Below, in pieces: positions 1-64,000 of a DNA stretch of 64,000 bases (positions are counted from its first letter, which is position 1; each line of letters opens with the position of its first letter). The position numbers and the translations under genes were made by a program. The stretch covers positions 2,979,770 to 3,043,769 of the forward strand of contig NZ_CM001775.1 of assembly GCF_000332235.1 (NCBI RefSeq), written 5' to 3'. The notes under the pieces were generated by a model. It was not told the origin of the DNA. It saw only the letters and a program-made list of their open reading frames with translations, and searched no databases. This DNA is from Geminocystis herdmanii PCC 6308. Lineage in GTDB: Bacteria; Cyanobacteriota; Cyanobacteriia; Cyanobacteriales; Cyanobacteriaceae.

Positions 1-420
1 AGGAAAAGAGCTAATTTTCAACAAAAGGGGGAATCTAATCTGGGTGAATACCTCGATCGACTAATTGCTAAATCCATTCTTCAAATCGCTGAAGAGTACC
101 AAGTATCAACTATTATCGTTCCTCGATTGAATCAGATACGATCGATTACTGAGGCTGAAATACAAGCAAGGGCAGAGGAGAGAATACCAGAATATAAGGA
201 GGGGCAACGAAAATATGCACAGGATTATTGTGTACAAGTGCATCAATGGAGTTATGGTAGATTGATTGATAATATCAAAGCAATTTCTTCTAAATTGGGT
301 ATTGTCGTAGAGGAAGGCAAACAACCCAAACAGGGAAAGTTTACCGATAAGGCATTACAGTTAGCATTGAGTACCCAGAAAAATAATCGCCAAAATAATC
401 CCACAAAGACAAATTCTTAA
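1..420 (+). CDS. cas12k: Cas12k, C-terminal part (5' end outside window)
   Basis: The frame is open from the first base to the stop at 418-420, giving the last 139 residues. Cas12k is the nuclease-dead RNA-guided effector of type V-K CRISPR-associated transposons; it binds a crRNA/tracrRNA and target DNA and recruits TniQ, TnsC and TnsB. The stretch around YKEGQRKYA followed by HQWSYGRLIDNIK matches the Cas12k C terminus as I remember it from Scytonema ShCAST. Context agrees: a tracrRNA-like sequence, a CRISPR array, transposon-end repeats and a tRNA gene follow directly. tnsB, tnsC and tniQ would lie to the left, outside the window. A TnpB or another Cas12 is unlikely given these neighbours. 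Confidence 0.93.
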   Translation, partial: RKRANFQQKGESNLGEYLDRLIAKSILQIAEEYQVSTIIVPRLNQIRSITEAEIQARAEERIPEYKEGQRKYAQDYCVQVHQWSYGRLIDNIKAISSKLGIVVEEGKQPKQGKFTDKALQLALSTQKNNRQNNPTKTNS

Positions 421-433
421 GTTACAATGAGGG

Positions 434-655
434 AAATCGTGCCGCCGATCAAGTTGTTGTCAACCTCTGTTCTGCGAAAAATGAGGGGTAGTTTACCTAG
501 TAATAGGTTTGCTTTCTGTCCCTGATAACTGCTCACTCTGATGCTGCGCACTGAATAAAGTGCGGAAACAAGGGGCACTCCCAGCAACAGGAGTTTGGGT
601 GTACCAATGTAGTGGTTATCCAATCACCTCCGATCAAGGAGGAATCCCAGTTTAA
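434..655 (+). ncRNA. V-K tracrRNA (array-serving copy)
   Basis: This starts just after cas12k and resembles the ShCAST tracrRNA along its length, including GTTTGCTTTCTG, CCTGATGCTG-like, GCACTCCCAGCAA and GGTGTACC-like blocks. Hairpins are visible at ACCTA 495-499/TAGGT 504-508, CGCACT 547-552/AGTGCG 559-564, and CCTCC 627-631/GGAGG 638-642. The anti-repeat AATCCC at 643-648 pairs with GGGATT in the CRISPR repeat. Transcript ends are estimates. It should guide Cas12k together with crRNAs from the array at 853. Confidence 0.87.
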
Positions 656-852
656 GCGTTAGTTAAAATGTACGAGTTACACAAACTCAAGTTTTAGCCT
701 TACGCAATCGCTGAAACTCTTATAAATTAAGGGATATAGCGTTTTAAGAAAATGCAAAATTCTCGTCAAAATCGGAATTTTTGTATTTTTAAGGGGGGCT
801 TACGCAAACTGCTTCTACAAGCCTTATTTGATAAGGGGTCTGACTAGGGGCA

Positions 853-1035
853 GTTGAAATAAGACAATACCTTCTATAGGGATTGAAAGCTCCTCTTTAT
901 AGCCTAGGATTGCGAGATAAGTATGTTGAAATAAGACAATACCTTCTATAGGGATTGAAAGTCCTTGTCGTACCATCTTTGATTCGAGTGAGTCGGGGGT
1001 TGAAATAAGACAATACCTTCTTTAGGGTTTATAAT
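853..1035 (+). CRISPR. Two-spacer V-K CRISPR array with degenerate last repeat
   Basis: Two identical 37-nt repeats lie at 853-889 and 925-961; they begin GTTGAAATAAGAC and end GGGATTGAAAG. A third, decayed repeat at 999-1035 keeps the first half but ends TTTAGGGTTT and loses the GAAAG tail. Spacers are 890-924 (35 nt) and 962-998 (37 nt). There is no cas1/cas2 in view. The 656-852 stretch between tracrRNA and array has no gene; it presumably holds the leader, and TCTGACTAGGGGCA lies just before repeat 1. I found no match for either spacer elsewhere in the window by eye. Confidence 0.93.
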
Positions 1036-1040
1036 ATTAA

Positions 1041-1284
1041 CAGTGCCGTAGATCAAGTTTTCATAACCTCTGTTCTATGAAAAATAAGGAGTAGTTTACT
1101 TCTTCTAAGAAGTTTGCTTTCTGCTCCTGCTAACTACTTGCCCTGATGCTGTCTATCTAAAGATAGAGAAACTAGGCGCACTCCCAGCAATAAGGGTGCA
1201 GGTGTACTGCTATAGCGGTTAGCAAATCACTTTCGATCGAGGAAGAATTCTCTTTGAGAATTGAAAGCGAGTCTCGCCATCTGC
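1041..1284 (+). ncRNA. Natural tracrRNA-crRNA fusion guide (homing guide)
   Basis: A second, diverged tracrRNA copy starts at 1041 and runs straight into a short repeat-like tail and a spacer. Its own hairpins are ACTTCT 1098-1103/AGAAGT 1108-1113, TCTATCT 1152-1158/AGATAGA 1161-1167, and CTTTC 1230-1234/GGAAG 1241-1245. The anti-repeat AATTCTC (1246-1252) and repeat tail GAGAATT (1256-1262) are joined by only TTT, then GAAAG and the 17-nt spacer CGAGTCTCGCCATCTGC (1268-1284). That is the layout of an engineered V-K sgRNA. The spacer matches the adjacent tRNA-Leu 3' end with one mismatch. Processing and transcript start are not visible. Confidence 0.85.
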
Positions 1285-1287
1285 TTT

Positions 1288-1372
1288 GACGACACTAATT
1301 TGTGATCACGTCATTTGATTTGTTAAGACGACACTAATCTGTTACCGATGACAAATAATTTGTTACTGTACA
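1288..1372. repeat. TnsB-type binding repeats and terminus of the CAST
   Basis: Related units lie at 1288-1307, 1327-1345 and 1347-1366, with shared cores GACGACACTAAT and GTTAC or its relatives. A weaker unit lies around 1310-1326. The outer edge is TGTACA at 1367-1372. Read from the tip, the order TGTACAGTAACAAATTATTT then TGTCATCGGTAACAGATTAG closely resembles the published ShCAST end. These are likely the transposase-binding sites. Confidence 0.85.
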
Positions 1373-1411
1373 TCGGGGAAAGAAAATTTGTGACAACACA
1401 TCTATCTAAAA

Positions 1412-1493
1412 TGCGGATGGCGAGACTCGAACTCGCAAGGTCAAGACCACACGCCCCTCAAGCGTGCGCGTATACCAATTCCGCCACATCCGC
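1412..1493 (-). tRNA. tRNA-Leu(GAG)
   Basis: Read on the minus strand, the acceptor stem GCGGATG (1487-1493) pairs with CATCCGC (1413-1419), with A as discriminator. The anticodon arm is CACGC-TTGAGGG-GCGTG, anticodon GAG, reading CUC/CUU. It has a long variable arm and a T arm containing GTTCGAGTC, so it is a class II tRNA. CCA is not encoded. It is the attachment target of the neighbouring CAST, which lies downstream of its 3' end and leaves the gene whole. Confidence 0.95.
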
Positions 1494-1512
1494 AGAAACT
1501 CAACGAATAATT

Positions 1513-1541
1513 ATTATAACTGATTTTGCGTTATATAGCAA
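1513..1541 (-). promoter_or_regulatory. Sigma70-type promoter of tRNA-Leu
   Basis: On the minus strand TTGCTA (1536-1541), a 17-bp spacer and TATAAT (1513-1518) end about 20 bp before the mature tRNA 5' end. Spacing and the perfect -10 box support a housekeeping promoter; the -35 box matches at four of six positions. Confidence 0.6.
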
Positions 1542-1664
1542 GAAGATGGTGAGAAAAAATGTCTTATCCTGAAACAAAAGTCCGCAAATCTTAACTTATC
1601 ATTGGTTTTATAATACTCTTATTGATACAATAACTCTTTAGTCCAATATCGGAAAAAAAAATTT

Positions 1665-2873
1665 ATGAGTCGTGCCAATAAAGTAGTTTTAGCTTATTCT
1701 GGGGGAGTAGATACCTCCGTTTGTATTCCTTACTTACAAAATGAATGGGGAGTTAAAGAAATTATCACCCTAGCGGCAGATTTAGGGCAGGGTGAAGAAT
1801 TAGCGCCTATTCAAGCAAAAGCCCTTAAATGTGGTGCTGTGGAGTCTTTGGTAGAAAATGCCATTGAGGAGTTTGTAGTTGATTATGCTTTTCCTGCCAT
1901 CAAAGCCAATGCGTTGTACGAAAATCGTTATCCCTTATCCACTGCCTTAGCTCGTCCTTTAATTGCTAAACTGTTAGTACGCGCAGCAGAAAAATATGGT
2001 GCTGATGCCGTTGCCCATGGTTGTACTGCTAAAGGTAATGATCAAGTTCGTTTTGATTTGGGTATCACTGCATTAAACCCTAATTTAAAAATTCTCGCCC
2101 CTGCTAGAGAATGGAATATGAGTCGGGAAGAAACCATCGCCTATGGTGAAAAATGTGGCATTGAATCCCCTGTGAAAAAGTCTTCTCCCTATAGTATCGA
2201 TCGAAATCTTTTAGGTCGTAGTATAGAGGCAGGTCCTTTGGAAGATGCCATGACTGAGCCACCCGAAGAAATTTACGCTTTAACCAAATCCATTGCGGAT
2301 GCACCTAATGAGCCTCAATATGTAGAAATCACCTTTGAAAAAGGTACTCCTGTGGCGGTAGATGGAAACTTTTTATCTCCCGTTGACTTGATTACTACTT
2401 TAAATGAAATTGCAGGTAATCATGGCGTAGGGCGCTTAGACATGATCGAAAATCGAGTAGTAGGTATTAAATCCAGAGAAATTTATGAAGCACCAGCACT
2501 ACTTGTATTAATTAAAGCTCACGAAGATTTAGAAAGCCTCACTCTTACCAGTGATGTCACCCACTATAAACGCTCTCAAGTTGATTTACCTTACACTCGT
2601 TTAGTCTATGAAGGTTTATGGTATAGCCCCCTCAAAACTGCTTTAGATGCTTTTATTGAGAAAACCCAAGAAAGAGTTAGCGGTGTAGTGCGCATTAAAT
2701 TCTTAAAAGGTAATGCTACGATCGTGGGAAGAAGATCAGAAAATTCTCTTTATACTTCCGCATTGTCAACCTATGGTAGTGATGACAAATTCGATCATAA
2801 AGCCGCCGAAGGATTTATCTATATCTGGGGATTATCTTCCAGAGTTTGGGCGGAGAAAACAAAAAAAAATTAA
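1665..2873 (+). CDS. argG: Argininosuccinate synthase
   Basis: 402 aa, full length for the family. It joins citrulline and aspartate using ATP to give argininosuccinate, the penultimate step of arginine synthesis. The N-terminal ATP pyrophosphatase P-loop AYSGGVDTS is at about residues 9-17, and [14 protein letters not shown] near 118-131 is the conserved substrate-binding segment. It is a single gene read away from tRNA-Leu and the CAST, followed by a hairpin. argB lies 42 kb away in the same window, so the pathway is scattered. Confidence 0.98.
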
Positions 2874-2950
2874 TGGAGAATTGAAAATGGAGAATTGAGA
2901 ATTAAAAAGTTAATCTACTTCTCCAGAAAATATTTTTTATTTGTTCGTAG

Positions 2951-2979
2951 TAAGGGCTTCAGCCCTTATTATTTTTGAG
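2951..2979. terminator. Hairpin between convergent argG and birA
   Basis: TAAGGGCT-TC-AGCCCTTA (2951-2968) followed by TTATTATTTTT. It is preceded by TTCGTAG, as is the larger hairpin at 52617. It probably ends argG; the birA stop abuts it. Confidence 0.6.
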
Positions 2980-3790
2980 TTATTAAGTAAAAATTTTCAG
3001 GAAATTTATGATAAGAAATACTGTAATTTTCTGGTGATAAATTCATTTTACTACTGGCATTAGATGATAGTAATTTTATTTGTAAATTCCCTTGATTGTT
3101 AATCCCTAAAATTTCTCCTCTGATATTTTCTAATAAGGCTTTTTCTCCTAAGTTATACAGAAATTGATTATAGTTATTAACGAGATTATTTATACCTAAT
3201 TGTAAATAATTATCATAGCTTTTAAGGATTTCGATCGAAATTATCTCTGCTAAATTAATTAATGAATTGATGGGATAATAATGATAATCTTGAAAATATT
3301 TATCTAAACTAATGCCATTTTCGGGATAGGAATTTTGATAATTAATTCCCACGCCAATGACGATATTTTTAATCCGATTTTTTTCTATTTTAGTTTCGCA
3401 CAAAATACCGCCTAACTTTTTTTCTTCTAAAATTAAATCATTTAACCATTTGATTTTGACGGGAATATATAATTTATTTAACCCCTTGACAACGCCCAAA
3501 ATACTCCATAAAATTAGATGATTAGCACATTCGATCGAACTGTTTAAATTTAGTGCCATACTCAAGTATAATCCCCCTAAGCTCGATCGCCAAGTATTAC
3601 CTCTTTGTCCTTTTCCTGCGGTTTGTTGTTTACTAATAACGATAAAAGGAGGTTGAATATTTTTAGAAAGTAAAAGCCATGCTTGAGTATTAGTAGAAGC
3701 TAGAGTGTCATAAACATAAACAGAAATAGTATTTTTCATTCCCATAAAAGAAGAAAAATTATCAGGTAAATTAAAAATTATTTGCTCCAT
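2969..3790 (-). CDS. birA: Biotin-[acetyl-CoA-carboxylase] ligase, monofunctional
   Basis: About 273 aa from the ATG at 3788-3790, which gives MEQIIFNLP; the longer reading starts inside the divergent neighbour's leader. It makes biotinyl-AMP and transfers biotin to the carboxyl carrier protein of acetyl-CoA carboxylase. Visible motifs are STNTQAW (substrate loop), AGKGQRGNTWRS (biotin/ATP loop) and KIKWLNDL (catalytic lysine region). There is no N-terminal helix-turn-helix, so it should not be a repressor like E. coli BirA. The next gene is divergent, about 30 bp away. Confidence 0.92.
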   Translation of the reverse strand: MEQIIFNLPDNFSSFMGMKNTISVYVYDTLASTNTQAWLLLSKNIQPPFIVISKQQTAGKGQRGNTWRSSLGGLYLSMALNLNSSIECANHLILWSILGVVKGLNKLYIPVKIKWLNDLILEEKKLGGILCETKIEKNRIKNIVIGVGINYQNSYPENGISLDKYFQDYHYYPINSLINLAEIISIEILKSYDNYLQLGINNLVNNYNQFLYNLGEKALLENIRGEILGINNQGNLQIKLLSSNASSKMNLSPENYSISYHKFPENFYLITQK

Positions 3791-3820
3791 ATTAATAATC
3801 AATATATAAGATTTTATGCC

Positions 3821-4258
3821 ATGATGAAAGAAGAACAAGAAAATTTAATAGACGTTGACAAAGTAAACAATACCCCCGATAAAATTAAGTTAATTTATTT
3901 AGGAATTTTAGCATTAGATATTAAATTAGAATCGAAAGTTATTCCTAAGACTAAATCAGAATTAGATATATTAATAGAATACTTAGTAGAATTATTGCAA
4001 AAAAATGACGAAGTAATTAGACGAGCTTGTTCTTTATTAGAACAAATTGATAATTCTGACAATGCCGATTATTATTATGGCACAGTAAAAGATTACTTAG
4101 ATAAATTTTTTGATTTAGCTAAATCTGATCCTCTTTTAACCATAGAAATTGATCCTAAAAATCAGACTATTATTCCCTTAAAAGTATTGACAAATTTGCT
4201 TTTTTATGGTAGTAAATCAGGTAAAAATTTCTTAAAACAACAATTACAATGTCTGTAA
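3821..4258 (+). CDS. Conserved hypothetical protein, acidic helical
   Basis: About 145 aa from the first ATG of an ATGATG pair at 3821; the longer reading overlaps birA's start and lacks support. I do not recognise a named family. It is predicted soluble and mostly helical, rich in Leu, Asp and Glu. Two helical stretches resemble a small regulatory or scaffold protein (ELDILIEYLVELLQKNDEVI and DYLDKFFDLAKS). It is divergent from birA with a shared promoter gap of about 30 bp. Confidence 0.7.
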   Translation: MMKEEQENLIDVDKVNNTPDKIKLIYLGILALDIKLESKVIPKTKSELDILIEYLVELLQKNDEVIRRACSLLEQIDNSDNADYYYGTVKDYLDKFFDLAKSDPLLTIEIDPKNQTIIPLKVLTNLLFYGSKSGKNFLKQQLQCL

Positions 4259-4312
4259 ATAACGAAAAAATGTTAAATTAATATAGGAATCTTAAAAATA
4301 ACTATTCACTAT

Positions 4313-5185
4313 ATGGAATGTATCGTCAATCGTCGGGCGAAATTTAGTGCCAGTCATCGCTATTGGTTGCCAGAATTATCCGATGAGGAAAATCAAGCCC
4401 GTTTTGGGGCAAATGCTCGTTTTCCCGGTCATGGACATAATTATATATTATATGTATCTATCATCGGGGAATTAGACAAATTTGGTATGGTGCAAAACTT
4501 GTCTGAGGTAAAAAAAGTCATCAAACAAGAAATCACCAGCCAATTAGATTATAGTTATCTTAATGATACATGGGTAGAATTTCAAGAAACTTTACCAACT
4601 ACTGAAAATATTGCGAAGGTAATATGGGAACGTCTGTCACCTTATTTGCCATTAGTCGATATACAATTATACGAACATTCTCAACTTTGGGTTAATTATC
4701 AAGGAAATAATATGGAAGCTACTTTAACAGTTCAAACACATTTTAGCGCAGCGCATCGTTTAGCTTTACCTGAGTTAAGTTTTGAAGAAAATAGCGAAAT
4801 TTATGGTAAATGTGCGCGCCCCAATGGTCACGGACACAACTATCATTTAGAAGTATCAGTAACCGGTGAAATGGATGCTCGTACTGGTATGATTATCGAT
4901 TTAGTAGCTTTACAAAAAGTCATTGATGATTATGTGGTTGAACCTTTTGATCATACTTTCTTAAACAAAGATATTCCTTATTTTGCGGAAGTTGTGCCAA
5001 CAGCAGAAAATATTGCGGTTTATATTGCTCAATTATTACAAGAACCTATTAAGAAGTTGGGAGCAGAACTTGATAAAGTTAAGTTGATTGAAAGTCCTAA
5101 TAATTCTTGTGAAATTTTTTGTCGCAAATCAAGTTTAACTAAAGAAAATAAAAGTAATGCTACTTTACAACCTGTTTTAGCTTAA
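4313..5185 (+). CDS. Tandem 6-pyruvoyl-tetrahydropterin synthase/QueD-like protein
   Basis: 290 aa with two PTPS/QueD domains at about 1-135 and 138-275. The family turns dihydroneopterin triphosphate into 6-carboxytetrahydropterin (queuosine) or related pterins. Both halves keep the zinc histidines (SASHR...HGHNY; SAAHR...HGHNY). The second half has the catalytic cysteine in YGKCARPNGHGHNY; the first reads FGANARFPGHGHNY, so Asn replaces Cys and that half is probably inactive or structural. tgt, the last-stage queuosine enzyme, is elsewhere in the window. Exact product (queuosine or pterin cofactor) is not decided by sequence. Confidence 0.9.
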   Translation: MECIVNRRAKFSASHRYWLPELSDEENQARFGANARFPGHGHNYILYVSIIGELDKFGMVQNLSEVKKVIKQEITSQLDYSYLNDTWVEFQETLPTTENIAKVIWERLSPYLPLVDIQLYEHSQLWVNYQGNNMEATLTVQTHFSAAHRLALPELSFEENSEIYGKCARPNGHGHNYHLEVSVTGEMDARTGMIIDLVALQKVIDDYVVEPFDHTFLNKDIPYFAEVVPTAENIAVYIAQLLQEPIKKLGAELDKVKLIESPNNSCEIFCRKSSLTKENKSNATLQPVLA

Positions 5186-5507
5186 TCAGCAAGAAACCTA
5201 ATATCAACTTTTTAGTAAAGGTTTTAAGTCTTATTTATAAATAACTATAGTTGTTACTACAAACTTTTTTTATTTATAAAATAGACATCTCCAGAAATTA
5301 AATTTTTGGAGATTCCTAATACATTACTTAAGTGTTTCCTAATAATCAATATTTCTGTATTATGTTCTGTAGCCACTTTGACAAAGGCAGGGATGTTTCA
5401 TTTTCAAATTTTTGGTTAAAAGGGAGTAATGAGTAACGAGTAACGAGTAAGGAGTAAGGAGTTCTGCTATAATTAACTATTATTTGTAAATATTATAGTA
5501 TTACCTG
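5186..5507. other. Intergenic stretch with a short tandem repeat
   Basis: No gene seen. Positions 5433-5462 hold degenerate heptamers of the GAGTAAC/GAGTAAG type. AT-rich sequence follows up to the next start. Confidence 0.6.
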
Positions 5508-5693
5508 ATGAAAACTACAATTAATGAAATTGATATTGTTGCTTTAACTCAAAATTTACCAGAATTAGGGTTAATTAAAGGAGACACAAGCATGGTGGTA
5601 GATATTGCTGAATCAGGGATATTTTTAGTTGATTTTTTTAATAAAAGTGGTGAAATAATTGTCTTAGAATCTTTAAAGAAAGAGCAAATATAA
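5508..5693 (+). CDS. DUF4926-like small protein
   Basis: 61 aa. The pattern DIVALTQNLPELGLIKGD, then a hydrophobic strand and VDFFNKSG, fits DUF4926, small beta-rich proteins often paired with toxin-like or DUF6883 partners. No partner gene is adjacent here, so it may be an orphan. Function is unknown; an antitoxin or immunity role is only suggested by the family's usual company. Confidence 0.65.
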   Translation: MKTTINEIDIVALTQNLPELGLIKGDTSMVVDIAESGIFLVDFFNKSGEIIVLESLKKEQI

Positions 5694-5978
5694 TTAGTGA
5701 TTTCTTATACCAAAAAAACAAGTAAAATCATAATGTATTAATCATTATTAATGAGGAATTAAATCCCACATTCCCCTCCTCAGAATACATTATTTATATA
5801 GCAATCAGGAATGATTTGTGAGAAATCAAATAATCTTTTAATATTCTCCAATTATTGTTAATACTAACTCCAGACTCTTAACTCTTAAATTCTGCCCTCA
5901 CCAATCTCTTATAATTCATCTGAGATTGCTATAAATTATATATTATTAAATTTTAGTTTATTCTTAACTCTTTTTCCC

Positions 5979-7184
5979 ATGACTCAAAACAGTAATCTTT
6001 CTCTTTCTATAATTGTCAAAAACGAAGCAAAAAATTTATCTAATTGTCTGCAAAGTGTGCAAAATTTTGTCGATGAAATTATTTTAGTTGATACTGGTTC
6101 AACGGACAATACCAAAGAAATTGCTCAAAGTTTTGGGGCAAAAGTTTATGATTATATCTGGCAGGATGATTTTGCCGAAGCTCGAAATTATGCCTTAGAA
6201 TATGTGAATACAGATTGGGTTTTAGTATTAGATGCTGATGAGATGTTAAACCCTTCTATTATTCCCGAAATAAAAGACGTTATCACAAAACAATATGCTT
6301 TAGTCGTTAACTTAATTCGAGAAGAAATCGGCTCACTTTCTTCGCCTTATTCTCAACTATCTCGTTTGTTTCGCCGTCATCCTGACATTAAATTTTCTCG
6401 TCCTTACCATGCTTTAATTGATGATGCGGTATTAGAATTACAAAAAAAAGAAAACCATTGGAAAATTATCGATTTACCTGAAGTAGCCATTCAACATTTT
6501 GGTTATCAACCAGAGATTATCGCTTCTCAAGATAAAACACAACGGGCTTTAAAAGCGATGGAATCCTATTACTCTCAAAATCCCAATGATGCCTATGTGT
6601 GTAGTAAATTGGGTGCTTTGTATATTGATTTGGGAGAGGTCAAAAAAGGTCTAAAATTGCTTAAAACGGGCTTAAAATCGAATTTAGCTACCACAGCGAC
6701 AATATTTGAGCTACACTACCATCTCGCCAATACCTTAGTAGAACAAAAACAATGGGAAACTGCCATTAAACATTATCAAAAAGCGATCGAACTCCCCATA
6801 TTAGGTAAACTGAAGTTAGGTGCATATCTTAACTTTGGCAGTGTTTGTTATCACGGAAAAGACTATGAAAACGCCCTAAAACTATATCAGGCTTGTGTTG
6901 CCATCGAGCCGAATTTTGCCATTGCCTACTATAACTTAGGGTTAACCTACAAAGCATTAGGAAGAAATTTCAAAGCCATAGACGCATATCAAAGCGCCAT
7001 TCAAATCAATCCCAATTATCCTTGGTCATACCAAAATTTAGCCGTATTATTATTTAAAAAGGGAGAGATAGAAGACAGTATAAAAGCTTTTCAACAAGCC
7101 TATAATTTACATTTAACTCAAAATCCGATCGTCGCCAAACAACTGCAACAAGAATTAACAAATATGGGGATAATTATTAGCTAA
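5979..7184 (+). CDS. Family 2 glycosyltransferase with TPR repeats
   Basis: 401 aa. An N-terminal GT-A domain (1 to about 190) shows IIVKNEAKNL, VDTGSTDNT and the metal-binding LDADEML. Residues about 200-390 are TPR repeats, clearest at YYNLGLTYKALGRNFKAIDA and YQNLAVLLFKKGEIEDSI. Such fusions usually transfer sugars to proteins or cell-surface glycans; the substrate is unknown. No signal peptide or transmembrane segment is seen. An IS200/IS605 element is inserted just after its stop. Confidence 0.9.
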   Translation: MTQNSNLSLSIIVKNEAKNLSNCLQSVQNFVDEIILVDTGSTDNTKEIAQSFGAKVYDYIWQDDFAEARNYALEYVNTDWVLVLDADEMLNPSIIPEIKDVITKQYALVVNLIREEIGSLSSPYSQLSRLFRRHPDIKFSRPYHALIDDAVLELQKKENHWKIIDLPEVAIQHFGYQPEIIASQDKTQRALKAMESYYSQNPNDAYVCSKLGALYIDLGEVKKGLKLLKTGLKSNLATTATIFELHYHLANTLVEQKQWETAIKHYQKAIELPILGKLKLGAYLNFGSVCYHGKDYENALKLYQACVAIEPNFAIAYYNLGLTYKALGRNFKAIDAYQSAIQINPNYPWSYQNLAVLLFKKGEIEDSIKAFQQAYNLHLTQNPIVAKQLQQELTNMGIIIS

Positions 7185-7241
7185 ATCTATTTTAGCTTCT
7201 TCGGTGAGAAGCCCCACGCAGTAAACACTATCAAAAAGCAA

Positions 7242-7691
7242 CTATGTTTCGGCGTGGGATGAATCACCGTCAGGGTTTAATGAGTCAGGACGACTCTGGT
7301 TTTCGATATATTTACGAAGTGTTGTTATAGTTACTCCCCCACAAGAGGCGATAAAATATGAACTATTCCAAAAGACTTCTTGACCATAAAACTTTTTGAT
7401 TTGTTCAGGAAATTCTTGTCTTAATTTTCTACTCGATACACTTTTAAAATTATTGACAAATTTACTTAATTCCATAGCAGGATGGTATTGGAAAAGAATA
7501 TGGACATGATCTTCTTCTCCGTTTATCTCTACCAACCTACATTCCCACTGTTCTAATAAGCCTTCAGTGATTTCATGGAGACGAGTGAGCATTTCTGCTG
7601 TAAATACGTTTCTTCTATATTTGGTAGTTAAGACTAGGTGAGCTTTTAAGTCACTCACGGATCTACCTCGACTATAAAAATCATTTTTCAT
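7242..7691 (-). CDS. tnpA: TnpA, HUH single-strand transposase
   Basis: 149 aa, usual family length. It cuts and rejoins single-stranded IS ends using one tyrosine. The HUH motif is HVHILF near residues 62-67 and the likely catalytic Tyr is in LRKYIENQ near residue 129. All expected parts are present, so it may be active. It is divergent from tnpB with a 75-bp shared promoter gap. Confidence 0.93.
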   Translation of the reverse strand: MKNDFYSRGRSVSDLKAHLVLTTKYRRNVFTAEMLTRLHEITEGLLEQWECRLVEINGEEDHVHILFQYHPAMELSKFVNNFKSVSSRKLRQEFPEQIKKFYGQEVFWNSSYFIASCGGVTITTLRKYIENQSRPDSLNPDGDSSHAET

Positions 7692-7766
7692 TTGACACTT
7701 TCTTTTTCTTTATGTTATTATCAGTGATAGTAATTATATTAACACTAATATACAGTAATCAAATAA

Positions 7767-9140
7767 ATGATCCTTAATTATCAGTACCGATGCTATCCTG
7801 AAGTGCCTCAAAAAAGCCAGTTAAATAACTGGTTACGGGTGTCACAGTATTGGTATAATTGGCAATTAGGAGATCGTTTTCGTTGGTGGCAGGAAAATCG
7901 TAGTAACTATGTCATTCCAAGTGGCGACTGCTGTTATATCTCATGTAGTCTCCCACCATTGGAGTTAAAAGAAAAACCAAGTTTTTACTCACAGAAAAAG
8001 TTATTACCTGAGAAGAAAAAAGACTTAATTATAGTAAAACATTCAGGGGAATTACTTGATTTATCTACTGTACCTTCTCAGACTTTACAAGACGTATCAA
8101 AAAGGGTGGATCAAACTTTTGAAAGGTATATTAAAGGTGATTGTAATGGGAAAAGAAGCGGTAAACCACGTTTTAAAAGTCGTTATCGAACTTTAAAGGT
8201 AGAAGCTCAAGCCATTCAGATTAAAAGGGTTGAGAAAGATTGGCTTTATTTGTCTTGCTCAAAACTTAACGGATGGCTAAAAATTAGGCTACATCGTGGT
8301 TTACCTCAAGGTTTTTCTCTTAAAAATATCCTTATTTCTAAAAAGGCTGATGGTTGGTATTGTACTTTGTGTTTAGATGCTCCTACTGTACCTATTTTTA
8401 CACCTGATAAAATTGTGCCAACTTGGGATAATTCAATGGGAATAGATGCAGTATTATCAGGCGATGATTATCTTGCTACTTCTGAAGGACAAAAACTACC
8501 TTCTCTCAAGTCTTTTCGTAAACATCAAAAAGAATTAGCAAAGATTTCTCGCCTGAAAAACCATCAGAAAAAAGGTAGTAAAGGGAGAAAAAAACTTGCC
8601 TTAAAAGAAGGTAAAAAACATCAACAAATAGCCAGAGCGAGAAAGGATCATGGTTACAAAACAGCCCATAATTTAATTCGTACGGATAAAAAAGTCTTCT
8701 TTGTCGAAAACTTGAATCTTAAAGGATTATCAAAACGAAATAAAGTCAAAAAAGATATTGAAGGTAAATACTTACCCAATGGGCAATCTGCTAAGTCAGG
8801 GTTAAATAAATCTTGGCTAGATGCGGCTTTTGGGAATTTTTATGAAATACTGTCGTACATAGCCGAAAAAGCTGGTGCAGTGGTAATAAAAGTCAATCCT
8901 GCTTATACATCACAAGTCCTTTCTTATCGTGATGAAATAGTATTTACTGATTGTTCTATACGAGAATATTACGATCTTATTGAAGATATAAGGGTTGATC
9001 GTGACATTAATTCAAGTATAAATATAAAAAGAGTCGGGCTGGATCTGTTCCTGACTATAAATCGGCGTAGTGGGAAAATAACCAAGTCCAAGACTGGTAG
9101 TACCACAAAGCAAGTTCTAGCAGTCCTTAAAAGATACTAG
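7767..9140 (+). CDS. tnpB: TnpB, IS605 OrfB RNA-guided nuclease lacking zinc-ribbon cysteines
   Basis: 457 aa. TnpB is the RNA-guided DNA nuclease ancestral to Cas12, guided by an RNA from the element's right end. RuvC residues look kept: Asp in MGIDAVLSGD (about 224), Glu in FFVENLNLKGL, Asp in VDRDINSSINI. Between the last two, where TnpB usually has a CxxC...CxxC zinc ribbon, the sequence is TSQVLSYRDEIVFTDCS with one Cys. I recall similar zinc-less TnpBs in other cyanobacteria, so this may be a lineage trait rather than decay. Confidence 0.93.
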   Translation: MILNYQYRCYPEVPQKSQLNNWLRVSQYWYNWQLGDRFRWWQENRSNYVIPSGDCCYISCSLPPLELKEKPSFYSQKKLLPEKKKDLIIVKHSGELLDLSTVPSQTLQDVSKRVDQTFERYIKGDCNGKRSGKPRFKSRYRTLKVEAQAIQIKRVEKDWLYLSCSKLNGWLKIRLHRGLPQGFSLKNILISKKADGWYCTLCLDAPTVPIFTPDKIVPTWDNSMGIDAVLSGDDYLATSEGQKLPSLKSFRKHQKELAKISRLKNHQKKGSKGRKKLALKEGKKHQQIARARKDHGYKTAHNLIRTDKKVFFVENLNLKGLSKRNKVKKDIEGKYLPNGQSAKSGLNKSWLDAAFGNFYEILSYIAEKAGAVVIKVNPAYTSQVLSYRDEIVFTDCSIREYYDLIEDIRVDRDINSSINIKRVGLDLFLTINRRSGKITKSKTGSTTKQVLAVLKRY

Positions 9141-9143
9141 AAG

Positions 9144-9171
9144 CCTACACTGTCACGAAGTGCAGTGTGGG
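9144..9171 (+). other. IS right-end hairpin, likely 3' part of the guide RNA
   Basis: CCTACACTG pairs with CAGTGTGGG, with an inner CAC-GAA-GTG stem. It begins 4 bp after the tnpB stop, where IS605 right-end hairpins and omega RNA scaffolds lie. The guide would be the flanking DNA from about 9180. Confidence 0.65.
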
Positions 9172-9175
9172 TAGT

Positions 9176-9571
9176 TCACGTAACTCCTAAGTATCGATCG
9201 ATCAGGATAAGAGCTACAATATCATCAACGGGACGAGGTGGAATCCTTAAACCCTTGGGAATTAATTTTGTTAAACCTTGGGGGGGATACATTTCCCAAT
9301 ATTTTTGTCTGGCTTCCACAGTACTATTTTTTTCGTCCACTAAAACTATCTCGATAGATAAGTTTAGATTATTAATTAAGCGTTTTTTCCACTCCTTAGA
9401 AGTAGTTTGATTTCCCATTACTAACTTGAAAGGTTGATATTTATTGATTAAATCATTGATGATCTCGATCGAATCTTCACTTGAGATCACTTTATTATAT
9501 AAAATTTGCTTATAATTGTTAACTAAAGCCAATCCACACTTATCTCTACCCGGATCAAATCCTAGAATCAT
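9176..9571 (-). CDS. YqgF/RuvX-like RNase H-fold protein
   Basis: 131 aa. MILGFDPGRDKCGLALV is the first strand and catalytic Asp of the YqgF family, related to RuvC resolvases; VMGNQTTS and VDDIVALILIDRYL supply further family signatures. Members mature pre-16S rRNA or resolve junctions; this short cyanobacterial type is not the canonical ruvX. Its stop codon TGA lies inside the IS right-end sequence TTCAC, so insertion may have reset the C terminus. Confidence 0.8.
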   Translation of the reverse strand: MILGFDPGRDKCGLALVNNYKQILYNKVISSEDSIEIINDLINKYQPFKLVMGNQTTSKEWKKRLINNLNLSIEIVLVDEKNSTVEARQKYWEMYPPQGLTKLIPKGLRIPPRPVDDIVALILIDRYLGVT

Positions 9572-9736
9572 AACTATACTAAAAAAGTACTTTAAAGAAT
9601 AAAATAGAAAAAGGGAAAATAGCTAAGGGAAATAATAAGTATCGATCGAGAATTACGACCTAAGAACAAAAAATCCTGAGCCTAACCCCGTAATGAAACT
9701 CATAGTAACATAAATTGAACAAGGTATAAAATATTA

Positions 9737-10429
9737 ATGCTTGACCAAATTTTACATCCCTCTATTGATTTTGGTATTGACACCGCCTTTATCTTAATTA
9801 TTCTAGTGGCTTTAGAAGCCGTTTTATCCGCCGACAACGCCATCGCCTTAGCCTCCATCGCCCAAGGATTGAAAGACGAAAAAGAACAAAACTACGCCCT
9901 AAATATTGGCTTATTAATGGCTTACGTTTTAAGAATGCTCTTAATTGTAACCGCTACTTGGGTTATTAAATATTGGCAATTTTCTTTATTAGGGGGCTTG
10001 TATTTATTATGGTTAACCTATCAGTATTTTTCTGAAAGTGACGAACAAAAAGAAGAAGGTGCATCGAAACTTAACTTTAAAAATCTCTGGCAAGCAATTC
10101 CCATGATTGCCTTTACGGATTTAGCCTTTTCCCTTGATAGCGTTACCACCGCCATCGCTGTCGCTGATGAAATCTGGTTGATTATCGCTGGAGGTACGAT
10201 CGGCGTTATTGCCCTACGTTTTCTTGCCCAATTATTTATTCGTTGGATTGAAGAATTTACCCACTTACAAGACGCAGGATTTATCACCGTTGGTTTAGTC
10301 GGTTTAAGATTAATTGTTAAAGTAATTGATCCTAACATTGTTCCTCCCGAATGGCTCATGATTAGCGTCATTATCGGAATGTTTGTCTGGGGATTTTCTA
10401 AAAAAAATGAACTTGAACAAAACCCATAA
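9737..10429 (+). CDS. TerC-family membrane protein
   Basis: 230 aa with about seven membrane segments. Family motifs EAVLSADNA (near 27-35) and DLAFSLDSV (near 131-139) carry the paired Asp residues thought to bind metal. TerC proteins export Mn or other cations or load exported enzymes; substrate is not certain here. I looked for a yybP-ykoY riboswitch in the 165-bp leader and saw none. Confidence 0.92.
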   Translation: MLDQILHPSIDFGIDTAFILIILVALEAVLSADNAIALASIAQGLKDEKEQNYALNIGLLMAYVLRMLLIVTATWVIKYWQFSLLGGLYLLWLTYQYFSESDEQKEEGASKLNFKNLWQAIPMIAFTDLAFSLDSVTTAIAVADEIWLIIAGGTIGVIALRFLAQLFIRWIEEFTHLQDAGFITVGLVGLRLIVKVIDPNIVPPEWLMISVIIGMFVWGFSKKNELEQNP

Positions 10430-10508
10430 AATTAATTGTATCTTGATGTTAAGAAAGGCAACACTTCGACTCGGTTGTCGAGCGTAGATACCGTTTTTTC
10501 TGAATAGT

Positions 10509-10568
10509 TATTAAATTCTTACTCCTTACTCCTGACTTCTTACTCCTTACTCCTGACTCCTTACTCCT
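10509..10568. repeat. Short tandem repeat before the AI-2E-family gene
   Basis: Imperfect CTTACTCCTGA/CTTACTC units fill the leader up to 8 bp before the start codon at 10577. This is typical of cyanobacterial short tandem repeats; copy-number change here would alter the 5' untranslated region. Confidence 0.7.
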
Positions 10569-10576
10569 CTCCTCTG

Positions 10577-11698
10577 ATGAATGACTCAAAACGATCGATC
10601 TCTGTTTCTGTGGGTAGTATTGCTTTAGTTACCGTTACCATCCTTTTAATCATCCTGTTGTGGCAACTGAAAAGTTTATTAGTTATCTTGATGATTTCCG
10701 CAGTATTGGCGGCTACCCTAGCCCCTATTGTCGATTATGGCGAAAAAATTAGGATTCCTCGATGGTTAGGGGTAATTTTAGCCTATTTACTCATTATTTT
10801 ACTGATTACCACCGCAGGTTTAATTATTGGCCCTACTGTCATCACTCAAATTCAAAGATTATTACAAAAACTTCCCACCTATTTAGACATCATCACAACT
10901 CTAACCCAATCATTGATTATTCGATTTGGCATTACCGAACCAAAAGCCTTAAACTTAATTGATCAATGGCTAGATTTACAAGGTTTAACGGCATGGGCAG
11001 TAAAATGGAGTCAAAAATTAATTGTTAGCTCGTTAGGTATTACAAAAGGCATTGTGGGAGGTGTGTTAAACGTGCTTCTTGCCATCATCTTTTCTGGTTA
11101 TATGTTGGCAGGTTCGAGTAAATTAATTAAAGATTTTGTGAGTTTATTCCCCTCCCCTTGGGATAGTCGTTTAGAGGCTCAATTTCCCCTCGTGAGCGAT
11201 CGTATGGGAAAATATATTCAAGGTAGAATCCTTGTATCGTTAATTTTAGGAGTAGCCATTACCATCGGCTTAAAATTTATTGGTATTACCGAATTTGCTT
11301 TAGGCTTAGGAGTTATCGCAGGTTTTACGAACTTAATACCTTTTTTTGGTCCTGTTTTAGGCTCAATTCCAGCCTTAATTGTGGCGATCGCACAAAATAG
11401 CTGGACATTTTGGTGGGTACTCTTACTATTTGTCATCATTCAAAATGTAGAAACCTATGTTTTAGATCCCCTTTTAGTGGGTTCAAGTGTTAAAGTACAA
11501 CCTTTATACCAATTATTAGCAGTGTTGGGCGGAGTGCAAGTATTAGGCATTATTGGAGCAATAATTGCTCCTCCTTGGGTAGCCGGGGCAGGTGTCGTCA
11601 TCGATAATCTATATTTGAAATCCAAAGATTCTAACAGTTTCATGGAAATAGCTACCCTCGAAATTAATAACGATTCAATAAGTACTCAGGCAAAATAA
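10577..11698 (+). CDS. AI-2E (PerM/YhhT) family transporter
   Basis: 373 aa inner-membrane protein with about eight membrane segments. The family hallmark region is GFTNLIPFFGPVLGSIPALI near 252-271, followed by NVETYVLDPLLVG. The family includes the autoinducer-2 exporter of E. coli and Na+/H+ antiporters; the cyanobacterial substrate is unknown. A tandem repeat forms its immediate leader. Confidence 0.93.
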   Translation: MNDSKRSISVSVGSIALVTVTILLIILLWQLKSLLVILMISAVLAATLAPIVDYGEKIRIPRWLGVILAYLLIILLITTAGLIIGPTVITQIQRLLQKLPTYLDIITTLTQSLIIRFGITEPKALNLIDQWLDLQGLTAWAVKWSQKLIVSSLGITKGIVGGVLNVLLAIIFSGYMLAGSSKLIKDFVSLFPSPWDSRLEAQFPLVSDRMGKYIQGRILVSLILGVAITIGLKFIGITEFALGLGVIAGFTNLIPFFGPVLGSIPALIVAIAQNSWTFWWVLLLFVIIQNVETYVLDPLLVGSSVKVQPLYQLLAVLGGVQVLGIIGAIIAPPWVAGAGVVIDNLYLKSKDSNSFMEIATLEINNDSISTQAK

Positions 11699-12332
11699 CC
11701 TGAGTGAATCATAAAATGATGAAGATAAGAGGGGGAATACAGGGAGATTTTGATCTTTTAAATTTTATCTTTATCAAAAAATATGGTTTTTCTACAGCAG
11801 GGCGTTTTCATTCTCGAAATTTGATTTAATTGAACACTATAATAGGCAAAAAATCTAGCTATTTTTTCTGATTAGAAAATCAATTATTATTAGAAACCAT
11901 GATATTTTTCAGGAAAATTGAGTTAAATTTATTTAACGGTATCTATTAGACGTGTAATTTATTACACGTTGGGATAATGGTTTTGACTCATAACTGCCTA
12001 GCAGTCTGACAAACTAAACATCAATCGCCTAGCAAGATGATAAAGTTAACATAATTCGCCTAGCAAGATGATAAAGCTAACAGTTTTCGTTCAATAAATT
12101 GAACTCATAAACTTCGGAAAAAATACCAATTCATCTTTTAGAAGAAGAGAAAGTCGATGAATGGAATCAATAGAAATTTGAACATCAAGAAGAGAGGTGC
12201 GATTTTGTGGAGTGAAAGTTCGATCGACTTTTTGGGGTGGAGTTCGATTTTTATGGGGGAAGTTCGATCGAACCTCTAAGGGATTAAAAAAGTTAGAATA
12301 AAATAGTTATAAATTAGTAACAATTATTAATT
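11699..12332. other. Intergenic stretch with repeats, no gene
   Basis: No coding sequence seen. Contents: a palindrome CGTGTAATTTATTACACG near 11951-11968; two direct copies of CGCCTAGCAAGATGATAAAG at about 12024 and 12058; a second palindrome TTCAATAAATTGAA near 12090; and a GTTCGATCGA repeat group at 12215-12275 next to the toxin-antitoxin pair. The two palindromes recur as a pair at 49337-49385. Confidence 0.65.
12215..12275. repeat. GTTCGATCGA/T-G-rich repeat group
   Basis: AGTTCGATCGA followed by CTTTTTGGGGTGG, then degenerate copies and GTTCGATCGAAC. The same unit recurs beside toxin-antitoxin genes at 25260, 25923, 26760, 28200, 28880 and 29040. Confidence 0.75.
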
Positions 12333-12548
12333 ATGAAAAGTGTAGAATATTTAACAGATATAAATGGAAATAAAAAAGCGGTAGTTATTCCCATCGAAAT
12401 ATGGGAAAAAATCATCCCGAATGAGAAAAATAATGATGATGACTTATCTGAATATTTAGAAAATTACTGTTTAAATCAAGCAATGGAAGAAGCGAAATTA
12501 ACTCCTTTATTAGATGCAGAAAATGCTTTGAAATTCTTGGAGGAATAA
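12333..12548 (+). CDS. Type II antitoxin paired with RelE/ParE-like toxin
   Basis: 71 aa, acidic C terminus. The N terminus KSVEYLTDINGNKKAVVIPI looks like the DNA-binding strand segment of RelB/Phd-like cyanobacterial antitoxins; residues 30-71 would wrap the toxin. Its TAA overlaps the toxin ATG by one base, implying translational coupling. The specific antitoxin family is uncertain. Confidence 0.8.
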   Translation: MKSVEYLTDINGNKKAVVIPIEIWEKIIPNEKNNDDDLSEYLENYCLNQAMEEAKLTPLLDAENALKFLEE

Positions 12549-12817
12549 TGAGAGTTGAATATCGAAAATTATTTTTAAAAGATTTAAAAAAACTGAAAAA
12601 TCAATCTATTTATGAGCAAATTATTGATTTGGTATTTAAACAAATTCCTTCGGCTAATTCTTTACAAGATTTATCTCAAGTTAAAGCGATGAAAGGTTAT
12701 CCAAATCGTTATCGTATTCGTATTGGTAGTTATCGCTTAGGCATAGAAGAAAATCAAGACACCATTGAAATTGTGAGAGTTCTTCATCGTAAAGAATTTT
12801 ATCGTTATTTTCCTTAA
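12548..12817 (+). CDS. RelE/ParE-family toxin
   Basis: 89 aa, basic. VEYRKLFLKDLKKLKN at the N terminus and GYPNRYRIRIGSYRLGIE plus VLHRKEFYRYFP at the C terminus are the RelE/ParE fold signature. RelE members cleave mRNA on ribosomes, ParE members block gyrase; sequence alone does not choose. It appears intact and in operon with its antitoxin. Confidence 0.87.
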   Translation: MRVEYRKLFLKDLKKLKNQSIYEQIIDLVFKQIPSANSLQDLSQVKAMKGYPNRYRIRIGSYRLGIEENQDTIEIVRVLHRKEFYRYFP

Positions 12818-12825
12818 TTTATAGA

Positions 12826-12862
12826 GTTCGATCGCACAGTGCCGCCTTTTGGCGATCGAACT
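12826..12862. repeat. GTTCGATCGC...GGCGATCGAAC hairpin repeat
   Basis: Inverted repeat with an AGTGCCGCC-type loop, lying between a TA pair and a DUF2442 gene. Close relatives are at 27625-27658 and, inside genes, at 36410 and 55803. It is built from the TCGATCGA core. Confidence 0.75.
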
Positions 12863-12893
12863 GTAACAAGAACTTACAATATTAAGGAGAAAA

Positions 12894-13187
12894 ATGTTAA
12901 AAGATATTATTGAAGTTAAACCATTAGAAAATTATCAACTTTACCTGAAATTTGAAGATAATAAAGAGGGAGTAATTGATATTAGTGAAATTATCAAATT
13001 TACTGGTATTTTTACCCCTTTAAAACAAATAGATTATTTTAAAACAGTTAAATTAAATCCCGAATGGGGAACAATTTATTGGGATAACGGGGCGGATTTA
13101 GCTCCAGATGTACTTTATTGTATTATCACAAAGCAAAATTTACCACAATTTTCAAGCAAAAAATTAATTATTAATCTTTCTAATTAA
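12894..13187 (+). CDS. DUF2442 protein
   Basis: 97 aa with AAGGAG ideally placed before the ATG. VKPLENYQLYLKFEDNKEG and the tail DNGADLAPDVLY are DUF2442 hallmarks. The family is often next to DUF4160 or TA genes and is suspected to be part of two-gene modules; here it is next to a RelE-type pair and a decayed VapBC copy, with no DUF4160 gene seen. Confidence 0.8.
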   Translation: MLKDIIEVKPLENYQLYLKFEDNKEGVIDISEIIKFTGIFTPLKQIDYFKTVKLNPEWGTIYWDNGADLAPDVLYCIITKQNLPQFSSKKLIINLSN

Positions 13188-13198
13188 ATTAAAATTAA

Positions 13199-13475
13199 TA
13201 AGTGGAGGCGATTAAAATATCCGCATCTTGAATTATTTGCCCTTTTTTTGTCAAATCTGCGTGAATTTCAGAGGCTTTTTCAAAAATCGCTAAGTTATCT
13301 AAAAATAAAATAGGATAGTCTTGACAAAATATTTGAAATAATGCCAATTTTTTAGTAGCATTAGTTTTCAAAAGACCTCTTTTAATTTCGTAATAAGTTA
13401 TCCCACTAATAAAAATGTCTATTTTAATCCGTTATTTTTTGTTCATTAACTTGACAATTTATCACTTGATTCATA
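13199..13475 (-). pseudogene. Decayed, internally deleted copy of a VapBC-type module
   Basis: Nearly identical to parts of the intact module at 20424-21122. Positions 13201-13418 match the middle of the PIN toxin gene; 13430-13475 match the first codons of the antitoxin, including the start and upstream DNA. The segment between (toxin start and most of the antitoxin) and the toxin 3' end are gone. The shared upstream palindrome at 13540-13555 survives. Confidence 0.9.
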
Positions 13476-13539
13476 TTGATAACTCCTTTTTTTGACCTTA
13501 AATAAATTATAGATTAAAAAACTTTTAAAGGTTCGTAGT

Positions 13540-13555
13540 TACCTCTTTAGAGGTA
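13540..13555. promoter_or_regulatory. Operator-like palindrome TACCTCTTTAGAGGTA
   Basis: A perfect 16-bp palindrome apart from its central pair, upstream of the decayed antitoxin start. The intact module carries the near-identical TACCTCTAAAGAGGTA at the same place, so this is a candidate autoregulatory operator. Confidence 0.65.
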
Positions 13556-13733
13556 AAATGATAGTTAAGAGTTTGAGACAACTTTTTATATCGAACTCAG
13601 GTGTCGAAGGGCGTATTCGTTGTACTTTGAAACAGCCCCGCCCTCTGAGGCTAATTTACGATCGAAATGTGTTTAATGCTTACCCGTTGGGAGTATAATG
13701 AAACAGAAAAACGATCGAACTAGAGAAGCCATA

Positions 13734-15272
13734 ATGACAGGTTTAGCCTTATTAAGTGTATCCGATAAAACAGGCATTGTAGAATTAGCCAAAACATTAG
13801 TAGAAGAATTTAACTTTCAAATCATCAGTAGTGGTGGTACAGCAAAAACCTTACAATCTGCTGGTATTCCCGTTACTAAAGTAAGTGATTATACAGGATC
13901 ACCCGAAATTTTAGGGGGGAGAGTCAAAACCCTACATCCTCGCATTCACGGCGGTATCTTAGCAAGATTAGAATTAGACTCTCATCAACAAGACTTACAA
14001 ACTAACGAAATTCGCCCCTTTGACTTAGTAGCTGTCAATTTATACCCCTTTGAGAAAACCATCGCCCAAGATAATTGTACAGTAGAGGAAGCCATTGAGC
14101 AAATAGACATCGGTGGTCCTGCTATGGTGAGAGCGAGTGCGAAAAACTATGCTCACGTCACTATTTTGACGAATCCCGCCCGTTATGACGATTATTTGCA
14201 GGAATTAAGAGCGAATCAAGGTAAAACTACATTAGCATTTCGTCAAGCTCGATCGGCGGAAGCCTTCGCCATGACAGCCAGTTATGATCAAGCAATTTGT
14301 CGTTACTTTGCTCAAATTAACCCCGAATCTGCCGATTATTACGGTATCGGGGGGCAGAAAATTGCCACCCTTCGTTATGGTGAAAACCCTCATCAGAAAG
14401 CTAGTTGGTATCAAAACGGAAGCGAGGCTAAAGGTTGGACATCAGCGAATCAATTACAAGGCAAAGAATTAAGCTATAACAACTTAGTTGATTTAGAAGC
14501 CGCGCGGAGAATTGTCTGTGAATTTCCTAGTAATGAACCTGCTGTAGTAATTATTAAACATACTAATCCCTGCGGTGTAGCAGTGGGAGAAACTCTTTTC
14601 GAGGCGTATCAAAAGGCTTATAATGCTGATTCTGTATCAGCTTTTGGAGGGATTGTAGCATTAAATCAACCCCTTGATGCGCCCACAGCCCAAGCCATGA
14701 GTAAAATATTTTTAGAGTGTATTGTTGCTCCTGATATTACCGAAGAAGCTAAGGCAATTTTAGCTAAAAAATCTAACTTGAGAGTCTTACTTTTATCTGA
14801 TTTAAACTCTGGTAGTCAGGATAACATTAAAGCCATTGCAGGGGGATTTTTAATTCAAGATAATGATACCTCGATCGAGCTTCCTGATACATGGCAAATT
14901 GTCACCGAAAAACAACCCACCGAAACCGAATTACAAGAATTATTATTTGCGTGGAAAATCGTTAAACACGTTAAATCTAATGCCATCGTGCTTACGAAAA
15001 ATCGTACTACATTGGGGGTGGGAGCAGGACAAATGAACCGTGTAGGCTCGGTTAAAATTGCCCTTGAACAAGCAGGAGAGGAGGCTAGGGGTGCATTTTT
15101 AGCTAGTGACGCTTTCTTCCCCTTTGATGACTCCGTTAGAACATCCGCCGAAGCAGGTATTACAGCAATTATTCAACCCGGAGGCTCAATTCGTGACGAA
15201 GATTCCATCAAAGCCGCCAATGAATTAGGTTTAGTGATGGTATTTACTGGAGTACGTCATTTCTTGCATTAG
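13734..15272 (+). CDS. purH: Bifunctional AICAR transformylase/IMP cyclohydrolase
   Basis: About 512 aa from the ATG at 13734 (MTGLALLSVSDKTG); the in-frame upstream ATG at 13698 adds 12 unlike residues. It does the last two steps of IMP synthesis. Residues about 1-145 are the MGS-like cyclohydrolase domain with SSGGTAKTL and GGRVKTLHPRIHGGILA; the rest is the formyltransferase with IKHTNPCGVA and SDAFFPFDDS. Full length. Confidence 0.97.
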   Translation: MTGLALLSVSDKTGIVELAKTLVEEFNFQIISSGGTAKTLQSAGIPVTKVSDYTGSPEILGGRVKTLHPRIHGGILARLELDSHQQDLQTNEIRPFDLVAVNLYPFEKTIAQDNCTVEEAIEQIDIGGPAMVRASAKNYAHVTILTNPARYDDYLQELRANQGKTTLAFRQARSAEAFAMTASYDQAICRYFAQINPESADYYGIGGQKIATLRYGENPHQKASWYQNGSEAKGWTSANQLQGKELSYNNLVDLEAARRIVCEFPSNEPAVVIIKHTNPCGVAVGETLFEAYQKAYNADSVSAFGGIVALNQPLDAPTAQAMSKIFLECIVAPDITEEAKAILAKKSNLRVLLLSDLNSGSQDNIKAIAGGFLIQDNDTSIELPDTWQIVTEKQPTETELQELLFAWKIVKHVKSNAIVLTKNRTTLGVGAGQMNRVGSVKIALEQAGEEARGAFLASDAFFPFDDSVRTSAEAGITAIIQPGGSIRDEDSIKAANELGLVMVFTGVRHFLH

Positions 15273-15432
15273 GAATGGAAAGTGAACTACTCAACAAATA
15301 CCTGAGTGAATCATACTTTTTTGATGAAACCTAAATTTTATCTCGAACTGAGGTAAAAATTTAGGCTAAATCGAGAAAATGATATTAATATTTGACTAAA
15401 AATTATCATAAATTTATTTTTTAGCTCTATTT

Positions 15433-15724
15433 AGGGTTTGCTGAATAACTCAGAAAGCTATTAAAATCAAGGATTTAGGCATAATATATTAAGAAAAAAG
15501 TGAGCAGTTTTACCTCAGTTCGATAAAAGAATTCTTGAGGTTAATAGGTTTCAGGTTGCAGGTTGCAGGTTTCAGGTGTAATTTTCAGAAGATTATATAA
15601 TTCGATCAAAGAATTGAAGATAAAAAAATCAATTAGGATATATTTTTTGTCAATTCTTTAACCTAATACCTAATACCTGACACCTAACACCTCCCCTTCA
15701 CCAAAAGACTATGAGGCAAACCCT
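15433..15724. mobile_element. MITE-like element with AGGGTTTGC ends
   Basis: 292 bp bounded by AGGGTTTGCTGAATAA at the left and TGAGGCAAACCCT at the right, flanked by ATTT on both sides (possible target duplication). The inside is non-coding and contains heptamer-like repeats (GGTTTCAGGTTGCAGG; CCTAATACCTGACACC). A second full copy in opposite orientation is at 36811-37060, and single ends lie near 34510, 46036 and 51823. Together they suggest a non-autonomous element family. Confidence 0.7.
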
Positions 15725-15747
15725 ATTTAGATTTTGTGGGACTTTTT

Positions 15748-16995
15748 TCAACATTCTTTTAAGAATTTTGCCACTTCAGGATATTTATTATATTCTGCTA
15801 AACTAATTGCCGTATATCCCCCATGATTTTGATGGTGAATGTTAATTCCTTCTACTTTAACCAACAATTTAACCGCATCTATATTTCCTTTATGGGAAGC
15901 CCACATTAAAGCTGTGCCTCCTCCATTATCTTCAAGGTTAACATCTGCTCCTGCTTTTAACAACTCAGCAATTAATGGTAAGTTATTTCGATCGCACATT
16001 TTCATTAAAACAGTTTTACCATCACCTAAAATAGTATTGGGATTTGCCCCAGCGTGAAGTAGATGAATCGCTATTTTTTGCCAACCATTGACAATAGCTA
16101 AACCAAGGGGAGTCTCGGTTTCATTATGAAAATTTACATCAGCATTATACTTTAACAATTCTACGACAATTTCCGTATAACCCTGCACACAAGCAATCAG
16201 TAAGGGAGAATCTCCATCTTGATTACGGATATTCGGATTTGCTCCTCTTTGTAGTATTTTTCGTACTATAAGTAAATGTCCTTCTAACACCGCTAAATGT
16301 AAAGCACTATCGCCATTTTTATCCCGATGGTTAACATTTGCCTTGGCTTCTAATAATCTTTCAATGATAGTTATATTACCATGGGCGGAAGCCATCATTA
16401 ATGGTGTCATACCTTCATCATTACTATGATTAACATCGATCGATCGTGCTAATAAAAAATCCACCATCTCCATATTATCTTGATCGATCGCTATACTCAA
16501 AGCACCATCATCAAGAAAAACATCCGCACCATAATCAATTAATAAATTAACTACCTCAAAATGATTAGATTTAATCGCCAAATAGAGAGAATTATCACCA
16601 TCCAAATCTTGATGATTAACCCTAGCATGATTATTTAACAACATTTTGACAATGGGAGTATATCCACGATAACTAGCAATCATCAGAGGGGAAGTTTCAT
16701 CATCATTCGTCAAATTAACATCAGCACCATTATTAATTAATAATTGACACAAAGATTCATGATTTCCAGCACAAGCAAACATTAGAGGTGTCATTTGATG
16801 GGGAGAATTTTGAAAGTTAACATCAGCGTCAGCATCAATTAATAATTGAGCAATGTTCATATACCCTCTTTGTATAGCATAAATTAATCCTAGATTTCTT
16901 TCTTTATCACTGCACGGTTGAGATGATAATAATTCTTGTATTTTAAAAATATCTTTATGGGTGATGGCAGAATGTAAACTCATGGAAGAATTCAT
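15748..16995 (-). CDS. Ankyrin-repeat protein
   Basis: About 415 aa built almost wholly of ankyrin repeats (roughly a dozen), with the repeated TPLMxASxxGxxxIVxxLLxxxADVN pattern. Ankyrin proteins bind partner proteins; no enzyme domain or signal peptide is seen, so the partner is unknown. Start choice is uncertain: ATG at 16995, 16983 or 17034. I took 16995, which begins just before the conserved MSLHSAITHKD segment. Confidence 0.88.
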   Translation of the reverse strand: MNSSMSLHSAITHKDIFKIQELLSSQPCSDKERNLGLIYAIQRGYMNIAQLLIDADADVNFQNSPHQMTPLMFACAGNHESLCQLLINNGADVNLTNDDETSPLMIASYRGYTPIVKMLLNNHARVNHQDLDGDNSLYLAIKSNHFEVVNLLIDYGADVFLDDGALSIAIDQDNMEMVDFLLARSIDVNHSNDEGMTPLMMASAHGNITIIERLLEAKANVNHRDKNGDSALHLAVLEGHLLIVRKILQRGANPNIRNQDGDSPLLIACVQGYTEIVVELLKYNADVNFHNETETPLGLAIVNGWQKIAIHLLHAGANPNTILGDGKTVLMKMCDRNNLPLIAELLKAGADVNLEDNGGGTALMWASHKGNIDAVKLLVKVEGINIHHQNHGGYTAISLAEYNKYPEVAKFLKEC

Positions 16996-17355
16996 AATGT
17001 TATTCTCGACAACAAAGATTAACTTAATTATCAATAATGATCGATCGATTTGTCTTTTTTAGCTTAAATTTACACATTTGTCTAATCCTATCCTCATCAA
17101 AATACTTTTTCCGCACCGCTTACTTATAAGCTAAGGCACATTTAACTTACATTTTTTTCAGTAATAAAAAACCTTGAAACTTTTAACTTTTGCCCATTGG
17201 CTATTGTCTATTGCCTACCTTCATCAGTCAACTTAAATGCGTCCTAGCTTACCATTGTAGAATTGACTTAGCAAACAGAGCCAAATTTCTGTATGATAGT
17301 ATAGGTTAGTTTAATATTAACTTATGAAGTCGAATTGCAAATAAATTAAATTAAT
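16996..17355. other. Intergenic region upstream of rpsP
   Basis: No gene seen. It contains CATTGGCTATTGTCTATTGCC-type short repeats near 17193-17218 and an AT-rich leader before rpsP that should hold its promoter; I could not fix the boxes. Confidence 0.45.
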
Positions 17356-17604
17356 ATGGTTAAATTACGTTTAAAACGCTTAGGAAAAAAAAGAGAAGTT
17401 AGTTATCGTATTGTAGCAATGAATAGTCGAGATCGTCGAGATGGAAAAGCCTTAGAAGAATTAGGTTTTTATAACCCCAGAAGTGACGAAACAAGATTAA
17501 ATGTACCTGCTATTGTTACTCGTTTACAACAAGGAGCTCAACCCACGGAAACCGTGCGCCGTATTTTGGTAAAAGCAAAAGTATTTGAACAAGTAAATGC
17601 TTAA
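17356..17604 (+). CDS. rpsP: 30S ribosomal protein S16
   Basis: 82 aa, full length. [19 protein letters not shown] and [18 protein letters not shown] are the S16 signature. It assembles in the central/lower 30S body. The following KH-domain gene overlaps by 8 bp, the common rpsP-khpA arrangement in cyanobacteria. Confidence 0.97.
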
Positions 17605-17995
17605 TAGTGAATTAAATACAAATAATAACGGATGTTCCCCTGATTATGATGGTTTAGTCCGTTTTTTGATTGAGCCTTTACTAGAATCTCCTGAATTGTT
17701 GAGTTTTGATTGTGAGCATATATCCAGTACTAAAAGAGTCTGGATTCGTCTGGCATTTGAAGAAAACGAAAAAGGCAAGATTTACGGTAGAGGCGGAAGA
17801 AATATTCAAGCCTTGAGGAATGTTTTACAAACTGCTGCTCAACTAGCAGGGGATAACCTTTTCTTGGAAATTTATGAAGATCAGGAAAAGACAAGAGAAA
17901 GACGATCGAGACCTCCTCTGCGTCAATCTCCCCCTCCTCGCCCAGCAGGAGATCATTTTACTCGCCGTCCGATCAAACGATCGAATATCGGCTAA
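17597..17995 (+). CDS. khpA: KH-domain RNA-binding protein KhpA
   Basis: 132 aa. The KH core [15 protein letters not shown] is near residues 65-79, with a basic, Pro/Arg-rich tail after residue 105. KhpA binds RNA, often with KhpB, and affects cell division and translation; the tail is longer than in Firmicutes and may add RNA contacts. It is cotranscribed with rpsP. Confidence 0.9.
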
Positions 17996-18001
17996 TCAAG
18001 A

Positions 18002-18031
18002 GGTATTAGGTATTAGGTATTAGGTATTAGG
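18002..18031. repeat. TATTAGG heptamer tandem repeat
   Basis: Four copies of GGTATTA directly after the khpA stop region; a typical short tandem repeat. The same heptamer, reversed (CCTAATA), is at 46797-46825. Confidence 0.85.
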
Positions 18032-18215
18032 TTAAAGAATCAAACATTAAGGTTGTGATAATCTGTGCCACATAAAAATAGATTATCAGGTAAAAAAAAT
18101 AACATCAAAAATCCTTAGTTTTTGAGTCAAAATTATTGCGGTGCTTAGTATAAACAAAAAGATGTTAATATTTTGTAACAAACAGTTATGATATTTTTCT
18201 CTTGTATTAACAATT

Positions 18216-18590
18216 ATGTATTATATACCTGAACCGCCCATTGGTTTGTTATTTTTTGGTTTTTTTATTGGTGTTACCTGCGGATTAGCTTTTCAGGCTA
18301 CCTTAAAGCAACAGGTGATGAAATGGAGCAAACAAGGACAACAGGGCATTAAAGCTGATCTATCAGAAATGTCTGTTTTAATCATCCCTTTTTGGGGTAT
18401 CTGTGTCGGTATTTGCATTTTTCTAGCCGGGGGCTTAGAAATTTTTATTTATAGTAGATCAATCTCCTATGTATTTGCAGGTACTTTAACCCTGTTAACC
18501 GCAGGTTTAATTTGGACTCAATTAAAAAAATTGATTGCCCAATTGTTAGAAGGTGGCTCACAAGCCTTAGATTTAGATGCTTTTTATTAA
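18216..18590 (+). CDS. Conserved membrane protein, unknown
   Basis: 124 aa with three likely membrane segments (about 8-27, 50-72, 80-100) and an acidic C-terminal end. I do not recognise a functional family. It stands alone between khpA and the opposing ycf34. Confidence 0.75.
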   Translation: MYYIPEPPIGLLFFGFFIGVTCGLAFQATLKQQVMKWSKQGQQGIKADLSEMSVLIIPFWGICVGICIFLAGGLEIFIYSRSISYVFAGTLTLLTAGLIWTQLKKLIAQLLEGGSQALDLDAFY

Positions 18591-18648
18591 CGTAGGGGTT
18601 TATGGTATAAACCCTATATGGTATAAATCCTAAGTGATGGTATAAATC

Positions 18649-18897
18649 CTAAGTGGGAATCGCTTCTCCTGGTCTTAATTTAGCCCATTTTCCCATGTCC
18701 ATCATAAAACTTTCACAACCCACAACATCCCATTCCATTTCGATATATTCTTGATGGGATCGGATGTTTACATTTATAGATGGTTCTATTGGCTCGAAGT
18801 CTGGTTGATCTGTAAGGTGTGGTTGTTCGTGTTGAGCTTCTACTGCATGATAAGTATTACATCGATCGACGTAGTTACAGTTAACACAAATACACAT
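18649..18897 (-). CDS. ycf34: Ycf34 family protein
   Basis: 82 aa. MCICVNCNYVDRC carries the conserved cysteine set and EMEWDVVGCESF plus KWAKLRPGE close the family pattern. Ycf34 is found in cyanobacteria and algal plastids, has been linked to Fe-S binding and photosynthetic electron transport, and is small and soluble. Full length; single gene. Confidence 0.93.
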   Translation of the reverse strand: MCICVNCNYVDRCNTYHAVEAQHEQPHLTDQPDFEPIEPSINVNIRSHQEYIEMEWDVVGCESFMMDMGKWAKLRPGEAIPT

Positions 18898-19066
18898 AAT
18901 TTTCTTCTCCTGTTAACTCGTTATATCTGCTAATCTAGCTCAAATTTTAATCATTTGACCATTCTCAATTCTCAATTTCCAAATAATTTTCTTTTAATAG
19001 TTGCTTAGTACGAGTGTTCTAGGTTAAATTATAAGTAATGATAATTAATTCTTTTATAGGTGAATT

Positions 19067-19672
19067 ATGGAAAATTTAACTCCTGCACAAAAACAGTTAT
19101 ATGAATGGTTGATTCAATATATTCAGACAAATAAACACTCTCCTTCCATTCGGGAGATGATGAAAGCCATGAATTTACGATCGCCTGCGCCCATTCAAAG
19201 TCGTTTAGAAAAAATGCGTAATAAAGGCTATATTGATTGGTCTGGTGGACAAGCGCGCACTCTCAAAATCTTAAAAAATTATGCTCAAGGATTGACTTTA
19301 GAAGGGAAAATCACTGCTGGAGGATTAGTTGAACCTTTCACCGATGAACAAGAAAAGTTAGATATGGGTTCGATGTTTAATCAATCTAACTGTTTTGCCC
19401 TCCAAGTCACAGGAGACAGTATGATTAATGATCATATCACTGAGGGGGATTATGTGATCCTGCGATCGATCGAAGAACAAGGAGAAGCCAAGGAAGGAGA
19501 CATCGTAGCCGTAAGAGTAGAAGGTGAAGGCACAACCCTCAAAAGAATTTATTTTTCAGGGGATGAAGTGGTGTTAAAAGCGTCTAACCCTAATTATGAA
19601 CCCATTACTGCACCTTTGGAGGAAGTGGAAATTCAAGGAGTTTTACAGGGGGTATGTCGTCTTTTTAATTAA
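19067..19672 (+). CDS. lexA: LexA-type repressor with intact self-cleavage residues
   Basis: 201 aa. The N-terminal winged HTH includes HSPSIREMMKAMNLRSPAP. The C-terminal S24 peptidase domain keeps the Ala-Gly bond (ITAGG), catalytic Ser in GDSM and Lys in TTLKRI. In Synechocystis, from memory, these residues are changed and LexA acts outside SOS; here all are present, so damage-induced cleavage is possible. I saw no clear LexA box at its own promoter. Confidence 0.93.
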   Translation: MENLTPAQKQLYEWLIQYIQTNKHSPSIREMMKAMNLRSPAPIQSRLEKMRNKGYIDWSGGQARTLKILKNYAQGLTLEGKITAGGLVEPFTDEQEKLDMGSMFNQSNCFALQVTGDSMINDHITEGDYVILRSIEEQGEAKEGDIVAVRVEGEGTTLKRIYFSGDEVVLKASNPNYEPITAPLEEVEIQGVLQGVCRLFN

Positions 19673-19750
19673 GAATAGATGATGAGAAATTAAATTTTTT
19701 TCTCATTTTCTAGTACCCTAGGAACTAAAGATTGTGTGTGAGGAATAACC

Positions 19751-19945
19751 ATGAAAGTTCTGTTTGTCAGTTTTTTACTTATTTTTGTGTTAGCTCAATT
19801 TGTCTTGTGGCTAAAACATTTCTTTATCCCTCTTCCCCTCTATATTTTCGGTGGTGCTTTATTGGCGATCGCATCGAATTATGAACAGGGGATGAGAGAT
19901 TTATTACAAAAACTACCTAATAACCTTCTATCAGGAAAAAAATAA
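19751..19945 (+). CDS. Small membrane protein upstream of rnhA
   Basis: 64 aa with two hydrophobic segments (about 2-20 and 25-42) and a basic end. Its TAA ends right before the rnhA ATG, so they are coupled. No known family recognised. Confidence 0.7.
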   Translation: MKVLFVSFLLIFVLAQFVLWLKHFFIPLPLYIFGGALLAIASNYEQGMRDLLQKLPNNLLSGKK

Positions 19946-20419
19946 ATGAGTGATAAATTACCACAAGTAGAAATTTATACCGATGGTTCTTGTTTAAATA
20001 ATCCCGGTCCGGGAGGTTATGGAGTAGTATTGTTAGCAGGGGATAATCGTAAAGAATTATCAGGGGGTTATGTGAGAACTACCAATAACCGTATGGAAAT
20101 TTTAGCGGTGATTAAAGGATTACAAGCCCTCAAAAAACCTTGTCGAGTTAATCTTTATACCGATTCTCAATACGTCGTCAACGCCATTAGTAAAGGTTGG
20201 GCGAAAAAATGGCAAAAAAATAATTGGCAACGCAATGCTAAAGAAAAAGCGAAAAACCCTGATTTATGGCAAATATTACTAGAATTATGTGAGCAACATC
20301 AAGTTAATTTTATCTGGGTTAGGGGACATTCTGGCAACAGGGAAAATGAAAGGTGCGATCGACTGGCTTTCAATGCTGCCCAAAGTTCGGACTTAGAAGA
20401 AGATAGTAACTATATTTAA
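19946..20419 (+). CDS. rnhA: Ribonuclease HI
   Basis: 157 aa. It cuts RNA in RNA-DNA hybrids. Catalytic residues fit: Asp in IYTDGSCLNNPGPGG, Glu in NNRMEILAV, Asp in LYTDSQYVV, and the His/Asp region in RGHSGNRENERCDRLA. Full length and coupled to the small gene upstream. Confidence 0.97.
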   Translation: MSDKLPQVEIYTDGSCLNNPGPGGYGVVLLAGDNRKELSGGYVRTTNNRMEILAVIKGLQALKKPCRVNLYTDSQYVVNAISKGWAKKWQKNNWQRNAKEKAKNPDLWQILLELCEQHQVNFIWVRGHSGNRENERCDRLAFNAAQSSDLEEDSNYI

Positions 20420-20423
20420 TTAC

Positions 20424-20828
20424 TTAAGACATTAACCAATTTTCTAAAGATAAATCTTGAACCCTAGTTAAATCAGAATCATGGGAAACTAGGGTTAAAT
20501 TATTAATAATAGCAGTGGAGGCGATTAAAATATCTGCATCCTGAATTATCTGCCCTCTTTTTGTCAAATCTGCGTGAATTTCAGAGGCTTTTTCAAAAAT
20601 CGCCAAGCTATCTAAAAATAAAATGGGATAATCTTGACAAAATATTTGAAATAATGCCAATTTTTTAGTAGCATTGGTTTTTAAAAGACCTCTTTGAATT
20701 TCATAATAAGTTATCCCACTAATAGCAATAAATTGACCACTACGACGCATAGTTTCAATTTTTAAGTATAATTTTTGGTTTTGTTTTAAAAAATATGAAA
20801 CAATATTTGTATCTAATAAATAACCCAT
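20424..20828 (-). CDS. vapC: PIN-domain toxin VapC
   Basis: 134 aa. PIN acidic residues are visible: Asp in YLLDTNIVSYFL, Glu in ITYYEIQRG, Asp pair in QDADILIASTA and the last Asp in SHDSDL. VapC toxins cut tRNA or rRNA. The antitoxin gene lies directly upstream with its TAA abutting the toxin start. A decayed copy of this module lies at 13199. Confidence 0.92.
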   Translation of the reverse strand: MGYLLDTNIVSYFLKQNQKLYLKIETMRRSGQFIAISGITYYEIQRGLLKTNATKKLALFQIFCQDYPILFLDSLAIFEKASEIHADLTKRGQIIQDADILIASTAIINNLTLVSHDSDLTRVQDLSLENWLMS

Positions 20829-21122
20829 TTAATTGCCTCTTTTAACTGCCTCATCAAATATTCTCATTTCTTCTGGAGTAAAATCACTTAGCATTCCAGA
20901 GACTAAATATAATGACAACAGGCTTTTGATTCTTTTTGCTAATTCATCTTCAGAAATTTCATTGAGATCGGGTACATTAATGGGGGTAAAATTTTCTTTC
21001 ATTACTTTGATCATTTCCTGTCGATTTAAGTTTTCTTGATAAAGTACTTGACTATCAATTAATTTTTCCACAATTTCTGTTATTTTTTGTTCATTAACTT
21101 GACAATTTATCACTTGATTCAT
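20829..21122 (-). CDS. Antitoxin of the VapC-type module
   Basis: 97 aa from the second of two in-frame ATGs. AGGAG lies 8 nt before that ATG but only 2 nt before the first, and the decayed copy at 13475 keeps only the second, which decides the start. It is acidic and helical with no clear DNA-binding family. It should neutralise the downstream PIN toxin and repress the operon. Confidence 0.82.
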   Translation of the reverse strand: MNQVINCQVNEQKITEIVEKLIDSQVLYQENLNRQEMIKVMKENFTPINVPDLNEISEDELAKRIKSLLSLYLVSGMLSDFTPEEMRIFDEAVKRGN

Positions 21123-21187
21123 ATTCATCGCTCCTTTTTTTTACCTTAAATAAATTATAGATTAAAAAACTTTTAAAGGTTTGTAGT

Positions 21188-21203
21188 TACCTCTAAAGAG
21201 GTA
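21188..21203. promoter_or_regulatory. Operator-like palindrome TACCTCTAAAGAGGTA
   Basis: A perfect 16-bp palindrome about 65 bp upstream of the antitoxin start, matched by TACCTCTTTAGAGGTA before the decayed copy. Likely the module's autoregulatory site. Confidence 0.65.
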
Positions 21204-21350
21204 AAAATTAGAGATATTTTCGGGTTGAATAAGGTAATGAATGATTTTGGGTTGAATAGTATTCAACCCCTACAGAGAATTTTATGATAAGTTTTATTTT
21301 CATTTAAAAATGATATTGACATTTTATAAAGTAAGTGTTATCTTAAAGTT

Positions 21351-22049
21351 ATGGACTTAGAAACTTTAGAAAACAATCATCAAGAATGGTTACTCGATGA
21401 TTTTGTGGAGGTAGCTAATCAGTTATTACCTTTATATCTTCCCCAGATAAAGGGTAATAGCAAAGTGACAGAAGAAATTAACCCTCGTTTAGTACGATCG
21501 TACACCAGTCAAAGGTTGATGGATGAGCCTATTCGTCAAAATCGTTATGCTTTTTATACCTATCGTCATCTTTTACAGTTATTGTTAGTCAAGCGTTTGT
21601 TAAGCGATGGTATCGGCACAACGGCGATTAATGATTTATTAACCTCGAAAACTAATCAGGAGTTAAAAAATTTATTAGTGGGAGGTATTCAGATTAATAT
21701 TACAACAGCCCATCCGATTTTAACAGAAACCCACAATTCTAGTAATTCAGCTTTGGATTTTCTCGCCAATTTAAAGGGGAAAAGAAGTCAATCAACTATG
21801 GGAGGTAACGTCAAACAAGAGAATCAAATCCCGTCGATCGAGAACAAAGATACCATGTCTGCATTAGGTGAGATTTATAATCATCAAAACTTATTAGACA
21901 GGCAAGAAAGTTGGACTCGTATCAGGATTTTAGACGGTTTAGAGTTACATATTCGGGATGATTTCGTTTATCCCAATAGTATCAAAGAGAAAGAGTCTTT
22001 AATAAAACTTTTCAGCAATATTTTAACTAAATTCTTCAAAAAGAGGTAA
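21351..22049 (+). CDS. MerR-like helix-turn-helix regulator
   Basis: 232 aa. The N-terminal half fits a MerR-type winged HTH (VRSYTSQRLMDEPIRQNRYAFY then RHLLQLLLVKRLLSDG); the C-terminal half is variable with no clear metal or drug site. It is 2 bp ahead of a vWA gene in the same operon. MerR-vWA pairs recur in cyanobacteria; function unknown. Confidence 0.75.
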   Translation: MDLETLENNHQEWLLDDFVEVANQLLPLYLPQIKGNSKVTEEINPRLVRSYTSQRLMDEPIRQNRYAFYTYRHLLQLLLVKRLLSDGIGTTAINDLLTSKTNQELKNLLVGGIQINITTAHPILTETHNSSNSALDFLANLKGKRSQSTMGGNVKQENQIPSIENKDTMSALGEIYNHQNLLDRQESWTRIRILDGLELHIRDDFVYPNSIKEKESLIKLFSNILTKFFKKR

Positions 22050-22051
22050 TT

Positions 22052-23290
22052 ATGACCAATATTAAGCCCCAAGTGCAATTTATCTGTTTAAGAGATGCTA
22101 TTGCTTCTGATAGCATAACTAATCTTGATGTGATTGTGAGAATTACTGTGCCTGAAATCCAGACTAATCGACAACGCCCTCCTCTTAATTTAGGGTTAGT
22201 AATTGATCGATCGGGTTCGATGCAAGGTGATAAAATTAAGTATGCTCGTCAAGCAGCTATCTATGCAGTACAACAATTAAAAGAATCTGACAGGATTAGT
22301 GTAACTATCTATGATGATGAGGTAGAAGTGATTATTCCCTCTCAACGGGCAACTCAGAAACAGGATATGATCGATCGAATTCAAAACATTTATTGTGGAG
22401 GTTGCACGGCGTTGTATGATGGTTGGTTAGAAGGGGCGACTCAGGTGAGTAAATATCTGCAACTTGAACATTTAAACCGTGTTATCTTGTTATCCGATGG
22501 CTTGGCGAATGAGGGAGAGACGAATCCTGATGTGATTGGGAATGATGTTAATGGCTTGAGTAAACGGGGAGTTAGCACTACGACAATGGGCATCGGGGAT
22601 GATTTTAATGAGGATTTGATGCAGGGAATCGCCCTTTCTGGCGATGGTAACTATTACTTTATCCAAAATCCAGATCAGTTACCAAATATCTTCAATGCTG
22701 AGTTACAGGGGATTATGGCAACCATTGGGCAAAAAGTCAGTTTAGGGATTAATCCTTTTTCTCCTGTGGAATTGGTGGATGTGTTTAACGATTTGGAAAA
22801 AACGGAATACGGGCGTTATAAATTACCGAATCTTATTGCAGGAAATCAATTTGATATGGTATTGCGATTAAAAATTCCTCCTATGACGGAATCAGCACCT
22901 CTGGTTAAATTCCGATTAGCTTATGATGACAATGAAACCCAGTCGAGAAAGGTATCTCATCATCAATTACAGTTACCTGTGGTTAACTCCGCCCAGTTGA
23001 ATAGTTATCCTTTTAATGAGGAGGTAAAGGCAAAAGTAGCTCAGTTAATGGCTTCACGGGCAAAAGAGGAGGCTGTAAGAAACCTTGATAGAGGAGATAT
23101 ACAGGGTACAAGAGAGCGTTTACAGGAGGCAAAAGAAGAAATGATGGCTTCTGGGGTGTGTTTTAATATGATTGAGCCAGAAATAGCGGAAATGGACAAT
23201 TTATTGGAGGATTTGGAAAAGGGAGAGGGTAAATCTATGCGGAAAAAAGCTCAATTTCAGAATTATAGCAAACGCCGTAGTCGTCAATAA
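22052..23290 (+). CDS. vWA-domain protein
   Basis: 412 aa. The MIDAS motif DRSGSM is near residue 51, with VILLSDGLANEG near 145 and a metal Thr nearby; residues about 45-235 form the vWA fold. The C terminus is helical, charged and lysine/arginine-rich. No signal peptide, so cytosolic. vWA domains mediate metal-dependent protein contacts; with the MerR neighbour it may form a sensor-regulator pair. Confidence 0.9.
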   Translation: MTNIKPQVQFICLRDAIASDSITNLDVIVRITVPEIQTNRQRPPLNLGLVIDRSGSMQGDKIKYARQAAIYAVQQLKESDRISVTIYDDEVEVIIPSQRATQKQDMIDRIQNIYCGGCTALYDGWLEGATQVSKYLQLEHLNRVILLSDGLANEGETNPDVIGNDVNGLSKRGVSTTTMGIGDDFNEDLMQGIALSGDGNYYFIQNPDQLPNIFNAELQGIMATIGQKVSLGINPFSPVELVDVFNDLEKTEYGRYKLPNLIAGNQFDMVLRLKIPPMTESAPLVKFRLAYDDNETQSRKVSHHQLQLPVVNSAQLNSYPFNEEVKAKVAQLMASRAKEEAVRNLDRGDIQGTRERLQEAKEEMMASGVCFNMIEPEIAEMDNLLEDLEKGEGKSMRKKAQFQNYSKRRSRQ

Positions 23291-23638
23291 AAGGTTCATA
23301 AAGTTCGATCGAGCAGTGTGCCTTTCGCATCGTAGGGGCTTAATAATATTAACCCCTTGCTATTTTAAAACATGGGACATGACAAAAGTGCAACGATTAT
23401 GACATATTACCGCTTTTCTGAAGGTTGATGTGCGATCATGCTTTTAACTTCACTTTTAAGGAATAAGTAAATTTTTAAAATTTATTCCATATTACTGCAT
23501 AATTTGAACTTTTGACACTGATAGATAAATAAGAGGAAAAATTATTCTTCTATTTATTCCATGAGAATATTTTTTGAAGTTGTTATAAGAAAAATTAAAT
23601 TAAAATATGAATAAAATGAGCATTATAGGGAAAAAATT
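23291..23638. other. Intergenic region, partial repeat only
   Basis: No gene seen. A GTTCGATCGAGCAGTGTGCC half-hairpin lies at about 23303-23325; the rest is AT-rich with no clear structure. Confidence 0.5.
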
Positions 23639-24199
23639 ATGTTAAACGAAACTATTTATCAAGAAATTGATCGCATCTCTCAAGAAAAAGGAATCGAAAG
23701 TTCTCTTTTAAAAGAGTTTGCTAACTTTGTTATTCTCAATCAAAAAACAAAAAGTAAAAATATAACTAAAACAAAAAGGAAAAAACCCTTATCTATGGCA
23801 GTGATAAAACAAGCTGTTTTAGATTATTTTCGAGTAAAAGATACCAAAGATTTACGCAAATCCTCTGAGTTTAAATTATCCACAGAAAGCATGAATTTAA
23901 ACTTTCGTCAAAAGGAATCATGGGAAACTCTCTATCGGGAATTTGTCGATATTTTGCCTGAAGAAAAAGGAGAAGAAGGAGTTAACTGTATTAATGGTAT
24001 TAATATTTTCAAGTATTTTCGCCCTTGGCTAGTATTTGGGCTTAATCCTAAAACTGCAACGGAAAAAGATATTAAATCCGCTTATAGAGAATTATCGAAA
24101 AAATATCATCCGGATAACTTAGAAACAGGAAATGGCGAAATTTTTGATCGCATCAATATTATGTATCAGTCAATTTTACCTAAAACATTTCAGATTTAA
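23639..24199 (+). CDS. J-domain protein
   Basis: 186 aa. The C-terminal about 50 residues form a J domain with DIKSAYRELSKKYHPDN, including the HPD tripeptide that stimulates DnaK. The N-terminal 130 residues are basic and unlike DnaJ; no zinc or glycine-rich region. It ends 2 bp before an HNH gene, so they are one operon. Confidence 0.85.
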   Translation: MLNETIYQEIDRISQEKGIESSLLKEFANFVILNQKTKSKNITKTKRKKPLSMAVIKQAVLDYFRVKDTKDLRKSSEFKLSTESMNLNFRQKESWETLYREFVDILPEEKGEEGVNCINGINIFKYFRPWLVFGLNPKTATEKDIKSAYRELSKKYHPDNLETGNGEIFDRINIMYQSILPKTFQI

Positions 24200-24201
24200 T
24201 C

Positions 24202-25248
24202 ATGGCAAAAGAAAAAAATTTATTTACTATTTCTGAAGAAGAATTAACTACCGCTTTAGAAATATCATTAGAGCGTTTAGACAAAATAATCGATTTTTTT
24301 GATTCTGATCCAGATGATGAATGGGATTTACAAGAAAATCAAGATTATATTTTCCTCAACAAAAATAAAAAAATTAGGAAATATTCAACTAACGGTGCGT
24401 TAAAAATTGCTACCTATTTAGACACCCATGAAAAACGAGGAATTATTGCACAAATAAAGGAATTTATTACAGGACATCGGAAAAAAATACGCAATGCTTT
24501 AGCAAAAAAAGTTATTTTAGAAGAATTAACTGAGGATGAAAAAATTATACAAGTAAATGGTCGTTCAATGATTCCAAAACAAAGTTTAAGGAGAATATTA
24601 ACAACCAGTGGGGCAAGATTAAATCAAGCCATAGAAGATTTAAGAAAATCAGAGAAACCTTTAGAAGCAAATGTAGATTTTGCAGAAAGAGAATTACCGA
24701 AAAAAAACATCCAAAAAAGAAAAAATAAGCAAGATAATATCAATGAAAATCCTGTTTTTGAATTATGGTTTTCTGGAAAAGGTTCGGTAAGAATTGCAAG
24801 AGAATTAGGAGAAAATTTAAAGGATAAATCTCGTCAAAAAATGTGCATGGCAGTTAGCCAACAAATTGAACCTGTTTTACAGGAAAAAGAGCGGAAAAAA
24901 TTAAGATTTAATAAAGATATTGAAAGTGCGAAACATAAGGCTAAAACAAGGGATAAAAATACTTGTCAAATTACTTTAGTTCATAAAAATAGTAAAAAAA
25001 TAAATGCGATCGCAGCTCATCATTTGTATAGTGTAAATAAACATCCCCATTTAGCAACTTCTATTGATAACTTGATTACCATTGATGAAAAAATACATCA
25101 AGAATTTCATTTAACTTGGATGGGAGGTTATGATGTAGAGTGTACAGTTCAAAATTTCATTGATTTTATTACAGAACGTTATCCCGAACAGGCAACAGAA
25201 GAATTACTTGATCGTCTTTTCCACATTCAAAAAACCTTAAAAATTTAA
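24202..25248 (+). CDS. HNH-type nuclease-like protein
   Basis: 348 aa. The C-terminal domain (about 235-310) has the HNH order: RDKNTCQIT, AAHHLYS, SIDNLITI, KIHQEFH. Residues 1-230 are charged and helical, with a possible DNA-binding segment SVRIARELGENLKDKSR. It is coupled to the J-domain gene. It may be a defence or mobile-element nuclease; the named family is not recognised. Confidence 0.75.
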   Translation: MAKEKNLFTISEEELTTALEISLERLDKIIDFFDSDPDDEWDLQENQDYIFLNKNKKIRKYSTNGALKIATYLDTHEKRGIIAQIKEFITGHRKKIRNALAKKVILEELTEDEKIIQVNGRSMIPKQSLRRILTTSGARLNQAIEDLRKSEKPLEANVDFAERELPKKNIQKRKNKQDNINENPVFELWFSGKGSVRIARELGENLKDKSRQKMCMAVSQQIEPVLQEKERKKLRFNKDIESAKHKAKTRDKNTCQITLVHKNSKKINAIAAHHLYSVNKHPHLATSIDNLITIDEKIHQEFHLTWMGGYDVECTVQNFIDFITERYPEQATEELLDRLFHIQKTLKI

Positions 25249-25258
25249 GAAAAAATAA

Positions 25259-25345
25259 TATTCGATCGAGTTTTTTGGGGGGGAAGTTCGATCGAGTTTT
25301 TTGGGGGGGGAAGTTCGCACTGCGTAGCAGATCTCTTCGGGATCG
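25259..25345. repeat. TTCGATCGAG/G-rich tandem repeat
   Basis: Two copies of TTCGATCGAGTTTTTTGG followed by a G run, then GTTCGCACTGCG and a CTTCGGGATCGAA half. It precedes the Phd-type antitoxin and marks the left edge of the TA cluster. Confidence 0.8.
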
Positions 25346-25386
25346 AATTGCTAAACTAAAATTGTATTAATAGTTGTGTGTCACTT

Positions 25387-25647
25387 ATGGAAAAATTGCT
25401 CATCAATAATAATCAAGAAGATTTAATCGAATTAATCAAATCAGTCAACGAAGAAAATAAAATCTATGAATTAGAAGGGGTTAATGCTTCTGCGGTGTTA
25501 ATCTCTCAAAAAGATTATGAAAGTTTACAAGAAACGATCGAGCTATTATCAATTTCAGGACTAAGAGAAAGTTTACAACGTTCCCTTGAACAAATATCAA
25601 ATAATGAAACTTACTCTTTAGATGATGTATTGGGAGATATTGATTGA
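25387..25647 (+). CDS. Phd/YefM-type antitoxin
   Basis: 86 aa from the ATG at 25387; an in-frame GTG upstream is less likely. ELEGVNASAVLISQKDYESL is the Phd/YefM DNA-binding core. Its TGA overlaps the toxin ATG. It neutralises the RelE-family toxin downstream. A deletion scar of a copy lies at 28906-29002. Confidence 0.87.
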   Translation: MEKLLINNNQEDLIELIKSVNEENKIYELEGVNASAVLISQKDYESLQETIELLSISGLRESLQRSLEQISNNETYSLDDVLGDID

Positions 25648-25901
25648 TGGTTTATCAAATAAGATTTACCAAAGAAGCCAAAAAAGATGTAGCTCAACTT
25701 ACCCAAAAACAGAAAGAAAAACTCAAAAAAATTATTCAAGAAATAATAAGTATTAGTCCTTATGGTGGTAAAAAACTGCTCGGAGATTTGAGTGGATTCT
25801 ACTCTATCCGTTTAAGTTATAAAGACAGAATTCTTTATACTATTGATGAGCCTCAAAAACTAATATATATTCATCGTGCAAAAACTCATTATGGAGATTA
25901 A
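25647..25901 (+). CDS. YoeB/Txe-type RelE toxin
   Basis: 84 aa from the ATG at 25647 overlapping the antitoxin stop. IRFTKEAKKDVAQL, LSGFYSIRLSYKDRILYTID and HRAKTHYGD match YoeB/Txe: ribosome-dependent mRNA cleavage, with the C-terminal His-Tyr. Intact. Confidence 0.9.
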   Translation: MVYQIRFTKEAKKDVAQLTQKQKEKLKKIIQEIISISPYGGKKLLGDLSGFYSIRLSYKDRILYTIDEPQKLIYIHRAKTHYGD

Positions 25902-25922
25902 TTCTAGTCAATAACAATTTAA

Positions 25923-25998
25923 AAGTTCGATTTTGTGGTGAGAAGTTCGATTTCTGTGGGGGGAAGTTCGATCGAGTTTTTTGGGGGGGAAGTTCGAT
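25923..25998. repeat. GTTCGAT/G-rich repeat group
   Basis: Four AGTTCGAT starts, each followed by a T-then-G-rich stretch, between the YoeB-type pair and the MNT gene. Confidence 0.8.
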
Positions 25999-26047
25999 AA
26001 AAACATAAAAACAATTATTAACGATTCAAATAAATTGTTAAAAATAT

Positions 26048-26362
26048 ATGATAATTAAACCAATTTTATCTCAATTATATGATTATTTAAAATCAACTTA
26101 TCACAATAATTTAAAACAGGTAATACTATTTGGTTCAGAAGCCAGAGGAGATGCCATCTTAGAATCGGATATTGATATTTTAATAGTCTTAGAGACACCA
26201 TTTAATTATTATCAAGAAGTACAGAAAATAGGTGAATTTATTAGTAATCTCTGTTTAGAGTACGATCGTTTAATTAGCTGTTGTTTTACGACTGAAGAAC
26301 AATTAAAAAATGAAAATAATGCTTTTTATCGAAATATAAAAAAAGAGGGTATTAAACTATGA
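26048..26362 (+). CDS. mntA: MNT nucleotidyltransferase antitoxin
   Basis: 104 aa. [11 protein letters not shown] followed by [10 protein letters not shown] is the minimal nucleotidyltransferase signature. MntA AMPylates its HEPN partner to neutralise it. Its last codons overlap the HEPN start (ATGA). It is intact, while its toxin is frameshifted. Confidence 0.9.
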
Positions 26363-26725
26363 ATAATACTCAACACAAATTTTTAGAGAAAGCAAGAAAA
26401 AGTTTAGAAGTAGCCAAACAAATTAATGAGAATGGCTATCCTGAATTTGCCGTTTCTAGGGCTTATTATACTATGTTTTATATAGCTTCAGCTTTTTTAG
26501 AAGGCGACAATCTCACCTATGGCAAACATTCAGCAATTATCGGAGCATTTGGAAAGTATTTTGCAAAATAAAGTTCCAAAAATATATCATCGTTGGTTAA
26601 TTGAAGCGGAAAAAATGAGAAAAGGAGGAGACTATAATTTAGAGATTAATATTAGTTATGAGGATGTTAATAACATTATCGCTCAAGCTGAAGAAATGCT
26701 TAATTTTGCGACAGAAAACTTGTAA
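26359..26725 (+). pseudogene. HEPN toxin of the MNT module, frameshifted
   Basis: The first frame gives residues to GAFGKYFAK and stops at 26569-26571; the rest of the HEPN domain (VPKIYHRWLIEAEKMRKGGD) continues in the next frame to 26725. The change is near GCAAAATAAAG. The two pieces together give the normal HEPN length. It is either loss of function or a programmed frameshift; loss is more likely. Confidence 0.82.
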
Positions 26726-26751
26726 TTTAATATTTACTAATTGCATTTTGT

Positions 26752-26884
26752 GGGGATGTGCAATCGACTTTTTTGTAGGGGAGTTCGATTTTTATAGTGG
26801 GAGGTTCGTGAAAGTTCGATCGACTTTTTGGGGTGGAGTTCGATCGACTTTTTGGGGTGGAGTTCGATCGCCCTGAAGCACTTC
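26752..26884. repeat. GTTCGATCGA/CTTTTTGGGGTGG tandem repeat
   Basis: Three to four units, two of them exact back-to-back copies at about 26816-26863, ending in GATCGCCCTGAAGCACTTCG. The identical unit is at 12215. Confidence 0.85.
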
Positions 26885-26939
26885 GTGACGTACGTTTATA
26901 AAAAATGCTATAATATGTCAAAAATGACATACTGTTTCA

Positions 26940-27275
26940 ATGAATGAAAATGAAAGTAAACCCCTTATATGGTTCAAAGGAGAAGTCAAAACCCCACCTT
27001 TTTCGAGCAAAGCAAGACTAGAGGTAGGATTTTTATTAAGAAAATTACAGGGAGGTGAACCCCTCTCAATGCCCATTTCTCGCCCAATGCCCACCATTGG
27101 TTCAAATTGTCATGAATTACGCATTAATGACGAGAAAAAAACTTGGCGAATTATTTATTTTATTGATGATGAAGCTATTGTTATTTTAGATATTTTTGAT
27201 AAAACAACCAATAAAACCCCTAAAAAAGTTATAGAAATTTGTCAAAAAAGATTAAGACAGTATCAATATATTTAA
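26940..27275 (+). CDS. higB: HigB/Gp49-like toxin
   Basis: 111 aa. ARLEVGFLLRKLQ, HELRIND and WRIIYFIDDEAIVIL fit the phage Gp49/HigB RelE-like family. The toxin-first order with an XRE gene 15 bp downstream is the higBA layout. Ribosome-dependent mRNA cleavage expected. Confidence 0.88.
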   Translation: MNENESKPLIWFKGEVKTPPFSSKARLEVGFLLRKLQGGEPLSMPISRPMPTIGSNCHELRINDEKKTWRIIYFIDDEAIVILDIFDKTTNKTPKKVIEICQKRLRQYQYI

Positions 27276-27290
27276 TCAGGAGCTATATAG

Positions 27291-27611
27291 ATGAATAAAA
27301 CTAAAATTGAAAGACTAAAAGCCCAAGGATGGGAAATAGGAAATACCTCCGATTTTCTAAGTTTAAGTCGAGAAGAAATGGCATTTATTGATTTAAAAAT
27401 AGCTTTAAGTAAACGATTAAAGGAATTAAGATTATCTCAAAATATTTCTCAGGAATCCTTAGCAAAAAAAATCAAATCTTCTCAATCAAGAATAGCTAAA
27501 ATGGAGGCTTGTGATAATTCCGTTTCTATTGATTTAATTCTCAAAACTATTTTTTCTTTAGGAGGGACTAATAAAGATATTATGGAGACAATACAATCAT
27601 TAAGTAATTAA
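27291..27611 (+). CDS. higA: HigA-type XRE antitoxin
   Basis: 106 aa. The HTH lies in KRLKELRLSQNISQESLAKK and SSQSRIAKMEA. It should bind and neutralise HigB and repress the operon. Intact. Confidence 0.88.
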   Translation: MNKTKIERLKAQGWEIGNTSDFLSLSREEMAFIDLKIALSKRLKELRLSQNISQESLAKKIKSSQSRIAKMEACDNSVSIDLILKTIFSLGGTNKDIMETIQSLSN

Positions 27612-27624
27612 TAATTTATGGGAG

Positions 27625-27658
27625 TTCGATCGCGCAGCGCCGCCCTTGGCGATCGAAC
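27625..27658. repeat. GTTCGATCGC hairpin repeat
   Basis: GTTCGATCGCGCAGCGCCGC pairs back with GGCGATCGAACC; same family as 12826-12862. Confidence 0.75.
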
Positions 27659-27717
27659 CTCTAGGCGATAAAAAAAGTTATGATAAAATGGTCATAAAGT
27701 GGTCACAATTATCAATT

Positions 27718-27966
27718 ATGAAAAGTATCGGTGTCAGACAATTTCGAGATAAAGCATCCCATTATATTGGTAGTAATGAGATTCTAGCCATTAAAAAGCA
27801 TCAAAAAGTAGTCGGGTTTTATATTCCCATTCAAGAATCCACAGAAGTTGAAATTCAAGAAGCATTAAATAAATTATCTGTAACGGTTAACACTGCTTTA
27901 GCGGAAAGTGGATTATCAGAAGATGAATTAAGCAAAGCCTTTGATTTATCAAAAAAAGAGGACTAG
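27718..27966 (+). CDS. Phd-type antitoxin
   Basis: 82 aa from the ATG at 27718; upstream in-frame residues lie in a repeat. MKSIGVRQFRDKASHYI is a Phd/YefM start. The next reading frame is only a toxin fragment, so it is a stranded antitoxin. Confidence 0.8.
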   Translation: MKSIGVRQFRDKASHYIGSNEILAIKKHQKVVGFYIPIQESTEVEIQEALNKLSVTVNTALAESGLSEDELSKAFDLSKKED

Positions 27967-27967
27967 A

Positions 27968-28186
27968 ATGCGTTTAGTAATCGATGCGAATACTTTAGTA
28001 GCTGAGTTGATTCGTCAACGAGGAAGAGAGTTAATTCTTCATCTAGAAAAAAGAACTGATTTACTGATTTCTACTTTAGCTAACTATATTCAAGGATTAG
28101 GAGGAAATCTTAAATTAGTAGCGGAGTTTCCAGAGAATAAAACTATTGTCATCAAAGGATTTGCAGATTTAAGTCAAAATTCCTGA
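27968..28186 (+). pseudogene. PIN toxin start fused to XRE antitoxin tail
   Basis: 72 aa open frame. Residues 1-25 (MRLVIDANTLVAELIRQRG and on) are a PIN toxin N terminus; residues 26-72 (LEKRTDLLISTLANYIQGLG then GNLKLVAEFP) are the tail typical of XRE/HigA antitoxins. The join is in frame but neither domain is whole. It reads as a deletion between two former TA modules. Confidence 0.8.
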
Positions 28187-28272
28187 AGAATAATATTTAT
28201 GAGGTGGTGCGATGTTGTAGGGGAGTTCGATCGCACTCTATAAACTAAATAAAATTTGTAAATTAAATAAAT

Positions 28273-28503
28273 ATGAAAATAATCCGTACAATTAAAACAG
28301 TAGAAAATGGTCAAGTTTTACTCAACTTACCATCAGAATTTTCTGGACAACAAGTAGAAATTATTATTTTAACAAAAGAGTATTCTTCTATTAAAAAAAA
28401 CAGTTTAAAAGGAGCATAAAAAAACTATGCTAACCCTGAATTAATGACATTAGAATCAAAGGCTTGGGAAAATTTTACGGAGGAAAAATATGGCGATTGC
28501 TGA
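28273..28503 (+). pseudogene. Antitoxin gene with internal stop (VapB-like)
   Basis: The frame MKIIRTIKTVENGQVLLNLP runs 48 residues to a TAA at 28417, then continues in frame (KNYANPELMTLESKAWENF) to TGA at 28501. A single change from TTA would explain the stop. Its end overlaps the following PIN gene as in a normal module. Confidence 0.83.
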
Positions 28504-28862
28504 TGCTAATATAATTCTTCGTTATCTTCTCAATGATCATGAAGAATTGTCAACTAAAGCAGAAAAAATACTAGAAAATAATCGAATAATATTACTTCTT
28601 CCTGTTGCCTGTGAAGTGGTATTTGTTTTGCAAAAAGTTTATGAAGTAGAGAGATAAAATTCAAGAAGTCTTGCAGAAATTCGTTGAGGAGGAATTAGTT
28701 TTTCTGGAGAAACCTGAATTATTAATCAAGGCTTTGGATTGTTATAGCGAAACAAGATTAGATTTTGTGGATTGTCTTCTATGGGCTTATTGTAAGATTG
28801 ATTAGGAAAAAGTTTTTACCTTTGATCAAAAACTTAATAAGTATATTCAAAGAGATATTTGA
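28490..28862 (+). pseudogene. PIN toxin with frameshift and stop
   Basis: MAIADANIILRYLL is a PIN start with Asp; the frame breaks near 28655 (VYEVER then stop), resumes as KIQEVLQKFVEEELVFLEKP, and has a TAG in CKID-stop-EKVFTFDQKL near 28802. At least two lesions. Confidence 0.83.
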
Positions 28863-28905
28863 TCAGAATCTAAGTAATATGACGATCGACTTTTGGGGGT
28901 AGAGT

Positions 28906-29002
28906 TCGATCGAATTGCTAAACTAAAATAGTATTAATAATAGAGTCTTGAACAAATATCGAATCAGGAAACTTACTCTTTAGATGATGTCTTAGGTGAT
29001 AA
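28906..29002 (+). pseudogene. Deletion scar of a Phd-type antitoxin copy
   Basis: 28906-28940 matches the leader of the antitoxin at 25387 (GAATTGCTAAACTAAAAT), then jumps to its last about 20 codons (CTTGAACAAATATC ... ACTTACTCTTTAGATGATG). The body of the gene and the toxin are missing. Confidence 0.82.
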
Positions 29003-29087
29003 CGAGAGTCTTCTTTCTTTGCAGATTAAGATAAATAAAGTTCGATCGAGTGGTAAACCATTATAGAATAGAAATTGGTTTTAAAAT

Positions 29088-30455
29088 ATGGATTTATCAA
29101 TGATACAACAGGGCGAATTATTTACTCTCGACATCGAAGACGTTAGCAGTGAAGGCAATGGTATCGGGAAAGTTAATCAACAAGTGGTATTTGTGCCGAA
29201 TACCGTCACGGGCGATCGAATTTCGAGTCGTATTATTAGGGTAAAGAAAAAACACGCAGAAGGAAAAATAGAGACAATACTAGAAAATTCTCAGTATCGT
29301 ATTCGTCCTCGCTGTATTGTTGCTGATAAGTGCGGAGGTTGTCAATGGCAACACATCGATTATGAATATCAACTCAAAGTCAAACAAAATCAAGTCAAAG
29401 AAACCTTAACCCGTATCGGAGGCTTTACAGACTTTACCCTAGAAAAAATATTTTCTGATGATGATTTAGGTTATCGTAACAAAGTTAATTATCCTTTAGG
29501 AGTATCAGAAACAGGCACAATTAAAGCAGGATACTATCAGCAAAATAGTCATCAGATTGTTAATATTAACCAGTGTCCCATACAAGACGATCGACTTAAT
29601 CCCCTGCTCAAAGAAATTAAAGAAGATTTACAAAAGTTACAAATCCCCGTTTATGATGAAAAAACCAAAAAAGGTGCATTGCGACATCTTTGTTTTCGCA
29701 TCGGTAAAAACACGGGGGAAATTTTATTAACCCTCGTAAGTGCGCAAGTTAGTAACGAAGTTATCGAAAAACAAGCTCAAAAATGGTTACAACGTTATCC
29801 TAATTTAGTGGGAGTCTGCTTAAACCATAACCCCAAATCCACTAACGTTATTTTTGGTAAAGATACGGATTTGTTAGCAGGAAGACTTTATCTTAACGAA
29901 ATTTTTGCAGGTTTAACCTTTCATTTGCGCCCCGAAACCTTCTTTCAAGTTAATACCACCGTGGCAGAAGCCTTATTTAATCAGGTTTTAGAACAATTAA
30001 ACCCACAAGGGCATGAAACAGTAATCGATCTTTATTGTGGAATTGGTACATTTACACTACCGATCGCCCGAAAGGTGAAACAAGTCATCGGTATTGAATC
30101 TCATAACATTTCGATCGAACAAGCAAACCGTAACGCAGAAGTCAACGAGATTAAGAATGCTAAATTTATTTTAGGACAAACGGAGGTAATTTTACCAGAA
30201 ATGGACGACAACCCCGATATAGTTATTCTCGATCCTCCCCGTAAAGGTTGTCAACCCCAAGTCATCGAAACATTACTAACCTTAAAACCAGAGAAAATAG
30301 TTTATATCAGTTGTCATCCCGCCACCCTCGCAAGGGATTTAAAAATGCTGTGTGAAAACGGTGATTATCTACTAACTTTTGTACAACCTGCGGACTTTTT
30401 CCCCCAAACTCCCCATGTAGAAACCGCCGTGATTCTGCAAAGAAGAAAAGAATAG
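29088..30455 (+). CDS. rlmD: 23S rRNA (uracil-5-)-methyltransferase RlmD
   Basis: 455 aa. An N-terminal TRAM domain (about 8-65), Fe-S cysteines in CIVADKCGGCQWQ, SAM site DLYCGIGTFTLP, and catalytic Cys in VYISCHPATLARD mark the RumA/RlmD family. Start may be residue 1 or the ATG 12 bases on. Confidence 0.94.
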   Translation: MDLSMIQQGELFTLDIEDVSSEGNGIGKVNQQVVFVPNTVTGDRISSRIIRVKKKHAEGKIETILENSQYRIRPRCIVADKCGGCQWQHIDYEYQLKVKQNQVKETLTRIGGFTDFTLEKIFSDDDLGYRNKVNYPLGVSETGTIKAGYYQQNSHQIVNINQCPIQDDRLNPLLKEIKEDLQKLQIPVYDEKTKKGALRHLCFRIGKNTGEILLTLVSAQVSNEVIEKQAQKWLQRYPNLVGVCLNHNPKSTNVIFGKDTDLLAGRLYLNEIFAGLTFHLRPETFFQVNTTVAEALFNQVLEQLNPQGHETVIDLYCGIGTFTLPIARKVKQVIGIESHNISIEQANRNAEVNEIKNAKFILGQTEVILPEMDDNPDIVILDPPRKGCQPQVIETLLTLKPEKIVYISCHPATLARDLKMLCENGDYLLTFVQPADFFPQTPHVETAVILQRRKE

Positions 30456-30503
30456 GGGATTAGGGAATTAGGGAATTAGGCAGAAATTTTCTTAATTCCT
30501 TAT

Positions 30504-30773
30504 TTAATTTTGATTTTCTCCAAACAAATGATCTAATATTCTATTATTTTCTGTTTGCAATCCTTTGATTTCCGATTGCATAGCTTTAATGTTTTATTGC
30601 ATTGCCCTCATAATTCCTACGCTTTCCACAAACATATCACTTAAAGAAGCTATCTGTGTTGTAAGTTGACTAACTTGCTGTCTAACTTCTTTAATTTCTG
30701 TCTGATTAGCTACGGTTGTTTTGGCACAAGTTTCTAGTAATATTTCAATTCGTTTAAGTCTTTCTTCTGACAT
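30504..30773 (-). pseudogene. Coiled-coil protein with internal stop
   Basis: From the ATG at 30773 the frame gives 59 residues (MSEERLKRIEILLETCAKTT and on) to a TAA at 30594, then continues in frame (NIKAMQSEIKGLQTENNR) for 29 more to 30504. A CAA-to-TAA change in a run of MQ repeats would do this. The product would be a short coiled coil; function unknown. The 59-residue part could still be made. Confidence 0.7.
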
Positions 30774-30886
30774 AATATTGAATTAAGTTAATAATTTATA
30801 GTATTCTTCTGAAATATGAGCAATCTAAGTTCTTACTTATCTCTACATCTTAACATCCCAATCCCCTAATTCCTAACTTCTAAAAT

Positions 30887-32331
<1,445 letters not shown>

Positions 32332-34158
32332 TTAATCAATTTCTACTATTTTTAAAAGGTGTTTATCTTTAATAATTGGAGCATTTTGTTCATGGGAATA
32401 ATTACGATATTGTACCCTTAAATCTTGGAGATCGATCGACATTGTTGTTTTTAATTTTGGTTCTTTTTTCGTCTCAAAATCAGGAACATATAAATAACTA
32501 ATACGGGGAATATTAAAGTAAAATCTGATTAAATTCCCTTCTTCCATACGTCCGATCGTACGACTGGCACAACCTTCATATAATCTTAGTAAAGTGGGCA
32601 AAGAATCTAACATATCAAGATGTACTAAATAACTTTTTTCAAACACTTTTCCTACTTTTAACTCTTGACAAATTTGCTTCATTATGTTAAGGTTTCTCAG
32701 GGTAATTAACATTTCATCCGCTAAAAAACAAGCAGCTTGATAGTTACCAAATAACTCTTTTATATCTGCTTTTAACACAGGAGATAATTGACGAATTGTT
32801 GGTCGTGTCGTAAAGTGACTTAGGGCTAAATATAATAATATATCTTGTCTGCGTCGATCGGCAATAGCATCCCATTCTGACTCATTTGTTACCTGTAAAA
32901 TCACTTTAAAAGCCTGTCTAAATGTTCTAAATTCTGCTTTAATTTGGCTTTCTTGAATTAACTCATTTTTTTGAGGTAGTCTTCCTCTTTCTGTATAAAA
33001 ATTCATCAAAGGAGTTAATAATTCTTGGTAATCAGCAAACTTTTTAAGGGGTTGTAAAACTCTAGGAGTCCTCACCCTAGAATGAAAACGGGATGCTCGA
33101 AAATTGTTCGCTTTTTCCTTGTCTCGAAACACAAAATAAATTCCTAAACCAGCGGGGATAGCTTCCTCATTTAAGACATTTTCAATATATATTTTTAACT
33201 CCTCTTGATCATAATATTTTTGAAAAGTATTTCTTTCGGTAACGATACCATCACCATATACCATAAATCCTTTTTGTCGATCGTCAATTAAAACCTGTGC
33301 CGCCACGATTAAAACTTCTTGAGTTAATGCCCATGCTTTTAATAATGCTTCTCGTCTTTCCGTCACATTTTCAATAACATTAATGATATAACCTAAGTTA
33401 ACAATATCTGCTTTTTTTAAAGGGTTATTCGGTTGATAAAATAAATCCCAACCATCACTTTGATAACCTTTTTCTGCCATTATTTGTACATCTAAACCAC
33501 GCCCACATCCATAATCAAAAAATGTAGTTTGCTCAGAAAATAACTCTGCTTCTAAGGCTAAATTAACAGGGCGAGAAAGTCTATTACGATGAATTGCGGC
33601 TTTGTGTCGATCGATTTTAATAAATTCTTGAGGGTTATTGTGTAAATCACAAACTAAATTATGATCAATAAAAGTCAGAGAATGATCATTTAATAACTGT
33701 TGCCATTCTTTTTGAGTACCGATATAACGAGCATTATCTAATAAACCTAACTTTTCCTCAATAAAAGTTAAATGTTTAAACTTATCATAAAGAAGATAAT
33801 TAGTATTAATAAAAGTTTCTTTGCGATGAAGAATAGGGGGATTATTTGAGTTACTATAGTCGATAATTTTAGCGCTTTTTTCAATCAGATTTGCAATAAT
33901 ACTTTTTTTGAGGGGTGGATGAGGATTAGAGTCAAAATCAGGATAAAACAGATAAGATATTTTCGGCTCTTCTAGGTTAAATTTTACTAAATCAAAATCA
34001 GAGTTATTTATTAATTCTCTAGCACTTTTTTCATATTCTTGAAGAATATTATCTAAAAAAATTAGGGCGGAAATATGCACATAAAGATTATTAGGAAGAT
34101 GCTTTCCTATTTTACTTTCCTTGGCTATACCACATATTTCTATAAAATTATTAACCAT
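32332..34158 (-). CDS. DNA phosphorothioation-associated putative methyltransferase
   Basis: 608 aa. FFDYGCGRGLDVQIMAEKGY is a SAM-binding motif; HKAAIHRNRLSRPVNLALE before it is the family's signature as I remember it. The C-terminal half has no clear domain. The family is often near dnd phosphorothioation genes, but none are in this window, so it is an orphan here. Substrate (DNA or other) is unknown. Confidence 0.8.
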   Translation of the reverse strand: MVNNFIEICGIAKESKIGKHLPNNLYVHISALIFLDNILQEYEKSARELINNSDFDLVKFNLEEPKISYLFYPDFDSNPHPPLKKSIIANLIEKSAKIIDYSNSNNPPILHRKETFINTNYLLYDKFKHLTFIEEKLGLLDNARYIGTQKEWQQLLNDHSLTFIDHNLVCDLHNNPQEFIKIDRHKAAIHRNRLSRPVNLALEAELFSEQTTFFDYGCGRGLDVQIMAEKGYQSDGWDLFYQPNNPLKKADIVNLGYIINVIENVTERREALLKAWALTQEVLIVAAQVLIDDRQKGFMVYGDGIVTERNTFQKYYDQEELKIYIENVLNEEAIPAGLGIYFVFRDKEKANNFRASRFHSRVRTPRVLQPLKKFADYQELLTPLMNFYTERGRLPQKNELIQESQIKAEFRTFRQAFKVILQVTNESEWDAIADRRRQDILLYLALSHFTTRPTIRQLSPVLKADIKELFGNYQAACFLADEMLITLRNLNIMKQICQELKVGKVFEKSYLVHLDMLDSLPTLLRLYEGCASRTIGRMEEGNLIRFYFNIPRISYLYVPDFETKKEPKLKTTMSIDLQDLRVQYRNYSHEQNAPIIKDKHLLKIVEID

Positions 34159-34588
34159 AAAATTGACTTGGTAATTATCATTTTTGTGCTACATTTTACA
34201 TTGATTAATTAAGAAAATTTTCTCTCTTTGATCCTACCATCCATTTACTAAATTTAATAAAGGTTAGAAAGTATTTTCATCCCCTCTTCCCACCTCAGTT
34301 CGACATAAAGAAAATGATGAAAACTAGACAGGTGGACAAGTGGACAAGTGGACAGGTAGAAAAATTCCCAATATTTGTGGGTTTTAAAAATAATTTTATT
34401 GACTCAAAAAAAACACAATCCTCCTGTCTGCCTGTCTGCCTGTCTTCCAAGTCAGCCCTCACCTATTTTTATATCGAACTCAGGTAACACCCTAATCGAT
34501 AAATACTTTTTCAGCAAACCCTAATTATTAATTGATTCATCAATTTTCAGGTAAGATGACTATTGAGAGTTATCAAATTGATTAAATT
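34159..34588. other. Intergenic stretch with tandem repeats and a MITE end
   Basis: No gene. GGACAAGTGGACAAGTGGAC (34330-34355) and CTGTCTGCCTGTCTGCC (34421-34442) are heptamer-type repeats, roughly complementary, flanked by CACCTCAGTTCGACAT and ATCGAACTCAGGT. CAGCAAACCCT at about 34513 is a MITE end. The ndhB promoter should be in the last 70 bp. Confidence 0.6.
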
Positions 34589-36154
34589 ATGGATTTTTCT
34601 AGTCAAATTGCTAGTCAATTGAACGCTACGGCTATCCTTCCTGAAGGAATCGTGATCGTTACATTATTATTAGTATTAATAGTCGATTTAATTTTTGGGC
34701 GTAAGTCTGTTGTATTTGTGCCTTATTTGGCTATTGTCGGACTCCTCGCTTCGGTGGTGGCTTTAGTCTATGGTTGGGATAATCCTGATCCTACTTCTTT
34801 TCTCGGCTCTTTTACCGCCGATAATTTAAGTATCGTTTTTCGTGGCATCGTGGCACTATCCACCACTATCACTATTCTACTGTCGATCGCCTATATTGAA
34901 AATACAGGCACTTCCCTAGCGGAATTTATCGGCATCATGTTAACCGCTACTTTGGGAGGAATGTTTCTCTGTGGTGCATCAGAATTAGTGATGATTTTCG
35001 TCTCTTTAGAGATGCTTAGTATTTCATCCTACCTGATGACAGGATACATGAAACGGGACCCTCGATCGAACGAAGCGGCTTTGAAATATTTGTTAATTGG
35101 TGCAGCCAGTTCCGCTATTTTCCTCTATGGTTCATCCTTACTATACGGATTATCAGGAGGCATGACTAATATTAATACCATCACCGCTACTTTACAAGCA
35201 GGAGTTGGTTTAGAATCCCTTGGTTTAGCCATCGCCTTAGTGTTTATGGTGGCAGGTATCGCCTTTAAAATTTCTGCTGTACCCTTTCACCAATGGACTC
35301 CCGACGTTTATGAAGGCTCACCCACTCCCGTTGTCGCTTTCTTGTCTGTGGGTTCAAAAGCCGCAGGTTTTGCCATCGCCATTAGATTATTAGTCACCGC
35401 CTTTGCCCCTGTCACCGAACAATGGCACTTTATCTTTACCGCCTTAGCTATTCTGAGTATGGTATTAGGTAACGTGGTAGCCTTAGCCCAAACTAGCATG
35501 AAAAGAATGTTAGCTTATTCTTCCATTGGTCAAGCAGGTTTTGTGATGATTGGTTTAGTGGCAGGTACTCAAGCAGGTTACGCTAGTATGATATTCTACT
35601 TGTTCATTTACCTATTCATGAACTTAGGTGCATTTGCTTGTATTATTCTTTTCTCCTTGAAAACTGGCACGGATAAAATTAGCGATTATGCTGGACTTTA
35701 TCAAAAAGACCCCCTATTAACCCTCGGATTAAGTCTCTGTTTGCTCTCTTTGGGCGGTATTCCCCCTTTAGCTGGATTTTTTGGCAAAATTTACATTTTC
35801 TGGGCAGGTTGGCAAGCTGGGCTTTATAGCCTTGTTTTAGTGGCTTTAGTAACTAGCGTTATCTCCATTTACTATTACATTCGAGTAGTCAAAATGATGG
35901 TTGTCAAAGAACCTCACGAAATGTCAGAAGTAGTGAAAAAATATCCTCCCAGCCGTTGGAATTTACGGGGAATGCGCCCGATTCAGGTGGCTTTGGTGTT
36001 TTTAATCATTGCGACTTCTTTACTAGGTATTCTATCTAATCCTGTGGTTACGATCGCCAACAAATCTGTTAGTAGTAGCTTGGTATTGAAAGCATCTTTA
36101 GAAGCAGGTATTAATAACATTTCTGCTCAAAATGTGGTTAACTCTGTATTGTAA
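34589..36154 (+). CDS. ndhB: NDH-1 subunit NdhB
   Basis: 521 aa, about 14 membrane segments. Part of the thylakoid NDH-1 complex for respiration and cyclic electron flow. The proton-channel region includes [32 protein letters not shown], and [17 protein letters not shown]. Single gene, as usual in cyanobacteria. Confidence 0.97.
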
Positions 36155-36166
36155 ATTTTGAGACAT

Positions 36167-36194
36167 AAAAAAGGGCGAGAAAAACTCGCCCCTT
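36167..36194. terminator. Hairpin after ndhB
   Basis: GGGCGAG (36173-36179) pairs with CTCGCCC (36185-36191) around AAAAA. The U-run after it is weak, but the A-run before it would serve the opposing DUF4278 gene. Confidence 0.55.
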
Positions 36195-36236
36195 CAAATT
36201 AATTTACTATTATCTTCTGTCTTCTACCTTCATGGC

Positions 36237-36656
36237 TTACCTCATTGCCAATAATTGTTGAGATTCTTTTCTTAACATCTCCAATAAATAATCATTCTGA
36301 GTCGCCTCCGCAATTAGCATTCTTCTCTCTAAATTGCGTCTAAGGTTTTCTAAATGTACTTCTTCTAATTTTTGATGACTTATCGCCGAAGGAATAGTGG
36401 AGTGAGGTGCGATCGCACAGTGCTGTTTCACGATCGAACTTGTTTCTTGAGGATAAAATAGAGGAGTAGCATTAGGACAAGTACTATAACTTACACCACG
36501 ATAACTCAAGCCTAATTTTGGACGTAATTGGGGAATATGTCGAGGTAGTTTTCCATAAACATTACAGCCTCTATACTTCCCAATAATATCACCCTCTTTC
36601 ATTTCCAATAAAGAAGTTTCTGATTTATATTGATTGCCACGATATTTCATTTTCAT
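36237..36656 (-). CDS. DUF4278 protein
   Basis: 139 aa. The KYRG motif appears at the start (MKMKYRGNQY), at GKYRGCNV and at LSYRGVSY, diagnostic of cyanobacterial DUF4278; function unknown. The segment IVKQHCAIAPHSTI is encoded by a GATCGCAC/CACGATCGAAC hairpin repeat (36410-36441), an unusual in-gene repeat. Confidence 0.85.
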   Translation of the reverse strand: MKMKYRGNQYKSETSLLEMKEGDIIGKYRGCNVYGKLPRHIPQLRPKLGLSYRGVSYSTCPNATPLFYPQETSSIVKQHCAIAPHSTIPSAISHQKLEEVHLENLRRNLERRMLIAEATQNDYLLEMLRKESQQLLAMR

Positions 36657-36810
36657 ATTATTTACTCCCGATATTTTAAAATTTTTATATTATATAATGA
36701 ATTAATTAGTATTTGAATTTAAAAGGACATAATTTTTTATCTTCTGTATCTATTTTTACATTTTTTTATATTAAAGTAAAGTTATTGTAAGAAAAACTTA
36801 ATATTTAAGT

Positions 36811-37060
36811 AGGGTTTGCCTCATAGTATTTTGCTGAGGGTAGGGAAAAGGGAAGAGGGAAAAGGAAAAAGGGAATAACTAACAAAAATCAAGGTTTTAA
36901 GGTTTTGCACAGACATATTATTATAAAAGTATTTTATTATAAATAATATAAAAAATGCTCATTTGTTGACTAAAAATACTCAAAGTTGTGCACTTTTTGG
37001 TTAATGTAGTGTGTCTAAACCATTGATTTTAATAGTTTTCTGATTTATTCAGCAAACCCT
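36811..37060. mobile_element. MITE-like element, second copy
   Basis: 250 bp with AGGGTTTGCCTCATAG at the left and TTATTCAGCAAACCCT at the right, the reverse of the 15433 copy. The inside is non-coding and includes a G/A-rich repeat (AGGGAAAAGGGAAGAGGG). Its right tip CCCTA supplies the stop codon of cobS. Confidence 0.75.
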
Positions 37061-37814
37061 AGATAACGATCGAAATACAAGTTAAAATTAAGGCTTCACT
37101 CCATTCGACTGTAGCTCCGTAGGTGTCTCCCGTATGTCCTTTTAGTTGGCGATAAAACCACCATCCCACTAATAATGATGAAATTATCCCCGTTAACGTT
37201 TCTATTATGATCAGTTGAAGGGAACTTTTTAACCAAAAATATTCAATTAACAGTAAAGGAATAATAAATAAGGAAGTAAAGATTATATCAAAAGGTAAAT
37301 TTAAACTCTTTTTTAAAAATGCACCCTTTCCCTCTACTTTAAGATAAGGATAAAGCACGATCGACATAAATTGTCCCCATCTAGCCCAACTAGCACAAAA
37401 AACCAGATAAAACCCAAGATTTTCAGTTATTGCCATCACACTTGCCACTTTTAACAAAATCACAATAATTCCAGCCATTACCCCATAAGCGCCCGTGTGA
37501 CTATCAGTCATTACCGTTAAGCGTTTCTCAGGATTTGTTACCGCCAAGCCGTCAGCAGTATCCATCACCCCGTCTAAATGCAATCCCCCCGTTATATATA
37601 TCCATAATGCCACGATTAAAACTCCTTGCAACAAAGGAGAAAAACCCAAGATATTTAAAACATAAGCTATTAAGCCTAATATACTTCCTAACAAACAACC
37701 CACCCAAGGCAACCACACCGCAATTTTACTGAAATTTATCGGCAAAAAAGAAGGTAAAGGAATAATAGTATAAAAAAGTATTGCCCCAAAAAAAGACTGG
37801 ATCAAATTTTTCAT
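37059..37814 (-). CDS. cobS: Adenosylcobinamide-GDP ribazoletransferase
   Basis: About 251 aa from the ATG at 37814; the upstream ATG adds 20 unlike residues. It joins adenosylcobinamide-GDP and alpha-ribazole in cobalamin synthesis. GGLHLDGVMDTADGL is the metal-binding motif; about six membrane segments. The stop TAG is formed with the MITE tip, so the C terminus may have been reset. Confidence 0.93.
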   Translation of the reverse strand: MKNLIQSFFGAILFYTIIPLPSFLPINFSKIAVWLPWVGCLLGSILGLIAYVLNILGFSPLLQGVLIVALWIYITGGLHLDGVMDTADGLAVTNPEKRLTVMTDSHTGAYGVMAGIIVILLKVASVMAITENLGFYLVFCASWARWGQFMSIVLYPYLKVEGKGAFLKKSLNLPFDIIFTSLFIIPLLLIEYFWLKSSLQLIIIETLTGIISSLLVGWWFYRQLKGHTGDTYGATVEWSEALILTCISIVI

Positions 37815-38409
37815 TGCTATAAAATATTTAGGAGTTGATGAAAAAGACTTCTCCAAAAATTTCCATAGAGACATAAAATTTTACATCTATACAATAACTT
37901 TAGGCATCAAAAATCTAATTTTAAGAAATTTTACTCGATACCTAACACCTAAAACCCAAAACCTAACACCTCTGGTTTCCAAAAAAATTTTTTTATCTCC
38001 CATATTTAAGATTAACCTGAACAAAAAGGAAATTTTAGGTTAAAATTGTGTCGTAGCGAACAATAAAAATTATTTATTCAATTTCAAATTTGCTATTAAT
38101 ATAGAAGTAGATTAAGACTTTTTTGTCAAATAATCTCAAATAATATTAATCTTGACATCAAAAATTTGTTGTAAAGATTGACTTAACGATCGAAATATGA
38201 GATTTTCATGTAGCTATTGACTTTCTTTGGATTTAACTACATTTAATCTGTCAATGAAACAATAGATTAAGAATAATTATTTTCTCCCATAAGAGAATTT
38301 AATTATCTCGTATTGTAAATTTTTAATTAAAAAGAGCTAGATATGCTTTAAGCATTTCATTTTCAGTAACACATATTAGTAAGTAAGAGCGAAAAAAAGG
38401 GTTAATACT
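37815..38409. other. Intergenic region, no gene
   Basis: AT-rich; CCTAACACCTAAAACCC-type repeats near 37940-37972. No clear promoter or RNA seen. I saw no cobalamin riboswitch box upstream of cobS. Confidence 0.45.
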
Positions 38410-38850
38410 ATGAATCACCAAAATTATTGTCAAATACCAGCACCTTGCATTATCGAATCGGGAATTTTAGTTAATAAAGAAGACATCAAACGTTTAATTA
38501 ATGATTTAACACAAGTAAAATACATACATATTATCGATGGCGTAGTGCAAAATAATGGTACAGGTTGGATTTTAGAGGTATTTAATGACCCAAATCAAGC
38601 TACAGTAGTTGTTAATAACAGTCTCTATATCAATATTCAAAGTTTTGATTATCTCAAATTAACTCAAGTATCTCCTCAAGAAACCTATTTTGATTTAATC
38701 CAAGATAATCGTCAATTAAGGTTAATTCCACTTACTACGGCTAATCAGGATGTGCAAACTCCGAAAAATATTGGTTTTGATTGTTTAGAAGATATGTTGG
38801 AAGAAGTTTTATCGGCTAAATGGGATGTACAATTAGACGAAGACTTTTAG
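38410..38850 (+). CDS. Conserved hypothetical protein
   Basis: 146 aa, soluble, acidic tail (ECLEDML-type helix ending in DEDF). The core resembles a beta-rich fold (GWILEVFNDPNQATVVVNN). I recognise no named family. Long upstream AT-rich region and downstream repeats suggest single-gene transcription. Confidence 0.7.
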   Translation: MNHQNYCQIPAPCIIESGILVNKEDIKRLINDLTQVKYIHIIDGVVQNNGTGWILEVFNDPNQATVVVNNSLYINIQSFDYLKLTQVSPQETYFDLIQDNRQLRLIPLTTANQDVQTPKNIGFDCLEDMLEEVLSAKWDVQLDEDF

Positions 38851-39054
38851 AATGTAGAATTTAGAATGCAGAATGTAGAATTAAAAAATGAAGTTGTGGT
38901 AAACATTTTCTTATATAAAATTTGACAAAATAAACTATTTGTGCAAAAACAAAGATTTAGGTAATATCTCATAGTCCGCCAAGAAATAAATGATGCTGTT
39001 GGCGAAATAAATCTTAACCTGTATTAATTAGAAATAAAGCAAATTATGAAGATG

Positions 39055-39100
39055 AGACAGGTGGACAAGTGGACAAGTGGACAGGTGGACAAGTGGAAAG
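39055..39100. repeat. GGACAAGT tandem repeat
   Basis: Five GTGGACAAG/GTGGACAGG units, the same heptamer type as 34330. Confidence 0.85.
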
Positions 39101-39237
39101 ATGCCAAAATTATCAATATTTGCACATTTTTTTCACATCAAACGGATACATAATTCGTTGATTTTTCAAATTTTCTGTAACAAAATGTTTCGCCAACAGA
39201 CTCATAAATTTCATGGCTTATGGCACAAGTCAGCTAA

Positions 39238-40424
<1,187 letters not shown>

Positions 40425-40439
40425 TTTATCAATTAATTT

Positions 40440-40478
40440 GTAGGTTGGGTTGAGGAAACGAAACCCAACAAAAACTTT
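40440..40478. repeat. TTGGGTT/AACCCAA hairpin repeat
   Basis: GTAGGTTGGGTTGAGGAAAC then GAAACCCAACAAAAACTT right after tgt; may also act as its terminator. See 32251. Confidence 0.75.
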
Positions 40479-40568
40479 ACCTATTTCCATAACTGATTTT
40501 ACCAATTTAAAATTAAACTCGATCGAATTTTTCATCATCCCCTATTTATTCCCATAAATGAGATAAAA

Positions 40569-42032
40569 ATGAATAATCAATTCTTATTTAAAATGCTCGA
40601 AGGGCAAAATATCGACAACAAATATTACCTGAATAAGCTATTAGGTTCGGGAGGATTTGGAGGAGTTTATTTAGCCGATGAAGTGGTTAGAGATCGATTA
40701 ATTAGAACCGTTGCCCTAAAATTAATTATTACTGATAACCCCGATAAACAGTTAGATGAATTAATTTTTTCCACTACCTTAAATCATCCTAATTTAATCA
40801 GTTGTTTCACCTGCGGAGAATGCAATTTAAACGGTGCAGATTTTTTATATTTGCTCATGGAACAAGCAGATTATAGTCTGGAAGACGAGTTAAAAAAGGG
40901 TAAATTATCCGAAGAAAATGTTAAAGAATTAGTATTAGATATAACCAACGGATTAGATTATTTACACCGTCAAAAACCTATCATTGTCCATCGAGATTTA
41001 AAACCCGGAAATATTTTAAGAGTTGGGGATAAGTGGAAAATATCGGATTTTGGTTTAGTGAGAAGTTTACAAGGCACAGCATCCCAAACTACTACCATGA
41101 TGGGATCAATGGGATACGCACCGCCAGAAGCCTACGAGGGTAAAATCTCCCCTGCTTGGGATATTTGGTCATTAGGTATTTTAATAATAGAAATTTTAAC
41201 AGGAAAACTCCCCTTTGATACAAATGATTCAGAGCATATTAGAAAATTAGTTATTAATGCTACAATTCCTATTCCTCCATTAACATATCCCTTCAATAAA
41301 ATCATTCGAGAATGTTTAATTAAAGATTCTGAAAATCGCATTAGTGCAAAGAAAATAATCGACATATTAGTAAAAAACCAAGATCAAGACAAGGTAACAA
41401 ATATTAACAATAAGGATAAATCTAATAACTATATTCCTTTAATTAACCTAAATATTTCTATTTTTAGTTTTTTAATTTTGATAGGATTATCTCTTTATTT
41501 TTATAATATTAATAATCTTGATAACACCCCAAAAAACTTAATTAAAAATGGTAGTTTTGAGGAAGGAGTTGATATTAATAAAGATAATAAATTTAACGGA
41601 TTAAATACTAAATCACAAGGTATTAGTAATTGGGAAATAATCAGAGATGATATTGATTATAAAGAAAATTTTTGGCAAAATAGCGATGGTAATAGAAGTT
41701 TAGACCTAAATGGCGGTCAAGCAGGAGCAATTAGTCAAACTTTTCCCACTAAAATAGGAGAAAGATATTTAGTTAAATTTGATATGGGTGGAAATCCAGA
41801 TAACTTAGCAATTCCAATAAGAAAAATTATTATATCAGTTGGAGAACAACAAGGTCATTTTGTTTTTGATATGAGAGGAGGAAAAACTAGAGAAAATATG
41901 CAATGGCAGACTTTTAAATGGGAATTTATTGCAGAAGATTCTATGACTACTTTAATCTTCTCTGTATCACAGGGTAATACATCAGCTTATGGTCCCACTC
42001 TTGATAATGTAAGAGTGTTTACTTTAAAATAA
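40569..42032 (+). CDS. Ser/Thr kinase with membrane anchor and DUF642-like outer domain
   Basis: 487 aa. Hanks-type kinase (about 15-280): GSGGFGGVYLA, VALKLI, VHRDLKPGNIL, ISDFG and APPEAYEG. One membrane segment near 293-312 (ISIFSFLILIGLSLYFY). Outer domain (about 325-487) starts LIKNGSFEEG and includes DGNRSLDLNG, QAGAISQTF and YGPTLDNVRV, typical of the DUF642/choice-of-anchor C beta-sandwich. That makes a receptor-like kinase that may sense a glycan or surface ligand; the ligand is unknown. Confidence 0.87.
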   Translation: MNNQFLFKMLEGQNIDNKYYLNKLLGSGGFGGVYLADEVVRDRLIRTVALKLIITDNPDKQLDELIFSTTLNHPNLISCFTCGECNLNGADFLYLLMEQADYSLEDELKKGKLSEENVKELVLDITNGLDYLHRQKPIIVHRDLKPGNILRVGDKWKISDFGLVRSLQGTASQTTTMMGSMGYAPPEAYEGKISPAWDIWSLGILIIEILTGKLPFDTNDSEHIRKLVINATIPIPPLTYPFNKIIRECLIKDSENRISAKKIIDILVKNQDQDKVTNINNKDKSNNYIPLINLNISIFSFLILIGLSLYFYNINNLDNTPKNLIKNGSFEEGVDINKDNKFNGLNTKSQGISNWEIIRDDIDYKENFWQNSDGNRSLDLNGGQAGAISQTFPTKIGERYLVKFDMGGNPDNLAIPIRKIIISVGEQQGHFVFDMRGGKTRENMQWQTFKWEFIAEDSMTTLIFSVSQGNTSAYGPTLDNVRVFTLK

Positions 42033-42092
42033 ACTTTATGAAAAATAAGCAAACAATTCATTTGTTTTTAAGACTTTATTTTGTTATAAATT

Positions 42093-43016
42093 ATGATAGA
42101 TCACGATCGACTCTTTAAAGAACTAATACAAACATTTTTCTGGGAATTTATCGAATTATTTATTCCCGAAGTTTTGCAATATGTATCAAAAGAAACTTTA
42201 ACCTTTTTCCCCGAAGAAGTTTTTACCGATGTTACCGCAGGAGAAAAACGAAAAATTGATCTTTTAGCCCAAGTAAAATGGCAAGAAGAAGATGGTTTTT
42301 TCCTCATTCATATTGAGAATCAAGCCTATAATCAAAAAGAATTTGAACGGCGAATGTTTCATTATTTTGCCCGTTTAGATCAAAAATATCGTTTACCGAT
42401 TTATCCGATCGTTCTTTTTTCCTATGATAAGCCAAAAAGGGAAGAAAAAAATCAATATCAAGTAGTTTTCCCTGACAAAAAAATCCTCGAATTTAACTTT
42501 ACCACTATCCAATTAAATCGACTGCCGTGGCGACAATTTTTGTCTCAACCCAACCCCATTGCTTCGGCTTTAATGGCAAAAATGGATTTTAAACCAGAAG
42601 AAAGAGTTAAGGTAAAATTAGAATGCCTGAGAATGTTAGCAACTTTAAGTTTAGACCCTGCTAGAATAAAGTTAATTTCAGGATTCATTGATACCTATTT
42701 AAAATTAAACCCAACGGAAAAACAAGAATTTGATACCGAATTAAAACAAACAGAAATAACAAAGGAGAAAAAAATTATGGAAATCGTCACCAGTTGGATG
42801 GAGGAAGGCATTGAAATCGGAGAAAAAAGAGCCGAAAAAAGAGGTGAACAGAATTTAATTAAGCGTCAAATTAAACGAAGATTTAATTATCTTTCTCAAG
42901 AATTAGATACTAAAATTAATAGCTTATCTCTACCTCAAATTGAGAGTTTAGCCGATGCTATTTTTGATTTTCAATCTTTGGATGATGTGATTCATTGGTT
43001 AGAAATTAACACTTAA
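42093..43016 (+). CDS. Rpn/PD-(D/E)XK nuclease-like protein (DUF4351 tail)
   Basis: 307 aa. DHDRLFKELIQTF, RKIDLLAQVKW and HIENQAYN fit the Rpn/transposase-31 PD-(D/E)XK family; the tail QIKRRFNYLSQELDTKINSL is DUF4351-like. Such proteins are abundant in cyanobacteria, and some promote recombination. Intact. Confidence 0.85.
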   Translation: MIDHDRLFKELIQTFFWEFIELFIPEVLQYVSKETLTFFPEEVFTDVTAGEKRKIDLLAQVKWQEEDGFFLIHIENQAYNQKEFERRMFHYFARLDQKYRLPIYPIVLFSYDKPKREEKNQYQVVFPDKKILEFNFTTIQLNRLPWRQFLSQPNPIASALMAKMDFKPEERVKVKLECLRMLATLSLDPARIKLISGFIDTYLKLNPTEKQEFDTELKQTEITKEKKIMEIVTSWMEEGIEIGEKRAEKRGEQNLIKRQIKRRFNYLSQELDTKINSLSLPQIESLADAIFDFQSLDDVIHWLEINT

Positions 43017-43390
43017 TTATCGCCTTAAAATCAATTATATAAATAATTGTAACAATTTCGATCGAACCTTTAATTAATGATTAACCAATTAAATAAATTT
43101 TGTACTGTGCTTGAATTTTCATACTTTTCTTCTCTCCTTTCCCCATCAAAAGACGATGAGACAACATCTAAGGAATGATTAATTTATGTAAACTTTATCT
43201 CATTTTTCATTCCGATTAAGGAAAATGATCTTAGAATTAATGGGTTATTATATCAACATTCACATAATTACTTACAAATTTGTAGGTTGGTTGAGGGAAC
43301 GAAACCCAACAAAAACTTTACTTATTTCAATAACTGATTTTAAACTCGATGACGAAGTGCCACTTTTAGCGATCGAACTTGAATAAAAAT
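43017..43390. other. Intergenic region with repeats
   Basis: No gene. The TTGGGTT-type hairpin copy is at 43280-43320, and a GACGAAGTGCCACTTTTAGC/GATCGAAC half-hairpin is just before the next start. Confidence 0.55.
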
Positions 43391-44770
43391 ATGATGAAAT
43401 CTCTAAATTTAATCCGATTCAACAAGTCAATAAAAAAAATATTGGTATTTTTAGGAATAACGATATTATCCTTATTTATTGTTATAAATTACTCTAGCTA
43501 TGGTGTCAATGCACGACAAATTCCCGATAATCCTCAAGAGGCAATTTTAAGCGCTAATATGCTAAAAATGGAGCAAAAATTAGATAAAGAATATAGCAGT
43601 TTTTTAAATAAAGAAATGCTAGATAAGGAAGAAAGTTCGATCGAAATGTCTGCTATTTTAGCAGATATGGATCAAAAAACAGGCACTAATTCCGCCATTC
43701 TCTGGGTAATGCCCGAAGCAGAATATTTGCACTTAGTCTATTTAAGCAAACAAGGTAAAATTATTGTTAGAGATATTTATGATGCTCCTTTTAATAAACT
43801 TACACAAGTTGTTAATGATTTTTATCGGGAAATTGAAAATGTTAATAACCCGATGGATTTAACCCAATCAAAGCAACTATATAAATGGATTGTTGAGCCT
43901 TATCAAAAAGACTTTTTAGACGCAGAAAATATCAATAATATTTTATTTTGCATTGGTAATGGAGTTAGATTAGTTCCGTTAAGTGCATTATATGACGGCG
44001 AAAATTTCTTAGTAGAAAAATATAATATTAGTCGTATTCCCGCCTTTAATTTAATTAATGCAGAATATAAACCCGTAAAAAACCCGAGCATTTTAGCTAT
44101 GGGTGCTTCAGATTTTCCTAATAATGATCCTCTCCCGGCGGTAGTTTTAGAACTGCAAAATATTAACAAACGGCTACAACGATCGAACTCAGATACAGAA
44201 ATATTGCTCAATGAAGATTTCACTTTACCCAACATGAAAGAGCAACTAAAGGGAAATTCTTATCAAATAGTACATTTAGCAACCCACGCTAATTTTAACG
44301 GTGGAGATATAACCGATTCCTATATTCAATTTTGGGATGATAAATTAACCTTAGATCAAATGTCTAATATGCCTTGGGAAACTCCTCCCGATTTATTGGT
44401 GTTAAGTGCCTGTAATACGGCTTTGGGCGATCGAAGTGCGCAACTAGGTTTTACAGGTATAGCCTTGCAAACAGGAGTTAACTCTGCCATCGGCACTTTA
44501 TGGAGTGTCAGTGACTTAGGTACTTTTGCTCTGATTACAGAATTTTATGAGCAATTAATCAATCGATCTGATCAAAACCCAACGAAAGCAGGAGCGTTAC
44601 GTCAAGCCCAAAATTTATTATTACAAGGAAAAGTCTATTTTCAAGACAATGTTTTAATTACTCCCCACGGCAATATTGACTTACCCAAAAATTTTGAAGC
44701 GACGGGGAAGGTTGACTTATCCCACCCTTTTTATTGGGCAGGATTTACCGTCATTAGTAGCCCTTGGTAA
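43391..44770 (+). CDS. CHAT-domain protease, membrane-anchored
   Basis: About 459 aa from the ATG at 43391. An N-terminal membrane segment (ILVFLGITILSLFIVI) places the rest outside the cytoplasmic membrane. The C-terminal CHAT caspase-like domain has His in VHLATHANF and Cys in VLSACNTALGD, so it should be active. No TPR region, unlike many CHAT proteins. It lies near the kinase and Rpn genes but with separate promoters. Confidence 0.9.
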   Translation: MMKSLNLIRFNKSIKKILVFLGITILSLFIVINYSSYGVNARQIPDNPQEAILSANMLKMEQKLDKEYSSFLNKEMLDKEESSIEMSAILADMDQKTGTNSAILWVMPEAEYLHLVYLSKQGKIIVRDIYDAPFNKLTQVVNDFYREIENVNNPMDLTQSKQLYKWIVEPYQKDFLDAENINNILFCIGNGVRLVPLSALYDGENFLVEKYNISRIPAFNLINAEYKPVKNPSILAMGASDFPNNDPLPAVVLELQNINKRLQRSNSDTEILLNEDFTLPNMKEQLKGNSYQIVHLATHANFNGGDITDSYIQFWDDKLTLDQMSNMPWETPPDLLVLSACNTALGDRSAQLGFTGIALQTGVNSAIGTLWSVSDLGTFALITEFYEQLINRSDQNPTKAGALRQAQNLLLQGKVYFQDNVLITPHGNIDLPKNFEATGKVDLSHPFYWAGFTVISSPW

Positions 44771-45053
44771 GAATGGAGAATGGAGAATTGAAAATTGAGA
44801 ATTAAAAACTTATCAACTTTTCCTCATCTCCATCAATAGACCTCTTGCAAAATAAAAAGTAAAATCTTTTTTAGGGTGAAAAACATAAATTTTTTTAACT
44901 TAGGTGATTTCTAATAATAAATATACCTGCATGATCCCCCCTAACCCCCCAAAACACAAAGGGGGAATTATAAAGAAGATTGGTAAATTCTTTCTCGTAA
45001 ATCGCCTTATTACTCATTACTCATTACTCGACTTCTGTAATAAGTCTAATAAC
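44771..45053. other. Intergenic region, no gene
   Basis: Short repeats only: AGAATGGAGAATGGAGAATT after the CHAT gene and TTACTCATTACTCATTACTC before argB's end. A CCCCCTAACCCCCC segment is near 44937. Confidence 0.5.
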
Positions 45054-45941
45054 CTATGGTACGATCATCGAGCCAATACCATCATCGGTAAAGATTTCTA
45101 GTAATAACGCATGGGGTATTCTTCCATCGATGATATGGGCCGCTTTCACTCCTTGAGCTAACGATCGAACACAACAAGTAACTTTAGGAATCATACCACC
45201 GCCCACAACTCCTTGATCAATTAAATCCCTTGCGTCTTGGATAGATAATTTATAAAGCAAAGTAGAATTATCTTTAAAATCCTGTAAAATACCGGGGGTG
45301 TCCGTTAATAAAATGAGTTTTTCTGCCCCCAAAGCGGCGGCTATTTCCCCGGCGATGGTATCGGCATTGATATTATGTGCTTGACCATCCACATCAGCCG
45401 CTACACTAGAAATAATAGGCACATAACCACTTTTGACTAAAGAGTCCACAAGGCTAATATCAACACTCATCACCTCTCCCACAAAACCAACTTTTTCTCG
45501 ATCGACCGATCGAGCTTGTACCAAATTACCATCTTTTCCACAAATACCAACGGCTTTACCTCCAGCATTATTCACCATCGTCACCAATTCTTTATTCACC
45601 CTGCCCACTAATACCATTTCTACCACATCCATAGTAGCGGCATCTGTCACCCTTAAACCGTCTTTAAATTGAGGTTCGATACCTAATTTTGTTAACCAAG
45701 TATTAATTTCAGGACCCCCTCCATGAACTACTACAGGACGAACTCCCACAGAAGCCAAAAAGACAATATCTCTAATCACATACTCCTTTAAAGTACTGTC
45801 TTTCATAGCCGCACCACCATATTTAACTACGATCGTGCGTCCTGCAAACTTTTGTATATAAGGTAACGCTTCACTTAAAACTCTAACTCTAGTGGCTTCC
45901 GTTTCGAGAAAATACTCACTTCCTTTAAGGTCTTTTTCCAT
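45054..45941 (-). CDS. argB: Acetylglutamate kinase
   Basis: 295 aa. It phosphorylates N-acetylglutamate; in cyanobacteria it is the PII-controlled step of arginine synthesis. [16 protein letters not shown] and [12 protein letters not shown] motifs are present. Full length. Confidence 0.97.
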
Positions 45942-46155
45942 AATTGATCTATTATTTTAATTTTTCAAACAATCATATTACTAAATAAGGTGACATTAAA
46001 ATTGTTCACAGATAGCTTTTTTGTACAATTCATCATTAGGGATTGCCTCATAGTTTTCTGATGAACATAGGAGATAAGAGTTAGGAGACAGGAGATAGGA
46101 GAAATACTGAAAAATAGAGGTTTTTAGAAGTATTTATAGTATTTTATGATTACAA

Positions 46156-46674
46156 TTAATTACTAAACTGAAAATAAGACATGAAATGATAAGCTAAATC
46201 TGTGTCTAAATTTAGTCTTTTTTGTAAGTCTGCAATATGTTTATATTTGCCATTACTAGCTCGATCGATCATAATTTTTTTAGCTATTTCTTCATCTAAA
46301 TTAGGAATACTTTTTAATTGTTCTAAACTAGCATTATTCGGATTAATTTTTGCAGGAGCATAAAAACTATCTTTGGCATAATAGGCAAAATAAAGTATTG
46401 ATTCCCAACACTGAATTTTCAATACTGACATTCCTAAAGCCGAAGCTAAATCTTCTAAACACAAAAAATGTATGCCTGAATTAGTTATTTCCACTAAATT
46501 TCGAGCTTGAATAATCGATATGCCGGGGAGTCTTAACCAATCATCGACACTTGCTCTATTCGCATCAATTTTGATACCTAATTCACCAGCAATTTTTATC
46601 TCTGTTTCCGATTGAAAACGGTAATAAGGATTACTTTGTATTTTTTTTATAATCGATCGATGGGATAAATTCAT
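46156..46674 (-). CDS. ComEA-like helix-hairpin-helix protein
   Basis: 172 aa with two helix-hairpin-helix modules: DANRASVDDWLRLPGISIIQ and NPNNASLEQLKSIPNLDEEI. No signal peptide or membrane segment, so not a classic ComEA; a cytosolic DNA-binding role is likely. Confidence 0.82.
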   Translation of the reverse strand: MNLSHRSIIKKIQSNPYYRFQSETEIKIAGELGIKIDANRASVDDWLRLPGISIIQARNLVEITNSGIHFLCLEDLASALGMSVLKIQCWESILYFAYYAKDSFYAPAKINPNNASLEQLKSIPNLDEEIAKKIMIDRASNGKYKHIADLQKRLNLDTDLAYHFMSYFQFSN

Positions 46675-46793
46675 GATCTTGTTTATCTGAGTTCGATGGA
46701 AGAATATTCGATCTGGTTAGATTTAAAGTGATTTAAGTTAATTTTTGTGAGTTTATTTTAAAATCAATTAAAACAAGTTTTTCGTCAATTTTT

Positions 46794-46826
46794 AACCTAA
46801 TACCTAATACCTAATACCTAATACCT
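46794..46826. repeat. CCTAATA heptamer tandem repeat
   Basis: Four to five copies, complementary to the TATTAGG repeat at 18002. The rest of 46675-46977 has no gene beyond the psaM leader. Confidence 0.85.
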
Positions 46827-46977
46827 GATCTTCAACCACAAAATTTAGTTTAAACTGAGGGTTGTTTCTGTTGCAAATTATTACGAAATCATGCAAAAGT
46901 TACCATCTTAAGGCACATTAATAGTAATTTGAACTCAATTCTACCAATTTATCGCTATTAGAGGAGTCTTTTAAATC

Positions 46978-47073
46978 ATGTCTATTTCTGAAACCCAAGT
47001 TTTTGTAGCTTTAGTAATTGCTCTTATCCCCGGTATTTTAGCTTTTCGTTTAGCTACTGAACTTTATAAGTAA
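46978..47073 (+). CDS. psaM: Photosystem I subunit XII
   Basis: 31 aa, one membrane helix. [20 protein letters not shown] matches PsaM closely and the RLATELYK end is diagnostic. GAGGAG sits upstream. PsaM stabilises PSI trimers. Too short for standard ORF cut-offs. Confidence 0.95.
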
Positions 47074-47117
47074 ATAACATGGGGTGGGTATTGCCCACCC
47101 TACAAATCTGAGAATAC

Positions 47118-47745
47118 ATGAGTTTAAACATTGTTATTATTGGTAATTCTAGTTCGGGTAAATCTAGTTTAGCGTTACAATTAGCCCAAGAATTTAACTT
47201 ATACTCATCAAGGTTATAATCTGATGTTGCAAAATGTATAGTTGCCTCTTGCCTACTTGCCTTTTGCCTACCTTCACCAAACTCAAATTATGCCCTCGCC
47301 AAGTATATCTCACCTTGACCTTGATACTTTAGCATGGGAAGCCCAAGAAACCCCCCTTCGTCGTAGCTTATCTGCTAGTGTTAAAGACATTAAAAACTTT
47401 ATTCACTTACATAATAACTGGATTATTGAGGGTTGTTATGGGGATTTAATCACAGAAATTTTACCTTTTATTAATCTGTTAATTTTTCTCAATCCTGATG
47501 TTGATACTTGTTTAAATAATGCTAAAAATAGAGCTTGGGAAAGTCATAAATACAAAAGTTTAGAGGCTCAAAATGCTAATTTGCAATTCCTAGAACAATG
47601 GATTAAAGATTATTTCGATCGACAAGATGAGTTTTCTTTCAGTTACCATCAACAATTATTTCGATCGTTCTCAGGTAAAAAAATAGAATATAATCACAAT
47701 TGGGACAATAATCTATTAAAAATGATTCGGAACTATCATAATTAA
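47118..47745 (+). pseudogene. P-loop kinase-like gene broken by an insertion
   Basis: 47118-47198 gives MSLNIVIIGNSSSGKSSLAL with a Walker A, then stops at 47217. The downstream frame (from about 47304: SHLDLDTLAWEAQE and on to WDNNLLKMIRNYHN) carries the rest of the adenylate kinase/shikimate kinase-like protein. About 105 bp in between, with GCCTCTTGCCTACTTGCC repeats, is foreign and shifts frame. Confidence 0.8.
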
Positions 47746-47785
47746 AATAAAATAGTAAAATTAACCTAAAAATCTTGATAGTTTT

Positions 47786-48403
47786 ATGACAGATAGCAAT
47801 CAACCAAATACCATAGAGAATGTAGATAAATTAGATAATACAGAAACCAGAATTACACAACTAGAAGATAAGGTGACAACATTAACTAATCTTGTCAATC
47901 AACTTCAAGCACAAATGATCTTATTACCTGATGTAGTTAGATATGGGAAACTACAACAACTATTAGAAAAAGGGGATTTTCGATCGGCAGACGAAGAAAC
48001 GACTCATATAATGTTGGAAGTCACAGGACAACAAAGAGAAACCTTAACCCCCGATAATGTAGCTCAATATCCTTGTAACTCATTGCGTGTAATTGATCAA
48101 CTTTGGCAAAAATATAGTCAAGAAAAATTTGGTTTTAGTGTACAACTCAAAACCTATTATGAAGTGGGAGGAAGTATTGACACCATTAGAACACAAGATA
48201 CTAAAATATTAGGTCAATTTGCGGATAAGGTGGGATGGTTAGACGAGAATCAACAACCTAAATTTGAAGATTACGATAATTGGGATTTTAGCTTATCTTC
48301 CCCCAATGGATGCTTTCCTGCCCACTGGTGGAAATCGCCCTACGGTTTAAAAATGGTGACATTTTTCTTTTCTCGTTTAATTTCCTGTGATTTACATAAT
48401 TAA
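47786..48403 (+). CDS. GUN4-domain protein
   Basis: 205 aa. Coiled coil at about 15-50, then a GUN4 core: LEKGDFRSADEETTHIML, YPCNSLRVIDQLWQKYSQ and KFGFSVQLKTYYEVGG. GUN4 binds Mg-porphyrin and stimulates Mg-chelatase; cyanobacteria have several GUN4-domain paralogues, so this may not be the main one. Confidence 0.87.
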   Translation: MTDSNQPNTIENVDKLDNTETRITQLEDKVTTLTNLVNQLQAQMILLPDVVRYGKLQQLLEKGDFRSADEETTHIMLEVTGQQRETLTPDNVAQYPCNSLRVIDQLWQKYSQEKFGFSVQLKTYYEVGGSIDTIRTQDTKILGQFADKVGWLDENQQPKFEDYDNWDFSLSSPNGCFPAHWWKSPYGLKMVTFFFSRLISCDLHN

Positions 48404-48490
48404 ACCTTAAAGATGAAGTAGGGTGGGCAATGCCCACAAACATCACAGGTAATGTTTAAACCTTCTTCATTAAAGACAATCCCGAAATAG

Positions 48491-48622
48491 TTATAAATCT
48501 CCACGCAATGCGTAAAGAATAAAAACAATTACAGGTCCTGCAACTAAAATGAAACCGACAGAAGTTAATTGTAAAATAACTTGTAAATCTAAACCGCTAA
48601 AAAGATTGGTAATAAAATCCAT
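48491..48622 (-). CDS. psb30: Photosystem II protein Psb30 (Ycf12)
   Basis: 43 aa from the ATG at 48622. One membrane helix; VILQLTSVGFILVAGPVIVF then ALRGDL fits Psb30/Ycf12, a small peripheral subunit of the PSII core. GGAG lies before the start. Confidence 0.82.
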   Translation of the reverse strand: MDFITNLFSGLDLQVILQLTSVGFILVAGPVIVFILYALRGDL

Positions 48623-48654
48623 ATTGACTCCTAATTTATTTTAAACAGATGATC

Positions 48655-48830
48655 GTGAAGTGCCTAGCACTACCATGGTTGGTTAGTGTAGGCTTCTCGT
48701 CTCGTTTGCCGTTGCTTTACAACACTCCAGATGAAATCTAAGTATTGTCGAGTCTTACTCAGCATTTCTGGTATTGCTACCTTTATGGCTTTTGCCAACC
48801 CGAGCAGGAAACCGCCTTCCACAGTTTCAT
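48655..48830 (-). mobile_element. IS200/IS605-like right-end remnant
   Basis: On the minus strand GAAGCCTACACTAACC ... GGTAGTGCTAGGC folds like the right-end hairpin of the IS at 9144 and shares GAAGCCTACACT and CACTTCAC. A short coding remnant ending RREAYTN precedes it. No transposase remains. Confidence 0.6.
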
Positions 48831-48959
48831 AGAACAAAATCTATTTGTTTTAAATCTTTAATCATAAAGCTAACAAGATATATAATACTAGGAAAGGTTG
48901 CCTTCGTTATCCTTAAAATTAACGAAAATTTATTAAGTTTTGTTACAAATCTTTTGTTT

Positions 48960-49307
48960 ATGACTCAGTGGCTTTGTATTGAGAATTGTGGGGCTTGTTG
49001 TAATTTAGACCCGATCGATCGACCAGATTTAGCGGAATATCTCACAGAATCAGAGTTAGAGCTATATATGAGTATGGTGGGAGAAGATGGTTGGTGTCTT
49101 AATTATGATCAAGAAACCAGAAAATGTCAGATATATCTCGATCGACCTCGTTTTTGTCGAGTCAAACCAGAGGTTTTTGAGGAAATGTACGATATTCCAG
49201 TAGAAGAGTTTGAAGAATTTGCCATTGATTGCTGTCATCAACAAATTGAAGGAGTTTACGGCGAAGAAAGTGAAGAAATCGTTAACTATCGTCAACAAGT
49301 TGCTTAG
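48960..49307 (+). CDS. YkgJ-family cysteine-cluster protein
   Basis: 115 aa from the ATG at 48960; the long upstream extension lies in IS remnant DNA. CIENCGACC, then GWCLNY, CQIYLDRPRFC and DCC give the Fe-S/zinc cysteine cluster of the YkgJ family; function unknown. Confidence 0.88.
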   Translation: MTQWLCIENCGACCNLDPIDRPDLAEYLTESELELYMSMVGEDGWCLNYDQETRKCQIYLDRPRFCRVKPEVFEEMYDIPVEEFEEFAIDCCHQQIEGVYGEESEEIVNYRQQVA

Positions 49308-49331
49308 GTTAGAAATTCTTTGTTAATCAAT

Positions 49332-49385
49332 AACCCACCGTGCAATAAATTACACGGTTATTACATTCAAGCTCAATAAATTGAA
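49332..49385. terminator. Palindrome pair between convergent ykgJ-like and aspS
   Basis: ACCGTG 49337-49342 / CACGGT 49353-49358 around AATAAATTA, then TCAATAAATTGAA. The same pair of palindromes is at 11951-12105. Likely a two-way terminator or a small repeat. Confidence 0.55.
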
Positions 49386-49387
49386 CT

Positions 49388-51172
49388 TTATTTTGCTTTA
49401 TAGGTAGAGGCAATATGTAACTCTTTTAATTGTTTACTATCAACGTCGGCGGGTGCATCGGTTAACAAACAACTGGCTTGTTGGGTTTTGGGGAAAGCAA
49501 TAACATCCCTGATAGAGTCTTCTTTTGCTAATAACATTACCAGTCGATCGAGCCCGTAGGCAATACCGCCGTGAGGAGGAGTGCCATATTCAAAGGCTTC
49601 TAATAAAAAGCCGAATTTGTTTTTTGCTTCTTCATCAGATAAGCCAATGGTAGAGAATACTTTTTCTTGTACTTCCCGTTGATAAATCCTTAAACTTCCC
49701 CCCCCGATTTCTACCCCATTCATAACTAAGTCGTAGGCTAAGGCGCGCGCTTTACTCAAGTCGTCTAAGTCGTTAGGATTTGGTGCAGTGAAGGGATGAT
49801 GCAAGGCTTCGAGGCGCTTTTCATCTTCATTCCATTCAAACATCGGAAATTCTGTCACCCAAACGAGGTTAATTTTATCTGCATCGATTAACCCTAGTTG
49901 TTCACCTATGACTAATCTTAGTCGATCGAGGGATTTGTTAACAATATTTGTCTCCCCTGCACCAAAGAGGAGTAAATGCCCGGGTTTTGCCCCAGTTTTC
50001 TCTAATAATATCTGTTTTTGCTCATCGGTGAGGTTATCTTTAATCGCGCCAATGGTGTCGATTTCGCCATTTTCCCTGACTCTAATATAGGCAATACCCT
50101 TCGCTCCGGCAATGGTGGCTTCGGTGAATAAGTCTCCCCCCGGCTTAATTCTGACGTTAGAAATTTTGTCGTTACCTTCGGGAATGGGTAAAACCTTGAC
50201 AATTCCGCCTTTTTTCACGGCATCCGCAAAGACTTTAAAACCCGAATTTTGCATAATCTCTGACACATCCACCAATTCTAAACCAAAACGGGTATCAGGT
50301 CGATCGCTCCCGTACTTATTCATGGCTTCAGCGTAGGTTATACGGGGGAAAGGACGGGGTAAATCAATATTTTTGACATTTTTGAGGATATGACAGATTA
50401 AACCCTCGTTAAGCTCAATTATCTCATGCTCGGACATGAAACTCATTTCCATATCAAGCTGAGTAAATTCTGGTTGTCTATCGGCGCGTAAGTCTTCATC
50501 TCTGAAACATCTTGCAATTTGGTAGTATCGATCGAACCCTGACACCATCAACAACTGTTTAAATAACTGGGGAGACTGAGGTAAAGCATACCATTGCCCT
50601 TCATTTACCCTTGACGGTACGAGGTAATCTCTAGCACCCTCTGGAGTCGATCGAGTTAGTACTGGTGTTTCAATTTCCATGAAGTTTTGTTCATCTTCAA
50701 GGAAACGGCGCATTGCTTTAACAACCTGATGACGTAGCTGTAAATTACTACTCATGCGTTCCCGTCTTAAATCTAAGTAGCGATATTTGAGACGTAAATC
50801 TTCCCTAACGTTTTCGTCTTCCACCGTAGAAACTTGAAAGGGTAACTGTTTACCTACGGCATTAAGTAAACTAATTTCTGTAGCATAAATCTCGATTTCC
50901 CCTGTAGGAATTTTGGGGTTAAGGGATTCGGGAGGGCGCTTTGATACTTTCCCCGTAATTTTTACCACATATTCACTGCGCAAACTTTCCGCATTGTGGT
51001 AAGATTCAGGGGTACGGTTCGGATCACTGACTATTTGCACTATACCAGATCGATCGCGCAAATCGATAAAGATTACCCCTCCATGATCTCTACGTCGATC
51101 GACCCAACCAAAAAGAGTTACAATTTTATCTAAATGTTCAAGGCGTAAGTCGCCACAATAGTTACTTCTCAT
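49388..51172 (-). CDS. aspS: Aspartyl-tRNA synthetase, bacterial type
   Basis: 594 aa with N-terminal OB fold ([18 protein letters not shown]), class II motif 2 [21 protein letters not shown] insertion and motif 3 [13 protein letters not shown]. Charges tRNA-Asp (and possibly tRNA-Asn). Full length. Confidence 0.97.
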
Positions 51173-51336
51173 AAATAAGTTATTTTTTATACCAATATCA
51201 ATATACAGTTTTTCGACTCAACCAAGTCATACAAACTTTCTATTATAACAATCTCCTTTCGGTGTTGATGAAAAAGTTTTCTGATGCTGGTAGGAGTTAG
51301 GAGATAGGATATAGGAAATAAAAAAAATTTGGAAAA

Positions 51337-51759
51337 ATGATCCTTACTTTAAATAAAAATAATTATTTACAACTATTAACAGATATTAAAATCATTCCTA
51401 AAATCATAGATAATGAAGAAGAATATCAAGAATATTTAACCGTAGCTGAAAAACTGATTGCTAAAAAACAAAATAAAACTTTAGAGGAATCAGTATTATT
51501 GAAATTGTTAGTAAAATTAATTGAAGACTATGGAAAAAAAAACTATGAAATTTCTGAATGGGCAAATGTTTCTTCCCTAGAAATTTTAGAACATTTGATA
51601 GAGTCAAAAAGGTTATCAACAGAAGAATTACTTAAAATAATGGGTTCAGAAAAAATAGTTAATGATATTAGAATAGGAAGGGAAAACATTAGCAAAATTC
51701 AGGCTCAAATCTTAGGTAATTATTTTCAAATATCTCCTAATTTATTCTTAGATATTTAA
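51337..51759 (+). CDS. HigA-like antitoxin/regulator, orphan
   Basis: 140 aa. EYQEYLTVAEKLIAKKQNKT and LLKLLVKLIEDYGKKNYEIS belong to cyanobacterial HigA-like HTH proteins; the HTH is in RLSTEELLKIMGSEKIVNDI. No toxin next to it. Bracketed by MITE-end-like sequence (51265-51290; CAGCAGACCCTATTTA at 51815). Confidence 0.78.
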   Translation: MILTLNKNNYLQLLTDIKIIPKIIDNEEEYQEYLTVAEKLIAKKQNKTLEESVLLKLLVKLIEDYGKKNYEISEWANVSSLEILEHLIESKRLSTEELLKIMGSEKIVNDIRIGRENISKIQAQILGNYFQISPNLFLDI

Positions 51760-51909
51760 TTGGGCAATGCCCACCCTACAAAATACTACTTCGTATTTTC
51801 ATCAAAAGACTTTTTCAGCAGACCCTATTTAATATAATTTGTTGTAAAATAGTATTAACTTTTGTTAAAAAGATTAAAATTATATATTATAAATTTCATT
51901 TTATTATTA

Positions 51910-52584
51910 ATGAGTTTTTTTAAGCCTCACCAACCAATTTTACAAAAAAAGCAATTATCTTTTAATCCACAACAGTTAGTATCTCTGGGATGTGTTAAAG
52001 TCACTCCCCTTCAGTTTCTTAATTTATCTGGTATTTATACTTGTATAGATCAAGTTATGATTTGTTGGGGTGTTGTAGCAGGAATTATTTTTCTCAGTGC
52101 GCAGTTTTTACCCATTAACTGGACAGATCAAGCAATTTTTTGGTCTATTATTACCCTTATAGCGGTTATTCTCATGATCACTTTAACCCATACTTGGACA
52201 TCCATGGAGAAACTTTCTTGGTTACTCTATGGGTGGGTTGCCTTAATGGTTATGGGAGTTATTGTTACTGACTGCTCGATCGTCTATCATTGGGGTATCA
52301 TTCTTTCTCATTTATCTCAGTTTTGGTTACTATTAAGCGCCATCGGCTATGGTTTAACCGCTTGGGGAGTTCGATCGAGAGCCTTTGTTATTGCTACTAT
52401 TATTCATAGTGTCAGTATCTTTTTTCTGCCTTGGTTTGGAAGTTGGCAATTTGCCATGACAGGATTAATTATGATGAGTAACCTTTTGATATTTGCAGAA
52501 GGGCAATGGGATATGTTATTACCTAGAGAATCAAGGGAATATCCCACCGCAACTATGATTAATCATTCCTTTTATACAACCTGA
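51910..52584 (+). CDS. Conserved membrane protein, unknown
   Basis: About 224 aa from the ATG at 51910; the longer frame needs a TTG start. Five or six membrane segments. I recognise no functional family. Followed by a strong hairpin. Confidence 0.75.
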   Translation: MSFFKPHQPILQKKQLSFNPQQLVSLGCVKVTPLQFLNLSGIYTCIDQVMICWGVVAGIIFLSAQFLPINWTDQAIFWSIITLIAVILMITLTHTWTSMEKLSWLLYGWVALMVMGVIVTDCSIVYHWGIILSHLSQFWLLLSAIGYGLTAWGVRSRAFVIATIIHSVSIFFLPWFGSWQFAMTGLIMMSNLLIFAEGQWDMLLPRESREYPTATMINHSFYTT

Positions 52585-52615
52585 GTATAAATATTTTTTA
52601 TGTTTTTTTATCATT

Positions 52616-52680
52616 GAAGTTCGTAGTAAGCCTTAAAAGGCTTATGGATAATGACTAAAGTCATCACTACGAACTTTTTT
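52616..52680. terminator. Long hairpin with T-run
   Basis: AAGTTCGTAGTAAGCC ... ATCACTACGAACTTTTTTT; the outer stem AAGTTCGTAGT/ACTACGAACTT is perfect, with two inner hairpins. Convergent genes flank it, so it likely ends both. Same TTCGTAGTAAG head as at 2944. Confidence 0.75.
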
Positions 52681-52692
52681 TATTGCTAAAAA

Positions 52693-53430
52693 TTAACTTC
52701 CCATTTCCTCATCTGGCACTGATGGAGCATCAGCAAAATAGCTATAGTAAAGATAACCTGCTAAAATAGCACCTAAAATGGGGGCAAACCAAAACAACCA
52801 CAATTGTCCTATAATTTCTATATTACCTGTAACTAGGGCAACTCCAGTACTTCTGGCAGGATTTACAGAAGTGTTTGTAACAGGAATGCTGATTAAGTGA
52901 ATTAATGTTAATCCTAAACCAATGGGAATCGGTGCAAATCCTGCTGGTGCTCTTCTATCCGTTGAGCCTAAAATGATAATAAGAAAAATAAATGTCATTA
53001 CTATTTCTATAATTAAAGCAGATAACAGAGAATAACCACCGGGGGAGTGGTTTCCATAACCATTGGTGGCTAAAGGATTACTGCCACTTAATGCGAAACC
53101 TTCTGCACCACTGGCAATGATTAAAATAATTAAACCTGCTAAAATCGCCCCTATGACTTGAGCAATAATATAAGGTAGTAATTCTGAACTAGGAAAACGT
53201 TTTCCTGCCCATAAACCAAAGGAAACAGCCGGGTTAAAATGTCCTCCCGAAATATGACCTACAGAATAAGCCATTGTCAATACAGTTAAACCGAAGGCAA
53301 GAGAAACTCCCACAAAAGCAATACCAAAAGGATTACCCTCACCGCCAAAATTAGCGGCTAAAACGGCACTACCACAACCACCTAATACTAACCAGAAAGT
53401 ACCGATTAATTCAGCTACGTATTTTTTCAT
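52693..53430 (-). CDS. aqpZ: Aquaporin Z-type channel
   Basis: 245 aa, six membrane segments with two NPA boxes ([21 protein letters not shown]). The Arg after the second NPA is kept, as in water channels. Acidic tail PDEEMGS. Confidence 0.95.
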
Positions 53431-53672
53431 TATCTTTGCTGTAAATTTTATAAAGTTATTGTAAAGTTCAGTAAAATTATAAAACTTAGCAAAAAAACAG
53501 AATAATAAGTTTTATCAAGATTAAAATATAAGCTAGTTTGCATTTTATTCGTCTAATGAGGATAGACAAAAGGTAACGAAATACCAGTCATTTTTGTTAA
53601 TTCTTCAAAATGCAAGTTTAATGCGTCTTAGGTTTTTTTTATCAATTCTCAATTATCAATTCTCTCTAGTTT

Positions 53673-54296
53673 TTAGTTTTGTTGATCATCGAGAGCTTTT
53701 TTTGCTATTCTTGTGATATAAATTGTTACTGCAACGGTAGCAATAAAACCGATAATATTTAAGATTAAGCGCAATGTATCGGTGTTTCCTGTGGTGGCTT
53801 CTAGGGCGGTTTTCGGTATTGAACCGATATAAACATACATGATTGTACCGGGTAACATCCCTATCCATGAGGCAAAGAAATAATCTTTTAAGGATACTTT
53901 TGTCACTCCAAAGGCATAATTTAAAAATACGAAGGGAAATAGGGGAGATAATCTTGTTAAGCCGACAATTTTCCAGCCTTCTTTTGCTACTGCCCGATCG
54001 ATCGAGGTAAACTTAGGTTGGGTTTCTATTTGTTTTTCTACCCAGCTTCGTAAAAAATAACGTCCGATTAGAAAAGAGAGGGTTGCACCTGTTACCGATG
54101 CGATCGATACTAAGATAGAGCCTTTTAATATTCCAAAGATTAACCCTGCCCCTAATGTTAAGGCTGAACCGGGTATCAAAAAGATCGTGGCGATGATATA
54201 AATAATTATAAACCCCACGACTCCCCAGATTCCCCAAAGTTCGATCGATTCGGTGAAGTTGTTGAAAAAGTTGTTGATATATTCAAAAATTTCCAT
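53673..54296 (-). CDS. TVP38/TMEM64 (VTT/DedA-like) membrane protein
   Basis: 207 aa. IFLIPGSALTLGAGLIFG and RLSPLFPFVFLNYAFGVTKV are the VTT signatures. DedA-family proteins move lipids across the membrane; role here not known. Confidence 0.9.
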   Translation of the reverse strand: MEIFEYINNFFNNFTESIELWGIWGVVGFIIIYIIATIFLIPGSALTLGAGLIFGILKGSILVSIASVTGATLSFLIGRYFLRSWVEKQIETQPKFTSIDRAVAKEGWKIVGLTRLSPLFPFVFLNYAFGVTKVSLKDYFFASWIGMLPGTIMYVYIGSIPKTALEATTGNTDTLRLILNIIGFIATVAVTIYITRIAKKALDDQQN

Positions 54297-54589
54297 GATT
54301 GATAATGATGAATCGATCGTTAATAATAAAAAGGCTGTTGATCATAAAAATATTATAAGATCGATCGTTAATAAAGATGGTGGGAAATGTGCAAAATAAT
54401 TATTCTGAGAAAATATCTACTAATCACAGAATCAATTTAACTTCCCTTGGGTAGTTAAAATTCTCACCAATAATTTAGAATTAGGATAATATAAAATCAA
54501 GATAATCTCAATTCAAAATAAACCATAATTGGATACTTTATTTTTACAATATATTAAATTAAAAAAAAGTTGCTAACAAATTAAAACTT

Positions 54590-54847
54590 ATGATAAATAT
54601 TCAAACACAAATATTAAAAACTTTGGAAAAAATGCCTCTATCTTTACAAGAGAAATTATTATATTATGCAGAGTATCTTCAGGAAAAATATAACCAAAGT
54701 AATATTACTCAATTAAATAGTAGTAATGTCGTTAATGATTGTCCTGTCTCTTGGCATGAAACGATGATAGGGCAAACTATTCCCATTAGTCAATTATGGG
54801 AATATTTAGAAAAGGACAAAGAATCTGAAAATTATAATATATGCTAA
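54590..54847 (+). CDS. DUF2281-like small protein
   Basis: 85 aa. LEKMPLSLQEKLLYYAEYLQ fits the DUF2281-type helical start often found with toxins; the tail is unlike. Next to HicAB but 95 bp away. Function unknown. Confidence 0.6.
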   Translation: MINIQTQILKTLEKMPLSLQEKLLYYAEYLQEKYNQSNITQLNSSNVVNDCPVSWHETMIGQTIPISQLWEYLEKDKESENYNIC

Positions 54848-54942
54848 TGTCAAATTTTAGCCTAATTGACATAATATTAAGTGAAATGACAATAATATTA
54901 TTCAGGATATAACACTGATAATTAAATCACTTTAAAAAAGAC

Positions 54943-55197
54943 ATGAATAAGAAAAAGTTATTAGCTAAAATACTAGAAGGAAGTAAAAATGTTAAATTTA
55001 GTGAATTTGAAATATTATTAAAAGGCTTCGGTTTTGAGTTAGCAAGAATTAATGGTAGTCATCATATTTATAATCGAGATGATATACCTGAAATTATTAA
55101 TATTCAAAATAAAAAAGGAGAGGTTTCTCCCTATCAAGTCAAACAATTTTTAGCATTGATTGAAAAATATAATTTAACTTTAGATAAAGGGGAATAA
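54943..55197 (+). CDS. hicA: HicA-type toxin
   Basis: 84 aa. Double-stranded RNA-binding-like fold with the conserved His in RINGSHHIYNR; HicA cuts mRNA. hicB is 3 bp downstream, toxin-first order. Length is usual. Confidence 0.88.
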   Translation: MNKKKLLAKILEGSKNVKFSEFEILLKGFGFELARINGSHHIYNRDDIPEIINIQNKKGEVSPYQVKQFLALIEKYNLTLDKGE

Positions 55198-55200
55198 AAT

Positions 55201-55422
55201 ATGCAAGACTATCATATTAATATATTCTATAGTGAAGAAGATCAAGGCTATATTGCTGATATTCCTGATTTAAAATTCTGTTCTGCTTACGGAGACACTC
55301 CAGAAGAAGCATTACAAGAAGTTTTAATTGCTAAAAAAGCATGGTTAGAAGTTGCTAAAGAAAAAAATAAACCCATTCCTTTACCTAAATATACACCAAT
55401 TATTTATCAAATTGCTGGATAG
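55201..55422 (+). CDS. hicB: HicB-type antitoxin
   Basis: 73 aa. YSEEDQGYIADIPDL and SAYGDTPEEALQEV are the HicB partial RNase H fold. Lacks an extra DNA-binding domain at the C terminus. Pairs with HicA. Confidence 0.9.
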   Translation: MQDYHINIFYSEEDQGYIADIPDLKFCSAYGDTPEEALQEVLIAKKAWLEVAKEKNKPIPLPKYTPIIYQIAG

Positions 55423-55468
55423 TTAAATGTCGATATTTAAACTTCTCTATAAAATAGAAATAGCTTCT

Positions 55469-57541
55469 TTAATATAAAAGAGAAATAGCCTCTCCTATTT
55501 GCTTAACTTTATTTACTAATTCGGGGGGATTAATTACCTTAACTTGCCCCCCAAAACCGACAATCCACCGTAATAAATCAATGTCTTCTAATGACCATAA
55601 AGGTAATTTTACTTGAAAACGATTAGGAAAGTTTTTATCTTCTGTATTTTTGAGGGTAAAAGGTGGTGTTTTATCATTATTTTTATGAAGACGAGGGGAC
55701 ATTTTCATTTGTTTCAAAGGGAATCGATTTGTACCTTCACTAATAAACTTAAAAGTATAGTCATTAAACCATAATTCTATGATTATTTCAGCGTCTTTTT
55801 TATGTTTTCGATCGAGCAGTGCCACTTCGTGAGCGAGATATTGTCTTTGCAATTTAGCATTATTTCCCAGAAAAATTCCGCCACTAGCTTGATATAGTTG
55901 TTGTAATTTATTTAAGGCTTTTTCTTGTTCTTTTATACTTCTGGATTGATTAATATTTTTACCTAAAAATAATCTATCTAAACGCTCAAATTTGAATAAA
56001 TTTTTATCTTTTCCTTCAATACATTCATAGCCTAAATACCATCCAATATTATGAAAAACTATTTGTAATGGATAGGCTAAAAAGTAATTATTATTATCTA
56101 TTTCATTATTTTCTGAGTCATTTTGATAAAATTCTGCACTACCAAAAAAGCGATTTAATTCTAACAATTTTCCCGATGCGATCGAACTTTCTAAGACATC
56201 AATTTTGCGGACTAAAGAAGTATTAGGAAGACTATTTAAATCTACAATATTTTTATTATAAATTGCCCTGATGGGATAACTTTCAGGATGAGCAATTCTA
56301 GCATCTCCTAGACGACTTTTAAAGGTTTCATACACCAATAAAGCCACAGGATCAGATAAACTATTAGCTTGGGCTTCTAATAAGCGAAAAACTTGAATTA
56401 AATCCGTGTGAGATAAAATTCCAGTGCCGATAAAATAACCTTTTTTCATGGTAAAATCTGGTAAAATATTAAAGGGTTTTAAGATTTTTTCTATATCTTT
56501 GCGAATGCTATCACTGCAATTAATATTGATCACTTCTTCATTTTGCATGGCTTTGATTAAACTGTGCAAACATCCTTCTTTTTTCTCCCATCTTAGGGGA
56601 TTATGGATAATAAAATGAATGGTTTTTATGAGTCGGCTAAATGGTTCAATATCAGAGTAAGGATGAGTTACTAAATCTTCAATATTTACTATTTCAATCT
56701 CTGGTAATGGTAAATAATTTTGTTGATTAATAATACCCATTTTTTCTAACCAAAGTAAATCTTTTTTGAGGGCTTCTGGTGAGGCATAAATAGGACTAAT
56801 TTTTCGGGTAATAATGGCAGAAATTTCTTCTATCTCACTATCAAATTTAATATCTTCTCCAAAAATTTCTCTAATTAATTCGGGGTTAGATTGTGATAAA
56901 TTACCGAGATTAGGATATTTAATTATTAAGCTGATGAGGTGGAAAAGTCGATCGAAATCTAGTAACCTTGAATAAGGATGAAATTTTACTTTACTATGAG
57001 CAGTGCGATTAGTGCGATTAACTTGTACTCGATGCAATTTTGACAGTTGATTATTAAATTGATTAACTTCTAATTTACCATCTCGAAAAGGTATCTCATA
57101 AACCGCCAAAAAACCCTCCGCAGGAAGAGGCGGAAAATTTCTTAACGATTGATATAAATTAGTTATAACATCATCTGGCACTGTTCGATCGCGCTTTTGA
57201 TTCCATTCTAAACAAAGATTTAAAGGAGTTTTTAAATACCAACCAATCCAGTTAATATCGTTATATTTAGCTAACTTTTCCAAAAGACTAATTCGCCACC
57301 ATCTTTTAGCGTTAGTGGCATCATAAATAATCGGTTTTCCTGCTTGAATATAACTGTCAATTTGTTTAAATATTTCTGTTTCAATTAACTGCCAATCTCC
57401 TTGTATTTTTTCATCACCAAAAAGTTGTTTTCTAATGTTATCTGTGGAGACAATTTGATAATTAGAATCTTGTTGAATAATATGATTAGCTAGAGTTGAT
57501 TTTCCGCTACTTGGGCAACCGATTAAAATGTGTGAAATCAT
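55469..57541 (-). CDS. P-loop kinase fused to WYL-type domain
   Basis: 690 aa. Residues about 1-150 are a T4 Pnk/zeta-like kinase: ILIGCPSSGKSTLAN, STDNIRKQLFG and IYDATNAKRWWR. A middle winged-helix-like part precedes a C-terminal WYL/WCX region (YPLQIVFHNIGWYLGYE ... FERLDRLFL). WYL proteins often sense ligands and regulate defence genes. It is 29 bp after the HEPN-like gene in the retron operon. An in-gene TCGATCGAGCAGTGCCACTT repeat codes AHEVALLDRK. Confidence 0.8.
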   Translation of the reverse strand: MISHILIGCPSSGKSTLANHIIQQDSNYQIVSTDNIRKQLFGDEKIQGDWQLIETEIFKQIDSYIQAGKPIIYDATNAKRWWRISLLEKLAKYNDINWIGWYLKTPLNLCLEWNQKRDRTVPDDVITNLYQSLRNFPPLPAEGFLAVYEIPFRDGKLEVNQFNNQLSKLHRVQVNRTNRTAHSKVKFHPYSRLLDFDRLFHLISLIIKYPNLGNLSQSNPELIREIFGEDIKFDSEIEEISAIITRKISPIYASPEALKKDLLWLEKMGIINQQNYLPLPEIEIVNIEDLVTHPYSDIEPFSRLIKTIHFIIHNPLRWEKKEGCLHSLIKAMQNEEVININCSDSIRKDIEKILKPFNILPDFTMKKGYFIGTGILSHTDLIQVFRLLEAQANSLSDPVALLVYETFKSRLGDARIAHPESYPIRAIYNKNIVDLNSLPNTSLVRKIDVLESSIASGKLLELNRFFGSAEFYQNDSENNEIDNNNYFLAYPLQIVFHNIGWYLGYECIEGKDKNLFKFERLDRLFLGKNINQSRSIKEQEKALNKLQQLYQASGGIFLGNNAKLQRQYLAHEVALLDRKHKKDAEIIIELWFNDYTFKFISEGTNRFPLKQMKMSPRLHKNNDKTPPFTLKNTEDKNFPNRFQVKLPLWSLEDIDLLRWIVGFGGQVKVINPPELVNKVKQIGEAISLLY

Positions 57542-57570
57542 AGAAATATCTTAAAAAATTGTATTGATAA

Positions 57571-58350
57571 TTATTTTCTAGCCTGTTTAGGAATCCATTG
57601 ATTACAACGACAAATAAACCAATGAATAGCTTTTTTAATTAATTGATAATCTTGTTTTAAGTACAATTCTGAAGCCTTATTTTTGAACAAATAATATTTT
57701 ATTTCTTTAATCCTATCTACAATTATCATTCCTTTTTCTCTATGACTAGCAATATTTCTTAATTCATAAAGACTAGATAATAATAAATATTTTTTTCTTT
57801 CTTCATTTTTTATATTTTGATAAATTTTACTTGAATTATTAGATATAATAACTAAACATAGTTCCAGTTTTTGTAGTCCCCATATTTTCTGAATATCTCC
57901 TTGATTTATTTTATTAATAAAATTTTCTTTCGCATAATCACTCTTTATATTTTGTTGAACTATATTACTCGCATTTTCAAATAAATTATTATTATATTGA
58001 TAATTAGTACCTATTAAAAAATTAATAATTGGTTCGATTTGTAACCACGCAAATTTGCAAAAATCCATAAAATCATTTTTATATCTGGCAATTATCATTC
58101 TTAAATTATCTGCTTCTAATTGTGTTTTAAATAGTTGATGATCATTGAAATATAAATCATAGTTTATATGATAATCCTCAAAATTTAAAGATGATTCTTC
58201 TGAATAGAATATTCTTAATAAATTCTCTATTTCTTTAATAGTTTTTGCTTTTACAAATTCAAGGCTATTATATTTACAATTATTAGAAATTTTTAACTGT
58301 TTTTTTAGCTCTTTTAATGCTTCTAATATGAGTTCTACATTTTCATCCAT
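57571..58350 (-). CDS. HEPN-like protein in the retron operon
   Basis: 259 aa, helical. LYELRNIASHREKGMI carries RX4H (R-NIAS-H), the HEPN RNase motif; the surrounding helices fit, but it is an inference from one motif. It is 41 bp after the RT stop. A retron effector is the obvious candidate role; I cannot match it to a retron type by name. Confidence 0.62.
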   Translation of the reverse strand: MDENVELILEALKELKKQLKISNNCKYNSLEFVKAKTIKEIENLLRIFYSEESSLNFEDYHINYDLYFNDHQLFKTQLEADNLRMIIARYKNDFMDFCKFAWLQIEPIINFLIGTNYQYNNNLFENASNIVQQNIKSDYAKENFINKINQGDIQKIWGLQKLELCLVIISNNSSKIYQNIKNEERKKYLLLSSLYELRNIASHREKGMIIVDRIKEIKYYLFKNKASELYLKQDYQLIKKAIHWFICRCNQWIPKQARK

Positions 58351-58391
58351 TACTTATAAATATAAAGATTAAATAAAATGTTATATCCTGT

Positions 58392-59501
58392 TTAAAAATA
58401 AATTTTTAATAGTTGATAATATTGACTAATATATTTTTGATAAATACTGTCATCCTTACCCTTAACCATACCGATAAACTCTATTTTACCCTTTAATACG
58501 TCTTGAAAACGAGGGATTTCTTTCCCTGAAAATCTGGCACTATGATGATATTTTTCTTCAAACTCCTTTTGTGCCGATTCTAAACCAAATTTAGCCCAAG
58601 CATGAAGCATCGCCCTTATTTGACGCACATAGCGTCTATCCACATTGGGAAATTGATTAGTGGTTAATCCCGTTACCTCTTGATGATTACCCTTAGTTTG
58701 TAAACGGGTTTTCTTCTCATTCACACTAAACCCATTTTCTCTAATGATATTCAACAATGATTCTCCTAACATCACTTTTTCGTTATTGCCATAGTCAACG
58801 ATATACGCTAAATGAGGAGGAAAATCCTTGAGAGTAGTAGAGAAAGTTATATCATCAGCATAACGAGTATAAGTTGCCTTACAATCCTTTGCTAAACGCT
58901 GTAATTGACTATCCATCTTGGCACAAATCATATTAGTAACCATGGGAGAAGTCGGCGCACCTTGGGGTAATTGATTATTATGACAACAAATTTGCGCTAA
59001 CACTGTAGCCACATCGGGAGGTAAATGATAGGGAATCGCCATAAACATACCCCTAACACGTCCAAAATTGACGGAAGGGAAAAAGTTTTCTAAGTCTAAA
59101 TTTAAAACATAGCGTTTTTTGACATGGGCTTTTGCATTAGTAACAATGTTTTTATCTTGCACAAAACCATGCACGGAAGGCTTAACTTGATAAACTGCCT
59201 GTAAAACCTGATTAAGTTTTTGTTGAATAATTTTTAATGCTGTAATGGGGGTTGATATTTGTCTTTCACCCCCTGATTTTTTCGGAATAGTAAAGGTTTT
59301 ATAACGTTTTTGGGAGTCAACTAAATAAAGATGATAAACTAACCTTTTATGAGGAATATTTAAGAGTTTAGCAACATCTAAAGGGGTTTTTAATTCATAA
59401 AATTTTTTGCTTAATTCTTCGGGAGAATCTTGGAGTAATAACGGATTTTGGTTGTGCAGATGAGGAAAAATAAGTTGCCATTGAGGAAGATTTATCGTCA
59501 T
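58392..59501 (-). CDS. Retron reverse transcriptase
   Basis: 369 aa. The retron hallmarks are present: SVHGFVQDKNIVTNAKAHV (with NAxxH), LDLENFFPSVNF (domain A Asp), QGAPTSPMVTN, the catalytic TYTRYADDITFS, and the VTG segment in EVTGLTTNQFP. It copies part of its own ncRNA to make RNA-linked DNA. The ncRNA candidate lies upstream at 59551-59714. Not a group II intron RT: no maturase or HNH. Confidence 0.93.
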   Translation of the reverse strand: MTINLPQWQLIFPHLHNQNPLLLQDSPEELSKKFYELKTPLDVAKLLNIPHKRLVYHLYLVDSQKRYKTFTIPKKSGGERQISTPITALKIIQQKLNQVLQAVYQVKPSVHGFVQDKNIVTNAKAHVKKRYVLNLDLENFFPSVNFGRVRGMFMAIPYHLPPDVATVLAQICCHNNQLPQGAPTSPMVTNMICAKMDSQLQRLAKDCKATYTRYADDITFSTTLKDFPPHLAYIVDYGNNEKVMLGESLLNIIRENGFSVNEKKTRLQTKGNHQEVTGLTTNQFPNVDRRYVRQIRAMLHAWAKFGLESAQKEFEEKYHHSARFSGKEIPRFQDVLKGKIEFIGMVKGKDDSIYQKYISQYYQLLKIYF

Positions 59502-59550
59502 TATTACTCTTGAATTAACAATAAAAACTTGTGATTGAAAAGAAAACTAA

Positions 59551-59714
59551 AAATCACTTGCAGGTTGTATTCTACCTTATCCATATATACGTTTATATAT
59601 GTAAAATATCGTTGAAACAAAAAACGTTTCAATAACATTCTCGTAAAGCTAACTTTGAAATACACCATCGCAGTATCTACAATGGAAATCAATATCTTAC
59701 CCTACAAGTGATTT
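59551..59714 (-). ncRNA. Retron msr-msd RNA
   Basis: On the minus strand, a1 AAATCACTTGTAGG (59701-59714) pairs with a2 CCTGCAAGTGATTT (59551-59564), 14 nt with one wobble, 50 bp before the RT start. Between them lie hairpins: CCATTG/CGATGG (msr-like), TTGAAAC/GTTTCAA, and CATATATA/TATATATG. The priming G would be in GGGTAAGAT after a1; which G is unclear. Confidence 0.82.
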
Positions 59715-59826
59715 ATTTAGTTTTAACTATTAATTAGTTTATCTTACTTTCTCAAGAAAATCAGTGATTTGATGCTAATGAGGAAATCTTAATTTCTTTA
59801 GAAAATTAATAGACATCGGGGATAAA

Positions 59827-59843
59827 TCGGGCTAGAAGCCCGA
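59827..59843. terminator. Hairpin before the retron
   Basis: TCGGGCT-AGA-AGCCCGA. It may end the gene at 59879 and isolate the retron promoter. Confidence 0.5.
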
Positions 59844-59878
59844 AATACGGTGCAAAAATCATAATTTTTACCAGAAGT

Positions 59879-60388
59879 CTAATCTAAATAAATAATTTTT
59901 CCATCGATAATGTCAATTACTCTTAAATCCTGTAATGCTATCCATTGCCAACTTGTGAATAATTTATAAAACTGTTGCCAATCTAAATATATTTTTTCTT
60001 CTTTTTCTGTAGCATATGGTTTAACCATATCTAAGGTTTTTTTTGCCTCCTCTAAATCGGGATGAATGCGACTTGCGGTAAATTCAACTAAGGATAAATA
60101 GTCTTGCCACGATTTTTTTCTGGTGGTGTTAATATACCAACAACCAATCATAATATAGTCCTGAAATTCATCTATGATGGTGAACAAAGGTTCTCTAACA
60201 TAGTATCCCTCTTTTGAATCTTCACACTTGAGCATAATACAACTTAAATCCGTCTTGGGATGAAAAATATCATTTTCTTCATCTTTCCATTCGGGAAATG
60301 AAATCAAAACTATTCTATGATCTGATAAATAATTAACAGTGGGTTTAGGATATAGCCAACGTGCCAAATCTTTGAGATGATTAATCAT
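59879..60388 (-). CDS. Hypothetical protein
   Basis: 169 aa, soluble, tryptophan-rich and mixed alpha/beta. I do not recognise a family. 52 bp after the next gene upstream; could be cotranscribed with it. Confidence 0.65.
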   Translation of the reverse strand: MINHLKDLARWLYPKPTVNYLSDHRIVLISFPEWKDEENDIFHPKTDLSCIMLKCEDSKEGYYVREPLFTIIDEFQDYIMIGCWYINTTRKKSWQDYLSLVEFTASRIHPDLEEAKKTLDMVKPYATEKEEKIYLDWQQFYKLFTSWQWIALQDLRVIDIIDGKIIYLD

Positions 60389-60440
60389 TCTTTATTTTTG
60401 TAGATATTAATTTTGTGAGATGGAAAATAAAATTTTTACC

Positions 60441-61070
60441 TTAAAAGTTCGATCGAAAAGTGGTTAGGCTCGATCGAACCTTGTGATTACCTAAGAATCT
60501 TTTTATTTTCAATTCTTGTATTTGACGATTAGCTTCTTTTTGAGCTAATAACCCACACTTATCAATACTAGCGGTGGATAGGAGATGAAGGAATTGAGGG
60601 CGATTAAAATTAGCCATAAACGCGCCATAAGCACAAATAGCTTCGGGATATTGAGTTACTAAACCGTAGTTTAAATCACGAGGTATCTGAGGAATATATT
60701 TTTCCCAACGAAATTCATCTACTGTTAACCATGCAGTAATAGCGATGGGCGCAATAACTCGATGAATGTCAGATTCCATCAAAGACAGTAAAACAGGGCG
60801 ATTATCTTGAGGAGAAACGAGGTAGTCTCGCTGACTAATTTCCAAAATTTGCTCGACAATTTCTGAGCCTTGAGCTAATAAACGAAAATAGCTAGAGACA
60901 AAATCAGGAATAGCATAGTAACGACACCAGCCTTTTTGATGTAAAGGAGGGAAAGTCACGGCTGTTTCTGTGGCTAAAAACCAGTGGGCTTGATTGTGCA
61001 AAATTTTCTCACGGTAATAATTTCGTAGGGTGATAGGCGGATATTGTTCTAAATAGCTTTTTTGGCTCAT
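60441..61070 (-). CDS. Hypothetical cyanobacterial protein
   Basis: About 209 aa from MSQKSYLEQY at 61070; MGNK upstream is less likely. No named family. The final residues KVRSSLTTFRSNF are encoded by a GTTCGATCGA...TCGATCGAAC hairpin repeat (60448-60480), so the C terminus looks added by repeat insertion. Confidence 0.65.
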   Translation of the reverse strand: MSQKSYLEQYPPITLRNYYREKILHNQAHWFLATETAVTFPPLHQKGWCRYYAIPDFVSSYFRLLAQGSEIVEQILEISQRDYLVSPQDNRPVLLSLMESDIHRVIAPIAITAWLTVDEFRWEKYIPQIPRDLNYGLVTQYPEAICAYGAFMANFNRPQFLHLLSTASIDKCGLLAQKEANRQIQELKIKRFLGNHKVRSSLTTFRSNF

Positions 61071-61216
61071 TTTGTTACCCAATTTATTTTGCGACTCTAC
61101 TACTTTAATTCAAAGATTAAGAGTTTAGTTGATCTTTGATGCTAATGACGAATTAAGTGTTTAAGGATTTTTACTATTATAATTAAAGATATTCTCTAGT
61201 TAACTCTTAAGAAACG

Positions 61217-61451
61217 ATGGAAACAATTACCATTGAAGTTGATCCTGAAATTGCCAAGGCTTACCGAGAAATCAAACCTGAAAAACGGCAGAAAATTGGT
61301 ATGTTTCTCAATGTAATGCTAAAAAAAGGCTATTAATCAAAAACCACTGCTAGACATTATGGAAGAAGCAAGTCAACAAGCGATCTCCAATGGAATGACT
61401 CCAGAAATTTTAGAATCAATTCTCAATGAAAATTTTATCAGAACTAATTGA
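61217..61451 (+). pseudogene. Antitoxin gene, 1-bp frameshift
   Basis: METITIEVDPEIAKAYREIK reads to a TAA at 61334-61336; after the A7 run at 61321-61327 the true frame continues in +1 (AINQKPLLDIMEEASQQAIS) to 61451. One extra A explains it. The end overlaps the toxin remnant. Confidence 0.82.
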
Positions 61452-61728
61452 TGTATTGAGTCGTCAAAAATTCGATCGTTATCTTTCCAGAGATATTCGT
61501 GAGGATTTTCTAGCTGGTTTATCTGTAGAAGCAGAAATTATAGAAATTAATGAAAAAATAGAGATTTGTCGAGATTCCAACGATAATAAATTTTTAGAGT
61601 TAGCAGTTAATGGAAATGCAACGCATATTATAACGGGGGATAAAGACTTGTTAGAATTGCATCCGTTTCAAGGTATTCCTGTTTTAACACCAAGACAATT
61701 TTTACAATTTATTGCAGAAATCAACTAA
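61426..61728 (+). pseudogene. PIN toxin missing its N terminus
   Basis: 100 aa open frame. ELIDVLSRQKFDRYLSRD and DSNDNKFLELAVNGNATHII then GDKDLL are the middle and C-terminal PIN parts; the first about 45 residues with the first Asp are deleted. Fused tail to head with the antitoxin. Confidence 0.82.
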
Positions 61729-61927
61729 TAAAAAATTCGATCAAGCGAACAGAAGTACGAGTATTTTCAATAATGGTTTCACTGTTAAGAATTGATGAAT
61801 CAGAAAGAATATAACGATGTTGTGTTGATTGTAGTGTTCTTGTTAAAAGATTAATTTAATTTTTAGGTTAACATTTTGAATGCTATAATTTGGTTACATA
61901 ATTTAATATTTTCAGAATTAAAAACTT

Positions 61928-62170
61928 ATGTTTGCTCAGATAAATGATTCTCAAGGAAAATTCATTACAAACTTATATTGGAAAGTGATAACCAAAGATA
62001 GTGCTTCGATTTCAGATTGCTTTATTGATGACAATAAAAACATTTACTTTGAAAGAGAACATTGTGAATTTATTGATGGAATAGCAATTATAAATTTAAT
62101 TAAAGATAAAGCCAAAACATTTTATAATTTAGCTGACATTCAAATTTCTTTGGGAAGAACTAAAAACTAA
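61928..62170 (+). CDS. Hypothetical small protein
   Basis: 80 aa, no family recognised. Its stop overlaps that of the convergent gene at 62167, so it may be a chance frame, but codon use looks normal. Confidence 0.5.
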   Translation: MFAQINDSQGKFITNLYWKVITKDSASISDCFIDDNKNIYFEREHCEFIDGIAIINLIKDKAKTFYNLADIQISLGRTKN

Positions 62171-62646
62171 TAAAATTTAACTATTGAATCACTATATCGA
62201 ACAGCATCTAGTATTTCTTGCATAGTGAAATAAAGGTAATAAAAAACAGGAGTTTTATTAATATCAATAGTTCCAAAAGGACGCAAATTAGTATCACTAT
62301 TGATAGGAGTACATTTTTTGTCAAAAGTGACTCCCCATTTTACTATTTTTTTTAATCTTTTCTCGTTATCTCGCTCCCATAAGCCTAAAAATAACTGTTC
62401 ATAAAAATAAGTAATATCTATTGTTTGAAATTCCAAGTCTGTAATGGATTTAGATGTAGTTATAAAACTTTGACTAACTATAATGTTAATATCTAATTTC
62501 TTAAAAAATTTATCAGCTTCATTGCTTATATAGTTATTCACAGTCTCTCGATTTTTTTCAGAGTCAAATGAAATCAAAGGCATATATTGGCTATAAAAAT
62601 CTGAAGATTCTACAATATAACCACAAAAATTGATACTATTTTTCAT
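62167..62646 (-). CDS. Hypothetical protein downstream of the LlaJI/McrC-like gene
   Basis: 159 aa. No family recognised. Its start overlaps the upstream gene by 4 bp, so it is in the same operon and may belong to the restriction-like system. Confidence 0.65.
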   Translation of the reverse strand: MKNSINFCGYIVESSDFYSQYMPLISFDSEKNRETVNNYISNEADKFFKKLDINIIVSQSFITTSKSITDLEFQTIDITYFYEQLFLGLWERDNEKRLKKIVKWGVTFDKKCTPINSDTNLRPFGTIDINKTPVFYYLYFTMQEILDAVRYSDSIVKFY

Positions 62647-64000
62647 AAATTTTCTTCAATGTAAGATTTTTGAATTATACTAAAGTTAGTATGATATATT
62701 TTTATTCCTTCTGTTATTTTAATTTCCCCCACCTCAAATAATAAATTATTATTTGTTATATAATATGGAATAAGAAAAGCGTTATCTTCGACAATCATTT
62801 TAGGAATTGATTGTAAAGCTAATTCGTAAGTCATTTGTTTGATTAAATCAATTCTATACTTTTTGGCTGTATTACATAAGTTTTTATGACAATTATTTTC
62901 ATAAAATTCTATATCTACATATTTATAATCATAAATTTTGATCCGATCTAAATTTTTCAAAACTAAATCAGGTCGCAGAAAACGTCTTAATAATTTTCCT
63001 TGTTTTATAGTGTTTAAATTATTTGTATTGTCTAAAATTTTTAAACTCAAATCATATTCTATACATAATAAATCCTGCCATGTATCTTTGTTATTTGAAG
63101 ATTTAACTGTATAAATCCAAATAAGATTATTTTCATCTTTGTTAGAAAGACAATAGTTTCCTACTCGATTCACATCTAAATCTTTTCTGACTTCATTCCG
63201 ATAGTTTTTTAGACATATATCAGCATCAGCATAAACAATATCTTGAAAACTCTTTTTAAAAAAATATGTATTACACATATCTTCCCACACAAAAGAAAAT
63301 CCTTTTACTCCCCAATATTCTCCATCTTCACTTTGAGGATCTATATCACCATATAAAAATAGTTCTATTGCTTCATATATTTCCCAATAATCATTATCTT
63401 TATAATAAGTATTTTCATCAATAATTTCTAATATTGTTTTGAGAATTTTAATGGTTTCCGCAGATGTTTCTTCACTAAAAATAGATTGATTATCTGTTAG
63501 ATAATTATTTTTAAATTGTTCACCTAAAAAATGAATATCTTTAAGATTATTTTTTATATTTTCTGATACATCTTCTTGTAATTCTTTTATAATTTCACTA
63601 AGAATATAACAAAAAAAGGTAACAATATCAGTACTTTGGTAATGTAAAGTAGGACTGGGTAAATCCATTTTATCAATAAAAATTACATCATCATCTAAAT
63701 AAATTGCCCTATGCAAATATTTGTCAATACAGCTATAGTTAACTTTGTCTGTTCGTCTTTCTTTTTGTAATATTGACTGAATAGCAAGTGGGTCATAAGC
63801 ATTTAAGACTTGTTCAATCATTCTTATTTTACTGTAAATAATACAAGATTCTTCTTGCTCATTAATAAGAGTAACTCCATTTTTTCCTAAAATGGTTTCA
63901 TCTTGATTCTTTTGATATTCTGATTGATTTAATTTAAACTTTTCGTTATTAATATTGTCTTTTTCAAATTTACGAAAAGTTCGATAAAGAGAAAAAAATA
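62643..64000 (-). CDS. LlaJI/McrC-like PD-(D/E)XK protein (5' end outside window)
   Basis: The frame is open past the ATG at 63821 to the window edge with no stop in 59 more codons, so the start may be outside. FSFVWEDMCNTYF, then RRFLRPDLVLKNL and KIYDYKYVD match the nuclease core pattern (PD...D-x-K). I recall LlaJI-family proteins in cyanobacteria with this LAIQSILQKERR start. A GTPase or methylase partner would be to the right. Confidence 0.6.
   Translation of the reverse strand, partial: FFSLYRTFRKFEKDNINNEKFKLNQSEYQKNQDETILGKNGVTLINEQEESCIIYSKIRMIEQVLNAYDPLAIQSILQKERRTDKVNYSCIDKYLHRAIYLDDDVIFIDKMDLPSPTLHYQSTDIVTFFCYILSEIIKELQEDVSENIKNNLKDIHFLGEQFKNNYLTDNQSIFSEETSAETIKILKTILEIIDENTYYKDNDYWEIYEAIELFLYGDIDPQSEDGEYWGVKGFSFVWEDMCNTYFFKKSFQDIVYADADICLKNYRNEVRKDLDVNRVGNYCLSNKDENNLIWIYTVKSSNNKDTWQDLLCIEYDLSLKILDNTNNLNTIKQGKLLRRFLRPDLVLKNLDRIKIYDYKYVDIEFYENNCHKNLCNTAKKYRIDLIKQMTYELALQSIPKMIVEDNAFLIPYYITNNNLLFEVGEIKITEGIKIYHTNFSIIQKSYIEENL

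Follow-up and report, generated by a model that had tools for sequence, protein, structure and literature searches.

The DNA analysed here, referred to as the window, is a stretch of 64,000 nt from the 4.26-Mb genome of Geminocystis herdmanii PCC 6308. Its minus strand carries, in this order, a noncoding RNA (ncRNA; 59714-59551), a reverse transcriptase (RT) gene, an effector gene and a gene for an AAA_33/WYL protein (Table 1). The effector gene, which did not figure in the original prediction, is the more informative part of the locus. A sigma-70-like site is found just before the ncRNA (59755-59726); the region has 35 such sites against 27.5 expected, which is near chance level. A HicA/HicB pair, an ORF with a PIN domain and an ORF matching the LlaJI restriction endonuclease are also present near the retron (window 54943-55422, 61426-61728 and 62643-63821), and these surroundings resemble a defence island.

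Table 1. Features of the retron locus (positions in the window).
Feature	Position	Strand	Basis or remark
a1, 5' inverted repeat of the ncRNA	59701..59714	-	conserved and covarying in relatives
a2, 3' inverted repeat of the ncRNA	59551..59564	-	pairs with a1
TATT, 5' arm of short helix extending a1/a2 to the predicted priming G	59691..59694	-	3' arm AATA at 59568-59571
predicted priming (branch) guanosine, TATTG^ATTT, 4 nt before the msr hairpin	59690..59690	-	inference
msr stem-loop CCATTGT-AGATACT-GCGATGG, conserved	59665..59685	-	covariation
msd hairpin, sequence not conserved in relatives	59605..59639	-	fold and alignment
msd hairpin CATATATA/TATATATG, sequence not conserved in relatives	59582..59601	-	fold and alignment
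retron reverse transcriptase, 369 aa, unfused	58392..59501	-	RVT_1 1.6e-23; PADLOC models; motifs
HEPN-family effector, 259 aa, R198-N-I-A-S-H203	57571..58350	-	profiles, motif, structure model
AAA_33 P-loop/WYL protein, 690 aa, frequent neighbour, probably not core	55469..57541	-	domain matches

The two repeats a1 (AAATCACTTGTAGG) and a2 (CCTGCAAGTGATTT) form 14 pairs with one G·U, as originally described. Allowing one G·U at the most and a span of 80-250 nt, this is the longest stem in a 350-nt region, and none of 300 dinucleotide-shuffled versions has one as long (mean 9.2, maximum 13). The predicted minus-strand fold confirms that the repeats enclose three hairpins: the fold energy of 59724-59505 is -58.2 kcal/mol (z -5.35), and none of 200 shuffles is as stable. 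Only the first of these hairpins is conserved in relatives, the other two lying in the fast-changing msd. The RNA closed by a1/a2 is approximately 164 nt long, and the RT starts 49 nt beyond a2 on the same strand, in agreement with the proposed position of the repeat upstream of the RT. Rfam at its gathering thresholds reported a single tRNA in the window and no retron RNA, and we therefore built our own covariance model.

A search with the RT gave 27 relatives in genome contigs; matches at E 1e-60 or better occur in 19 of 386 genomes of the phylum and 40 of 388 of the order. Our alignment A1 comprises 23 ncRNAs, namely that of the window and those of the 27 loci other than L010 and L024-L027. 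Its 24 consensus pairs fall into three helices: a1/a2, the msr hairpin and one long-range helix. Of the cells in these pairs 94.4% are paired, and 13 pairs have changes on both sides; none of 500 shuffles reaches any of five measures, and sliding the partner by 1-3 columns leaves at most 57.4% paired. In the msr hairpin, both sides have changed in 6 of 7 pairs, and 98.1% of cells are paired. Conservation of a1/a2 in homologous loci, on which the original prediction had made its case depend, takes the form of identity in near relatives and compensatory changes in far ones: in the distant rows L019, L021, L022 and L023, the letters of a1 are partly or wholly different and those of a2 match them. 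In L025, a 14-nt stem is formed by letters specific to that locus, and the model match there is only weak. No conservation is seen in the msd between the repeats, not even in L001 with its 91% RT identity.

The covariance model R1 was built from 21 RNAs, 19 of them beside stand-alone RTs. The stand-alone set comprises RT frames of 300-420 aa and, after removal of 11 duplicates, counts 39 including the window, or 40 with L129; RTs that are fused (12) or truncated or broken (five: L024, L026, L089, L123 and L125) were left out. Every one of the 40 distinct stand-alone RTs has an R1 match upstream of it on its own strand; 21 of the 40 are not in the model, although fewer than 21 are truly independent since L010 equals L009 in sequence and L011 and L013 are near rows that were used. 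The weakest of these matches is at L096 (E 2.2e-6), and in the 38 tabulated loci the RNA lies 15-234 nt before the nearest in-frame RT start. Elsewhere, R1 has weak matches only at L025 and L098 and none at L113 and L121 (fused RTs) or L024 and L026 (truncated RTs). Across the 386 phylum genomes, the RT occurs in 19, the RNA in 18 and both in 16. The RT without the RNA is found in G048 (truncated RT) and in G055 and G126 (fused, distant), and the RNA without the RT in G093, where a relic directly precedes a gene that is AAA_33-like by eye, and in G265 (57-nt match). We are nearly certain that the inverted repeat is genuine and marks a bacterial retron RNA in a cyanobacterium.

Two loci have tandem ncRNAs before one RT: L015 (5286-5481 and 5731-5880, plus strand) and L092 (5994-6161 and 5699-5835, minus strand). 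Each copy has its own a1/a2 of 9-13 pairs. The copies agree over their first 62 nt (61/62 in L015; 50 of 56 aligned positions in L092), and their msd regions are unlike in length and sequence.

For Retron-Eco2, the accessible text of PMC12405507 gives the order rG15, 4 nt and then one short stem-loop. In the window, ATTT separates TATTG from the msr hairpin, and the G is conserved in most rows of A1. The TATT can pair with the AATA just before a2, which would place the G at the end of the closing stem. Given the Eco2-like spacing and the conserved G, we predict G59690 as the priming base; it reads TTGA rather than the classical AGC, which is present after the msr hairpin (59650-59648). Cells of the 5-pair TATT/AATA helix are 92.0% paired, a value that 18 of 500 shuffles reach, giving modest support. 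The second ncRNA copy of L092 has TATAG with TATA opposite, by eye a further double change. An alternative helix that follows the msr hairpin (columns 64-69 with 163-168) scores as well and shares its 3' arm with the pre-hairpin helix; we prefer the latter for priming, although the two are not cleanly separated.

The RT of the window matches the PADLOC models RT-Protease_XI (470 bits), RT-TIR_XII (452 bits) and RT-Toprim_I-C (437 bits) best, against 183 bits for RT_IX. Going by these sequence scores, it sides with types XI, XII and I-C and not with type IX. It carries NAKAH at 122, YADD at 214 and VTG at 276, and among the stand-alone RTs, NAxxH and YxDD are present in 39/39 and [VI]TG in 38/39 (L093 lacks the last), following the retron motif definitions in the available text of PMC6868368. 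Together with the RNA found before all stand-alone relatives examined, these motifs support the earlier view that the gene belongs to a retron and is not a stray RT. Its identity to three RTs annotated as Ec67 is 42-44%. The locus is like Retron-Eco2/Ec67 (RT-Toprim, PADLOC I-C) in its broader RT group and in the order a1, G, 4 nt, single msr stem-loop, msd and a2, as far as PMC12405507 describes it there. Unlike that retron, in which the accessible text has Toprim fused to the RT, the HEPN gene here is separate. Likewise, some relatives carry protease or TIR fusions of the kind modelled by RT-Protease_XI and RT-TIR_XII, whereas the 369-aa RT of the window ends after the RT domain: no second domain was matched, and no fused Toprim, protease or TIR was found in it.

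Relatives of the RT/ncRNA are fused to trypsin (L098), TIR (L025), AlbA_2 (L021) and AAA_5 (L097) domains, and L110-L112 and L131 give full-length PADLOC RT-Toprim matches without a Pfam Toprim match. In L021 (5321-6904), an RT relative is fused to a Schlafen AlbA_2 domain (2.3e-12), with the ncRNA upstream. L097 has the ncRNA, an RT-AAA_5 fusion (3336-5609, minus strand) and then a 695-aa PDDEXK_7 protein (1243-3330, minus strand); L119 and L132 have lengths similar to this pair, domains having been scanned in L097 only. The combination of AAA_5 and PDDEXK_7 is reminiscent of McrB/McrC and is possibly another type of retron effector. Some relatives are carried on plasmids, pGM3709_03 of Geminocystis sp. 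NIES-3709 and pAQ5 of Picosynechococcus sp. PCC 7002. On chromosomes, the core is not confined to one site but has neighbours that we named by eye as ClpC-like or Dps-like. Viral contigs gave 5 pattern stretches, none of them a relative of the RT, and 24 phage records match, all below 60% identity.

The effectors behind the RT form one superfamily with several classes. By eye we labelled five: a short form (window, L086), a second short form (L087, L092), a single protein of approximately 290 aa, a form split into a HEPN ORF and a second ORF, and a protein of approximately 305 aa with a long N-terminal helix. R-x4-H, which fits the R-x4-6-H pattern of HEPN ribonucleases, is present in 30/30 effectors (29 loci plus L129; L001, cut by a contig end, was left out), compared to a shuffled mean of 5.4 and a maximum of 12. 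By hhalign, the effector profiles A3 and A4 prove to be homologous (98.5%, E 1.5e-15), and their R and H align. We searched Pfam, NCBIfam and PADLOC with 32 proteins encoded by effector genes and second ORFs; matches were weak and scattered, such as one member matching NCBIfam HepT_toxin (E 0.07) and one matching PADLOC CARF-HEPN (0.074). Only RRM_1 recurred in several members above the curated cut-off; it is found in three of the five second ORFs tested (L003, L013 and L015, best 3.6e-8; not L002 and L009). The window effector itself has no match at the Pfam cut-off and none at all in NCBIfam or PADLOC; profile A3 against PDB sequences gave AlkD2 at E 0.97 only.

Two AlphaFold models of effectors have pLDDT values of 84.5 and 84.9. 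The best structural match of the window effector model is MntA-HepT (Z 7.8), and that of L018 matches HepT (8.3), the TM0613 HEPN protein (8.2), AbiA (8.0) and the sacsin HEPN domain (7.9); in a helical protein, Z values of 7-8 can reflect a common arrangement and are not decisive for a HEPN fold. Foldseek alone found nothing significant in the PDB for the window effector (best E 0.51). Roquin and Csm6 are also among the best structural matches of the two models, and we take the Roquin structure to be HEPN-containing. AbiA and Csm6 contain HEPN domains according to the literature. Judging from the models and the motif, the gene behind the RT looks like an RNA-cutting HEPN toxin. HepT, which with other HEPN proteins (PDB 6m6u, 7bxo and 1o3u) provides the best structural matches, is paired with a nucleotidyltransferase antitoxin; by contrast, the effector here is paired with an RT and an ncRNA.

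A retron with a HEPN RNase is already represented by type IX. In the preprint on Retron-Kva2 (PMC13405049), as far as its accessible text goes, a HEPN dimer is complexed with the RT, a winged-helix protein and msDNA, and triggering leads to HEPN-dependent tRNA degradation and growth arrest. The shared combination of retron RT, ncRNA and HEPN effector would fit assignment of our locus to this type. However, the RT belongs to another group, as its PADLOC scores above indicate, and no winged helix was matched among the seven neighbourhood proteins scanned, where a divergent one could be missed. The order here is ncRNA-RT-HEPN, whereas the accessible text lists Kva2 as HEPN, WH, RT and ncRNA, and the canonical R-x4-H of our effectors is reported there as absent from type IX. 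A type IX retron is thus extremely improbable, and the evidence points to a retron/HEPN pairing separate from it. We found no description of this RT/ncRNA-HEPN pairing in a literature search with little subscription coverage.

The effector gene lies directly behind the RT in 28 of the 39 stand-alone loci (L129 being outside this count). It is present in 27 of the 29 loci whose RT is at least 60% identical to that of the window and in one of the 10 below 60%, L094. The 11 loci without it are L020, the sequence of which ends 92 nt after the RT, L016, and nine with RTs below 60% and no effector in the fetched stretch (L022, L027, L095, L096, L109 and L115-L118). L016 (duplicate L090) has an intact ncRNA and RT and no adjoining HEPN gene. 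The lack of an adjoining HEPN gene in all sub-60% RTs other than L094 would suit a reading in which the RT/ncRNA core is genuine and the downstream gene is a passenger, the real effector being elsewhere or the retron having another role. Against this, RT and effector nearly abut, with some overlaps (gaps of -16 to 70 nt). The effector profiles match, in the fetched loci, solely the gene directly behind the RT, with two exceptions: in L123 they match what remains of an RT-effector fusion, and in L013 they match the second ORF weakly.

We then compared genomes with and without the RT. A first test covered 25 of the 44 RT-positive genomes (leaving out fused and truncated RTs and five distant stand-alone ones, G058, G616, G642, G651 and G664) and 24 RT-negative genomes. 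An effector match was present in 21/25 and 1/24, respectively; the RT-positive genomes without one are G022 (RT with a stop), G127, G568 and G294. Among 310 genomes of the order, considering the best few candidates per genome, A3 matches in 11 and A4 in 7, together 17, and in 15 of these the match lies at an RT, whole or fragmentary, of the same contig. Among the 15, G452 continues on a second contig, and G048 and G064 have partial RTs. In G324 the match is 152 nt from a contig end and the RT also ends a contig. Sixteen of the 17 are RT-positive, again for the best few candidates, and the remaining one, G119, has a stop-ridden effector relic beside an RT fragment. Because the profiles were built largely from the same loci, the positives are expected, and the absence elsewhere is the finding. 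That the family occurs only at retrons, at a relic or at contig ends in this sample also argues against a passenger, and provides strong evidence that the HEPN effector is linked to the retron RNA and RT.

Closely related loci carry different effectors. Between L009 and L010, RT identity is 97.3% and the ncRNAs do not differ over 137 nt, while the effectors are of different classes (29.9% identity). The same is seen for L009 and L006 (RT 95.5%, effector 24.7%), L003 and L017 (89.9% and 31.2%), the window and L001 (90.8% and 28.8%; the L001 effector is cut by the contig end) and the window and L099 (89.2% and 30.7%). In the seven swap pairs aligned, DNA similarity ends 13-66 nt before the RT stop; between the window and L099/L100 it returns where the AAA_33 gene begins. 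Conversely, effectors are kept at 89% in L003/L013 and at 92% in L007/L011. On the RT tree, the classes require 13 changes over 28 tips compared to a shuffled mean of 14.9, with 12.5% of shuffles as low, so effector class hardly follows the RT. Related strains thus appear to swap the effector and keep the rest of the retron constant. Such a difference in class between near-identical cores is what a passenger gene could also produce; yet the replacements all come from a single superfamily that has R-x4-H, and we regard the passenger reading as unlikely. Since L009 and L010 share the same ncRNA and differ in effector, the msd alone cannot set effector choice. It is possible, if slightly doubtful, that the RT/ncRNA core acts as an effector-indifferent sensor chassis on which HEPN classes are swapped gene for gene, and that in the two genomes with tandem ncRNAs one RT would serve two ncRNAs and two msDNA sensors.

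The AAA_33-WYL gene follows the effector in nine loci (the window, L002, L015, L086, L092, L094, L099, L100 and L129), which include plasmid pAQ5. The L094 copy is a part matching residues 282-690 only, and that of L129 is 49% identical. The protein combines an AAA_33 P-loop with a C-terminal WYL/WCX region and also occurs away from retrons. We considered it as a core part and rejected this for now: whole or partial relatives are present in 12 of the 24 RT-negative genomes searched, and in G119 the gene is free of stops beside a dead retron, from which we conclude that it is probably not core.

Decay is common in relatives, as seen from the RT stop in L089, the truncated RTs of L026, L123 and L125 and the relics of G119 (L126, an RT fragment and an effector remnant with stops) and G093 (L122, a bare ncRNA core); both relics lie directly before an AAA_33-like gene. 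The retron of the window could likewise be decayed or inactive. Its parts, however, are intact, with a1/a2, the msr core, a full RT with YADD and a full effector with R-x4-H, and we consider decay in this genome quite improbable.

We think it very probable that the locus is a three-part retron of ncRNA, RT and HEPN effector, in which RT and msDNA would restrain a HEPN RNase until a phage trigger leads to abortive infection. The ~164-nt RNA would be reverse transcribed by the RT from the priming G beside the closing stem, predicted as G59690, to give msDNA. RT and msDNA would then hold the HEPN protein inactive in a complex, and a phage product disturbing that complex would release or re-orient a HEPN dimer. 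The dimer would cut host RNA, most likely tRNA, via R-x4-H, and growth would stop. Restraint and RNA cleavage are inferred here by analogy with type IX and from general knowledge of retrons; the literature searched yielded no experiment on the retron/HEPN family described here.

According to the available text of PMC6868368, putative cyanobacterial retron RTs (Nostoc punctiforme, Trichodesmium) grouped with myxococcal RTs, and that text describes no ncRNA or effector for them. Cyanobacterial retron RTs now gain a defined ncRNA and a likely effector. The swaps on a constant core allow one to ask what part of the retron an effector must recognise, and with the pAQ5 relative in Picosynechococcus sp. 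PCC 7002, msDNA and toxicity are testable in a tractable host.
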